In this document: positions 1 to 64,000 of the stretch, in pieces | How the letters are laid out: each line of letters opens with the position of its first letter | Numbering within the stretch: position 1 is the stretch's first letter | Source of the DNA: Cornus controversa | Taxonomy: Eukaryota; Streptophyta; Magnoliopsida; Cornales; Cornaceae | Direction of reading: 5' to 3' | Assembly (NCBI GenBank): GCA_026545225.1 | Contig: CM048852.1 | Span: forward strand, 54,071,146 to 54,135,145 | Length of the DNA: 64,000 nucleotides | Notes under the pieces: generated by a model | What the model saw: only the letters and a program-made list of their open reading frames with translations | Told to the model about the DNA's origin: nothing | Database searches by the model: none | Made by a program: the position numbers and the translations under genes

Positions 1-2405
1 TATCTCTCTATTTCTCATTATTTTTTATTTGTTTCAAGTTCATCCCAATTTTGTCCGGACTCTTAATCATCTAGAAAGGAATACTGAATACACAATAGTA
101 AATTTTAATTTATAAACAATCATTAAGCTACATAGCCAACACAGCAGACACTATTAAAGTTGTACCTATCTTAAGACTACGTTTGGGAGGGAATAATAAA
201 TAGAGAAGGCATATAATTATACCTACAGAAATAATTATTTATAGAAAAAAGAAGTGTTAGTGTCAGGTGAATGTTGTTTAATTGGGGAAATAACACCATA
301 TGCAAAGACTTACTTACTGTCAAGGTTTCTTGACTATAAATAAATACATACCTTGTTTTGTTTGTCCACGTCTTCATGTTTTTTCTTTTCTTGAAGTTGG
401 GTTTACTTTGGGACGGATTCAGGCTCAACCATCCATGACGTAGGCTGCTTCACTGTTGAACTTCATGCATAATTTGAACCAATCTTGGCGATAATGTTGT
501 GTGAAGGGTTTGTTTGGGTTATGCTTTGGCCTAGGATTAAGTTGGAGTTAAGGTTCCATACACAAAATTTGGCTTGGAGTAGTATTTAGTACTAAGGGTT
601 TGTTTGGGAAGGCATTCTTGAGGGAACAATTCAACTTATTGGCAACTACATATATACAATGATTGATCTGTAAAAGAAGAGAGGGATGGAATGTTTGATG
701 TTGAATTATGTTACTTGAAATTGGGTACATTTGTACGGAAGGGGACACACACATTGTTAAATATTCATTTTCTTTTTCTAGCCATGTTAAAAATAGTCAC
801 TTCATTCATTTTAAAGCAAAAATCTTGTAAAATCGATTACACAATATGCGATGTAAAATTGTTGCATGATTGATCTAAAATTGTTGCAGTGACATGACAT
901 TCCAAGTCACAAGAGAGGATCCGGATTCAATGCTTTGAATGTGGCTCCATTTGATTATTCAGGGCATTCGAATGTTGCATACATGATCGTCATATCTTGA
1001 TGTTGGACACGTCTAAAGGAATAAAAAAATTTCTCATTTATAAAAAGAAATTCAAGTGTTATGGAAAGCAAAATGGATTGATAAAAAAGAAATAGAAAAG
1101 AGTGAACATATACACATACAACTACCCCAACCAAAAGCATAAATTATAAATACAAGTGCACAAAGATAGGAAGCAAACTCAGGTTTCAAATCCATCTCTG
1201 AAAGCAATAGAAATCTTGATCAACTTCATGCAATCGAGTAATTCTACAATACCCAGAAATTCCTTAAACGTAAGAATCCCAGCTCTGCTAACAAGAGGAA
1301 CCGTTTAATGTGAGAAAAAAAAAACATAAATTCAATGTTTTTAATAAAAAAATGAATATTCGCAGAATCTTTATTAATGTTCTTTAAGTTGTGCAACATA
1401 CGTTCTCTGGCTATTGCAAATTTGCAATCACCTGAGCTGTGCTGTGTAACCATAAGAAATTTCATGATTCATAAACTAATTATCTAAGTTATACCATCAG
1501 ATCTAGAAGTAGCCCATTTCTGATTGAATTTGTATCAAAGGCTATTTTTTGTAAATGCTTTGTTCGGTAAGGTAACTTCTCTTCCGCTTTTCTTTTCTGC
1601 ATAGCAACAAGTGATGCTACTTTGAGAGCTCCTAGGACTTAAAGGGGCACGCAGGAAGCACGATGAGAGGATATCTTATGTTTTTTGCTGCTGTTCTTTT
1701 TTATCAAGACTTGTCCTTTTCTGATTATGCATAATGCTCACAGTCCAGATTCATCTTTACTGCACAATGAATTGTGCAAGACTGCAGTGTATTCATGGCC
1801 ATCAAATAAGACACTTCTGACACAAGCAGGTGAAATAAATTAAGTTTATTTGACTACTGGAACAAACGAGCTTGAGCTGGGAACAGCTCAATCGCCAACA
1901 CGAGAAATCCCCATGGGATGTGGTGGTATCACAAGAAGTGTTCCCTCTATAGTCTGGAGAGAGACTTCTCATCATGATCTGGATCCCTAGTTTACATGCA
2001 AAGATCAATTACACACACACATTTAATCAACACTCTAGAGATTTCTCTTTTTGAAACTTAAGCGGGCAATCCAACCAGTAACTTTTAGTTCAGCAGAAAT
2101 GCATCACAACTGTAAAGAGAATGTTTTGGTAGGTAAGCATGTTATCATAACTGAAAATGCAATTTTTTTTCAAAAAGAGAATGAAATGCTCTAAGATTCT
2201 TCTTTGCCTTTTTAATTGGTTTACCCTGAACAGCTCAGAAGGTTTACCCTTGAGCTAATCTTTCCATTTGTGGTCACCCAATATTCCTAAATCTCAATCT
2301 ATCTTGTTTATGAGCGCTCTCAGCTCCTCAGAAGGTCAAATCAAAATTTGTTTACCTTTAGAGGATCACCTATTTTAACAATGGATGAGATGCCATCCCT
2401 GGCAA
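1..2405. other. Sequence downstream of KNL2, no gene recognised
   Basis: No convincing protein-coding exon was seen on either strand. The open frames here are short (under 85 residues), biased and unlike any family I know. The part nearest 2405 should be the KNL2 3' UTR and 3' flank. On the minus strand an AG at 2451-2450 and a GTAAAC around 2357 could bound a terminal exon of about 90 bases. That exon carries the KNL2 stop codon, so any further splicing here would lie in the 3' UTR. Confidence 0.5.
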
Positions 2406-5400
2406 TCATGTGAGTTGTTTTTGCTTTCTCTGAGGTTCAGATCTACTTCCTACCAACAAAGAAAATTATCGTTAAAATTTATATAGCACACATTTAATTC
2501 AATGATCAATGGTGAAAATTGGATACGTATATACTCCCTCTGTTCCATTTTAATTGTCCCTTTTTGGGAATCTTGTGTAGATTCCCAAAAAGGGACAATT
2601 AAAGTGGGACAGAGGGAGTACAATTCAAACAACATAATGTACATAGTAAATAAAGTAGGCATCCTTGAGTATAACTCTTTAAAAGAGAACTAAAATCTTA
2701 TGCTTTAACGTAAATATGCTCATAAAAGAAAATCACATCCCAGCGGGATGTATGTTCCCACCCCAAATGAGGCATAATGTCGAAAATATTCAGATAGAAT
2801 TGAAAAACCCCTCCTCAACCTCAGATATGTTTTAGGTGACAACAAAACAAAAAAATTTAAAAGGCAGTCTTCATTTTTTTTCTTTATTTTCCTTTTTGTC
2901 CTTCTGCACCCAATCTACTTCTTGACCAGCAAGATCATGGCTGGCCTGAGCTACTGCATTCATCCCTACTCTAATATTTAATAAATGGGTAAACCAACAA
3001 CTTGATTATAATTTTTTAAGCAACAAACCTCTAGATGGTTTTACTGCAAACAGTCCTTCCTGGATTCCAGTAATATGACGATCCTGAGGCCAAAAAAGAA
3101 AAAAACAATGTTAATTTTGAAATTTTGAAATATTCACAACTTGATCCAAGGAGCTTCTGATTAACTAATGTTTCATATGAAATTTTGGAGGGAAAAAAGA
3201 GACAACTGTCTAGAGTTGAGTATTAAAAAACCATGAACTCTCCATCTGGAAGCTAAGTAACAGGGAAGGGTGGCAATTCGTTTTTCCGTATCGTGTCATG
3301 ACACAAGTATCCTGTCATATGGGTCGATACGAACACGACACAATCATTACTCGTATCAAAGAACCTTGACACGAACACAACACGATTATTAAACAAGTAA
3401 TATGACATGACCCATGTAACCTGTTTAATAAATGGGCAAGACCTGACACAACACTACACGTTTAGTTAAACGGGTCTACTAGGTTATAAATGGTTGGATG
3501 GGTTGAACACGGACACAACACGTTTAATTAGCATGTCAGCTCAAGTCAATATGATTACGATCCGAATAGGATTAAGCCAAACCCACTTATCCTCTGTCGT
3601 TTTCGAGTCGTGTTGGCATATTTTTCAACTAATATAAACTTTTAGTTAGGTGGAGTAAATATGTCAACAACCTCTACATCCAAATATACCAGATGGATAT
3701 ATATACATTCGTGTTTGTAGGTGTGTGAGGGTGTTGGTGTGTGGTGGATGTGTGGAGGTCTCGGTGCGTGGGGGTGTGTGGGCAGGTCTGGGCAAATGTA
3801 GTTGCCTGATTGGATCTGTAGAATCCATACAAGTAAAAGCTAAATGCCAATGCAAAAGCTACAAATTATTACAAACCGCATCATATATTGCTGTTTGGTT
3901 GCGCCAGAATTCTAGTGTGGGAAGAAGTAGTCTGCCTGCAAAATATCAATCAACAACAAGCACAGGGGTGAAAACCAAAGTCAAAGTAACATTATTCATC
4001 ATTTTAGGGAGTATCAGAACATTGAAAATGATATCTTCATTTTATTTCCCAGAAATTATTCAGACACAAACCCATGCAACATGAAATGCAGGAAAACAAA
4101 CTCATTCATCAAAATGCACCCTCTGATATACATACAACAACAAAAAGACCTGCTATGATAGAAAAATTGTTTATCATGACAACATCAGTTATTTGACTAT
4201 AGAAAGAAACTACATTGAGAACCAAAGAGATAGGAGAGGGAGAAGAAGGGGGAGGGGGGGATAAAAAGCATACAGGCCAAACTTATATCGTTGCAGATGT
4301 AATTAGATATAGAAGTCTACATATCAAAATATAAATCTGCAAGAAGCCTAGAGCAGGACATTGCACGAGCTGTTAAACCAGATGTCGGGCTTACCCGATC
4401 GAGATCTTTTGGAAGTCAAAGACTCTGGAGAGACAACATGTGCTTTCTCTTTTTGCTTACCCAATCGAGATCTTTTGGAACTCAAAGATTCTTGAGAGAC
4501 CACATGTGCTTTCTCCTTTTGCCCCCGAGTGGCAGGACTTCCCTAAATAAAGAAGTAAAAAAATGACATTTTAAACAAACTCAACAAATAGTCGAAGATA
4601 TAACTGGATAAATTAATAAATTGCCAACAAAACAAAATATATAGAATCACAAAGAAATCATTAATCATCCGGAGAATGTATAAACCAACTGATGATATAA
4701 GCACTATTCAATACCCTTCCTGCACCTAAATCAAATAAACAGCAAAAGCAAGCATTGGTAAGATTTAATTAGGAAGAAGATGCAACTAGAGCACCAAGGT
4801 ATCTAAAATGCCCAGATAACAGATCTCACTTATTGCCTTTGGATATTATACTGTAAACCTAGATGCTGATGCCACCCTGATGTATCGCGCTGTGCTTGTC
4901 CTTCACAACACTATATCAGAAAACATAGATAGACTCTTATAAGAGATTAATTAGAAGACTGATTTCCAACATGACTAAGCAGTGTAAAGTACCAGAAACA
5001 GTGACTATATAGCATGAAACCATTATGCACAGAATACATCTTTTCCTTCCATAACATTATCAACTTAAGATATAATTTTATAAGAGATTATTTTGACCCC
5101 CTTTTAGTCACAGAAACCATCTCAAAGACCATTGGAAACAGTATCCTGATCATCATAAGACACTAAAAGCCGATTGCACACTAAAAGATAAGGTACCTGA
5201 ACTAATAAGTCTATAGTCCTGATAATACTTAACTACTGATGTAATAAATGCATCGGATTCTCAAATATTGATGTCCTATCACAGCGATGAAGAGCAGGTC
5301 ACATCATGATTAGCAATGTCATTGGACATAGTCAATAATGTCACTTGTATTATCTGCAATATAAATTCATCTTGATGAAGCAAAGACCATTACTTTTTAT

Positions 5401-8400
5401 TTCAGTTGAATAGCATTTCAAATAATCAATCTGTCAATTCTAGCTCTTCAGTTTTTCAGAGCTATGTTCCAATTTAGAAAAATCAAATTCACATAATAAA
5501 AAATGACAATATCTCAATTAGAGAGGGGTTAATATTAGTAAGATAAGCTCACCAAAATCAAGGAGAACAAAAGAATTTGAAAATTAAAAATTAGAACGGC
5601 TTACTAACATATGTCAATTTCCTTTTAGTCTTCTTCCTATATGCACTTGCTTCTTTAGCATTGCTCTCTTTCTTGTCAACAGTAGTTTTCAAGTCATCTT
5701 TATGGATTGCACCATCAATCCAAATGGAGGACTTGAAAGACTCGTTTGTGTTTTTGCCCTCCATACCAGCCTGAAACATAACGTTTCCATGAATTTGTTC
5801 CCATTTTGGATCAATACCAATATGAGAAAGCCACAATTCATATCAGAACCCTCTTTCATACACCCAGCATCTAAATTACTTACAGTTATATCATCTGTAG
5901 GCTCTTGAAATCCAGCATTAGAAACATTCAAGATACTCTTGCCTCCTGATTCACTCTCAACATTTGCTACAGCACTTTTTAATTGATCATCTTGGCCCTC
6001 ATCTTTTGATGTTAAGGAACATCTTCCTACTGTACGTTTGACGCCAATAGAAGAGACACTTGAACCAATATCAGCAATTGTTTCATCTTTTTCACCACTT
6101 GAGAAGTCAGTCACATTATTTTGCAGGTCAGAACTTTTCATGGCATGACCAATGATTATCTCAGACACAACTTGAGAAGGACATGCTTTTGTAATTTCAA
6201 ATGAAACTTTATTACAAGAATCATCCATGAGGCTGTGTTTCTCCATTGCTGACAAGATAATTCCACAGTCTTCTAATCCCACATCAATTTTATCACTGTC
6301 ATGCCTTTCTTCACCAATGAGCTTCTCATTTTTCTTTGGAGTTGCTTCACTAGAGTCTTTTGTGCCAGCACCAGCTGCAAATTTTCAGCATAACAGAAAG
6401 GGAAAATGTTAACATAGGAATTTCAGAATTATCAAGTCAGACAAAAAATAACACATTCGACATAGTAACTCAACATCAATAAAACAAATTGGCATGCATA
6501 TAATACTTCCTGAATGTGTGGATAACTTGTCATGACTCAAGTTACTTCTTGAAACAACCTCAGTGGTAAATCCTCCTCCAAAACACTTTTCAGCATATTC
6601 CTCCCAGTACGGAGGAAATCCAAAAACAAAATGATTGAAGACCTGTTCAAAGTAAGATTTAAGATAGAAACTTCATTTAAAATTTGACAAATTCAAATTC
6701 CAATATTTTAATTTTTATCCTTGTCTAAACTCTAAAATAAACATGTCAATGCAACCATAAAGAATGCGACGTTCACTCCAACCTTGTATAGGTGCATATG
6801 CCTTGACCCAGCCACCCGCAAACACCACGGCAGGATTTTGATGTATTTTACAACTCATCAGAGAAAGCTTCATCAAACTTTCTAAAGTAACAATATGACA
6901 AAGATCAATTATTTACAGTTTTCCATTTGATTTGCCTTACAATAGTTTTATGTTTGATATACCATCCGTCACAAGATTAACTATGAACAAAATAATAGAC
7001 ATTAGCATGTTTCCCGGAATCCTAACTCTTCAGTTTTGCAGAATTGATGCATGTGCAACTGTCAGTCTCCAACACATGAATCTTTAGATGACTTATGGTG
7101 CCAAGACTCTAAGAACAAAACAAGCCTGATGCCATATAAATTTGGCCACAGGAATGGTTCATCTTTCAAGCAATGCATCTGAAGTGTCACCTTAGTTACA
7201 CACATCAAACATTGGGCACCTTCTTGATTGCTTTGATTTCAAGTCCCAAGGCTCCTGAACACAACTGTGCCACATTGAAGCACTACGGCACTACCACAAA
7301 AATGTTTTACCTACTAGAGTCAGTAACTGCAATTAGATAACTTTGCCATCGGTTGTCCTATCAATTTGCCCAACCATGCCAGCTTCCTAATTTCACATAT
7401 TGAGCCATTTTCATGTGCCTTCAATGATAAAGTGACAAATTTTCTCCAGGAGTCCAACTAAGCACCAAAGATCTTTGTAAGGTAGTTCATATATTAACAT
7501 TTTAAAATTTTAGCTACTTGTTTTTGTACATCAGTAGTTTAGTTTTCACCTAAAACTTTGTTTTCCATTTTTAATATAAAATCTTGGCTCTGATGATATG
7601 TTTCTTTAAACATTCTATATGCTTCAACATTAGAAGTGAGGTCCCCACACTTGCCACAGGATAGATGATTTAGTTGTATGGCACTTCAACATAAAATAAA
7701 CTTGAACACCTAAAGCTAAAATGGATCTACAGCTAAGATTAATTAGTCCCTAATGAGTAAATAGAAAAAAGTTGACAATTAAAAGGCATTTCTTTGAACA
7801 TTTTATATCCTTATCATGTCAGGGTGAGGTCCCTACACTCGTCACGTGATGATTTAGTTGTATAGTAATTTTATAAAAAAACAAGCACAGGAACACCTGT
7901 CACTAACTGGAGGGGAAAACATAAAATAAAATAAGGATGATGCCCCCAATCCCCATTCATATTCCACTCATTGAAATTCTAAGTCTGTCTTGTTTCGTCC
8001 CGTTGTCTTGTTTATACTTTATGTTCTCTATTACTCCCCTTCACCCTCCACTTTTTATTTTTATTCATTTATTTATTTTTATTTTTTGGTTATGTGGGAG
8101 TCCAAAAGCATTCTCATCCTGCTTGTTGAATGTTAATTCACTTAGGGAAGCCCACATTACATTTACAAAGAAAGTTGACCATTGCAAGATCACTAACCAA
8201 TCTTCCACTGTAACATTTCTTCAAACTGCCTATCCAGTCCAGTCAATTGCCAACCTACAATCTTCTCGTACCACCTTTACAGCAAATTAATTCTGCATTG
8301 GCTCACAATTGGTTTTGTTGATTATGATATTTCATTTCTCATGCATGGCAGTCCCACCCTTTTGATTTCCTCACGCTTATGGTAGACTTCTCTTATGCTC

Positions 8401-9080
8401 ATGACCTATTTAACACATTCAAGAACTGTTATAGCTTTTCCATTGCCTTGTGATTTAATTTAATTTCCTGGATTTTAATTTATGTGCCTTTTACGGAAAA
8501 TTTTGAATTATTCTCCATTTACAAAAGCTTTCTAGGAATGTTGTTAAATAATATAGCCCAACTTAGTTCGCATGAAGCTCTTCTACACTTCAGAATCAGT
8601 CACTCACATGGGTTGCATTATAATATGGGCACAATAAAATTCTTAAGCAAGCCCCTGGATCAACGAAGCAATAAAAGCCTTCTATAGCTATAGCACTCCT
8701 CAAGTGCACGTCCTATTGAGAACCTTTTACATTAGAAGCTCTGATCCAAAATCAAACTTTGTATTTTTTACATAAAACCTTCTAAAATTCATAAATCTCT
8801 TGTGAAAAACCCACAAGTTTATCAAATAAGAACCTTGACCTATACTTTCAAATTTTCAAGTTATAAAATAAAACTAGTTTCGTGTGTGTGTGTGTGTGTG
8901 CATGTATGTATAGTGAATAAGAGAAGTACAAAATGCAATTAAACAACCAAACTTACAAGGTGAAGTCCCAAGCAAACAGTAATTACCTTCTTATCCAACA
9001 TTTCAAATCTAAAGAAGTCATCATTTGTGCATATCTTACAAAAAATAATTGACTACCCTTCTCAAGCAATAGTTTTGATC

Positions 9081-9121
<41 letters not shown>

Positions 9122-12100
9122 TATATATATATGTTAAAATACTGTAAGACAAAAAGTTGCTCTCAGAGACTCCTATAAAACTTCTGAGTAGGTGTTTCCA
9201 TCATGCTTCTATTCTAAGTACTCAAGTCAGGCAATAATAAGAAACACGTCATATATAGCACCAGATGCATCGAAACCCCAACTCCTGTTTCATGCATCTA
9301 AGTACTCGAGTAAGACAATAATGACAGACACATCACAGATAGCACCATACACCAAGCAGCCACATGCATCTCACTAAAATGGAAAATAAAAAATGGTTCC
9401 AATAAATATATGCATAATGCTGTCCACTTTCCATGATAACAATAACATACAACCCCGCTCCGCAAGTATTGTGGATCAGAAGCCTAATGCCCACAATTTT
9501 TACTAAGTGAATATCCTACATTGAAAACAGTTCATGGTGAACCTTGTGATCAAAAGTTATGCATAGGTCAAAAGTTATGCATATCATATGCTAATGCTAT
9601 TAACCTTTGTATGCTGTTCATCGGGCTTGCAACCTCACAAAGACTCTAAACACCTCTTTGGAGGCTCGTGGCCATGCTCTTGTAATTTGTTTAATGCTTT
9701 GCTACTACGAAAATCAATCCTTCTAAATTATCAAACTGGCAGTAAAAAATCTTAAATTTCAATACATGCACCATCAGTTACTTTTCCTCAAGCTCCAGGT
9801 GACCTCTAATAATTTTTAGAATGCTTTGATACATACTAAAGCACCGTCATACCTCTGTTACATGGATTCTCCCTCTACATGAGATAATGGAAGAAGAAGA
9901 GATTCCTCCTTATGATATAGATGGAATCCCCTTTTCTGACTAAATCCGATTTATTTTAAATCATAATTAAGTATTCCTTAAAATAATAATAGCATCATAT
10001 ACATACTAATATATCACATATTGTGTATTTAAATGTGCAGGAATTGTCCACGTAACCTGTCTTTTGATTAACTTAATACCATGCTTATCTGAGAACATAC
10101 CTCAGCAGGAAACCCATTTTCTTCTGTGCGAACCTTGTTTATGAAACCTTTAATAATAATGCATATCCCATCAACTGTCTCGAGAGTGAAAACATCATAT
10201 CTCCTGTGGATTGGTGCAGAAGAGAAAACTCGCCGAGCTTGTTGACTACAGCACCAAAGTAAATAAATTCCAGATAATAGAAATAAAAGAATTTCCAAAT
10301 CTGCTAGAAATTTAAAGCAAGTTAAAATGGAGAAGTTGCAGTAACTCGGAAGTAAAGCTCGTTACAATCCAGAAAGTGTACCTGGCTTGTAATTTGTATA
10401 AACAGTGCATGGGAAAAAGAATAATGATTATCAATAAAATAACGAAACAACCGTAAACCTTTGTCCATTTATGCCAAAAACCTTGTATGCAAGACACTTC
10501 CACTGATACAGCCATATGGTTAAGAGTTTGAAAATGAAAGAAAAATAAAGTGTAGTTCAAAACATAAAGAGAAACACTAATATCATCAACTCCGTCAACT
10601 AAATCAATAGCATGGTCCAAACAAGGGGAGCAAGGTTTTATTTTATAGACTACCAGAGTTTAAAACCTAAAGAGTTCAAGAAAAAACAAGAAAAGGAAAT
10701 GTAAACAAAAATAGTGCACACAACAGAAGTAAAGAAAGTGGCCATCATATATTGCATGCAATTACTCTCAGGATGTTTGAGGTCTTATGTTCTTCTATTT
10801 AACTCCATTCTTAAACTCCTAGCTCTAATAAATCCTGAGACCTTCTGTACTTCTTTTTAACTCTATGATTGTATTTTTTGCTCATTGCAAATAATGGAAA
10901 GCTTACTAATCATTTGGAAAAACACAAAAAACCAAGCTTAATTGATGGTTAAAAATGTTAATCTCAGAACCTTTCGATGAGTAATGAAGCAAATGCAAGG
11001 AGGAGAATGTTCGAAGTTAATTAAATCATGGATTCATTGTCACTTGTGGTATTATCACACCAAAACGTTATGCACAGTGCACCTGACATTCACCAAACTT
11101 GCTAAGTATCCAGGTCTCCTTCTATAGCAAACTCAAGGCGGTCAAGACTCAAGAATAGTTGTTTTTGGTTCCACTTTAAATACTTGCTATCAAGCAATAA
11201 AGAATAGAATAAAAGCTCACTGATAGGCTCTAAGGAAACAAGCTTTTCTCAAGGAACTAAGTGATCTGAATAAATTGGTGACAAATGTGGATTCCTGGGA
11301 AGTGGGCTTTGCCAAAAGCATGGCTCTTATATTTAGAGGCTCATAAACAACACCATGTCACCTTTAGAGAAAGTACTTTTAATGAGTGAAGCTATATATT
11401 TACGAGGGAGAGCAGCCAAAAACTTGGAGATGTTATTTACTCTGAACTATGCTGTCAATGTCATTGCTCTTTTTTATATTTATTTTTGAGCAAGTTCGTA
11501 ATTAAATCCATAACCATAACATGTAGTGAGATATCTTGAAAGGATCTTTTGTAAAGACATTTACTCGACAGGGAAATAACTTCAGCAGTGTCATTTTATT
11601 AACTTTTACTCCTTCACTGTTTTGACTTGATCAAAAAACAGAGCATTTCCTTTTCAACATTTCTAACCAAATTTTAGTCAATAAACAATCTCCTTTAGCT
11701 AAAAGAAATTAAACAAACATTAAGGAATTCAAGGAACGAGACAAAACAAAAGGAAAAGAAGAGTACACGCGTCCTTTGACACGTTGAGACCTATAAAACA
11801 CATTTTTTGGAGATCCTGCCAAAAGCACGAGCATATGGTAAGCACTGAGCAACCCTTAAAATGATGACACGGAGAAATGCAACCCAGTAATCATATTAAT
11901 CATGAAAACCCTAAATCGAAATGATTTTCACGAGTACAGTGATGCCAGAGAATTACATATTTACCACTCTAAACTCAGAGCATCAAAACCATAACAAGAA
12001 GCACAATTTCTCCTACTACCATGCATTTTGCCCAACAACGTAACCGGTGAATCATGAATACAAGAAAAACCCTAAGAAATAGAGGCCTTACTCTCGAGAA

Positions 12101-12398
12101 GTCAACCCAGCAATAGCGAGTCTCTTCTCTCCGAAGTCCGTTTCGACCTTAATCAACCACCAATCTTGCAAGCAGACCTTTTTAAAAAAAAAAATCAAAC
12201 ATATACAGCAAGCGATGAAATGGGTTTTTGATTTGGGAGTGTTTTTGGAAGCAAACTTACTGTTTTTTGAAAATGAGATAACGAACCATTGCTGCTGTCG
12301 ATTGATTGATTCGAAGTAGAAGCAGAGGCCATGGAGAGTTTCAGCAAATTTCGCTTTTTAAAGGGTTTTGAAGGGAATTGCTGAGAACTCAATTCCAT
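2406..12398 (-). CDS. KNL2: Kinetochore null 2 protein, alpha type (SANTA plus CENPC-k)
   Basis: KNL2 is a plant M18BP1 relative that localises to centromeres and is needed to load CENH3. Predicted CDS exons: 12398-12261, 12177-12092, 10245-10101, 6642-6507 (or ending at 6546), 6374-5818, 5770-5609, 4542-4395, 3935-3877, 3083-3029, 2449-2406. They total 1530 nt, 509 residues, all phases consistent. The SANTA domain covers about residues 47-140: it opens VCLQDWWLIK, continues VFTLETVDGICIIIKGFINK, and ends FGFPPYWEEY. An acidic and serine-rich middle follows. The C-terminal CENPC-k motif reads KRSRSGRLLLPTLEFWRNQ (about 453-471), then AIYDADRHITGIQEG. An internal ATG at residue 23 is another possible start. 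A different last exon, 2953-2871 (27 codons), is also open, but its acceptor lacks a pyrimidine tract. Domain calls are secure; the exon 4 donor, exon 6 donor and last exon are inferred. Confidence 0.87.
2532..2620. mobile_element. Stowaway-type MITE in the last KNL2 intron
   Basis: An 89-bp palindrome, including flanking TA, begins TACTCCCTCTGTTCC and ends GGACAGAGGGAGTA. These are the classic Tc1/mariner Stowaway termini. The arms pair through the central TTTTTGGGAATC / GATTCCCAAAAA. In the preferred KNL2 model it sits in the intron between exons 9 and 10. Confidence 0.93.
3266..3620. mobile_element. hAT-like MITE remnant in a KNL2 intron
   Basis: The segment starts AAGGGTGGCAATTCG, a decayed form of the TAGGGGTGGCAA end seen at 33642. 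It is filled with CGACACG, AACACGAC and GTTTAATAAATGGG motifs in both orientations, as in the elements at 33642 and near 52490. The right end is degraded. It lies between KNL2 exons 8 and 9. Confidence 0.6.
4395..4526 (-). repeat. KNL2: In-frame 66-bp tandem duplication in KNL2 exon 7
   Basis: Two 66-bp units, about 91% identical (6 differences by eye), each encode QKEKAHVVS-ESL-SKRSR-GK. Each ends in the donor-like GGTAAGC, at 4461/4460 and 4395/4394. Both donors leave the same phase, and both join in frame to exon 8 at 3935. Confidence 0.9.
8884..9132. repeat. Dinucleotide microsatellites (GT)n and (AT)n(AC)n(AT)n
   Basis: Pure GT repeats occur at about 8884-8900. An AT run, then AC, then AT occupies about 9080-9132. 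Both lie inside the 3.5-kb KNL2 intron between exons 3 and 4. Confidence 0.9.
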
Positions 12399-12437
12399 AG
12401 AGTTGCGACGGTTGAGATTTGAGAGAGAGCCAATAGC

Positions 12438-12445
12438 GCGGGAAA
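12438..12445 (-). promoter_or_regulatory. E2F-type site upstream of KNL2
   Basis: The minus strand reads TTTCCCGC, an exact match to the plant E2F consensus TTTSSCGC, 40 bp upstream of the first KNL2 ATG at 12398. A plus-orientation CCAAT lies at 12430-12434. E2F control would fit the cell-cycle expression expected of a CENH3 loading factor. Function is inferred from the motif and its position only. Confidence 0.6.
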
Positions 12446-14703
12446 GTGAATGAGCGACAGTGGAGTGATTGTTAAATCACGGTGAGGATAAATATATGCC
12501 GACTAATGAGTAATGGCAAGGGGATTAGTTTTTTTTTTTCTTTCCACGGATATTTCTTTTATGGACAAGATCTTCTAAATTAAAAAGTCTCTGCGATATT
12601 GAGTTTATATTACATTGACATGTTTTATATTTTGTGAATCAACGCTTATAAATAAAAATTCAAAACTTGTTAAATTTAACAACTTTGTAAATTGAGTGTC
12701 CCAACATATATAAAAGTATCACTCATCTACTTTTGTTACAAATTACTTCTTTTCGATGTCATCGCCACCATATTGCTCCATTTCTCTCCCTTCATTGTCC
12801 ACCATCACTAAACACTAACTATCACAAAAATAAAAATATATATATCAAAGGAAAACAATGCTTATTTATTTTTGGAGTTTAATATTTTGTTTAATTTTTT
12901 TCCTCTCATCTCTTTCTCAAAATCAGTCTAAGCTTTTTTATATCAATATATGTTCTATCAAAGGAAGACAATGATTTTGGAAATTAAGTTCTGTAGTGAA
13001 GCGTGAGTTAGAGTTTTCAGAGAGATAAAGATTACGACAAACAAAAAGAGTGGAGAGAAAAAGAGGCCTAAGGAGATAAAAACCTCTTTTATTTGAGTTA
13101 TATGGGATGAATTTGCCTCATATATGGACACTTCCTTCTCATGCGGAATTTGTGGAACTTATATTACCTAAGAAACGTAGACACTTCTAAGAGGAGTTAT
13201 GTTGTGTTAGAGATGCGTCAACACCAACAATTCTTGAACATTATTGGGCATGTGTCAACTACATTCTATATGTCCATAATTTAAAAATAAGATTCTTAAT
13301 TTTGGACACATGGCCACACTTCTTGAACATGATATAACACGACTGATGAACCTTGAAAGTTGGATAAGCCTTTATTTAACGTGGAAAAAATGTATAATTG
13401 TAAGAAAATCAAAGTAAAGGTTTATATAAAATTTGTCTAAAGTTCAATCATTTAAAAAAAACAAAAACAAAACAAGGAAAGTCTTATTGAAGTAGCGGGC
13501 ATGGAGTAGGGGAGGAATAACCAAAGTACATGTATATATATATATATATGCCTATAACATATGCATGTATAAACAAACACACGTGCAAATATGAGTTGTA
13601 TCCTTATTATGTGTTTCTCTACGCGACGTGGATAATTATGACTGTAGGATTCGTAGTTACAAATCCATGTCACAATCATATAATATTTATATCATATCAA
13701 TTTTACATAAAGAATATATATATGTTCTATTGCCTTGTCGATGTCCTGCTTTTTATAGGATTTTTCAGTCTACATGTTCGTTTCTGTGTGGGGATCCATG
13801 CTAATTTACTGAAAAAGAAGGGAATGTGTATTGCATGATGTACCAGTATAACCTGTTATGTCATGTTATTTATTTATTTTAATTCTTAAATGATAAAAAT
13901 GTGTATGATAATGAAAGTCTTTTTCTCCCCATTTTGGTGGAAGGAATATTGAAAATGTTTCACTCTCTTGCTGTTTCATTTCCTTTTCATTCTTCCTCCT
14001 ACAAAATGGACTCGTTATTGGATTATAAAGTGCTGAACCTAAAACTTAAGGTCTGTTTGATTTGTCATTTAGAAAATAGTTTTTAAGAATTCGAAAAACA
14101 GTTTAAAACAGAAAACTGTTTCATTGAACTATAAAAGAAATAACAAAAATATTTTTTTTAACTCAATTTTCAAAAAATAGTTTTCATAAACTGTCAACCA
14201 AACAATTTTTTTTTTTTTTTTTTAACAGTTTTATGATTTTATTCGACTTAAAAAAAACACTGTTTTGAAAAAACTGAACCAAACAAGTTTTTTAAATTTT
14301 CAAATATTCATTTCATTTACATAATCTGTAAATTAGGTGTACATTGTATCAAAAAAATATATATTTTGGGATCGGTCTGAAGGCGTATTTTAACAATTAT
14401 TGCTTGAACAATTATGTTATTTTTAATCACTGAAAAAGTTGACTTAACTGTTCCATCAAGTGAAATATATGAAATCATAAGTGAAGTCCAAATGTCTAAG
14501 TTAGCAAGAAGTTTTTTTTTTAGACCAGTCGGCTAACTAGCTGGAGTGATTAGAATTTTTCAAAAAAAATAAAAGGTCAATGCAATAAAACTCTCTCTAG
14601 TTTTAAAATGATGTACAATACCTTTCTCTTCCTTTTTTGGGTGCAACAAACTCCCAAAAATTTGGCTTAAATAAAATAAAAGAATGTGATAATTTTTTAA
14701 TGA
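12446..14703. other. AT-rich spacer between KNL2 and the nested transposon block
   Basis: This holds the KNL2 upstream region and otherwise AT-rich sequence without a recognisable gene. A stretch at about 14050-14290 has inverted ends (GTCTGTTTGATTTG on the left, AACTGAACCAAACAAG on the right) and may be a decayed MITE; I could not fix a target duplication. Confidence 0.5.
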
Positions 14704-14915
14704 TAAACTTTATTGACACTCCCTGAGGTTTGATGTATTATCATACAGCTACAATTTGATAATTTTTGTCACCAACACCCCCTATCAGAATTTTTAATTT
14801 TTTAATAAGTGAAAGTACCTAATTGCTTCTCATTATTTAAATGAATTTTAATATAAAAACATTAGACTTTGAAAATGACAAAATTGCCCTTCTCTCTCTA
14901 CCTTTTTCAACCACA

Positions 14916-15250
14916 TAAACCCTAACAACCACCACCACCACAGCCGCCACCACCACTACCACAGTCGCCACTCACATCTCCTCCTCCAACCACAGTCGCC
15001 GCCACCACTGCAGTCGCCACTCACATCTTCTCCTCCAACCACATTCGCCACCAACCACAACCATAACCACCACCACCACTATAGCCACCACTCTCATCTC
15101 CTCCTCCAACCATAGCTACCACCAACCACAACCACCACCACCCTCCAACCACAACCACAACCACCACCACCACCACAATCGCTTATTTATCTATTATCTC
15201 CTCCTCCAACCACAATCGCTACCAACCACAACTACCGCCACCAACCACTG
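14916..15250. repeat. CCA/CAC-rich low-complexity stretch
   Basis: Imperfect CCACCA trinucleotide runs are interspersed with CTCCTCCTCCAACCACA units, repeated at least five times. No intact long frame or start supports a proline- or threonine-rich protein. Confidence 0.8.
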
Positions 15251-15289
15251 AAATTAAGACCTAATTCTTTGCCTAATTTGATGACTAAA

Positions 15290-17395
15290 ATTAAGACCTA
15301 ATTAAATATGTGTTAACATTCATATTTATAGAAATAAATAATTAAATATAGATGTAATATATATGTTAACATTAATATTTATAGAAATAAATAATTAAAT
15401 ATAGGGCAAAGTCTACTCACGCCCCCTGATGTTTGCCTCAAACACACTCATGTACAAAGTTTGTTTAAATTTACACTCACACCCCTAAACAAAATTGCAT
15501 CAGTAATTTGCATGAAAAATTACAATTTTACCCATCAATATAATAACTATATTATATTTAAAAAATCTATTAAAATAAAATTACTAAATTAACGCTTCAA
15601 CCGATATATTACTATATTAGTGTCCCCTGAATTCAGTGAAGGGGCAACAAAATTATTTGAATTATTTTGTTTTAATTTTTAGTTATAAATTAAAAAGAAT
15701 TGTGAAATAAGGAAAGGAGTCTCATGTGTTTTGGTGATTCAATTTAGCAAATAATTTATATTATTTCTCTATTCTGTGTATGACCCAATATTAGTTATCA
15801 CTGAAAAATAAAATTCAATACGAAGAAATTCAAACTTTGAGGCTAAAATTTACTTTATTATTAATCTTGGATGATTTTTTTTTTCCAATACTTACTTTTC
15901 AATTTTATCAGTGTCATCACTACTTTTTTTTTCTTTTTGAAATAAATGTATGCATACTTTGTAATAAAAGGCAAAATGCAAAATATCCTCTTTTAACTTT
16001 CTCATATTTGCAAATAAACTCTTGTACTCTTGTAACACTCTTCATATAGGTCTCCTCTATTATCATCTCTCTACTATTGCCAAGACATCACTGCCACCAC
16101 CAAAGCCATGCTATTATTGCCAATTTTCATGTGCACTGCCATAGCAAACGGTGAAAGAGAAAAAATAAAAGAAAAAAGAGAAAATGGTGAAGAATTAAGA
16201 GAGAGAAGTAGATAAAATAGAGAAAAGAGAGGAGGTTAGATGTAGAGAGACAGATTCGGGAAAGAGAGAGATGGAGGAAGAGAGAGAAAAAGAGACAGAC
16301 TGAGGAGAGAGAGAAAAAAAAAAAGAGAAAGAGAGGAAGAATTATAGAAAGTGAGCTTTGAGGGTGAGAGAAGAGGGAGAAAAGTAATAAGGTAATAAGG
16401 ATAATTTTGTCAAATGAAAAAGAAAAATTGGGAGTAATATGGTATTTTAACGTAAAAAGTAAGTTTAAAAATGTCTTTTCTGTTAGTGAAGGGTAAAATA
16501 GACATTTCAAATAATTTTTTGACCGATGGATTTCAATTGGGAATTGTGTGCAGTCAAACTCTAAACCTCAGGGGTGTGAGTGTAAGTTTAAGCAAACTTT
16601 GTATATGAGTGTGTTTAGGGCAAACCTTAGGAGGTGTGAGTGCATTTTGCCCTTAAATATATATGTTAACATTAATATTTATGAAAATAAATAATTAAAT
16701 ATATATGTTATATATATATGTTAACATTAACATTTATAGAAATAAATAATTAAATATATATGTTATATATATTTATAGAAATAAATAATTAAATATATAT
16801 GTTAACATTAATATTTATAGAAATAAACAATTAAATATATATGTTATATATATATGTTAAAATTAATATTTATAGAAATAAACAATTAAATATATATGTT
16901 ATATATATGTTAACATTAATATTTATAGAAATAAATAATTAAATATATATTTTATATATTATATTATAAATATATATAGCTAGAGAAAAAAAAATATTTC
17001 ATTTTTTTATTTTATGTTAACATTAGTATTTATGGAAATAAATAATTATATATATATAGGTTATATGTTATAGTGTGTGTATATATATATAGATAGAGAA
17101 AAGAAAGACAATTTTTGTTCCTTTTTATTTATGTTAACATTAGTATTTATGGTAATAAATAATTATATATATGAGTTATATTATTGTGTGTATATATATA
17201 TATACAAAAAAAAAATTAATTATTTTTTATTTTATGTTAGCATTAGTATTTATGGTAATAAATAATTATATATATAGGTTATATTATTGTGTGTATATAC
17301 AGGAAAAAAAATTATTATTTTTTATTATATGTTAACATTATTATTTATGAAAATAAATAATTATATATACATGTTATATATATATATAGGGTTGA
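15290..17395. repeat. AT-rich tandem array, interrupted by a TIR element
   Basis: Imperfect units of roughly 55-100 bp carry the core TTAACATTAATATTTATAG followed by AAATAAATAATTAAATATA. They recur at 15312-15403 and many times between 16653 and 17395. The array is split by the element at 15404-16652, which therefore arrived after the array had begun to form. Confidence 0.85.
15404..16652. mobile_element. MULE-like non-autonomous TIR element (1249 bp)
   Basis: The termini are long inverted repeats of about 80 bp. The left end starts GGGCAAAGTCTACTCACGCC; the right end in reverse complement starts GGGCAAAATGCACTCACACC; both continue with AAACACACTCATRTACAAAG. The 9-bp sequence TTAAATATA flanks both sides (15395-15403, 16653-16661), the target length usual for Mutator-like elements. 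Because the surrounding array itself contains TTAAATATA, the duplication is weaker evidence than usual. No transposase is visible. Confidence 0.7.
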
Positions 17396-17639
17396 TGAAA
17401 TGGGCATTTTAGTCCATTAAACATGGTTAAAGAGTAAATTTAGTATTCAGATGTGTTAAATAAAAAGTTAAAGGATAGAAGGTCATTTTTTTATCAAAAA
17501 GTAGTTTGATATAATGTACTTTTAGCTGAAGGGGTACATCTGATATACGACACAAACTATAGGGGGTGTTGATGATAAAATTATACAAAGTTGTACCCGT
17601 GAATGAAGTTTACTTTTTTTTCAACGGGGCTTTCTGAAA

Positions 17640-18231
17640 AAACGACGACGTAGAGGTTTAGCTGCTCGCTCCCCTTCGATGCACTCTCTCATCTAATCTG
17701 TATAGACATATATGCGAGTATATGTAAAATTGCCTCAAGCTCTTTATATTCATTACTGGTTCACACTTCAGAGAGAGATTTCACGAGTGCCATTGACTGG
17801 TAGAATCGGATCCAGGAAAATCTACAATCGAGGGCTAATGTAAGATGCTCAATCTCCTTTTTCGTAAAATTAGACACTCCAGATTCATCACTTTCGTTTG
17901 ATCTCATCATCTGCAAATCAGACAATCGATTCTAGGGTTTTATTTAGATCTTTCATTCATTATCATTTTCTTCTTATATATCGGTTCATTTTAGTTTTTT
18001 CAATTACGAGTAGATGTTTTGTTAATTTATCTTGCATGATTGTTGTTCGATACATAGATATAAACTGTAATATTTGAATTGCTTTTCGTGATTAGGAAAT
18101 TTAATTGCATTTTTATGATGTATTTGTTCTCTTTTAACTAAGATTTGTATTGTTAATTCTTGCTTTAGACCCGAGTAAGGGTTGTCACCGAGTGGTATCT
18201 TCACGTTGAAGTCCACTTAAGGACAAAGTGG
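17640..18231 (+). other. Non-coding 5' UTR exons of OST4 (predicted)
   Basis: A first exon from about 17640 to 17839 ends at a GTAAGA donor. A second exon, 18169-18231, is bounded by a TTTAG acceptor and a GTAAGT donor. The second exon has no ATG. The third exon begins exactly at the start codon at 20345 after TTACAG. The transcription start is a guess from the change out of transposon sequence at 17612. Confidence 0.55.
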
Positions 18232-18767
18232 GTAAGTGTCTTATTTCAGTTATTTGTCATGGAAAAATTAAATTAAATAAATGAGAAAGAAAAATTCTTG
18301 TTTTAGACCATGACTGCATGATGATTTAGGGGGTTTGCTTTTGTTGACTCAGTAGTGAGCATGCCCGTGATTAGGAAAGTGGTAGTAGGAAAACCCTTTA
18401 ATGGATAATCAGAGCATTATCGGGCACTTACGTGTGTGTTTCACTGTTGTTAAATAGGTAAATTCACAGGAAATCATGATATCCCCATGATTTATACACA
18501 CATGAGCTTTCATTTATTGATTTACTTGGAAGAGCTTGTTGATCAGATGGGGCAGGAGATTCTGTTTTGGAATGGCATTAGAAGTGTAAGAGAAGCACAA
18601 ATAGCGTCATATAAAGCATGAGATACATTTGGAGTCTATTGTAAAATATGATGTGAGGGTATTCAGTGATATCCTACGGTAAGGAGGATACTTTATGAAT
18701 TGCAATATACATGAGAGGTTGAGGATTCATCGTATATGTATAAATGCATGCACATATTTGTTTGTAT

Positions 18768-18905
18768 ACCCCCGAGGCTTTAGATCAAGTAGTATATTCT
18801 CCGCTTCTCTTATGAGAGGTTGAGGGTTCAAGTCCCCATTTTGGGCAATAATGTGTGTGTTTGTGTGTGAGTTGGGTGTCTGTGTACTTACCAACCAAAA
18901 AAAAT
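18768..18905 (+). mobile_element. tRNA-derived SINE-like sequence in the OST4 5' UTR intron
   Basis: An A-box-like stretch (GCTTTAGATCAAGTAG) is followed by a B-box-like GAGGGTTCAAGTCCCC. A TG-rich tail and an A run near 18897 come next. This is the usual layout of plant SINEs. No clear target duplication was found, so the limits are approximate. Confidence 0.45.
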
Positions 18906-20344
18906 TGTGTTTATATATGTTTAGATGGCAAGTTTATTGTCTACATGATATGATTCCTTGCCCGGAACACATTCAAGCCCTCAATTTCTGGTGGTTGAAT
19001 GGCTTCAACTTCCCTGCATGCCCTCCCATCTGCTATATATTTTCTTCAAAAGTCCTACATAGGCCATAGCTTTATTATCCCCTTGTGCGCTTTGATTTTC
19101 CAGAAAATATGCTTTGCTTGACATACGTTGGAATTTATTTTTCCTTTCACTGTTCCTGTTGGCATCGAACTCCTCTGAATTGTTCGCCCAATTAAAGTTC
19201 CATCATTCTGTTGGCCTAAATTTGGAAATGTAGGATTTTCTAACTTGTTAGTTTTTAGATTTTGGTGTAACAAATATCGAAGTTTTCAATATTCACTTTC
19301 ATAAACTCTTGGCTGGAGAACTTGCCTGGTGTCCTTAACATCGGGATTTGTTGAATTATTGAAATAAATGAGCACAATATCATATAATTATAAAGGGGTA
19401 GCTCAACTGGAGGATTGAGTAGTTAGATGTTAGTTTTTCTTATTTATATGTAAATTCCATCTGACATTTATTGCAAAGTGAGATCATTCTATGGGTCAAC
19501 CATATTTCGCCATGGTTTAATGGGTCGGTGGGCATGATATATCGTCTTCATCTCAGTTTTGCCAGACATGCACCCAGGTTCAGCATTATAATTTCAGCCT
19601 GCCTGATTCTATATCCAGGAAACCAGGTTGGGGTTTTTAAGTCTTCATGGAGATCTAGACTAGTCAAAGCAATATCTAGACCCAAAATTTCCTGACTTGA
19701 ATTTGTGACACTTTTTTTCTTTTCTTTTTGGGTGGCAAGTGCAGAACTAATGGCAATTGTTTCTTCAGTATGGCTTCTAAGGAAGCACAACAGATAATTT
19801 TCGTGCCACTCATCAACAAATATGCATCAGCACTTAATTCATCTCCTTGTTTGTACATGATATGTCATCTTATATTACTGCTATAGCAACTTCTTTTTTT
19901 TTGTTCCTTTTGTAATTGTGTAAATGTACAATTATGTGTGGGCATGCGGACTTAGAAAAATGAGTGACCCTTTCCTTAAATTGATTAAAGAAGTGATTAT
20001 CTTTTAGTATTTCATTAATTATAGGTTATACATCGTATACTAGTTCATTAATTCTAAGGTAATTGGAGTTTCTTTCAATAAATTAGCCACAAACTAAATT
20101 TTAATCTCTATGGCAATTAGTATGTAGTCTGGATTACTCCTGTGATGTATGTAACCTTTAAGCTTGGATCAATAATCTGCCTGTATCGATATTTTTACTT
20201 CTCATGTACATTTCATCTCACCTCAACTAAATAAATCATGTATCATTTGTTGCAAAATACGGGGTCCATTGTGTCCATAAGTAATATTGTGATGCTCTGA
20301 ATAATGGTTCTAATATATTTTGCAATTTTTGTGTGACATTACAG

Positions 20345-20458
20345 ATGATGGACGATCAGGACCTGGGCTTCTTCGCCAATTTTCTTGGTATCTTTATATT
20401 CGTGCTGGTGATCGCTTATCATTACGTGATGGCTGACCCAAAATATGAAGGCAACTGA
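20345..20458 (+). CDS. OST4: Oligosaccharyltransferase subunit OST4 (37 residues)
   Basis: OST4 is a single-pass mini-protein of the ER membrane. It stabilises the association of the catalytic STT3 subunit with the rest of the oligosaccharyltransferase, the complex that N-glycosylates nascent proteins. The frame begins [17 protein letters not shown], runs through one hydrophobic helix (about residues 9-28), and ends in [10 protein letters not shown] before TGA. This matches the plant OST4 family over its full length from memory. The CDS is a single exon whose ATG follows directly after a TTACAG acceptor. Two ATGs lie in tandem (20345 and 20348); the first gives 37 residues. It is convergent with the FUSC gene that ends at 21363. 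Its small size makes it easy to miss in automatic annotation. Confidence 0.93.
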
Positions 20459-21362
20459 GGGTTCATTTTTGATGTGTGACTGCAATTGGCATGCAGTTTA
20501 GTTTTGTCATGTAGCTGTTTAACAAATGGGTATGTTTCAATGTAGTTAAAATCTTGGCAACAATGTACTGCATTTGGATCTATTTTTGCAATGATGAATT
20601 GTATCCGACTTCTTAAATTTCATAGATATATTAAAGACTCTTTATCAAAATACTCTTTATATTTAAGTTTTTAACATTATCGATTACTTTTAATGGGACA
20701 TTGACCTTCTTAAATGACTGTCTCTACTCTTGAGTCTTGAATCTTGATGATGCTGGTGGAGTTGGTGATTTTGCTAGATGGTTTGTGATAGAGTCATGGA
20801 GCTTACAGTGATAATTAAGATGGTGCTGGCTGTCTGCTTAGGGAAATAATTCTGTTGTGGCCTAGGCAACTTCTCTTCAACAAGGTATTACAAAAAATAT
20901 CTTGGAGGAGTTCAAAGCAAGGTTTCCTTGTCTCAATTCAACAATGGAATCCTATCCATTTGATTTCCAGCTTGATTGAGCACTCATCCATCTTGCTTTT
21001 TCTCTCATTTAACTACAAATGAGGTGGTGAAAGATACATGCTTTTACATTTCTTGTGATGCTTTGTTGGTTTGAATCTTGAAAATTGGCAACTTCGAATT
21101 ATATGATGTATTGAAACAGCTACATCCTTTCTTATGACTTGTTATTTGTTCAAGTTCCTGTTAAAACATGTGGTTCTCGGAGATATTTGTTATTATCTTG
21201 TACACTTCAATCATACCTTAAAACTGGATGAGTGATGTTAAGGGTTACAAATGGCCACAATATTATCTGTGGCTATACCATAGCTACATCTCTTACACTT
21301 GGTGATACTATTGTCGATACTAAACCCACCCTTATATTGATAATATGTGGTGGTAGATTTAT

Positions 21363-24300
21363 TTACAAAGCATTATTCTTATGGCAAATTTCATAGAAAT
21401 TTATGCAGGTTGTAGGGTTATCCCATCGAATCAGTTCTCTTATTTCTTTCTCAATATCCTTCATTTCTCTCATCAAGCCACTGATGCAAAACCCTAAGGT
21501 ACTCGAACAAAGAACCATTTGGCTCTTAGGCTCCTCAACTTCGTTAGAACGGATTTGATCAGTCACTTCCTTTGAATGTTGCAGGAAAGAATTTATTATA
21601 TTCTCCTCTTCCTCATCTGTACTCAAAATGCAGGCGTCTGCTTTTGGTGATTTTCCCAACTCAACATCGTGATTTATTTTCTTCTCTTGCAATTCTTTTT
21701 CAAAGACAGTGAGAGACTTGATCAAAGTGATATTTTCTAGGCATTTTAGTGAAGAGGCAACATTCTTGCTGAAAATGTCTAGATCAGTGGTCGTGTGCTC
21801 TTGGAGTTCCCTCCAAGCTGGCCCACATCTCTGTGAGGCTTGTAGGAGGAGCTCCATACTGGAGTTCATAAAGTGCAGGAGATCAGCCATCTTTGATAAA
21901 GACCTCAGGAGTTTTCTGTAACAAGCAACGCGAAAAGGCAAGAACCAGAAATGAGGCTCCAACTCGGCTTGTCCTGTGAACTTGTCTAATTTATTGACAT
22001 GAGCTTTTAATCTATTCTGCTTCTCTCTCAATGCTTGAAATATTGAAGTTGGCATGTCTTTCTGGCTGGAAGAGAGAACCATCTCCTCTATGCATTCTCG
22101 GAGCGTCCCCAATGTCTGTGAGAGTTGACTCTTGGCCAGATTTGCTGCTCTAGTGGGTTGCAAGAGTAGCTCTACCACGATGAAACAAAATAATCCGATG
22201 AAAGCCTCCGTGAGTCTAGCGAGGGCAAATTCACCAGGAGGCCCATAATTCTTCCGTCCTAGGATCAATAACGCTCCTATAACTGCTGAAATCCCACCTG
22301 ATTGACCATACATTCTGCTATGCCTTAGAAAACTGGTAAAAATGATCCAAGGGAGAAGAGGTAAGAACCTTATTTCAGAAAATCTTTGGAAAATGGAACA
22401 ACCCAAGACTCCATACACTGATCCCATTGCTGTCCCTTGCGCTCGAGCATTTGCCATAGTAAATGTTGCTTGTCTTCCTGTTGCAAAGCCGATGGCAATT
22501 GTAAGCCCCGACCAGTACCCATTTTCTTTGTTAAATAACAAACCAAATAGCACTGCGAGACCCAAAGAAAGTGAACACTTAATTGCAAACACCAGCGTTT
22601 CATTCCTCGGTATCCAGTGCCAGTCAGTGCAGATTCTTTTGAAGCTGTATTTGGCTTGTTCTTGTGAATCTCTTCTTGATTCTTCCTTCTTGGGTTTCTG
22701 ACTGCTATCTATGACAGACTGAATATTTTGAGTGATGGTTGAATCGTCTTGGAGGAGTTTCAAACAGAACAAGAAGAAAAAAGCTGGTAGGTCTTTGTGT
22801 GTTGGGGAATTGGTTTTAAGAGACTGGAGGAACTTGTCTAGAGATTCTCCCTTCGTCTCTGGAGCTGTTGTTGCATCTAAAAGCGGAAAGAGCTTGGCTT
22901 GTTCTAGTTTTAGGCTAATTTGCAACTCCACTCTTAATAAGATCTCTCTGAGCTCTTCATTTGTAATACTGACAGAAAAGGAGGGAGAAGTTAGGGCAAT
23001 TTCCATCCCCCTTATCGGCATTTCCATGTCTTGCAGTCTCTCTCCCAGGTTTATGGAACTGGGTTTCAAGAGTCTGATATGAGGTCTCTCCCACAGAACA
23101 CCTTCCTGTTCACAAGAAAGAAGCTAATTAAATCAAACTGGAAGAAGCTAACTTGCACTACTAGCTAGTGTGATGCCACAAATCAGTGTGATTTTGGAAC
23201 AGTCCAAGGCTTTTTGTTGTAACCAAAATTTCAAGTGTATATCAGCTTTACCTGTATGATTTTGATGCTTTGAAGAAGTTTGGCTCCAGTTTCAGCAAAG
23301 GGCTTGGCCTGAGAGAGGGTGTCAACTGCAGTTGGGTTGTCTTGGGCATAGAAGGCTTTCATAAACAGACTAACCCTCTCTGAAGCATTTTGAGCGTATA
23401 ATCTGCATAGTTTTCCTACCTGTAAGCATCCAAAAAAAAAACACATTAGCGACTGCAAACTTATGCTATGCTTGGTTGGAAGCAAGGATGGAAGAGAAAA
23501 GGAATAAAAGAAACTTTTTTTGTTTGGTTGGAAGGAAGGGAAGAGAGAAATGAGGCAAGGAGGGATGAAGCATCCACCTTTGCCTATTGTTTTTTTTATC
23601 CGTCCAAGTAAGGAAGGACGAAGCATTCACCTTTAGCTTTTTTTTAATTTTATATTTTATATATTTTTTTATCCCTCCAATTAAAAGAGAGGAAGGGAAG
23701 AAGGAATAACTACTCCACCAATGTGTACTACCAATTTAACTTTTAATTATTTACAAAATCATTTGTTAATACCAATTTGGAATGAATATTTATTTTTTAT
23801 AAGTATTTAAAATAATTTGTAAAAAAATATAAAAACTCTCATTCCCTTCTTCCTTTTGACCAAACAAAAAAAAAGGTGTTACCTCATCCATCATTTCTAC
23901 TATCTCTTCCATTTAACCAAACAAAAAAAGTGATAAAAACACCCTTTCTTTCTTAGGGATGACTCGTCCCTCATTGTTCCCTCTCTCTTCCATTGATCTT
24001 TCATCCCTCTAATAAAGTATGATATTTTTTATCATGTTTTTTTGGATTAATTAGACTCCAAGAGATTCGATAAATAATGATATTTTTTATTGGCAAATGC
24101 AATGTAGGCATTGGGTTCGGCAATAATGATAATGATAAACCCCTGACGTACCAAAATTAACCAGCCGTCACCCCCACCTAGTAGTAGACGGAAGGATTGA
24201 TTCATGGAATAACTTTTTATTTAATTAATAATGGTATAAAGCAGAAGTAATTCTAGCCGTGAATGAGTTAATTGGACTACTTGCTTGCAGAAGAATTGGG

Positions 24301-26098
24301 GAAAGAGGTGCATATTCTGTTAGCGTAAGTGAAAAATGGCATAATCAATTTGAGGAGAGCTTTTATGCTTGATCTTAATCTGGGCATCTGAACAATTCTT
24401 TTTATCGCCCCCATATTCAACATTTGGAATCTTTGGTCAATTTAATAAACAATAGCACAGGAGCTGGTGAGGAGTGTGGAATGTTTGGTTGGAGGGAATG
24501 GAGGAGACAAGGGAGAGGGAGAGGAAGAGGGGATGGATGTTGAATTTTCACCCAACCCACCATTTTGCTTGTTGCATGGATTCTCTTGATTGATCCGAAC
24601 AACATGGTCCCAGACCATCTAAAAATTTATCGACAAAGAATAGAGAATAATGTATAAAAGATCATGTTTTTTCAAGTAAGGTCGTCAATACTTCAACTCA
24701 CCACTTCTTCTTCAATACAGCTACTAGATGTCTGACGCTGCTAACCTTGTCCTCTATGCGTTGTATTTGTTTTCAATTGTTTCAGTTTGTTGTTGGCCAC
24801 AAAGTCTATGTTTCTACCTTGGGAGCTCTTTGTACACTTTCTCTTGTCAATATTAGGGATGGCAACGGGGCGGGGCGGGTTTTGCCTTTTTCATAACCGA
24901 AACCGTTTAACTTTTCCCGCCCCGTCCCCGCCCCGCAACCGTGTATAGACGGGGCGGGGCGGGGCGGGTTTTGACTTCCCCATTCCCATAACCGTTTAAC
25001 TTTCCCCGCCCCGCCCCGTTTATACATTTTTTTTTTAATGCAAATTTTTTTATAATAATAAATATGATATTTTGATATATATACATCAAAAACACACATT
25101 TAGGTACTTGCAACACAATAGATAATATTGAATCATCCATTACTGATATAATAAACTTGTATAGTTGTATGATATATATAAAATATTAATATTTTCTTTA
25201 TACATTATTAATATTTTCTCTATATATTATATATATAAGTATAAATATATATATACTTAAACGGGGCGGGTACCCGTCGGGGTAAGGTCTTACCCCCGTC
25301 CCCGCCCCGTTTAAACGCGGGTTATTTTCTTTAACCCCATCCCCACCCCGTTTCCTTAAACGGTTCCGTAAATGGATTTTAAACGGGGCGGAGCGGGGCG
25401 GGTACCCGACGGAGCGGGGCAAATTGTCATCCCTAGTCAATATACTTACTTACTTACCTAATAAAAAAAAATCAATTTTTTTTCCATATTTCTTTTAAAA
25501 TAGATATTCCTATTATTTAATAATTTCAAATTATCTTACCATAATGCATGTATGTTATTGTTACCTCGGAACAGGCCAGCCTAGGAAATGGAAGCAGCAA
25601 AGCCAGAACAGAAGCAAAGGCCCCAAGAGCAGTACTTGAAGCAACATGAAGTGGGTGCATGACAGCTCCTGTGTGGTCTCCATGAACAACAGCGCCCACA
25701 TACACTATCACAATCTGTCCAAAAGCAATTCTTTTAGCCATCAAGTGAGTGGATTCCGGCAGCGCCACCGCAAACCCTCCGAGGGCCACCATTATTGCCG
25801 CCAGCACAGGGGATGAGAACCGGGCTGGCCCCATCACCCATAGGCTAAACATGGAGGGTGGCACCACTTGGACTGTGGCATACAGGGCATGCCAACAGCC
25901 TCTTAAGGTGTCGCCAAGTGTCGCGTCCGACACGATTATTATGGCTGTCAGGTAGGAAAAAGCTGGAAATGCTAGTTGGCTTCGGAGAAGGGATGGGCCA
26001 TAGAGGGTGATGCAGCCCACTATGGTGCATGCCAGAGCCGTCCTGAATGACGAGCCGAGGCGCCTTCGCCACACCGCCCAGGATTGGTCCGACGCCAT
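21363..26098 (-). CDS. FUSC / aromatic acid exporter family membrane protein
   Basis: Three exons (26098-25565, 23419-23252, 23105-21363), all joined in phase 0, give 814 residues. The family resembles bacterial AaeB-type p-hydroxybenzoate efflux proteins and fusaric-acid-resistance proteins. Substrates of the plant members are not established. Residues 1-178 hold about six hydrophobic segments, for example AFPAFSYLTAIIIVS and VLAAIMVALGGFAVALP. A soluble, helical region of about 215 residues follows. A second six-helix block (about 395-535) includes YWSGLTIAIGFATG and GGISAVIGALLILG, and a long cytosolic tail ends the protein. This two-block layout and length are usual for the plant family. 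The start is the ATG at 26098; the codon three bases before it is GTG. Intron 1 carries a hAT MITE. Confidence 0.85.
24854..25435. mobile_element. hAT MITE with perfect 8-bp target duplication in FUSC intron 1
   Basis: The termini are TAGGGATGGCAA and, in reverse complement, TAGGGATGACAA. Exact copies of GTCAATAT flank the element at 24846-24853 and 25436-25443, the 8-bp duplication expected of hAT transposons. The 582-bp body is non-coding, with striking GGGGCGGGGCGGG and CCCCGCCCCG blocks in an AT-rich setting. Confidence 0.93.
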
Positions 26099-29032
26099 CA
26101 CGGCCCCGGCCTGCCGGTGTTCTGTGGGCCACTAGATGGAGATGGTGTGAGCCAAAATTATTGGTGGTTAGTACAAGGAACGGTAGCTTAAAACAATGAT
26201 ATGGCTAAAGGCTTTGTGTGAAGAAGCCCATTATTGCAAGCAAGCTTGGAAGTGAGGTTTTTGTAGGAAAGGAATAAGTCACTGTTTTGCTTTTTTTTTA
26301 TTCCTTGAATCCAAAAGGAGAGTCCTTACCGTTTGATTAGCTTTTGAAAAGTTGTGTGAAACAGAAAGAATAAATCCTAAACAGTAAACTAGCGAGTCTA
26401 AGAGAATACTGTACAAGTTAGTTGAATCTGTGAAGATAGATGGTCGCTTTTCTTTTCTTTGAATGGGTATTCCAAGAAAATGGAAACAATGATATAGTAA
26501 TGAAATTCAGTTGTAGGTCTTCCTCAAACATGAAAACATATACTCGAATATATATTTTAAAAACATGTATATACAAGAAAACATATGTATTTTAAGAACA
26601 CGTGTATACATTAATATTATTCTCTTTCTATTCATGTAATCTGGTTCCTTTAACCTAGCTATAACCTGCGAAGTGCCTAAACCTACTTTGTTCTTTAAGA
26701 CTTTTTCCTCCAAGAAACAGAAATAAACAGTGGCATAACAAGTGCTTCTCTATATGAACCAATTGACATGACTCATTAGGAGTGTAGATTCATTCTCAGC
26801 AGTACATCACAAGTGTTTTGCTGCATGGGACGGTCCACACGTCCGAGTATGCACACGTGTTGTTTTTTTAATATTATCATTTTCGTTGCAAAATTTGGTG
26901 AAAAAGTTTGCATTTCACGATAAATCAAATGAAAAACTTCTTTCATCTAACAAGATTCGTAATTTGCTCCATATACTATCTTACAATTTCTGAAATTCTC
27001 TAACCCTGCATTCGACATGTAAACCAACTGCAATAGGCCAAGGGAAAAATACCAGATTTAATAAAAATTATGTGACAAGACAAGCAGAAAAATTAAAGCA
27101 GTCTTTCTCCTAAAGACATGGAAGAAGTAATATATTATTTTCTAAATTATGTATTCATAGACAAAACTGTGACCTAATCATATTTTTTTGACATACATGA
27201 AAGGGATATTTTTAACCATTTGTTAATGAAAAATTAAATAAATGTATAACACCTTTTTTATTTTTTTTCTAGTCATGGACTAAAATAACACGAGATTAAT
27301 TAATAAATGTTTAATATAATTGGAACTTAGAAGTTCATCTAGATGCCCTTCCTTATGCTACAGCCATATAAGTCCTAATGCAACCAAAATATCCTTTTGA
27401 ATTATTATTTTTATTTCTGATTCTTATATACACACATATATGTATATACAATATATATGTCGCTTGCTAGGCATTTTGATTCTTTTATTATTTTGCATTT
27501 AAAGTCAGCTCAAGCTCTCAAAGTATACAACAGGTGAACAGCCATTGAATAATGAAACTCAACTGAAAGGTACGCCAATGTGGTTTGTTGGAACGCCATG
27601 TGTCAACTTCTAACAGTGTTTGGCAAGGAGGAAGGAAAGAAAAAGATACTCCAATATTAATGAAGAGAAAAAATAAAATGTAAATTTTGCAACGAAAATG
27701 ATAATATTAATGAAGAGAGGGAAAAAAATGTAAATTTTTTAACCCTTCTCGTGCTTAATAAAGAAAATAAGAGGTTGAAAAAGAATTGCCCTGAGGTAGT
27801 TAAGTGAATTTGTTATTGTTTGAATATATGTTTACTCTTATACTTCTCTTCAATTATCTAGAGTTTTTTATCTTATTTCCTGAACCACTTAGATTTTGTC
27901 TCCTAATTTTAATTAGTCTCCAAGATTATGTGTCTATAAATATAACTTTATGTATTGTTTACAATATAAATCAATTCAATATATATTTTTTCTATATTTC
28001 TAGCATGCTATCAGATAATACAGATAATATATATATATATATATAATAAAAGAAGAAAAAATGACAGTGAGACTGATTTCGACAATTTGAGTTGCTTTCG
28101 GTCTTTTCGTTGCTCCGAGCTACTTTTGTTTACTGAAACGCTTGTCTGCAACTTCTTTGTATGTGTTCGCAACTACAGCGGGTAACATCACCAAACAACG
28201 AGCTACTTTTGTCTACCAAACCGCTCGTTTGCAATTTCTTTGCATATGTTCGCAACCACAGCCGATAACATCATCAAAATTGCTTTCACGAGTCACATTC
28301 GAGATTGTCTCTAAACTAGTTTAATTAGCCTTCAAGATTTCGTGGCTATAAATAGGTCATTATTCATAATACAAGGCAATTTAATTACAATATTTTTCAT
28401 TATTTCTAACAATTATAAAAATAAAAACTGACAAATTAATAATCACAAACTCCAATAATTTCCCACCAAATTACCACTCATGGGAGAAATCACTATTTAA
28501 TGGTTTAACCCCGTTTTCCTCGCCTATTTTCCTTTCCTCCTTCATTACTTTTCGTTTCTTCCATTCCAACTCTCTCAAGTTATAAGCACTAAATTGAATG
28601 AAAAAGTTTAAGACTAAGATTGACAAATCAGTTTGAGTAGGTTTTTTTTTTTTAATATTGAAAATAAAAATGTTCTAATTAGCAAAAAGATATCTATTTT
28701 ACAACGATGATACACTGTATCTCCAATTAGCCCGCCTGCCAATCACTTCCTAGTTAAAATTGGTCACTGAGTTGCTGACTACTTGAACAAAAACAACTAC
28801 ATTAGTTAATAAATCAAAATGTCACATGTAGTCATACCAAATAACTGAAATCGATTACTTATTTATTTTTGTAAGTGAAGTGAAATCGAATTTTTGCTCA
28901 CCTGATTTAAAAGAGCCAACATGCAGTAATTAATCCTTCGAAATTGCTATAATTACATTGTACTTTTCTTGTTTCTACCCTGATCATACAAATCTATGGT
29001 GATAACATAACACAGCTTCACCTGTTCATTGG

Positions 29033-29033
<1 letters not shown>

Positions 29034-29090
<57 letters not shown>
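29034..29090. repeat. Compound (CT)n(CA)n microsatellite
   Basis: An uninterrupted CT run of about 17 units passes directly into about 11 CA units. Confidence 0.95.
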
Positions 29091-31037
29091 AGGATCAATT
29101 CCAAATCAGACAAACTCCAAACCATTCACACCGATGCATATAGCATGCTAATGGTAATTCAATTTTTCTGGGTAATGTTCACTAATCCAATCAATGTATG
29201 TGCACAATTCCTTTTTGCTTTATTATTGGGTGCCAAAAGAATGTTCTCACACAAATGGCAACTAAATCCAGTCAAAACCCTATTATTACATTAGTCGGCA
29301 GGATAGCAAATCCACCAATATTTGGAATTGATTCCAGTCCCAACGGTACACAAATGGCAACAACCGAAAATGAATAAAAGGAGTTATACCAGAACATACC
29401 TGCCAAAAGACTGTCTATGTGCTCTCTCTCTAATCAGCACTCAACATGAATTTGCGATCACGGATCAATCAGAATCACAATCACAATCACAACGAGTCAC
29501 ATACCAAATATTATCCAGATGCCAGAATACCCTTTACTAATAGCTAAATTGACAGAATGGCTTCTCCAATCCAAGATCCACATGCCAATAATGTTCAGAC
29601 TAAACCTAATTTGAATTATAAAAGATATGTTGTAACTAAAACAAATCAATCAACTCTATTTTCATCTGGAATTCTAAATTTTACGTGCATACCGTCCAGT
29701 TTATCAACTCGATCATCTAGATGATGGGTTGAACTTCGATATAAAGAAGCAATACATTGGATAATAAGCACTTACCACATTAATATGATGGGATAATTAG
29801 GCCAATATTTTCATTGCAAAATCTGATTTAATTTGTTTAATAGACTACAATTAAGGACCAAAAATCAGGCTGAACATACCTGGTGTAAGAATTGTCACAC
29901 ACTTTTTCTGATTCATCTTTTGTAAATTACAACAGCTCGAGTATATAACTTTATCATGTTTTGTTATGCATAAAAAATATTAGAACAAGTGGGCATAAAA
30001 AAGTGTCAAATCCATGAATTCATGCTTCTTTAATAAAAATACTACAATAAAGTTCTAATATAATGCAATAATTGATAAAATAATTCTAAATATTTGATGA
30101 ACTTATTTTTAACACACGATATAAACAAAGAACAAAATATAACTTGGACACCATATCATTTTTCTAAGTGTCCAAACTAAATTAGTTGCATTGCACACTT
30201 GCAGGGCCTGGTTGTCTGAAATGAGGAGATAAGCTTAATCAGGGTAACAAAATTAGGCTTTTAAGAGAATTTCATTGCAACTACACTTCGTATACAAATG
30301 ACATGATTTTACACAAGTGGCACGTATAAGGTTGTTGATTCACTAATATGATGGTTCAGGTAAGCGATGCCTCAAGAGAGTTATTGTGAAAATTCAGCTA
30401 AAAAAACGCAGATAAGTATTCAATATGCATAGTGCACCTGATAATTTAGCAATAATATGTGAAGATCTTTTCTATAATAATTATGGTCATAATAATGATA
30501 TGGATAATGATGCTGATAGTGCTAATAAAAAAAAAAGAATAGCAATGCTGCTTGTTAAAACTCCACTAGTCCCTTACATTTCCCAAAAGTATACCCTTTT
30601 TACTACAAAGTTATCTAACTCAATTAATTTTGGAACCCATCCTGATAGTTTTATCTCCTAATTATGGGGCCAGAGGGCTAACAAATAAATAATTAAATAA
30701 AACCACTAGGCCCTATTTCTAAAACAAATTTTCACATTAATACTAAACCTCCCGAACTTTTCTTTTACATCATTCCCATTTTAGAACTAAAATTTTGCAA
30801 TTATAATTTCCGGCCAAATTGATAAGTATTCCAAAACTAGTACTTTCTTTTGTTTAACTACTCATACATGTTTAAAGTTTTTTATTACCAATTAGATCCT
30901 TTTGTCAATTATATATTTTAATTATTAAATAATGAGTCTATTTTTAAAAGTAAAAGATAAGCTACTCAAATGTTTTTTCAAATAAAAAAACATAAACTAA
31001 TATTTTAGTGGATTTTTTCATGGTATTTTTTATAGCA

Positions 31038-31585
31038 TTTTTTTTTTATAAGTAAGATTGTATTAGAAAGCGTTCAAAAGGGGAACGCATCCCAAAAACA
31101 AAGAAGGACCAAATAGGGCCCTTAGCCTCCTTTCAATATGTCCAAAAAATCAACTATCTCCTCCAAGGATTTAGAATTCCTCCCAGAAACCCAACAAAAA
31201 AGAGAGCTAATGATAGAGAATTTAAGCTCCCCGATAGGAGTCTCCTCCCCCTCGAAGGATCACCTATTCCGTTCCCTCCACAAGCACCACCAAACACACA
31301 AGGGCGGTCATAGGCTTCGGGACCCACTATACACCCCCTCCTCCAAGCCTCAATCATGCCGAGCGAGGAGCAAAGCATGGCCCACTGCATACTGAACAAC
31401 GCCAAAATCAAGCTCCAACTATCCCTAGCAACGGGACAATGAAGCAAGAGGTGATCCATCGTCTCTTCATCCCTTTTGCAAATGCAGCACCAATTGACAG
31501 TGACATGTCTCCTCTTCCTCAAGTTATCCAGGGTTAGAATCCTCCCCAAAATTGCCGTCCACACAAATTTATGTTTAAAAGTCAT
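31038..31585 (-). mobile_element. 5'-truncated L1-type LINE fragment (zf-RVT region and 3' tail)
   Basis: The minus strand encodes AILGRILTLDNLRKRR, then CCICKRDEETMDHLLLHC, the zinc-binding reverse-transcriptase-associated (zf-RVT) region of plant LINEs. The 3' UTR then runs to TACTTAT and a poly(A), seen as a T run from 31038 on the plus strand. Only the last 0.55 kb of an element is present and it is a dead copy. Confidence 0.85.
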
Positions 31586-32662
31586 AAGCTAATTTATGTT
31601 CAAGATTTTATAAATTGAATTGAAATTAAATTGATTAATTTTTTAGCTCATAACGTGATATTCATCAATTCATTAAAACATAAAAGAAATTTAAAATCAA
31701 TAAATTTAAATTTTAAACAAAAACTACTAAATGAGCTAAAAACCAAAAATAGAAAAATCATAATTACAAAATACAAAGAATAAAATTGGAAATTTTGAGA
31801 GATTTATAACTAATGTGGAAATATTTATCACAAACTAGGGCTTTGTTGTGTAATTGAAGAAAGATGATAGGGCTTGTTGGAAAAGTAGGCTGTGTTACTT
31901 ATCCCCTCCCCCAAAAGAAGAAAAATCTAATTTCAACTGCCATGTTAAGAGTTATACTCAGATTTAAATGCTGGAAATAGGTGGAATAATTCCATCATAG
32001 TAATCTCAAAACCCATATAGAAAATGAGAGGATAAGAAGAAAAAAAGTAGTCATATACGTCTCATTGAGGCACAAAACTAACCCAAAAGAATACCAAATG
32101 CCCACCAAAATTTTGAAAACTGTACAATTTACTTGGTAGTTGTAGGATATTAATATCCATTTAATTAACAATCAAATCTAGATAAATACCAAGTTAATCA
32201 ACAATGTTCAAACGTTTAAGATCACATTTAATAGTCCCATGGAAATTGAAATCAACATCGACAATCCCACAAGGCACAAATCCATTAATTATGGTCAAGC
32301 CCTCAGCAGAAAAATGGTAGCAATCTGACTGAAATGCCCAGTCATTCCATGCAATTGTAAAGAAACCCTACTCATACCTTCGACTTCTATCATTCAATGC
32401 TCAATAAAACAGATAAAAGCAATAGACAGAGAGCAAGGTCATAACCCATAAGGAGTCCTCTTAATTTTATATCCTGATATTTATCTAATTTACATGCATA
32501 TAAAGATACTGTCATGATTTTTATATATGTATACAATACTAGCCAGTGGTATCTGATCTTTAATTTTCATTCCTCTTCCACACCTGAGTTCATGAAAAGC
32601 AAGATAGCATCAAAAAGCAAAAGAAGTTAAGAGCACCTGCCATGTTTCCTATCCTTACCAAG

Positions 32663-35600
32663 CTAAGACTTGTTCTGAGAGCGAGTCCGAGGGAGAAACT
32701 TAAGTCGGGGTGAAAAGCGCAACTCCTGCTTCTTCAATGTAGAAGATTTCCTCTTCAGACATTGGTTACTTTCACCACTGCCCGGAACTTTCCCTGAAAC
32801 ATCATACTGCATTTTAAATCTTCCACAATTATTTATATAAATAAAGGAAATTTTCATGATTAGTCTAGTTGTTACAAATCGTTACTCTGAGCATTACTGC
32901 CACTAAAGCATCACTCATGACGAGGCGTACGGCGTACCAATCAAATCCAACTAATGCCTCTTCCAAACAGTAAGGATTAGCTGACTAATAACCGTCGACC
33001 TATTTGCAATTCTTTTGGGTATTATGGAATGAAATTTGACAGAATGAATAAGTCTATCAGAATAGGCTCATATGGCTTAAAGAGCAAGCCTATCATGAGG
33101 GTGCTCTCACTGAGCTCACACCCTTCTAGCCATTGGATCGAGACTGCGAGGACAGCCTCCCTAACCAATGGCTGTGATGGCACAAGCTTAGTGAGAGCGT
33201 CATTGTTAAGTCTTTTCCTTGCTTAAAATGTGTGCTAGGCAGAGTGACCAAGACATTAGTGGTCAAGGACCTCAACATGGAATTCATTATGGATACTGCT
33301 TCTATAAAACAGCCTAAAACTCATACTTGAATTTATAAAAGAAACTTTTGTAAAAACTGGCAGCTAACTTGACGCCAGCCTCCATTTGAGTATCTGAAAA
33401 CTAAGAAAAGCGCCTTCATTTACTGAGTGCAACAGCACTAAAATTGAGATAAACAAAATCCAAGTGAGGGAATTTTCCACAATTAGAAAAAATTGGTATT
33501 TCATGTTTGACGGGGAATTTATCTCGAATAGACTTGAGAAACTAGAAGGAAAAACAAATCAGTACGAAGGTCATAATAAGAAGGAAAGGGAATTTCAAGA
33601 ATTAATTTGTGTACGTGAATATAATGCGGATCGGTCCTATCTAGGGGTGGCAAAATTAGACACGGCACGACAACACGACTCGAACACGACATGAATTAAG
33701 CGGGTTTGGGTTTGAGATAAGCCGACATGTTTAATAAATGGGTCGACACAAACACGACACGCAAAAATTGGGTTGGGTTTGGGTTTAAGTTGTCTAACCC
33801 GTGACACGATTACAATACGATTACGTCATGAGTTATATATATTATGGTTTTATACAAACTTATATACATAGTTATATATATTGCAATTGTTTGTAATCTA
33901 TTTGTTTGTTTACATGACTGATGTAGCCATAAAACGCAAGAATGAGATTGTTATGGTGTCTTTCCAGTTGTTGAATCACCTTAGTATGTTTTTGAGTTTA
34001 TATATAGATACAAAATTTATAATATAATTTGATTTTAGAATTTATGTATTGATATGTACTTTATTTTTTATATGATCTTTAGAGAGATTTTTAGGAGTGG
34101 AGAAACTCATACGATATAAGTTAAATGGATTAAAAAGGTTATTGAACAAGTCGTGTCATTATAAGACATGTTTATTAAACGGGTTACACGAGTTGACACG
34201 AGTAACACGTTTAATAAATGGGTTAGGTTAGTGTTGAGGGTTTCTGACACGATTATTAAATGGGTCGAGTTAGGGTTGAGCTGTTTAGTAGAATATTTAT
34301 TGATCGACACAACAAAGGAACATGAATTGCCACCCCTAGACTCCTATCGGAGAAGTGTCATTATATACAGGAATATTCAGAAACAATTAAGAGTGTTGCA
34401 AATAATTAATGTTAACTTTCTATGTTCTTAATATGTTAAATTATTGAAGAATGTCAGTGCCAAAAGTAGGTAACAAATCCCAGACTAAATGATAAATATT
34501 AGGGTAAATTGCCCAGAGGACCTCAAATGAAACTTGGCTCAAAATAACTCTTGAACGAAATCAAGCATCCCATGTGAAATTTCCAAATTCTCAACTTAAT
34601 TACAGCCCTAAAAAAGGTGAGAAATTATCATTAAAAAAAAGGTGAGAGATCATCATCATCCTAGCCTTTATCTCCCATATAATGGGGTTTGCCATATTGT
34701 ACATGTTCTAAAGAAGGATATATTTGCAAATATAAAACAAAGATAAATAAGACCCACGTAGCATATGCAAACGATTACAAATAAGCTGGGAACACAAATA
34801 TAAGGTCGGACTCAGCCACAATTTCATAAAATATAAAACAAATATACGACATATTTTTTAGGATGTTTGCAAAACCTTCAGTTTTTTTAGTGGTTTTGAC
34901 AGTGTCGGAGATCTTCCCTCTCTTAGTCCTTTCCTCAGCAAAAAGTGGTGAAGAGTCCGGTTCTTTTGTTTCCGATACATTACAATAATGGCTACTGGCA
35001 TTTCCTTCAGAGGAATTTGACTTTGTATGTTGTGCTAATTCATCCTTTTTCAATCCTTCTTCAGCTTCCATAACCTTATCCCATTTCCCTTCATGAACTG
35101 CTGAACGAGTCAACCTTCTTTCGCTGGTTGAATTCCTTAACTTTACCACATCAGTACTGGTCCTTTCATCAACATGCTTCCTATTACCTTTCTCTTTCTT
35201 TACTACGCTGTTATTTTCCTCAGTAGGGAGTAGCTCAATCTCAGCTTCAAATGAAGCAATTGATTTCTCGTCTTTCAATACAGAGCCTTCTAGGACTGCA
35301 ACATTTTTGTCTGCAAAGTCTGACTCAGTATACTTAGCCGATGTGATCTCTTGCATTCCTTGTTTAGATTCCATAGTTTGAATTTCCTTTTCTCTATGAA
35401 CTGCAGAACGAGTAAACTTTCTTGTGTTGGTTGAAGACTGTAATTCCAACTCTTTAACACAGGTCTTCCTCTCAGTATCGTCGTTCTCAATCCCAGCACC
35501 TCTCTTTATTGCTGAGCGAGTTAGTCTGGTAGCTTTATTAGGATGATCTAACTTCCTCTCTGCTATCAGACATGTAAAACTTGCAGTAGTATCAGAGATT

Positions 35601-38600
35601 TCAGAGTTCTTATTTTCATTTTCGCAATCCTTGGTCAGTATTCCAGAAGATGCATCCACAAGTTGAGGCTTTCCTGAAGCATTCCAGGTAGAGAATAGCG
35701 ATTTCACGACTTTATTGGAGTCTGGAACAAATGGAACTGAAGCAGCTTCTGTCTCCAAGAAGAGCTTATCTGTCATAGACAAGCTGTTCCCAATAGAAGA
35801 ATTGTAAGATTTAATCCCATTTAATGAATGCATAGCCACATGCTTATGAGCATTATCATCCGACAAGTAGTTGTGTCCCTTTTCTCCCTCATAGTAGATT
35901 GAAACTTCAAGATTTTGAGGTGATTTCGACATTAATGAAGCAAGAGCTGCACGAGCAGCTAGAGGATTTAGAGAAGACCTATTTACTGAAAGTTCCTCTT
36001 GAATGGGTGGTGGATCCTCGACTTCCTTCACAGTTCGCACTTTGCTCCTACTACGGGTAGACCTCTTCAAGTGATTGGAGTCGGGAGGAATTTTAACATC
36101 TGGCTTGTTTACTTTGGATGAGGTAACAGGTCTGCACTGAATTTGCCCTCTGTTATCAACTGTTTAAGAAAAAATGCATGGTCGTGAGATATTTCCGATA
36201 AAATAGAATATTGAAAATTCAAAGGTAGGTAATTTTGGATTTGACTATCTGGAACTCTTTAAGCACCTTATTTTGCATGTGTGGCTTGCAACCAGAGCAT
36301 CAGAACCCAATTACTAATGGGTTTGGCACAAAATTATAAAGGACCGTCTGATGGTATTATGTCAATTTTGGCATATCGCTCTGACAGCATAGGAACATTC
36401 CCCCAATTTGGGCAAAAGAATGTGGCTGGATTATGTATCAATTCATAGTTTTTCACCCATTCATGAGATGGAAAAATCACCACAAATTATGGACGTAAAA
36501 GTAAAAGATCCAGTCGAATGTTGTACCCAAAAATTAATAGAGCTGTACTTATAAAAAATTAGTAGAGAGTAGAAACATAAGCAACTATAATTTTAATCAT
36601 TAGCAGTCACCACAACGTCAGTAAATAATTAAATATATCCAACCACTAGTTCAAGACCATGGGGTATGGAGTCCAATGCAAGACATTTTATTAAATTACT
36701 GAAAATTGTACAGAATCATTTGACCATATTTATTTTTGGTTCCATTAAGTGGAGCCACGCAGAACATCCTGCATATTACTCGAGTGACAAAACCTGTTAC
36801 AGGGTCTGCGATAGCAAGGTTCTGCACTAAGGCTCTCACGCAAAACACTCAATATTAACAACAGCATCAGGACAGTCTTCATAGACTACAATAACAGACT
36901 AACAACTGCAAGCTAACTTTCCATACTTAAACTACCTAAATAAAATAAGAAGCCCCAGACCCTGTAATATTCATCAAAATGATACAGTTATGAGTGTGGG
37001 TGCCTACCTTCAACACCCAACAGAATGTCCTCTGAAATCTCCACATTGGAAGCATAAGCAGAATTGCTTATCTCCTTTATTTGTTTTTCCAAGAATTCAT
37101 GAAGATCGATTTCACAGTCCATGTCTTCGAGAATGCTTATTGCTGGTGATGTGCCAGAACAACTCAAGTCTTTCTCTGTATTAAAAAATGCAGAAACTGT
37201 TGGATGTATATTAATGCTTTTTGTAGCCAGTTTCCTGATTGAACTGGATGAAACAGTCAAAGTTCCTCCTTTAAGGTCTTGATGAAGCCATTTGATCAAG
37301 AAAGTACATCGACAATAGACTTTCTTTGAGTGTCTTACCCGTAGTACCTGGTAATCATGGAGATCAGGTATGAACAGAATTAGCAAGGCAAAGGCATTTC
37401 CGCACATCTGTTTAGACATCAAAGTAGAGGACCATTGTACACTACGAAGGTCACACACAAATACACATTTTTTAAGGGGTAACATAAGTAGCAAGGATCG
37501 TATGAATTCACCTGGAACTTCAATGGAATCCTCATAACATTATGTTATAAGTTACTTATGAAAAGCAAATGATAAAAGAATAAAAATGAGTGTCAAAAGT
37601 AGTCAAATAATCAAAACTAGGACTATATGCAAGCTGAGCCGAGCCAAGTAGAAGGATGCTCTAGTTCAGGTTGAAAAATTAAAGAGCTCCGAGATGAGGC
37701 TTGAATTGGGTCATTTATCTGAAGAGTATGCTTTTACTCAAGCTGATTGGAGTTCGAGCTCCAGTAATTAAGTCTTGTATAAAGTTTTAGGATGCTCATT
37801 TAGCCGACTTCAATAAATCAAAGATCTTCAAAATGCATGTGATCAAGTTTGACTCGTTTATCTCACTAGTGATGACGACAACAATAGGAACCTAAAATAA
37901 TGATGCCTATAAATGGTTCTGGTGGACTTGGATAATAGAAGCTTGAAAATTATGGTTTTAATTAGTGGAAGAAAGGTTGTAGAGTTTATAGATGAAAGGG
38001 GTTAGAATTGGCTTCAATTTTAAATTAAGAGGCCAATGGGATAAGGTCGATTAGCCTCAATATGCACTGTTTGAGGAACAGTTACTTAAGAATAGTAACT
38101 GAAGAGAATAAGAATAAAGGCAACGAAGAATCCAGGAATCTAACCTAAGTTTCAACCTTGCGATGATTTAGGCACATATCATGAGCACAATCTCAAATTC
38201 TCATAAATCAACTCCATCGAAAAGTGTGGGTACATGGCCCATGTTACATGTGGCATCAAGATTGAGAAGCAATCCTTGGCACACACAATCAAACTAGGCC
38301 TACATGGTTTCACAACTAAGCTTTTGGCTAATATGATCATCATTAGCATGATTCTCAAATAAGAGAAATACCCATCTTCTCGTTACCCTCTATAGGCCTT
38401 GGTTCGCCTTTATCTCTAATATGCAAATAGTTTTAAACTTCAATTTGAAGCCTCAAGGAGTTCCTCCTGTGGACAAATTTCGAAAATCTTGATGAGTTCC
38501 CTCCTAGAAATAAGTCTCAAGGAAGCAGATCTTGTCAAGAGATTTTTTAAATTTTAATTTACATGGGAACCGAGCCATCTCTAGAGTTACTTACAACTAT

Positions 38601-41600
38601 TGTGAGGACTTCCCCTGCTATAGATAATCCCCATTGTCGGCATAACATCTAGCAAGGACCTTCTCTCTACAAATAAGCCTTCCCATGAGGGGCTCCTCTC
38701 TAGGAACAAACCTTGTTACCTTATTACAGGCACTTAGTATAACCTAACATAGGAGGCCAGACTGAAACTACAACGAGGTCCTCTTACAAAAAAACTCGAG
38801 GAAACATCAAAGACCTCAAGGAGCTCCTCCTCTCCTACGGATAAACTTCGAAGACCTCAAGGAACTCCTATCCTATAGAATAAATCCTGAGAAAATGTTG
38901 AAGACCTCAAGAAACTCCATCTCCTACTAAAAAGGTACTAAAAGGACACTTTGGTGAAGTCATATGGGTTGGAACAGGGTTAGAGGACTTATGTTAACAG
39001 TAAGGTGTCACCTTAAGGGATCTAGGGCTAGAATTTAGTAAGGTTGATCGGCAAAGCCTCGTCTGAGAGGCACAATCCTATATCGAATAAGAAGGAAGAG
39101 AAAGAAATTTGCAGTTCCTTAGTAGGACCACAAACTCCACATTGATCAAACCATGCTTCCATTTCTATCTTGGTTGTCCTGTCAAATTAACACAATAACA
39201 CCCCACCTATCACATCTAAACCATGTCATATTACATTTAATGTGCAGCCAAACTTTAAGCACCTAATAACCGTAGGCAACCATACCTAATCTTGTACTTA
39301 GTCCCAATCCCTTCCCTAATAAAAACACGTGGGCCCCCCAATAGGTGTCAGCATAGCCATGTGGCCTATAAAGCTCCTTTTTATACAATGGTCTTTACAC
39401 AGACAGCTTAACCTACCATCACTATACAAGGACCGTCAAATCAAATTTAGCAGGGATACAAATCAAGCCTGTCGTAGTTAAGACACTTGTGCTCCTCAAA
39501 AAATTTTCATCTTTCACCCCATTCGTTACCTCTCACACTTCCACAAGCTCGAACTAGACACCACACCACTAGCCCTCCATATCTCTTGTGTTTGCTTTAT
39601 TTCCCACCTAGGTTTATTTAGAAGTGTAACTTAGGCAAGCCAATCAGAGAGTAGCCCAGTTTCTGGACAAGCTTGGGCAGTTATTCTTTTGTTCGGGTTG
39701 GTCTGGGTTGAAAATTATCAACCAGACCTCAATTTAGGTCGGGCTCGGCAGAGGTGTCGCTCAACCCAAACCCAACCTACGTTTTTTTTTTTTTTTGATA
39801 AGTCAAACCCAACCTACGTTAATATTAGTAATAATATTTTTATTGAAGTACTAATCACTTAAACCTAGCCCGAGCTTAACCCAACCTGACTTGAGCCTAA
39901 TCTGACTAACCTGATCAGTTCGAGCCTACTTAACCAACCTGAGTCCAACTCGAACTTAACACGAGCTTGAAAAAATTATGCTCAGGTTGGGCTCCAATTG
40001 AGTTCGTCGAGTTCGGCTCAGACTTAGGTTGAGGGTGTTATACCTTGGGCTAGACTTGGATTGACCCCTCAACCCACCCGACCTGCACCCTAGGTCTATA
40101 TTTGTGGATTCTTCATCATTCATGAGTAATGCCTCTTTCATCCGCATTGAAACTAAGAATCAACAAAAAGAAAGATTAAATAAGTGTTTATATGATGTTT
40201 TTCTCTTTCTACTTTTACAAGGATTAGGAGTCCAAGCTTAGACGAAAAAACAGAATTATGACAGACACTTTGAGAAGAGCCTTAATACAACTTTTATTGC
40301 CCTTATCCCCAAAAAGAGTAGAGCTATTGAGGCTTGAGACTTTTGACCGATCAGTATAATGGGTACTATTTATAAGTTGTTTGCGAAAGTTCTAGCTATT
40401 CGATTGAGGAGCGTCATGGATGCGGTGATTTCACAGTCTCAAAATGCTTTGGGGGGGGGGGGAGTCAAGTTCTTGATTCAGTGTTGGTGGCCAGTGAATG
40501 CGTGGAGTCTAGGATTAGAAGTGGGACGTTGGGGATTGTCTACAAACTGGATGTTGAGAAGGCATATGATCATGTGAGCTGGGATTTCTTATTGTATTTG
40601 TTGGAAAGGATATGGTTTGGGCATAGATGGAGGAGTTGGATTCGCTTTTGTATTTCGACAATCCGGTTCTGGTGAATGGCACCCCAACTGGGTTCTTTAC
40701 CAGTTCTCAAGGTCTTAGACAGGCTGATGAGGAAGGCGGAAGGGTTGGGCTTCATTAGAGGTTTTTCGGTGGGTAGGTTCCCAACCAGTTGGTCATCTCT
40801 CACTTACTCTTTGCGGATGATACTATCGTTTTTTGTGACGCGAGAGAAGATTAGCTGAGATTCTTGAGATATGTCTTGGCTTAATTCCAAGCAGTTTCGG
40901 GATTAAAAATCAACATTGGGAAGAGCGAATTGGTTCCAATTGGGCTTGTTGAGGAGATTCTAGATTTTGCTAATATTTTAGGGTGTGGGGTTGGCTCTTC
41001 TTCGATTTCTTATTTAGGAATGCCCTTAGGGGTTGTGGCGAGAAGAAATTTCATTTGGGATCCTGTGGTTGAGCGCTTTGAGAAGAGACTTGCTGGGTGG
41101 AGAAAGCAATATCTTTCAAAAGGGAACACATAACCCTTATGAAAAGTACTCTCTCGAATCTTCCAACATATTTCATGTCTCTTTTTCAGATGCCTTCATC
41201 AATTGTCCAAATACTTGAGTAACTTCAGAGGAAGTTTCTATGGGGAGGTATGGGTGATGAGTTCAAATACGATTTGGTGGATTGGGATAGGGTGTGTACC
41301 CCAATTCAGAAAAGGGGGTTGGGGATTAGGAGGCTGGATTTGTTTAATAAGGCGATGTTCGGTAAATGGCTATGGAGGTTTGGGAGAGAGGTCAAGTTTA
41401 TGGAGGAGGGTTGTTGTCTATCAGAGTGGGGAGGGTGCTAGCGGGTGGTTGTCTAGGGAGATAGGATCTCCTACAGGGGTGGGTGTTTGGAAGCTTATTC
41501 AAAAGGGTTGGGATGGGTTTTCCAAACGTATTCGTTTCAGGATCAAGAGTGGTAGATACGTCATACTTTGGCAGGATCCGTCATACTTTGGGAGGATCTA

Positions 41601-44600
41601 TGGTGTGGGGACATTGTTATGGCTCACAGGTTTCCTCATCTTTATAGGATCGCTACGAATAGGCATGCCTTGGTTGCTAACTGTTATCGGCTTGATAGCA
41701 GAAGGATGATTTGGGATGTGTGTTTTCGGAGAGAGTTCCATGATTGGGAGCTAGCGGAGATAGTAGAGTTCCTACCACTGCTTTATGGACATGTGGTGGA
41801 GTGTGAGGGGATGGATGAGTTGGTTTGGGCGGATTCACCGAGTGGAGTGTTCGCACTTCGATCCTTCTACAAGAGTTTGTTGGTGATTCCAGGTCCCAAC
41901 TTCCCATGGAAGGCGATATGGAAATCAAAATCCCCCCTTGAAGGTGGCCTTCTTTACATAGGCAGCTGCCCTAGGAAGGATCCTCACTATTGACAACCTT
42001 AGAAGGAGTGGGCTGATAATGGTGAACATGTGCTGCATGTGTAAGAAGATGGAGAAAATGGTAAACGATCTTCTCATTCATTGCCAAGTGGCGAGGGAAG
42101 ATTGGTCTTTGCTTTTGGCAGTGTTTGGTATGACATGAGTGTTCCCTAGGTCCATGGTGGATATGTTAGAGGCTTGGAGAGAGTGTATAGTGGATAGCAA
42201 GGAAGCACGGACACGGGATACGGGTACGACACGATACGGATACGGCAATACGGGAAATCTCAAAAAAATAGGATACGGACACGGCAAGGATACGTCAAAT
42301 AAATAAAAATATAATATTATACATAAAATATTAATTTTTATTCTTCAACCATAAAATAAATATAGTTAAAGTAATTATACAAAATATAAGAAGTTAAAAT
42401 CTAAAAATTCACTATCTTTTCTAATATTCTTTACAATGACTCACTCACTTGAGGGTTTTAAAAATATTTTTGTTTTATTATAAAATGATCTTCATTTTCT
42501 AATCTATAAAGTTTTTAATATTACAATCTTAACCCCATTTTATAGAACAAAAAATTACAAATTTGCCCCGAAAAGTATCCCAGCCGTATCCCAAACGTAT
42601 CCTAAACGTATCCCCGCGTATCCTAACCGTATCCCTTGCGTATCCTAGCCGTATCCAATATTCAAAAAATAATTTTAAAACTTTGGATACTTCTTAGCCG
42701 TATCGAACACGTATCCTGCCGTATCCATATCGGATACGTGTCTGATACGGCCACAAGGCTCTTTTTGGAGTATTCGTGCTCGATAGGTGGATAGCCAAGT
42801 CCGTGATGCTTGGAGGGTCACTCCCTTTTGTTTACGGTGGGGCTTGTGACATGAGAGGAATAGGAGGTCTTTCATGGGGAGGAATCTTCTATTTGGTCTC
42901 TCAAGTACAGTATCTTGATAGCATTATTTTTTTGGATTAATGGGCGGAATTGTAAATCTGATGACCAACTTATGGATTTTGTGGATAGTTTGTAAGTATA
43001 GGTGGCCGCTTGCGGCTTTTTGCGTTTTCTCTTGGGAGCGCTCCCCTTTTGAGCGCCTTTTAATGAAATTCTTACTTATTAAAAAATAGATATATAGAAA
43101 ACTTCAACTCTTTGACTACTAAGAATATTATAAACCTACTAAAGATTTGACATAATGGCCCAACATCAGAACTTTACCCAAAAATGACCTGCGAACCACT
43201 ATTACAGTTCATGTCCAGCAAATCTAGATATTACCAAAGTACCGAGACTTGAACTTCATAAAATAAATAAATCAGTCCAACAGCATACTAACAAGAAACA
43301 AACATAAGTAAATACTTAAACACTACCATGGGCACTTTTCTTTGAATCAAGAAGGCTTCTTAAACTCGTTAGAACCACAACAACTACTTTAGGCCTCTAA
43401 AGCCTATCAAACTAATTCAACTACACAATTGACACAGCATCATATATATAATTACATAAATAAATAAATCAGTCCAACAACATACTAACAAGAAACAAAC
43501 ATAAGTAAATACTTAAACACTACCATGGGCACTTTTCTTTGAATCAAGAAGGCTTCTTAAACTCGTTAGAACCACAACAACTACTTTAGGCCTCTAAAAG
43601 CCTATCAAACTAGTTCAACTACACAATTGACACAGCATCATATATATAATTACATATATAAATAAATCAGTCCAACAGCATACTAACAAAAAATAAACAT
43701 ATGTAAATACTTAAACACTACCATGGGCACTTTTCTTTGGATCAAGAAGGCTTCTTAAAGACGTTAGAACCACAACATCTACTTTAGGCCTCTAAAAGCC
43801 TATCAAACAAGTTCAACTACACAATTGACACAGCATCATATATATAATTACATATATTTATATATAATGGCATAATTCAAATCATATTGTAGTCTATCTG
43901 CCATAAAATGGTCATAAGATTATGACCTAAGCTGCTATCATCCTGAACGAACTAGATTATGGTCTTAGGCACTTTAAATTGGGCCTAATATTGTATTTGA
44001 TTTACTTGGTAAATAATAAACTGCTCAAAGAGACCATATATATACATATATTGTACAATGTATATCTTGCCTAAATAGGGTGTTGGGATGGGAAAATCGG
44101 AGACAAACTTAACCTTTGACATTAATTTGCAAAAAGAGACTGAGAACTCGTTGTCAGCCGAACTTTTACCATTGCACCAAAATGACCCGTACTAGGACAA
44201 TATCATACTCCCTCCGTCCCATAATATATGGGTACTTCGGGAACTGTGACTCACAACTTTGTGAGTCACCGTTCCCAAACTACCCATATATTATGGGACA
44301 GAGGGAGTATTTAACAAAAGTTTTAGCATAATGATAAAAAATGCCAAATAGTGATACAAAGAAATCTTTATATACTTTATATGGGTGTATACAGTTCGGT
44401 TCGGTTTAACCAGAACTGAACTGATCCCAACGACTCCAAAAATATTAGAACTGAAACCAAACTGTTGGAACAGTGGAACCAAACCGAACCGTAGAAGACT
44501 GGTTTGGTTCAGTTTGGTTCTATTCCATGGTTTTGGGCTTTTTAAAATTCAGCTCAAAATGAAAGAATTAAAAGCCTTTAGCCCAACCAACAAACATACA

Positions 44601-47600
44601 CAACTCCTTGCACTGTGGTGTTAGTTACCCGTTAGTATCACAGGAACTAAAGGTTGGTACAATATATTCTGAAATGTTCTAATTTCTCCATGTTCTTTTT
44701 CACTTCAGTTCTAACTATTAGCATGGTTAATTTGGCTTCTCTCAAGATGAGAATTTTTGGGTTACTTATTATAATATATATATATATATATATAGTTAAC
44801 GGTACGGTTCAGTCTGGTCCCATTGGACCCTATTAACAACCATCTACTCTAAAAGCCTAAGCTGTTAGAGAAGGTGTACCTTAAATACATAAATCCTTCA
44901 ACACGCCCCCTCAAGTGTGGCCTTCTTTTGGTCTAACTCGTGTTTCAATTTTAATTATCAGGGTGATGGTGAGATTTGAACACGAGACCTTTGGCTCTGA
45001 TACCATGTTAACAACCATCTACTCTAAAAGCTTAAGTTGTTAGAGAGGATGTACCTTAAATATATAAATCCTTCAACAAACCCCAAACCGAGAACTGAAC
45101 CGTTAACTAAAGGTCCTCTGTTTTTAGAACTGGGACCGAATTGTAGCGAAACCTACAGTCCGGTCCAGTTGCACCCGTTTTTTTGTGCATCCATACTTCT
45201 ACATGAATAATTAACATTACTTTCCTATTTGTCCTACCACATAAAACACTTTCCAATATGAGAAAGTCATATATACTAAGTATGCAACTGAAAGTTTAAT
45301 ATCACCATAAAATAGTGATAATTTAGAATCAATGAAGTTATTTTGATTAATAGTGATCAAACAAGCTGACTTTGATATATAAAGTAAAAAAGAGTATGAT
45401 ATAAAAATAAAATTTAAAGAATAATGACACTATGCAAATGGGAAGACTAAAGTAATGGATAGTTAAGAATTTTGAAATTCAATCAATCATGTCATGAACT
45501 CAACAAAAGATGTCTTATTTGCATTGTTCAGTTGTTCCCTGTAGTGTACCGGGCTAATTACCAGCTATGGTACTTAAATTATGATGACAATACTCTGGCG
45601 GTGCGTAACTTAGTCACACAAATAGCAATTTGCTAAATCTTGCCCATAAAATCACTAACCCAATTTAACAATATACTGTATTTCTTTTATTTGCAAAGTA
45701 CTTCCCAAGCAAACTATTCGGGAAGTTGACAGCATTTCAATACATAATGGTCCCATCTCCTGCTGTGAGGTCCCATCACCACATTCACAACAATGCCACC
45801 AACAACCAATCTAAAACCATCAATTTGATGTTCGAATATCAAGAACGTCATTTGTGCAACTAAGTCATCACAATACTATATTTTAGCGAAAGACAAAAAT
45901 CAGTATTTCCATTTAAGTGAATGCACACACCACAAATACAGAAATACTACTTATTTTAGACCAAGTAAGAAAGTGTACCTTTTCTACTTCAGCATCAAAG
46001 AATAAACTCTTAGATTGCGACTTTTGGATGGCAAGTACAACCTCACCTTCCTGGATGTAAGAACAATCATCACCTTGTAAAGGGATAGAACGAACGCGAA
46101 GACGCGAAAATGCTTCTTCTTTATCCACTATCATATGTTTTGAGTCATTGCCCCCATAGTCTACAATAAGACCACTAGAGCTGCACAAATAAAGAGTAAT
46201 AAAATCATTTTTTATACAAGTGCTCCATATTGTTTCAGTTACAGGTTGCCAAAGCAAGGGAAGTGGTGATGCAAGAAATTAATTTAAGTGGTGACCACTG
46301 CACAGGGATATTTAGCATCCCTGCATCAAATAGAACAGTGAGTTAAAAAGAGTAATACAGATAGAAAAAAATATTTTAAATCTAAATTCTAAATATGTAC
46401 AAACTTGAGGTGCCTGAGTGACTGCCACTTCCACCAACTTTAATGTCCTATGAGTTCTCTCCTTTCTATTTCAAATAAACTCCATTCTCCCTCACTTATG
46501 GTTTCCATCAATTCTAAAAATCTTCACTTTTTGTGCTGAAGTCTAAAATGTTTTTTTGCCTTGTATCTTTTCTCTTTTTCTTTTTCTTTTTCTTTTTCTT
46601 TTTTGTCATTTGCTATTGCATCTTTCTTTTTAGTAATGAATTCCATTGTACAATACTTGTTGTAGGGATTTTGTGGAACTCGTTGCTTATTACTATTGTT
46701 ACTTTTTTGGTTTAAAATGTTAATCTCTTTTAGTTTTTTAATTAAGTCTCTTTCAGTCTTCCCCTCCCAATATCCCACATAACCAGGATCAGCACACGCC
46801 ATGATGTTATAACCCTTTTATTTGTCTCTCAAATATGTTAATTCAATATTTGAGGCTTTGCTAAAACATTTTCCTTCTTTCAATAAAACATCCAATATCA
46901 TAAAATAAATTAATTAGTCATGAAAATAAAATAAATACGGCTTTATTATTTGTTGCATCCTTCTAAATTGATCATACTAGTTGTAATACACACACACACA
47001 CATATATACATATTTTGATAAGTAGTTGTAATACATATATATAGTATTACTATTTAGAAGATTTCCTCTGTGAACTTCCTTCCTGGTGCATTGATTACAA
47101 ATGATAGCCAAAGATTGCTTCATTCCTCACGACAGCTTGCCACTATTGTCAGAGAGCTTAGGTTATTCCCACAACAAGTAATGCTGCAGACAATTGTACC
47201 AAATCAACACTGAGTGCTTCCATATAAATATACAACTGCTTATATGGAAGCACTCATTGTTGATTTTGCAATATGGCCATCCCTCAAATTATTTATCATC
47301 TGTTCATATCAATGGATATTTTTAAAACAATTTTAATCCGAAGCATAACTGAGAGGTCATAATTTTACTTGGCAATTGTTTCAACTTTGCATGTAGTTCC
47401 CAAGAATCAACTATTTTTCCCACTACCATGCATTGAGTTCCATTCTATTTATTGATGAAACCATCATCCACATCCACTGGAAGCAATTGAAGCATAAATT
47501 GAATTCATTTTAGACAAACTCACAATAGAGGGTCAAAAGGGGAAAAAATACCCAAATGTGACCATTCAATTTAATGCACTAAAATTAGGGAAAATCCTCT

Positions 47601-48785
47601 CTCCCATCAAGTAGAAGACTAGCTCAGCAGATGTCAAAAACTCGCTGTTAATATATCTCCAAAATTTTTCAACTAAAGATTTAAGATCATAAAATGATTT
47701 GATTTTTCACTGAAATAAAATATATACATCTTCATGATTTGTTTTTTTTTTTTTTTTGTGCTAAGGGTAAGTAGAACCACACACACACACACTGCCTCCA
47801 CTGAGGCTCAAACACCCAACCTCCCAAAGAAGGCTAATACCGCTGGGCCACTGACCCTTTGGTGTCTTCATGAACTGTTGTGTTCTTCTAAATGACACTT
47901 ATCTTCTGGTGACAATATTTTTTCAAAATTAATATTTTAGCATTTTTTCTTTTGTGACCTTCCTTCTTGGTGCATTAATTAAAATAGATACCAAAAGATT
48001 GTTTCATCCCTCACTCTAGGCTACTGCCATGGTCAATGCAGCTTTGGCTGTCGGCTGTCGCCATAGTAAATAGAGACGTGGACAAATGTATCAACCACTT
48101 CCACAGTTGTACATTTCTGTGGAAGCGGCCATTACTGATTTGGCAAGAGGACCATCCCTCGCAATAGTCATCATCTGTTCTCATCAATGAATATTTTTGA
48201 AACAATCTTTTAATTCAGTATCTAACCAAGATCAACATTTTATTCAGTAATTACTTTCTACAAATGTTTCAACTTTCTATGCTGTTCCCGGGCACCAATC
48301 CCCATCAGAGTTCCTTTCTAGTTATAGATGAAATAATCATCCACATCCATTTAGAAGCAACTGAAGCATGAATTAATTGCATTTCAACAAACGAGCAAGA
48401 GAGGGTTACAAAAAGGGAAAAAACTTAAATGCAAACATTTGATTTAAATGCACTATACAATTTATGGAAAAATGAAAGTGTTCTGATCTCTCCAGCAATT
48501 AGTAGAACACCGACACGTTAAATGTCTCCAGACTCTCACCCTAATTATCTAGTATCTACAATGTACGAAAAGTCACACGATCGCGACATGAACTGAAAAC
48601 GTAGAACAAAATTTTCTCGAATATTTTCTAGGTAAACGAACGGAACAATAGAGTTGAGAGAAACTGAAAAAGGCGGACTCAAACCTTAGAGAGACATGGC
48701 AAGGGTGCCAAGAGGAGTCCTCTCTGCGCATGGCTTCCAACTCTACGGCGTCGTTTGCTGCATCATTACCACCGTTACTAGCCAT
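32663..48785 (-). CDS. SAWADEE-domain protein, 685 residues
   Basis: Exons 48785-48685, 46180-45979, 37347-37008, 36159-34876 and 32793-32663 join in consistent phase (2058 nt). The N-terminus (about residues 14-156) fits the plant SAWADEE domain, a tandem-Tudor-like histone-tail reader first described in SHH1. It has [20 protein letters not shown], then [17 protein letters not shown] and [13 protein letters not shown], then [10 protein letters not shown] and [14 protein letters not shown]. Cysteines 113 and 115 and the histidine of NIHP are plausible zinc ligands. The rest is low-complexity and basic/acidic, with TRSA motifs at about 428, 464 and 565 and basic ends (KRSTRSRSK near 246, [11 protein letters not shown] at the end). 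No homeodomain is present, so it is not SHH1 or SHH2 themselves. The role is likely chromatin binding, by inference from the domain. Introns of 2.5, 8.6, 0.8 and 2.1 kb carry many transposons. Confidence 0.78.
33642..34338. mobile_element. hAT MITE (CGACACG-rich family) in SAWADEE gene intron 4
   Basis: The ends are exact 12-bp inverted repeats, TAGGGGTGGCAA and TTGCCACCCCTA. TCCTATC occurs on both sides (ending at 33641, and at 34342-34348 with a few extra bases between), consistent with a slightly altered 8-bp duplication. The body has repeated ACACGA and TTTAATAAATGGGTT motifs in both orientations and no coding capacity. Confidence 0.85.
38440..38940. repeat. Degenerate ~45-55 bp repeats with GACCTCAAGGA core
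   Basis: The core GACCTCAAGGAGCTCCTCCT recurs in altered form near 38450, 38810, 38852 and 38905, each followed by TAAATTTCGAA- or TAAACTTCGAA-like sequence. It may be part of an old LTR element, but I saw no protein remnants. Confidence 0.5.
39640..40110. mobile_element. Probable hAT-like remnant with a 23-bp LINE-tail insertion
   Basis: Repeated AACCCAACC, GGTCGGGCTCGG and related palindromic motifs end in CCTGCACCCTAG, similar to the element at 53112. The left limit is unclear. Within it, at 39782-39804, sits T15 plus GATAAGTC, flanked by a perfect 14-bp direct repeat (39768-39781 and 39805-39818). Confidence 0.55.
40253..43090 (+). pseudogene. Truncated L1-type LINE, reverse transcriptase and zf-RVT, broken
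   Basis: The plus strand, antisense to the host gene, reads through reverse transcriptase blocks: [63 protein letters not shown] (catalytic FADD at 40810-40821) and ISYLGMPLG. The C-terminal zf-RVT region follows ([20 protein letters not shown]). The 5' half with the endonuclease is missing. Frameshifts and stops break the rest, so it is dead. The tail ends GAAATTCTTACTTATTAAAAAA near 43086. It is interrupted at about 42200-42765 by another element, after which the LINE reading resumes ([20 protein letters not shown]). Confidence 0.88.
42205..42765. mobile_element. CGTATCC-rich non-autonomous element nested in the LINE
   Basis: It starts AAGCACGGACACGGGATACGG and ends GATACGTGTCTGATACGGCCA. 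The right part holds at least eight CGTATCC units in near-tandem and the left has matching GGATACG units in the opposite sense, so the ends can pair. CAAGG occurs at both edges as a possible target duplication. No coding capacity is seen. Confidence 0.65.
43262..43856. repeat. Three tandem copies of a ~197-bp unit in SAWADEE intron 2
   Basis: The unit begins AATAAATAAATCAGTCCAAC, includes ACTACCATGGGCACTTTTC and ends ACACAATTGACACAGCATCA plus an AT stretch. Copies start near 43262, 43459 and 43657 (periods 197 and 198) and are nearly identical. Confidence 0.95.
44206..44309. mobile_element. Stowaway-type MITE (104 bp, near-perfect palindrome)
   Basis: TA-flanked ends are CTCCCTCCGTCCCATAATAT and ATATTATGGGACAGAGGGAG. 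The arms pair almost fully around TCACAACTTTGTGA. It lies in SAWADEE intron 2. Confidence 0.95.
44382..45194. mobile_element. hAT-like remnant hosting a TRIM
   Basis: The left end ATGGGTGTATACAGTTCGGTT and the right end, in reverse complement ATGGATGCACAAAAAAACGGG, are loosely inverted. The interior is rich in GGTTCGGTTT and AACCGAACC. The outer duplication is poor (TACTT on both sides), so the limits are approximate. Confidence 0.5.
44831..45078 (-). mobile_element. TRIM retrotransposon, 248 bp, with two 73-bp LTRs
   Basis: On the minus strand, two 73-bp direct repeats starting TGTTGAAGGATTTAT and ending GGTTGTTAAYA lie at 45078-45006 and 44903-44831. Directly after the first is TGGTATCAGAGCC, the initiator-methionine tRNA primer-binding site. 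Just before the second is the purine-rich TTGAGGGGGCG. The flanks are GGGTT and GGGTC, a near 5-bp target duplication. There is no coding sequence, as expected for a terminal-repeat retrotransposon in miniature. Confidence 0.93.
46562..46602. repeat. (CTTTTT)n microsatellite
   Basis: About six hexamer units of CTTTTT lie in intron 1 of the SAWADEE gene. Confidence 0.9.
46991..47022 (-). mobile_element. Possible 32-bp LINE-tail micro-insertion
   Basis: A 32-bp stretch (CA repeat, AT, then TTTTGATAAG) is flanked by the 13-bp direct repeat TAGTTGTAATACA at 46978-46990 and 47023-47035. In reverse complement it starts CTTATCAAAA, like other LINE tails in this window. The simple-repeat part makes slippage an alternative. 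Confidence 0.5.
47202..47265. repeat. 64-bp inverted repeat (26-bp stem, one mismatch)
   Basis: The left arm AATCAACACTGAGTGCTTCC continues ATATAA. The right arm is its reverse complement apart from one base, around a 12-base loop. The duplicated copy has a different hairpin in the same place (CCACTTCCACAG with CTGTGGAAGCGG, 48095-48128). Confidence 0.85.
47738..47864 (-). mobile_element. tRNA-derived SINE with target duplication
   Basis: On the minus strand an A box (GTGGCCCAGCGGTATTAGCC) and a B box (GGTTGGGTGTTTGAGCC) precede a GT run and a tail of about 17 As. The direct repeat TCTTCATGA flanks it exactly at 47729-47737 and 47865-47873. It sits in intron 1 of the SAWADEE gene, in the same orientation as the gene. 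Confidence 0.88.
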
Positions 48786-50849
48786 CGATTGATGTACAGA
48801 GAGTGATCGGAAGTCTCAGCGAAGCTGTGAATGGTGATGGATAGAGAGAGAGGATGTGAAGCATCTGTCTGTACTGTGGACTATATATAAAAAGCGCCGT
48901 TCCTTGTAGTGCGATACATTGAGGAAACAACAAAACTTATGACTCTTTTTAACGGATTTTGTGTAATTTCCGTAACTATCTAATTTTTTCAGAAAATTTA
49001 ATCATTTTTTATTTTTTTTTTAAATTTTAAATTTAAAACAATACTCTTTATTTTCTTATAAATTTTATACCTTTCAAATTATTATTATAATTTTCTTCAA
49101 AAAAATATAATGCTAATTATAAATTTTATTTTTTCTTCTATTCAGTTCACTTTCTACCACTTTCAGTTTTCGTCGTTATTTTTCGTCTAATAACAAAACC
49201 AATAATTAAATGAATACATAGTTTTGAAAAATATTTATTGAAAGAAAAAAACAATAAAAATTTTAAAATATGAACGAAAAAAGTTATAATGAGATTTACT
49301 TGTTTAAGGGTATGGGCTGGGAAACATATATTTGGGAGGGGGCAAATTAGTGTACGAAAAAAAGCATATACTGCTTACAAATATAAGTCTTCTGTATCTT
49401 TTTAATGTATATAAAAAAAACTAAGATAAGATCATGTATAAATAAAAAATATTTTATAATCCATGCATAAATATATTTAATTTGGCCATATATAATACAT
49501 TATATAAACATACAAAAAAATTAAAGTTACAAAAAAGTAAAATAAGGAGAAGGAGAAAAATATGGATTATGTATTTTATATATATAAATATATATAAATG
49601 TGGATTTTAAAAAATAAATCTTAAGAGATTTTAATTTGAGATTATTTATTAGCTTTGTGAGGGTTGACTTGTTAATGTAATATTTTTTTTTGGTAAGTAA
49701 ATTTTTTAATATATTTTTATTTCCCTCTATCAAATAGGATTTTCCAAATTTTGGGGGCCTAATATTGTTTTGGTAAGTAAATCTTTTAGTATTTTAAATT
49801 TTAACTATTTTTAAAACCCTATAAAACAGGGATTTCAAAATATTTGGGAAAGCCAATGTCTCCAAATAGGTGCCTCCTATCCATGAGTAATCAAGCATGG
49901 CACAATATTTTGAAATCTTAAAAGCATGGTACAATATTTTGAAATCTTAAAATCTTATTTTGTAGTTAATCTTTTTTATTATTATTGAAAGTTGAGCAAA
50001 TTGACGTGTCTTCTTGTAAAACCAACAATTCTTTTATAAAAAATGAATATATCAATGAGTATAATTATTGATAAATATTGTGGGTTGATATATGTGTGAA
50101 TGCCAATTTATATAACATCGTCCATGAATCTTAATAGTTCCAAACAATTACCTAATACTCCACTTCGTTTGGTTGGATAAAATCAACTAAAAATAAAAAA
50201 ATAATAAATGAAAAGAAAAGTAAAGTAAACAAAAAGAAAATTAATTTTCAAGTATGCATTTAGTTAGCATGATTTTTTTTCAAAAATGTTATAGAAAAAT
50301 ACAATTTTATAGTTTGAATAGCGAGAAAGTTACAATAAAATATTTATAATTACTTAAATTACCCTTAATATATTATATTGTATGAAATAGTGTAATAAAA
50401 ATTAATTGTGTTTGACAGGTCATTCAATAGCTAATTATTTAGCAAATTGTTGATTTCTTAATTTTGGGACTGTGGCTCACCTGACATGTTCTTAAGAATT
50501 AGAAAAACCATAATGCTTACATATTCACACTCACTAACATATACACAATAATACACAAACGAACACGAAGATGCAAAGATGGAACATTGTTGTAATTATG
50601 TGTTTGAACTATTTTTTTTATTTGTAAATATACTCTTTCTAGTTTCTAGAATCACTACTTGCTATACCTACACCGAGATGGCAAGGTAGATGGTAAAGAT
50701 CAACTGTACTTTTTAGTGTTTCAGTTAAAGTATCAATATAAGATCTGGCACTAGAACAATGTGTAAGTCAATGAAACAAAATTCAGTTAAAATATCAATA
50801 TATACATAATTGGTTGAAAAATCGACTCTTTCTGACAGTATAAAATTAG

Positions 50850-51120
50850 CATTTCTATAGTATTAAAATAAAATACTGTCTCAATTCATATAGTCGACTT
50901 TCTTTTTATTTTAGTTAATGGAATTTTATGAAATTAAAATTTCTAGAGCACTAAAATAGAAAACTGTCTCATTTCATATAGTCGACTTTATTTCTATTTT
51001 AGTTAATGAAATTTTATGAAATTGACATTTTTAGAGCACTAAGATGGAAGACTGTCTCATTTCATATAGTTGATATTCTTTCTATTTTAGTTTATAAAAT
51101 TTGATGAAATAGTCGACTTG
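50850..51120. repeat. Three tandem copies of an 88-89 bp unit
   Basis: ACTGTCTCATTTCATATAGT followed by CGACTTT and TTTTAGTTAATG recurs with starts near 50874, 50963 and 51051. It lies within the LTR-like region. Confidence 0.9.
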
Positions 51121-51609
51121 TTGATTCAAGAAAGTCGACTTTTTCTGGTACCATGAATCTGACTATTTGAGGACCAAAATAAAGTCGATTACTTTAGGCA
51201 GAAAGTCAACTGCTTTTCTCTAGATTCAAAATAGTCTTGAACCCCAAACGGTTATATCCTCTTGAGACCTTATATATAACCATTTGTATTGGAAATTTTT
51301 GTACAAGAAAGTAGAGAGCAAGAGAAAGACTTACCTTGTGCATTTAATTTATACAGCTTATGAATAGTTCTACCACGAAGCATTATTTTCATATCTATTG
51401 GTAGACACTCTCTTGTAAGAAAGAGGGGAGAATGCACTTACAAAGCATATCTATTGTTCATCTTCTATATTCATTTAGAGTTGAGCTTTCTTATTGATTC
51501 ATTAATTGTAACTCTAGATTTTAGAGAGTTTTGAATTTGTGTATCTTGTCTATTTGAGATACTATATTATACCTAAACTCTTATTCATCTGATTTGAGAG
51601 GAAAACTAA

Positions 51610-51800
51610 GTGGTGCATTTGGCAAATAAGCCCAAGCCATGATCTTGGCAAATAAGTTTTGGTGAGATTTTTATTGAGCAAATAAGTTCAAGTTATGAGC
51701 TTGACAAAAAAGTCTTGGTGAGGTTTTCATTGAGTAAGAAAGTCCAAGTCACGGGCTTGGCAAGAAAGTCTTGGTGATGTGTTCACGAAGTAAAGAAGTC
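51610..51800. repeat. Degenerate ~70-bp tandem repeats
   Basis: Units with GGCAAATAAG, then CCAAG(C/T)CA.G.GCTTGGCAA, then AAGTCTTGGTGAG recur about three times in the LTR-like region. Confidence 0.75.
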
Positions 51801-52489
51801 CAAGTGTTACACTGGACAATTGTAAAGGTTTATTTTTCACCCTTAAGGGAAGCTCGATAAGGGAAACCTCAATAGGTGCTCTTGAGGCATAGATGCAGGC
51901 AAGAAGGGTCGAACCATGTAAAAATCATGGTGTCACTTGGTTTGTCTTTCTCTATCCTTAAACTCCTTTATTTGATAGCATTTCATTTGTTTTAATTGTT
52001 TATGTTTTATATATGAATACTATAAGTTTATATGTTTTAATTCATACGATGATGATGGGATTATTGTTAGATTATATTGGTTGAGTTGTAAAATTGATTA
52101 AATTGTTAATTGATTGAGTATTTGTTTGATTATCTTTTTGCTAATCAATTTGTATATCATGTGTGTTGATAAAATGCACAAGCAACATTTTCACACACTA
52201 CAAGTATGATATGCTGCACTTACATGAACACTTACATTTGTTGTATCCACTACATCATTTAAGTGCATAATAGATAGAGTATTATAATTTTCACTTGTTG
52301 AATACATAAGATCACTAAGTGTTTAACAAAAATTTATTCAAGCTAATTTTTGTCAAAACAAGTTAAACTGAAAAGGTTTCATCATTTGCCTATTATCCCT
52401 ATTCACCCGCCTCTAGGGACAATTATTGAGTAACAGACATGTTGGCTAACATTAGCATACTGTAGTTAAGATTGAAAATTTTGATGGCT

Positions 52490-52990
52490 AATAATCGTGT
52501 TGTGTTGATTTATGAGTATTATGCTAAACAGATCAATTCGAACTAGACTCGTTTAATAATCGTGTCAAGAACCCTTGACACTAACATAACCCATTTATTA
52601 AACGGGTTACACGGGTTGACCTGTTTAACTTAATCGGTAATGTAACCCGTATATTAAAAAAATTGAGATAATAGATGACTAAATTAATGAAAAAAGAATA
52701 TTTGGGACAATAAAATTACAAAAAAAAAAAAAAAACCAAAAACAATATTTATATTGAAATAATATAAATTTTCATAGTAATTGAGTTAAAATAGTTTACG
52801 GGGTCACTTGACATGATTAATTAAATTGGTCTAATAGTGTTAAACGAGTTAAATTTCAAAACACAAACCCGACACGATTAATTATAATGGGTTGAACTCA
52901 AAAACACAAACCCAACACGATTAATTAAAATGGGTTGACACGATTATAACACAAACACAATTAATGTCAACTCAAACCCGCTAGCTTCAT
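52490..52990. mobile_element. Remnant of the CGACACG-rich hAT MITE family
   Basis: It contains TTTATTAAACGGGTTACACG, AACACAAACCCGACACGATT and GGGTTGACACGATT, shared with the elements at 3266 and 33642. Both termini are degraded. Confidence 0.6.
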
Positions 52991-53111
52991 GTCATATTGA
53001 AAGGCCATGTTGAATTATGCTACTCCAGTCTATAGTAAACAGACATGGATTGAATTATCTGGATTGAACTTTGAAGTGGCCCAAATTTGCATTGCCTTAA
53101 GCAGTATTCAC

Positions 53112-53739
53112 TAGGGGTGTATCTTGGGTCGGTCAACCCGAACCTAACCCGAGTCCAGCCCAATTTTTCACGGGCTCAGGCAACTGTGTTTAAAATTAAT
53201 ATTGGGTTTGGTTTGAAAATTTTCAACCCGAATTCAATTAGGGTTGGGATTGGGTTGAGGTCCTATCAACCTGAGCCCAACTTGAATCTAAATTATAATT
53301 TTATTTTTTATATATTTTTATTTTAAATATACCCTAATTATTTTAAATTATGGTTACGTTACTTCAGTAAGTAGTGCATTAGTTATTATGTCATATGATG
53401 TACTTGTCAATATTTTCAATTGTGAATTAGTTATGATTGTTTTTTGTCTTTACAATAATTATGTCTAATGATAGATGATGTGCATTCAAATACATAAAAT
53501 AATGAAAAAGCAATGCATAAGTTTCATAAAGTCAATGTCGTACAAGATGCTTATATGATAAAATTATAGTGGTAATCTGAATTATAACCCAAAATCTCAA
53601 TTCGAGTTGTAAACTTGAATTCAGTCCGAATTAAAAAATTTAAAGATGTGTTGGATTAGAATCGCTTAGCATTGATTATAGTTGAACGTTTCATATGTCG
53701 AGTTTTCTAAAGCCAAATCCGTCTGAAATTGCACCCCTA
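53112..53739. mobile_element. hAT-like MITE (628 bp) with 8-bp target duplication
   Basis: The ends are TAGGGGTGTATC and, in reverse complement, TAGGGGTGCAAT. The flanks are GTATTCAC (53104-53111) and GTATTCAG (53740-53747), seven of eight bases alike. GGGTCGGTCAACCCGAACC-type motifs fill the left part. Confidence 0.85.
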
Positions 53740-54689
53740 GTATTCAGCACGCATGATATGCACAGGTTTGGGCCTAAATCTTTAATAAAGCCCACTGTAT
53801 TAGAACTCGTGGGCCAGTTCATGACAACTCCGAAAAATCTGTTAGCTCTTGTTCAAGTAGCTTGTAGGCTCGAGCCCAAACAATAAGTCACCGCGTGCCA
53901 CTTAGTACTACAATTCCGGACTGATTGGCCAATAAGTCACCACGTGAGTGCGCTTAGATCAATCAACGTGCTCAGTTTTGAGCACAAGTTTGACCCGCTA
54001 ACTGTTAGGCTGAAGAGTCAAGATCAAGATATTTTTGGAGGCATGTAGGATTCTCTGGCTTTCACTGTCAAGTCTTTTTATTTTATTTTATTTTTATTTT
54101 TATTTTAAATAATATTTTAAACAACAAAATAAATGAAATTAAAAATAAGTGTGTGGGGGTATGATTTTTTTTTTCCATTTGTATATGTAATAGTTTGTAC
54201 TTTATAATGTAGTACTATATTAAATATATATTATATTTAATTTTTAAATTTATATTTTAGTATTTACAATTTGTATAATATTCAATTAACTATTTTCAAC
54301 TTGCATGATTGCATATTAAATGTTTTATTATGTATGTAAATATTTAATTCGTACATTTTGTAGATTTTAAAATTGAAAATTTAAAGTTATGTTTGAACAT
54401 GTAAATTAAATATTTATATAATATTTGAATAAATGTTTTTAATATGTATATGTAAATATATAATTTGAAATTCTTTTGATAGTTTAAAGTTTACAATTAA
54501 AATTTATATTTAACGTGTATATTCTAGAGGGAGGCGACTCCACTTTTATATGTTTACGCTACACTTGACTTTTTCTTTTAAATAAAATGGCAAGAAAATT
54601 CCTAAACTCATTAATGCATCATCTCTTATTTTATAATATCATAACTACTTTTTATACTATACTATAAACTTTAACTTTTTTTACAAATA

Positions 54690-55080
54690 TTTTATTCAAC
54701 AGAGATAACATTTGTTAGGTACATTTTTTTTCTGTTCTGTCAAAAGGTAATTTATTTAAGAGAGAGAACTTTTTTTTTGAGGGTCATATCAAAAGAGATA
54801 ATTTATTCAACAGATATAACATTTTTTTTTAGCCTTTTTTTTGTGTAGTATATATATTTTTTTGTTCATGTCAAAAGAGATAATTTATTTAATAGAGATT
54901 ATTTTTTTTTGGTGTTTTTTTTCTAAGTTCACGTAAAAAGAGATAGAAGAGATAACTAATTGGACATAGATAAATTATTTTTTTTGTGGTCCCATAAAAA
55001 AAAATACTTTTCTTATTATTATTTTAATCATGTCAAAAGAGACTAATAACATTAAAGATATGACTGAAAGAGAGGAGGAT
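54690..55080. repeat. Degenerate ~75-bp tandem repeats
   Basis: GTCAAAAGAGATAATTTATT followed by YAACAGAGATAACATTTTTTTT recurs about five times with decay. Confidence 0.75.
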
Positions 55081-57393
55081 ATTGAAACAATATAATAAAA
55101 TTAAGATTAGAAATGTCATTTCTTTTAATATAAGAGTGCAAATGTAAGTGCAAATGTAAAAAAGTGGAATGCAAATATCGCCTCCCTATTTTTAAATGAT
55201 ATTCTAAATTATAGAAAATATTAGCTACATTACATATAAGTAATAAAGCACTAAAAGAGCCGCGAATTTGGAACTCATTCGGAAACTCCAAATGTAATGA
55301 TATATTATTTTCTTCCTTGTAATTAAGATAAACTCTGAGGTGCATGTGTAATTTACCCGATGTAAGGAGGAGCTCACATTAGTGTTATGTTTTAGTTAGT
55401 TTGTATAATATTTATGTAGTCCATTTATATATTATTGCTTTTTTAAAAAAGGAATTCTATTATTTTTTAACTCCCTCCAAATTTTGTAAAATGGGATTTA
55501 ATATATACGCTATTTTGGTATTTTTCACTTTTTACTCTGTTTTTTTAATAAAAAAAATGACACATCTTTATGTTAGGTTTTGACCCTATTGTGTCTCAAA
55601 TTTAAATTTATATTTCAGAAAAACACCTAATTAAACTAGAAATTTGATATACAATGTATAATACTTTAAAAGTGAAATGTAATCTTTAAAAAAATTATGA
55701 AGAAAGTGATAATTTTTTTTACGTTGTTAAAATAATAATTTATTTTTATAAAGCAAGACTTTTAACAAGAGAGTCCGATAAAGGAAGGCGTAATTTTAAG
55801 AGTCCAATATTGTTCATCGGCAATAAGTGGGAGTCTTAATCTATTGACCAAGAGGAGGAGTACATGGTCCTTATCTCATTTTATTTTTCTTCTTTTATTT
55901 TTATTATAAAAAGTACTATTTTTTTAGTTGTATTTTGTGTATCAACTTATTAAAAATGATATATGGTTAAATTAAATTAAATTATTTATGCCCCAAAACT
56001 GTGACAAAGCAATGTGTTAAGATTTTGTACTGTTTTTTTTTTTTATAAGGGTAATATAAATAAATAAATATTGTGCACTTAAGCATTTATCATGATATTC
56101 ATCTTATAGATAAAGAAAAAAGAACTATAATAATAGTGAGAGTTTAGGGTGAGAGAGCACTTTTTGTAGCTTTGCTATAAAGATTTTCATATTCTCCTCC
56201 TTTATCTTTCTTTACGCTTAATTCTTTTACAAGTAATCCATATTCTTTTTCTTTCACTTTGTGTATGTGTTTTTTTTTCTTTCTTTTGTTCAACATTTTT
56301 TATTCACACCAATATGTGATCAAATGTTTTTTGAACAATGAATATAATAAACTAATGTATACTTACTGTGGAAAAAGACAAGGGGAAATAAAGAAGGCAA
56401 AGATTCGTCCTATTTTTTTTTTAAAAAATCAATTATATATTTTACACTAGAGATGTAAAATAAATCTTAATCTTAAAAGATTTTTAAATTTTCATATCAT
56501 AAAATAGTAGTTCTACAAACTTTCTCCAACTATTCAATCCTAATTTTAAACTTTTTAATAAAATAAAATAATAATTTTAATTAATAAAAACATAATTCTA
56601 TCATTTTACAAAGCCATAAATGACATTATCATTTTAACATAACAATGCCGTAAAGGAAGAGATTGTGTTATTCATTTTTTTTGTTTGACTTGATTAAAAA
56701 GTTTTTTTGTTAGTAGAGAAGATAAGAGAAAAGAAGAGAGAATTTTAATTTATTTTTATCATTATACCATCACTATTTATTTTATAATTTAAAACATTTT
56801 TAATAATCTTGTATTTCTTTATTTTTTATTTTTAGTTTAAATTTTGAAGGATGAAAATTTGTGAAATAAACCATCCACCCTTCTCTTCCTGTGTCAAACA
56901 AAAAAAATTACTCATTTTCTCTCCACCCCTCTTATTTCTTTCCTACCAAACAAAACGTTATTCACTTCTCACCAATTCCTTATTAGTGAATCAATACCGG
57001 GCTTGAAAATCATTTTTCTTTTTAACAAGACTATCAATTACTTTTATTTACTCTCTTTTATAGTTTAGCTCAATTTTATGAGAATCAATTTTTTAAATCA
57101 AGAAATTGGAAAATACAAAACATTATCAAATTTTGTTTTGTTTACAACTTTTTGAAAATTATTTTTAAGAAAACCTGACTATTAAAAATTGATTTAAATG
57201 GATGTGTTAATAATATAGAAACAATTTTTTTATAATTTTTTAAAAACTGCGGAAATTGTTATTATATAACTAAATAAAAAAGACCTCGTTTTTATCCTTC
57301 TTTTCCTCTGCCAAACGCGTCGGCCACAATAAAATATCGTAACAATCTTAAGCCGATTAATAGATCGTACGGTTGAAATGCCTCCGGGTTTTC

Positions 57394-57406
57394 GAACATT
57401 CTGGAA
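57394..57406 (+). promoter_or_regulatory. Heat-shock element upstream of HSC70
   Basis: GAACATTCTGGAA carries three perfectly spaced units (GAA, TTC, GAA), the minimal functional binding site for a heat-shock factor trimer. It lies just upstream of the TATA box at 57425. Confidence 0.85.
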
Positions 57407-57424
57407 CACAAAACCCAATGCCAT

Positions 57425-57430
57425 TATAAA
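57425..57430 (+). promoter_or_regulatory. TATA box of HSC70
   Basis: TATAAA lies 115-120 bp upstream of the ATG and 19 bp after the heat-shock element, which would give a 5' UTR of about 85-90 bases. Confidence 0.7.
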
Positions 57431-57544
57431 TTGGACTCACTTCCCTTACAATTTCATACATCTGTAACCCTAGTTTTGCTCGACTTTTTATCTCTTTTTC
57501 TCTCGCTCTAGTCTCTATTCTTCAAAGAAGAAGAGAGATAAACT

Positions 57545-60500
57545 ATGGCCGGAAAAGGAGAAGGACCTGCTATCGGGATCGATCTTGGCACGACTTACTC
57601 GTGCGTCGGAGTTTGGCAACATGACCGTGTTGAGATCATCGCCAACGATCAAGGAAACAGAACGACGCCGTCCTATGTTGCCTTCACCGATACCGAACGT
57701 TTGATCGGCGATGCGGCTAAGAACCAGGTCGCGATGAACCCGATTAACACCGTTTTCGGTAAGATCTACGTTCGTACATGTACATGTCTATATAGCTTAT
57801 GTTTATGTGTAGATCTGGAGTTTATGCAACTGGATCTACGTTATTTGACTCGTGTTTACGTTTTATACTCATTTATGAGTCGTACTTGTATATGTATCAC
57901 ACAGGACGTGTGCATATTCTGGAGTACATGTATGTGTAGTTTACTTGTATATAGTATCTGTATCTTTTATGTGTATAATCGTCATGCGTATATTGCTTGT
58001 CTATATCGTGTATTTACATTAGTGGATCTACGTTGCAGCTATAGTCTTGCTTTATATGTTGTCTTTTTACAGATCCATGATTATGTTGATGGATTTTGTT
58101 CACCGATGTTTCAGATCTGAATTAAAAATTGGATTTTGGCCGTATTGTCATGTTTTCACTTCTGATTGAATTCATAGATAGACTAGTCACAACTTTTTTA
58201 TTTTTTTATGGTTCATTATTTTTGTTTTGCATCTTATTTTGATGATTCAATGCTTTCGTTTAAGTTTGAAGATTTTCGTGTATAGTCCGATCTATATGTA
58301 GCAATTCCTTTCCTAGATCTATATTGGTAGTCTTAGTTTTATTTCAGTTACTTGTACAGATTTGATCTACTACTTGGCTTCATGGACCTTGATAAATTGT
58401 TGTTTTGTTCGAATTTCTTTGTAGTGTTTGTTCAATTGATGTCTCCATTTTTGTTTTTCTTCCTAGTTTCATGACTGGTATAATGTCTTTTGGTCATGTA
58501 TTTTGACAGATTTGGTTGAACTTACTAGTTCAGCTACTGTTGTTGCAAAATACCCCAAAATTATCCTTATTCAAGTTAAATAGAAAATACTTGGCAACTC
58601 CAATATAAGCCAACCCAAATTGAAAGTATAGTTTTAAATGCATCAAGGAAGGTCCTGCTGTATTTTTATACGAGTTAAAATTTTGAAAAACATTTTTTTA
58701 GTAAATTTTCATTTTAAACAGTATTGAAGGTAATAGTTTTAAATGCACATCTAGTAAGGTCCTGCTGTATTTTTATACAAGTTAAAATTTGAAAAAATTT
58801 TTTTTTAGTAAATTTTCTTTTTAAAGGGTATTGAAAGTAATAGTTTTAAATGCATCTAGGAAGGTCCTGCTGTATTTTTATACAAGTTAAATTTGAAAAA
58901 CATTATTTTAGTAAATTTTCATTTTAAGCAGTATCAAAAATGTCAGAATGGCCTTTTCTTATAATTCCAATATAAGCCAAACCAAATTGAAATTAACAGT
59001 TTTAAATGCATCTAGGAAGGTCCTGCTGTATTTTTACACAAGTTAAAATTTGAAAAAGCAATTTTTAGTAAATTTTCATTTTAAACCTTGTCAAAAATAT
59101 CAAAATGGATTTTTCTTGTTATAGCGCTTACTTAGCAAAGAACAAAACTAGTCGTCTTCTATGTTATACAATCTATATCTTTTGGATTTAATAAAGCAAG
59201 ATATATCAATAACAATATATTCTAAATCCTGAGTTAGTAATTCCTATACATTCTTGAACACCCGACTGTTTGAGAGTTTAGAGCACTTAGATGTTCATCA
59301 AGTGTCATTTATGCTTATGCATTTTGTGTGCGATGGCTAATACAATCAATTCATATTAGTTGAATGCAGGATTACATCATATTTTAAAACAAGGTTTTGT
59401 AAATTATTAAATTGTTGGGTGTGATGGCTTTTATAATCAATTTATATTAGTTGAATGGAGGATTACATTATATTTTAAAATACAAGGTTTTGTAAATTTA
59501 TTCTAATGATACTTTTTCTTTCTCATTGATTTAAAAAGTGGTATATTTTTCCTACTTCAAAACTTTTTGGTTTGTGAATAAATGAATGTTGTTCTTTGCA
59601 GATGCGAAGCGGTTGATTGGAAGGAGGTTCTCTGATGCCTCTGTGCAGAGTGACATTAAGCTGTGGCCTTTTAAGGTTATTCCTGGACCCGGTGACAAGC
59701 CCATGATTATTGTAAGCTACAAAAATGAGGAGAAGCAGTTCGCAGCTGAGGAGATCTCTTCCATGGTCCTCATCAAGATGCGTGAGATTGCTGAGGCCTA
59801 TCTTGGTTCCACTGTGAAGAATGCAGTGGTTACTGTCCCTGCTTACTTTAATGACTCTCAGCGTCAGGCAACCAAAGATGCTGGTGTCATTGCTGGTATC
59901 AATGTTTTGCGTATCATCAATGAACCCACTGCAGCTGCCATTGCTTATGGTCTTGACAAGAAGGCAACGAGTGTTGGCGAGAAGAATGTCTTGATCTTTG
60001 ATCTTGGTGGTGGTACTTTTGATGTCTCCCTCCTGACCATTGAAGAGGGTATCTTTGAGGTGAAGGCTACTGCTGGTGACACCCATCTTGGAGGTGAAGA
60101 TTTTGACAATAGAATGGTGAACCACTTTGTTCAGGAGTTCAAGAGGAAGAACAAGAAAGATATCACTGGTAACCCCAGAGCTCTCAGGAGGTTGAGGACT
60201 TCTTGTGAGAGGGCAAAGAGGACTCTTTCATCCACTGCCCAAACCACTATTGAGATTGACTCTTTGTATGAGGGTATTGATTTTTACTCCACCATTACCC
60301 GTGCCAGATTTGAGGAGCTCAACATGGATCTCTTCAGGAAGTGTATGGAACCAGTTGAGAAATGTTTGAGGGATGCTAAGATGGACAAGAGCACTGTCCA
60401 CGATGTTGTTCTTGTTGGTGGATCTACCAGGATTCCCAAGGTTCAGCAACTTTTGCAAGATTTCTTCAATGGGAAGGAGCTCTGTAAGAGCATCAACCCT

Positions 60501-61349
60501 GATGAGGCTGTTGCCTATGGGGCTGCTGTCCAGGCTGCAATCTTGAGTGGTGAGGGTAACGAGAAGGTGCAAGATCTCTTGCTCTTGGATGTTACCCCTC
60601 TGTCCCTCGGTTTGGAAACTGCTGGTGGCGTTATGACCGTATTGATTCCCAGGAACACTACTATCCCAACAAAGAAAGAGCAAGTATTTTCTACCTACTC
60701 CGACAACCAGCCTGGTGTGTTAATTCAAGTCTATGAAGGTGAGAGAACAAGGACCAGAGACAATAACTTGCTGGGCAAGTTCGAGCTCTCTGGCATTCCC
60801 CCAGCTCCCAGAGGTGTGCCTCAGATCACAGTGTGTTTTGACATTGATGCAAATGGTATTCTGAATGTGTCTGCCGAGGACAAGACCACTGGACAGAAGA
60901 ACAAAATCACAATCACGAACGACAAGGGAAGACTGTCAAAGGAAGAGATTGAGAAGATGGTGCAAGAGGCGGAGAAGTACAAGTCTGAGGATGAAGAGCA
61001 CAAGAAGAAGGTCGAGGCAAAGAATGCTTTGGAGAACTACTCGTACAACATGCGGAATACCATCAAGGATGAGAAGATTGGGGCCAAGCTTCCTCCAGCT
61101 GACAAGAAAAAGATTGAGGATGCCATTGAAGAGGCCATCCAGTGGCTGGATGCCAACCAGCTTGCGGAGGCAGATGAGTTTGAGGACAAGATGAAAGAGT
61201 TGGAGAGCATCTGCAACCCCATCATTGCAAAAATGTACCAAGGCGCTGGTGGTGACATGGGTGGAGCAATGGACGATGACGCACCTCCTGCTGGTGCTGG
61301 TGGAAGTGGCAGTGCTGGTCCTGGTCCTAAGATTGAGGAAGTGGACTAA
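57545..61349 (+). CDS. HSC70: Cytosolic heat shock cognate 70 kDa protein
   Basis: HSC70 is an ATP-driven chaperone of cytosol and nucleus that folds nascent and stressed proteins with J-proteins and nucleotide exchange factors. Exon 1 (57545-57758) and exon 2 (59602-61349) join within an aspartate codon ([13 protein letters not shown]), the intron position usual for plant HSC70 genes. This gives 653 residues. Signatures: [15 protein letters not shown] with the N-terminal ATP loop; [31 protein letters not shown]; the substrate domain after the [16 protein letters not shown] linker; the glycine-rich lid tail; and the terminal EEVD that binds TPR co-chaperones and marks the cytosolic class. It is intact. 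An upstream HSE and TATA box suggest basal plus heat-boosted expression. The number of paralogues cannot be seen here. Confidence 0.97.
58597..59105 (+). repeat. Four degenerate ~105-bp repeats in the HSC70 intron
   Basis: Units starting AGTTTTAAATGCATCTAGGA and containing AAGGTCCTGCTGTATTTTTA and TTTTAGTAAATTTTCATTTT begin near 58630, 58735, 58842 and 58998. Copies 1 and 4 are each preceded by CCAATATAAGCCAAMCCAAA, so a larger unit was duplicated as well. Confidence 0.9.
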
Positions 61350-63719
61350 GGTCCTTCTGGCGGGTTCTCTCTGTGGTCCATCTATTAATTTAGATGTTTG
61401 ATTTTAGTTACTTGCACTTTTATCAATTTTTAGTTATTATTAGGAGTTTTGAAGGTAATTCCTCCTTTCATTGTGGAAATTACCTTCGCATTGCTATCCT
61501 TTCAATATCATGCAACTTTATTTTTAAACAGTTTGTTTTGTTTTATAGTAATCCATCTCTGATGGAATTTTGGCTTTGGGTAAAACTTGTGTGGGTAAAT
61601 TCACTGTTTGATTGAATGAGTTTGTATGATTGTCATTAGCAAATTACTTCACCACAAACCCCCTTATTATTATTTACTCTCAACGCACCTCACGTTGCTT
61701 TACTTTCTGGACAGATGGAGTGGAGTTTGCATCATTGTGTATTTGCTTGCTCTTGAGAAATAGATTTCTCTCTTATAAATTTGAATTCAGGTTCATGGTT
61801 AGCGGGTTTGTTGGAAATAACTCCTCTCTTTTCCTTCTCCTACTCTTTTAATTGAAGAGAAAAACTGGGCAGGGAAATATGCAATAAAACAAAATCTACA
61901 CAAGCAAGCAGGTTCGTACAAGTAGAGTGCCCCAAGAAGGGGGCAGAGGGCCACCACTCTTTTAAGAGAGAATATGGGCAGCAAAGACTAAGGATGTATA
62001 TATGGTTGTCTTCGCCTACCGAAAGAAAAGAAGTCATCTTTGACAGGGTATGGCGTAGCATTTACGTTTAGAAAACTATGGATCATAGGTAGAGTGAGGA
62101 TTATGGAATATAACAGTCTATACATTCAACATCACTAATGATTTAGTAGACATCAACACCCCCACCATTAACAAAAGCCTCAATAATTCAACTACAATCC
62201 ATCTCAAACTAAGACTAGTTGGTTTCCCAACCTTCACTACGTGAGAGTTACATGGCGAGCCACGTCATATGCAGAAAAGAAAATGACCAAAATGATAAAT
62301 TAGAAACAGAAGAGAAGTAATTTTGATATATCAGCTAACAAGGTGCCAACCTTGACTATTATCACAAGGGTTTCTATATCACCACACCCACCTGCACTTC
62401 TAAGCAAAAGGTAATACACTTCAACTTCGACCCACTCTCCACAAAGAAGAAAAGAAAAAGGCAACAATTTTACATTAATTATGCAACAACTATCGATCGC
62501 TTACACAATTAGTTGAATCATAAGCGATGTATTATGTTGCGTAAACGATGTATTGCGTTACGCAAGCGCACACCACGCAAACACAAGATCTCAATATGAA
62601 AGGTGATCCTGATTCTCCATAGTGTCACACTACCATTGGTTGTAATGATGTGGACATGTGGTCCGTTGCAAACTAGATAAGCACTTGAAAAAATCTTGGT
62701 TCCTCGAATAAAAGAACAAGGTCATATCCATACATGACTCATCTTGTTTATAAACACATAAACCTTGTCACCTGCTCTCTAATCGTTTTCAAAAACCATG
62801 TGGTGGAAAACAAAAGCTGCTACTAGCCTTCCTGAGAAGTAGCTTTCTCTTATCTCTACTTATCTTCCACGCATTACACCTATGACCAAGTCCAAGTGCA
62901 CTTATAATCACTTTACATGCGTTATACGGAGTTGGAAGAACATCTTCACTAATCAAATACTAACATTTTCATACCAGGAATAAAGATAACATAGTATGTT
63001 ATTTTACGCCACAAAATAGAAGTTCAATTGCGCCTGATCAGAGCATTACATATGGCGTTTGCGTGTGTGTTTATTCGTAGTTTGTGCATGTGCAGGTGTG
63101 TGTGTGTGTGTGTGAGTGCAGTTCCAAGAGACAGATTCAAGATTTGGAACTTTAGTTCAAGTAAAAAACTAATGTGGAGAACAGCACAAATAGTTGGGGG
63201 GCAAAATCAAGTTATTCTGAAAAGAAATTCAACAAAAATTGAAATAAAGTGAGAGAAGTGGAAATTCTTTTATTTTTTTTGTTATGGTGGGAGTACTGTG
63301 TCTGGACAGGATGAAACCTGCCAGGCAGATATGATTCCAATAATGCAAGAAGATTGTGCGTAGTGGGTGCTCATAAATCACCAGGCCAAACATGATGTCA
63401 ACAAACACAAAACTTACTCCCAGTGGATATAATAAGAGTAACTAATCAAGAAAGTTCTCTTCCTCTAAAGACTGCAAATGACAAAATTATATAACATAGA
63501 CTTACTTGAGTGGCACATACAAGTTAAAATATAAGAAGAGATTACAATCAAAAGCTAGCCAAATGCATGGGGACAAAAACCATAAGCTATTAGGGAGCTA
63601 AAACTGAGATGAGAAATGAAGACACATACTTTGTTCCATAAAATACACAGCATTAAGAAAAAGTTAGCAAACAACGAACCTAGTGCAACCACCCTTACAT
63701 TCCTTAGAGTATTCCGTTC
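61350..63719. other. Spacer between HSC70 and the alpha-crystallin gene
   Basis: This holds the HSC70 3' UTR and then sequence without a recognisable gene. There is a (TG)n run near 63096-63114. The two flanking genes are convergent, so this is shared 3' flank. Confidence 0.6.
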
Positions 63720-64000
63720 TTAGGTCAACATAAGATCATTGCCCCCAAGGTGAGGGCGAAGGCAAACACGAACTTCATGTTCTTCTGGCCCCACACGGAG
63801 TTTGGGCACCATGATCTCAAGGACAGTTCCAGGTCCATCATAATATGCTTCTATATTAGCGTCTTCCGGAATTCGAGTTGAAAGCGGGATCTCTCTAACA
63901 AAATCCCCTGGAGGGCAGTGCTCTGAAGATTGATCAGAAAGCTTGAAAGTCCTGTCATGTCTCTTGATGAATGGCATTCGAGATGTGCTCAAACAAGATA
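63720..64000 (-). CDS. Alpha-crystallin-domain (HSP20-like) protein, C-terminal part
   Basis: The last exon of a minus-strand gene enters from beyond the window edge and stops at 63720. The frame stays open to 64000. The visible 90 or so residues include HCPPGDFVREIPLSTRIPED, AYYDGPGTVLEIMVPK and GPEEHEVRVCLRPHLGGNDL. The beta-strand-like pattern with GTVLEIMVPK fits the end of an alpha-crystallin domain. From memory it resembles the plant IDM2/IDM3-type nuclear proteins that assist active DNA demethylation more than the classic small heat-shock proteins, whose IxI tail it lacks. That subgroup call is tentative. Confidence 0.55.
   Translation of the reverse strand, partial: SCLSTSRMPFIKRHDRTFKLSDQSSEHCPPGDFVREIPLSTRIPEDANIEAYYDGPGTVLEIMVPKLRVGPEEHEVRVCLRPHLGGNDLMLT

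Follow-up and report, generated by a model that had tools for sequence, protein, structure and literature searches.

Eudicot KNL2 is divided into alphaKNL2, which carries a CENPC-k motif, and betaKNL2, which lacks it (PMC9210943). Targeting in Arabidopsis reportedly requires Arg-7 and Trp of CENPC-k (PMC9210943, citing Sandmann 2017), and it is aided by DNA-binding regions close to the motif (PMC11879092). Furthermore, SUMO sites have been placed at K474 and K511 (PMC12903445), and a functional D-box at 80-83 of Arabidopsis alphaKNL2 (PMC12231567). A link of this D-box to the duplication described below was considered and rejected, as positions 80-83 are far from the duplicated stretch. Several splice variants are reported for maize KNL2 (PMC9210943).

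In Xenopus, the CENPC-k motif is controlled during the cell cycle. Mitotic phosphorylation of Ser760 of M18BP1-L prevents its binding to CENP-A nucleosomes; consistently, the S760D variant fails to bind nucleosomes, whilst S760A binds like the wild type (PMC13021935). Nevertheless, S760A does not localise to the metaphase centromere, which indicates that further control exists (PMC13021935).

Short tandem duplications that copy splice signals inside a coding gene have been described before. In potato RdRp, an intron was born by tandem duplication, and ATP2A1 is cited in the same report as a further case (PMC4974935). The locus described here resembles these cases in the short tandem duplication of splice signals within a coding gene, but in KNL2 an existing exon/intron border was copied, so that two donors would compete and no intron was gained.

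This locus lies in a window of 64,000 nucleotides of Cornus controversa, i.e., the whole stretch of DNA that was analysed. Like other eudicot alphaKNL2 genes, it encodes a SANTA domain and a C-terminal CENPC-k, and a second SANTA gene is present in the genome. It differs from them in having two donors and a duplicated unit of 22 residues that immediately precedes CENPC-k and extends into its start. Tandem donors or exon duplications in KNL2 are not mentioned in the splicing passages of PMC9210943, PMC11879092, PMC12903445, PMC13294675, PMC12231567, and PMC11503545, and a search of the literature, with few subscription journals covered, found nothing on KNL2 in combination with alternative splicing and CENH3. 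This is consistent with a preliminary description of the locus, whose author knew of no tandem-donor arrangement in KNL2. The peptide LEFWRNQ was nowhere encountered in the literature searched. Among viral and bacterial/archaeal contigs, two collections without plants, no relatives were confirmed, which is to be expected of a gene from a plant.

The alphaKNL2 gene

The gene model was built by hand from the reading frame and splice signals, its exons being predicted ones (Table 1). The borders of 9/9 introns in this hand-scripted model are GT..AG, and the predicted product comprises 487 amino acids via the distal donor of exon 7 and 465 via the proximal one. The SANTA domain (PF09133, E 9.2e-29) occupies residues 47-139. 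CENPC-k, as translated across exons 7 and 8, reads KRSRSGRLLLPTLEFW, includes Arg-7 and Trp, and fits, in a by-eye comparison, the plant consensus KRSRSGRV/LLVSPLEFW (PMC9210943). Judged from its sequence, the gene in the window is thus alphaKNL2 in the scheme of that paper.

When the protein was compared with the assembly of 771.7 Mb (61 contigs), 10 scored matches were obtained at E up to 10, nine of which are exons of alphaKNL2 itself. The tenth is a SANTA exon of the second gene, located at C5:43120306, with 50% identity over KNL2 residues 77-126. The pattern [LIVM]E[FY]W is absent from the six frames in the 6 kb around this match, the 3' end of the gene not being delimited. The SANTA domain of this betaKNL2-like gene seems, by eye, to be distributed among three or more open frames, whereas betaKNL2 of Arabidopsis consists of a single exon (PMC9210943). 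With the C-terminus of alphaKNL2 as the query, only its own gene was matched and nothing elsewhere in the assembly. A retrocopy of the KNL2 mRNA, which would be a witness of splicing, was not found among the scored assembly matches of the protein, DNA, and C-terminal queries. Intron 9 contains an inverted repeat (2532-2620) with 42-nt arms that are 95% complementary and a 5-nt loop; it begins TACTCCCTCTGT and is presumably a Stowaway-type MITE.

Table 1. Coordinates of the alphaKNL2 features discussed, as positions within the window.
Feature	Position	Strand	Remarks
alphaKNL2 coding region	2406..12398	(-)	gene model, 10 exons
Exon 7, long form	4395..4542	(-)	148 nt, predicted with distal donor
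Exon 7, short form	4461..4542	(-)	82 nt, predicted with proximal donor
Exon 8	3877..3935	(-)	remainder of CENPC-k, (G)RLLLPTLEFWRNQ..., shared by the two forms
First copy of 66-bp unit	4455..4520	(-)	codes QKEKAHVVSQESLSSKRSRLGK, read one base to the left
Second copy of 66-bp unit	4389..4454	(-)	codes QKEKAHVVSPESLTSKRSRSG up to the distal donor; last bases intronic
Proximal donor GTAAGC	4455..4460	(-)	U1 duplex -9.2 kcal/mol
Distal donor GTAAGC	4389..4394	(-)	U1 duplex -10.3 kcal/mol

The 66-bp duplication

A tandem unit of 66 bp comprises the end of exon 7 plus the first bases of intron 7; its two copies are identical at 60/66 positions, in frame and without any indel. TRF reported a repeat at 4389-4522 with a period of 66, 2.0 copies, 91% matches, and 0% indels, and a repeat search returned the two copies listed in Table 1, also at 91%. 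A match of 60/66 between two random stretches has a probability of about 1e-27. As a DNA query, the stretch gave a single match in the 771.7 Mb assembly, i.e., itself. Since the bases flanking the copies are G/G on the left and C/C on the right, the register can shift by one base either way, and the copied unit has, therefore, roughly 4-6 intron bases. The six differences between the copies comprise three synonymous changes and three replacements (Q/P, S/T, and L/S).

The preliminary description had reported an in-frame duplication of 66 bp with ~91% identity in KNL2, and TRF, the repeat search, and the identity count bear this out. The span it assigned to the duplication, 4395-4526, designates the same pair, counted from donor to donor, but is displaced by ~6 bases from the repeat, with 4522-4526 at or beyond its edge. 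An artefact of assembly or sequencing is extremely improbable: stutter produces near-identical copies, whereas these differ at 6/66 positions with the frame intact, and this divergence of 9% argues against assembly stutter.

At substitution rates of 6.5e-9 and 1.5e-9 per site and year, the Ks of 0.22, which derives from three synonymous changes, corresponds to 17 and 75 My, respectively, and all six differences together to 7.5 to 32 My, figures that give the order of magnitude only. With Ka at 0.06 and Ks at 0.22 on only six changes, the copies are indistinguishable from neutrality. In neutral simulations (n = 20000), the copy stayed free of stop codons in 65% of the cases, remained stop-free with no more than three residue changes in 27%, and GGGTAAG was kept in both copies in 42%. 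Thus, the open frame and the substitution pattern also fit neutrality.

Two splice donors and residue 5 of CENPC-k

Both copies retain GG/GTAAGC. The two donors are in phase 1 and join exon 8 at 3935 in frame. Their strength was expressed as the pairing energy with the 5' end of U1, not as a trained splice score, and by this measure they are the best two donors of alphaKNL2, the eight remaining ones ranging from -3.1 to -7.0 kcal/mol. One further GT in exon 7/intron 7 reaches -6 (-7.6, with the exon end at 4072). Being of like strength in U1 pairing energy and in one phase, the two are candidates for tandem alternative donors. Inside the CENPC-k motif, position 5 alone distinguishes the two forms, being Ser (TCG) with the distal and Leu (TTG) with the proximal donor; Arg-7 and Trp are contributed by exon 8 and are identical in both.

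The two sites had earlier been called strong 5' splice sites, an assessment that holds in comparison with the other donors of the gene. In addition, the rebuilt model reproduces the same phase, the in-frame joining of exon 8, and the difference of 22 residues that had been proposed, and translation gives the same peptides, KRSRSG (distal) and KRSRLG (proximal). The proposal of two isoforms that would differ at the first residues of CENPC-k is partly supported: the predicted forms would differ at one residue inside the motif, besides the 22 residues before it.

Position 5 is Ser in 5/5 other motifs compared. In PDB 7y7i, which we take to be the chicken KNL2-nucleosome entry, it is found in TRSGRLVKPPLSFW, a weak match (E 0.12) in a protein named 'Myb-like domain-containing protein', and the CENP-C motif of the C. 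controversa genome, GVRRSSRIKMRPLEYW, has it in a by-eye alignment. The plant consensus given above and the delta motif RRLRSGKV/I have Ser at this position as well (PMC9210943). Furthermore, Ser-5 aligns with Ser760 of Xenopus M18BP1-L, as the S760A primer translates VSRAGRL (PMC13021935); the serine before G-R is present in the distal form, KRSRSGR, and is replaced by Leu in the proximal form. This correspondence, suggested by the alignment, is an addition to what the preliminary description had claimed. The motif position, R-S-G-R, is the same in both systems. However, whilst binding is controlled by phosphorylation in Xenopus (PMC13021935), it would be donor choice that decides on the presence of the serine in alphaKNL2 of C. 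controversa. As Leu-5 would be phospho-null, the choice would lie between such a residue and a possible phospho-switch.

Which donor is used

The in-frame duplication of a splice donor in alphaKNL2 is real and, as far as sequence features tell, most likely yielded a longer exon plus a less used alternative form. When the border of exon 7 and intron 7 was duplicated in tandem, the exon end was copied together with the first few intron bases, so that, in the long form, the former intron bases GTAAG would be read as the codons Gly-Lys in the middle of the exon. The distal donor (4395) would then be the main one, giving a protein of 487 residues with a repeated basic linker of 22 residues followed by an intact CENPC-k, and the proximal donor (4461) would probably be used at a low level. 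The first copy, freed from starting CENPC-k, may have drifted to Leu at position 5; if Ser is ancestral, the change from TCG to TTG would be a C-to-T transition in a CpG.

Several features favor the distal donor. It pairs better with U1, and Ser-5 is retained beside this donor only, which counts for its use. The 66 nt between the donors contain 24% T; a T content as low as this occurs in 26% of the exon windows (n = 851) but 10% of the intron windows (n = 7944) of alphaKNL2, and this also counts for the distal donor. The AT content of the same spacer, 0.576, lies at 18% of the exon and 15% of the intron windows and leaves exon versus intron undecided. Intron definition operates for many introns in plants (PMC2674458), and in this mode the closest pair of splice sites across the intron is preferred (PMC9225289); together, these rules point to the distal donor as well. 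In contrast, splicing of human-type minigenes that had a pair of identical donors and 365-nt flanking introns relied exclusively on the upstream one of the pair (PMC9225289). The introns flanking exon 7 are 1066 and 459/525 nt long and, under such an exon-definition rule, the proximal donor should win. Because the splicing rules conflict, dominance of the distal donor with minor use of the proximal one is given a probability of no more than about 0.6.

It is rather unlikely that both donors are substantially used to make two proteins with different functions, a long one with Ser-5 and a short one with Leu-5 and a shorter basic linker, which would be a more specific version of the two-isoform view in the preliminary description. 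The near-equal pairing energies of the best two donors of the gene and their common phase, by which either donor leads to a full-length product, would fit such a situation, and so would the alignment of Ser-5 with a mitotic phospho-site of Xenopus (PMC13021935). However, all other motifs compared have Ser where the short form would have Leu-5, and the behavior of Xenopus S760A, which lacks centromere binding at metaphase, suggests that loss of the serine alone may change little (PMC13021935). The net charge (K+R-D-E) is +4 per copy, and the segment from GSPATRG to Trp carries +8 in the long and +4 in the short form. The importance of DNA-binding regions near CENPC-k for targeting in Arabidopsis speaks for a functional difference between the forms, but the regions mapped there (468-477 and 581-598) are not the same as the duplicated linker (PMC11879092), which makes a role of this linker in targeting a guess.

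The use of the proximal donor as the main one, with the second copy being intron and CENPC-k starting with KRSRLGR in a protein of pre-duplication length, is unlikely. The exon-definition proximity rule (PMC9225289), given flanking introns of >250 nt, would support it and, provided that the duplication is derived, the 82-nt exon would have the original size. However, a conserved Ser would then be replaced by Leu in the main protein, U1 pairing is slightly better at the distal donor, and the low T content and open frame of the spacer would have been kept by chance.

A splice-coded bypass of the mitotic phospho-switch is a very doubtful option. By analogy with Xenopus, phosphorylation could keep the long form, with Ser-5, away from CENH3 nucleosomes, whereas the short form, with Leu-5 and a shorter basic linker, could not be phosphorylated there, and the ratio between them would tune centromere residence.

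The birth of a new intron from the proximal GT to an AG within the second copy (Rogers-type) can practically be dismissed, since this copy contains a pyrimidine-rich TTGTCTCTCCAG but no usable AG: none of its AGs is more than 55 nt away from the proximal GT. The intron would measure 36 nt, or 55 nt if it extended to the last AG ahead of the distal donor, and the usual minimum for plant introns is about 60-70 nt.

Other features of the window

A long open frame at 21363-23123 (-) encodes a FUSC-family membrane protein (PF04632, E 2.5e-15). The region 34775-37539 (-) contains open frames, the longer of which has a repeated TRSA motif and no Pfam match, whilst the other one matches SAWADEE weakly, with an E of 4.5e-4 that falls below its cut-off. 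A 198-bp unit is present in three tandem copies with 96% matches at 43263-43857. An HSP70 gene is located at 57542-61349 (+), with PF00012 matched at E 5.2e-227 on 59586-61349 and the N-terminal frame at 57542 recognised by eye; a tandem array of 3 x 107 bp (58619-58934) lies between its two open frames. RNA families were not found in the window.

Implications

If a single donor is used, alphaKNL2 of C. controversa would be a clean case in which a short tandem duplication in a kinetochore gene made codons out of intron bases or gave rise to an idle second donor. If both donors are used, the gene would provide two naturally occurring KNL2 proteins with different residues at the very CENPC-k position which, in the frog, is the mitotic switch for CENP-A nucleosome binding, and the role of this serine in plants could then be tested on natural isoforms.
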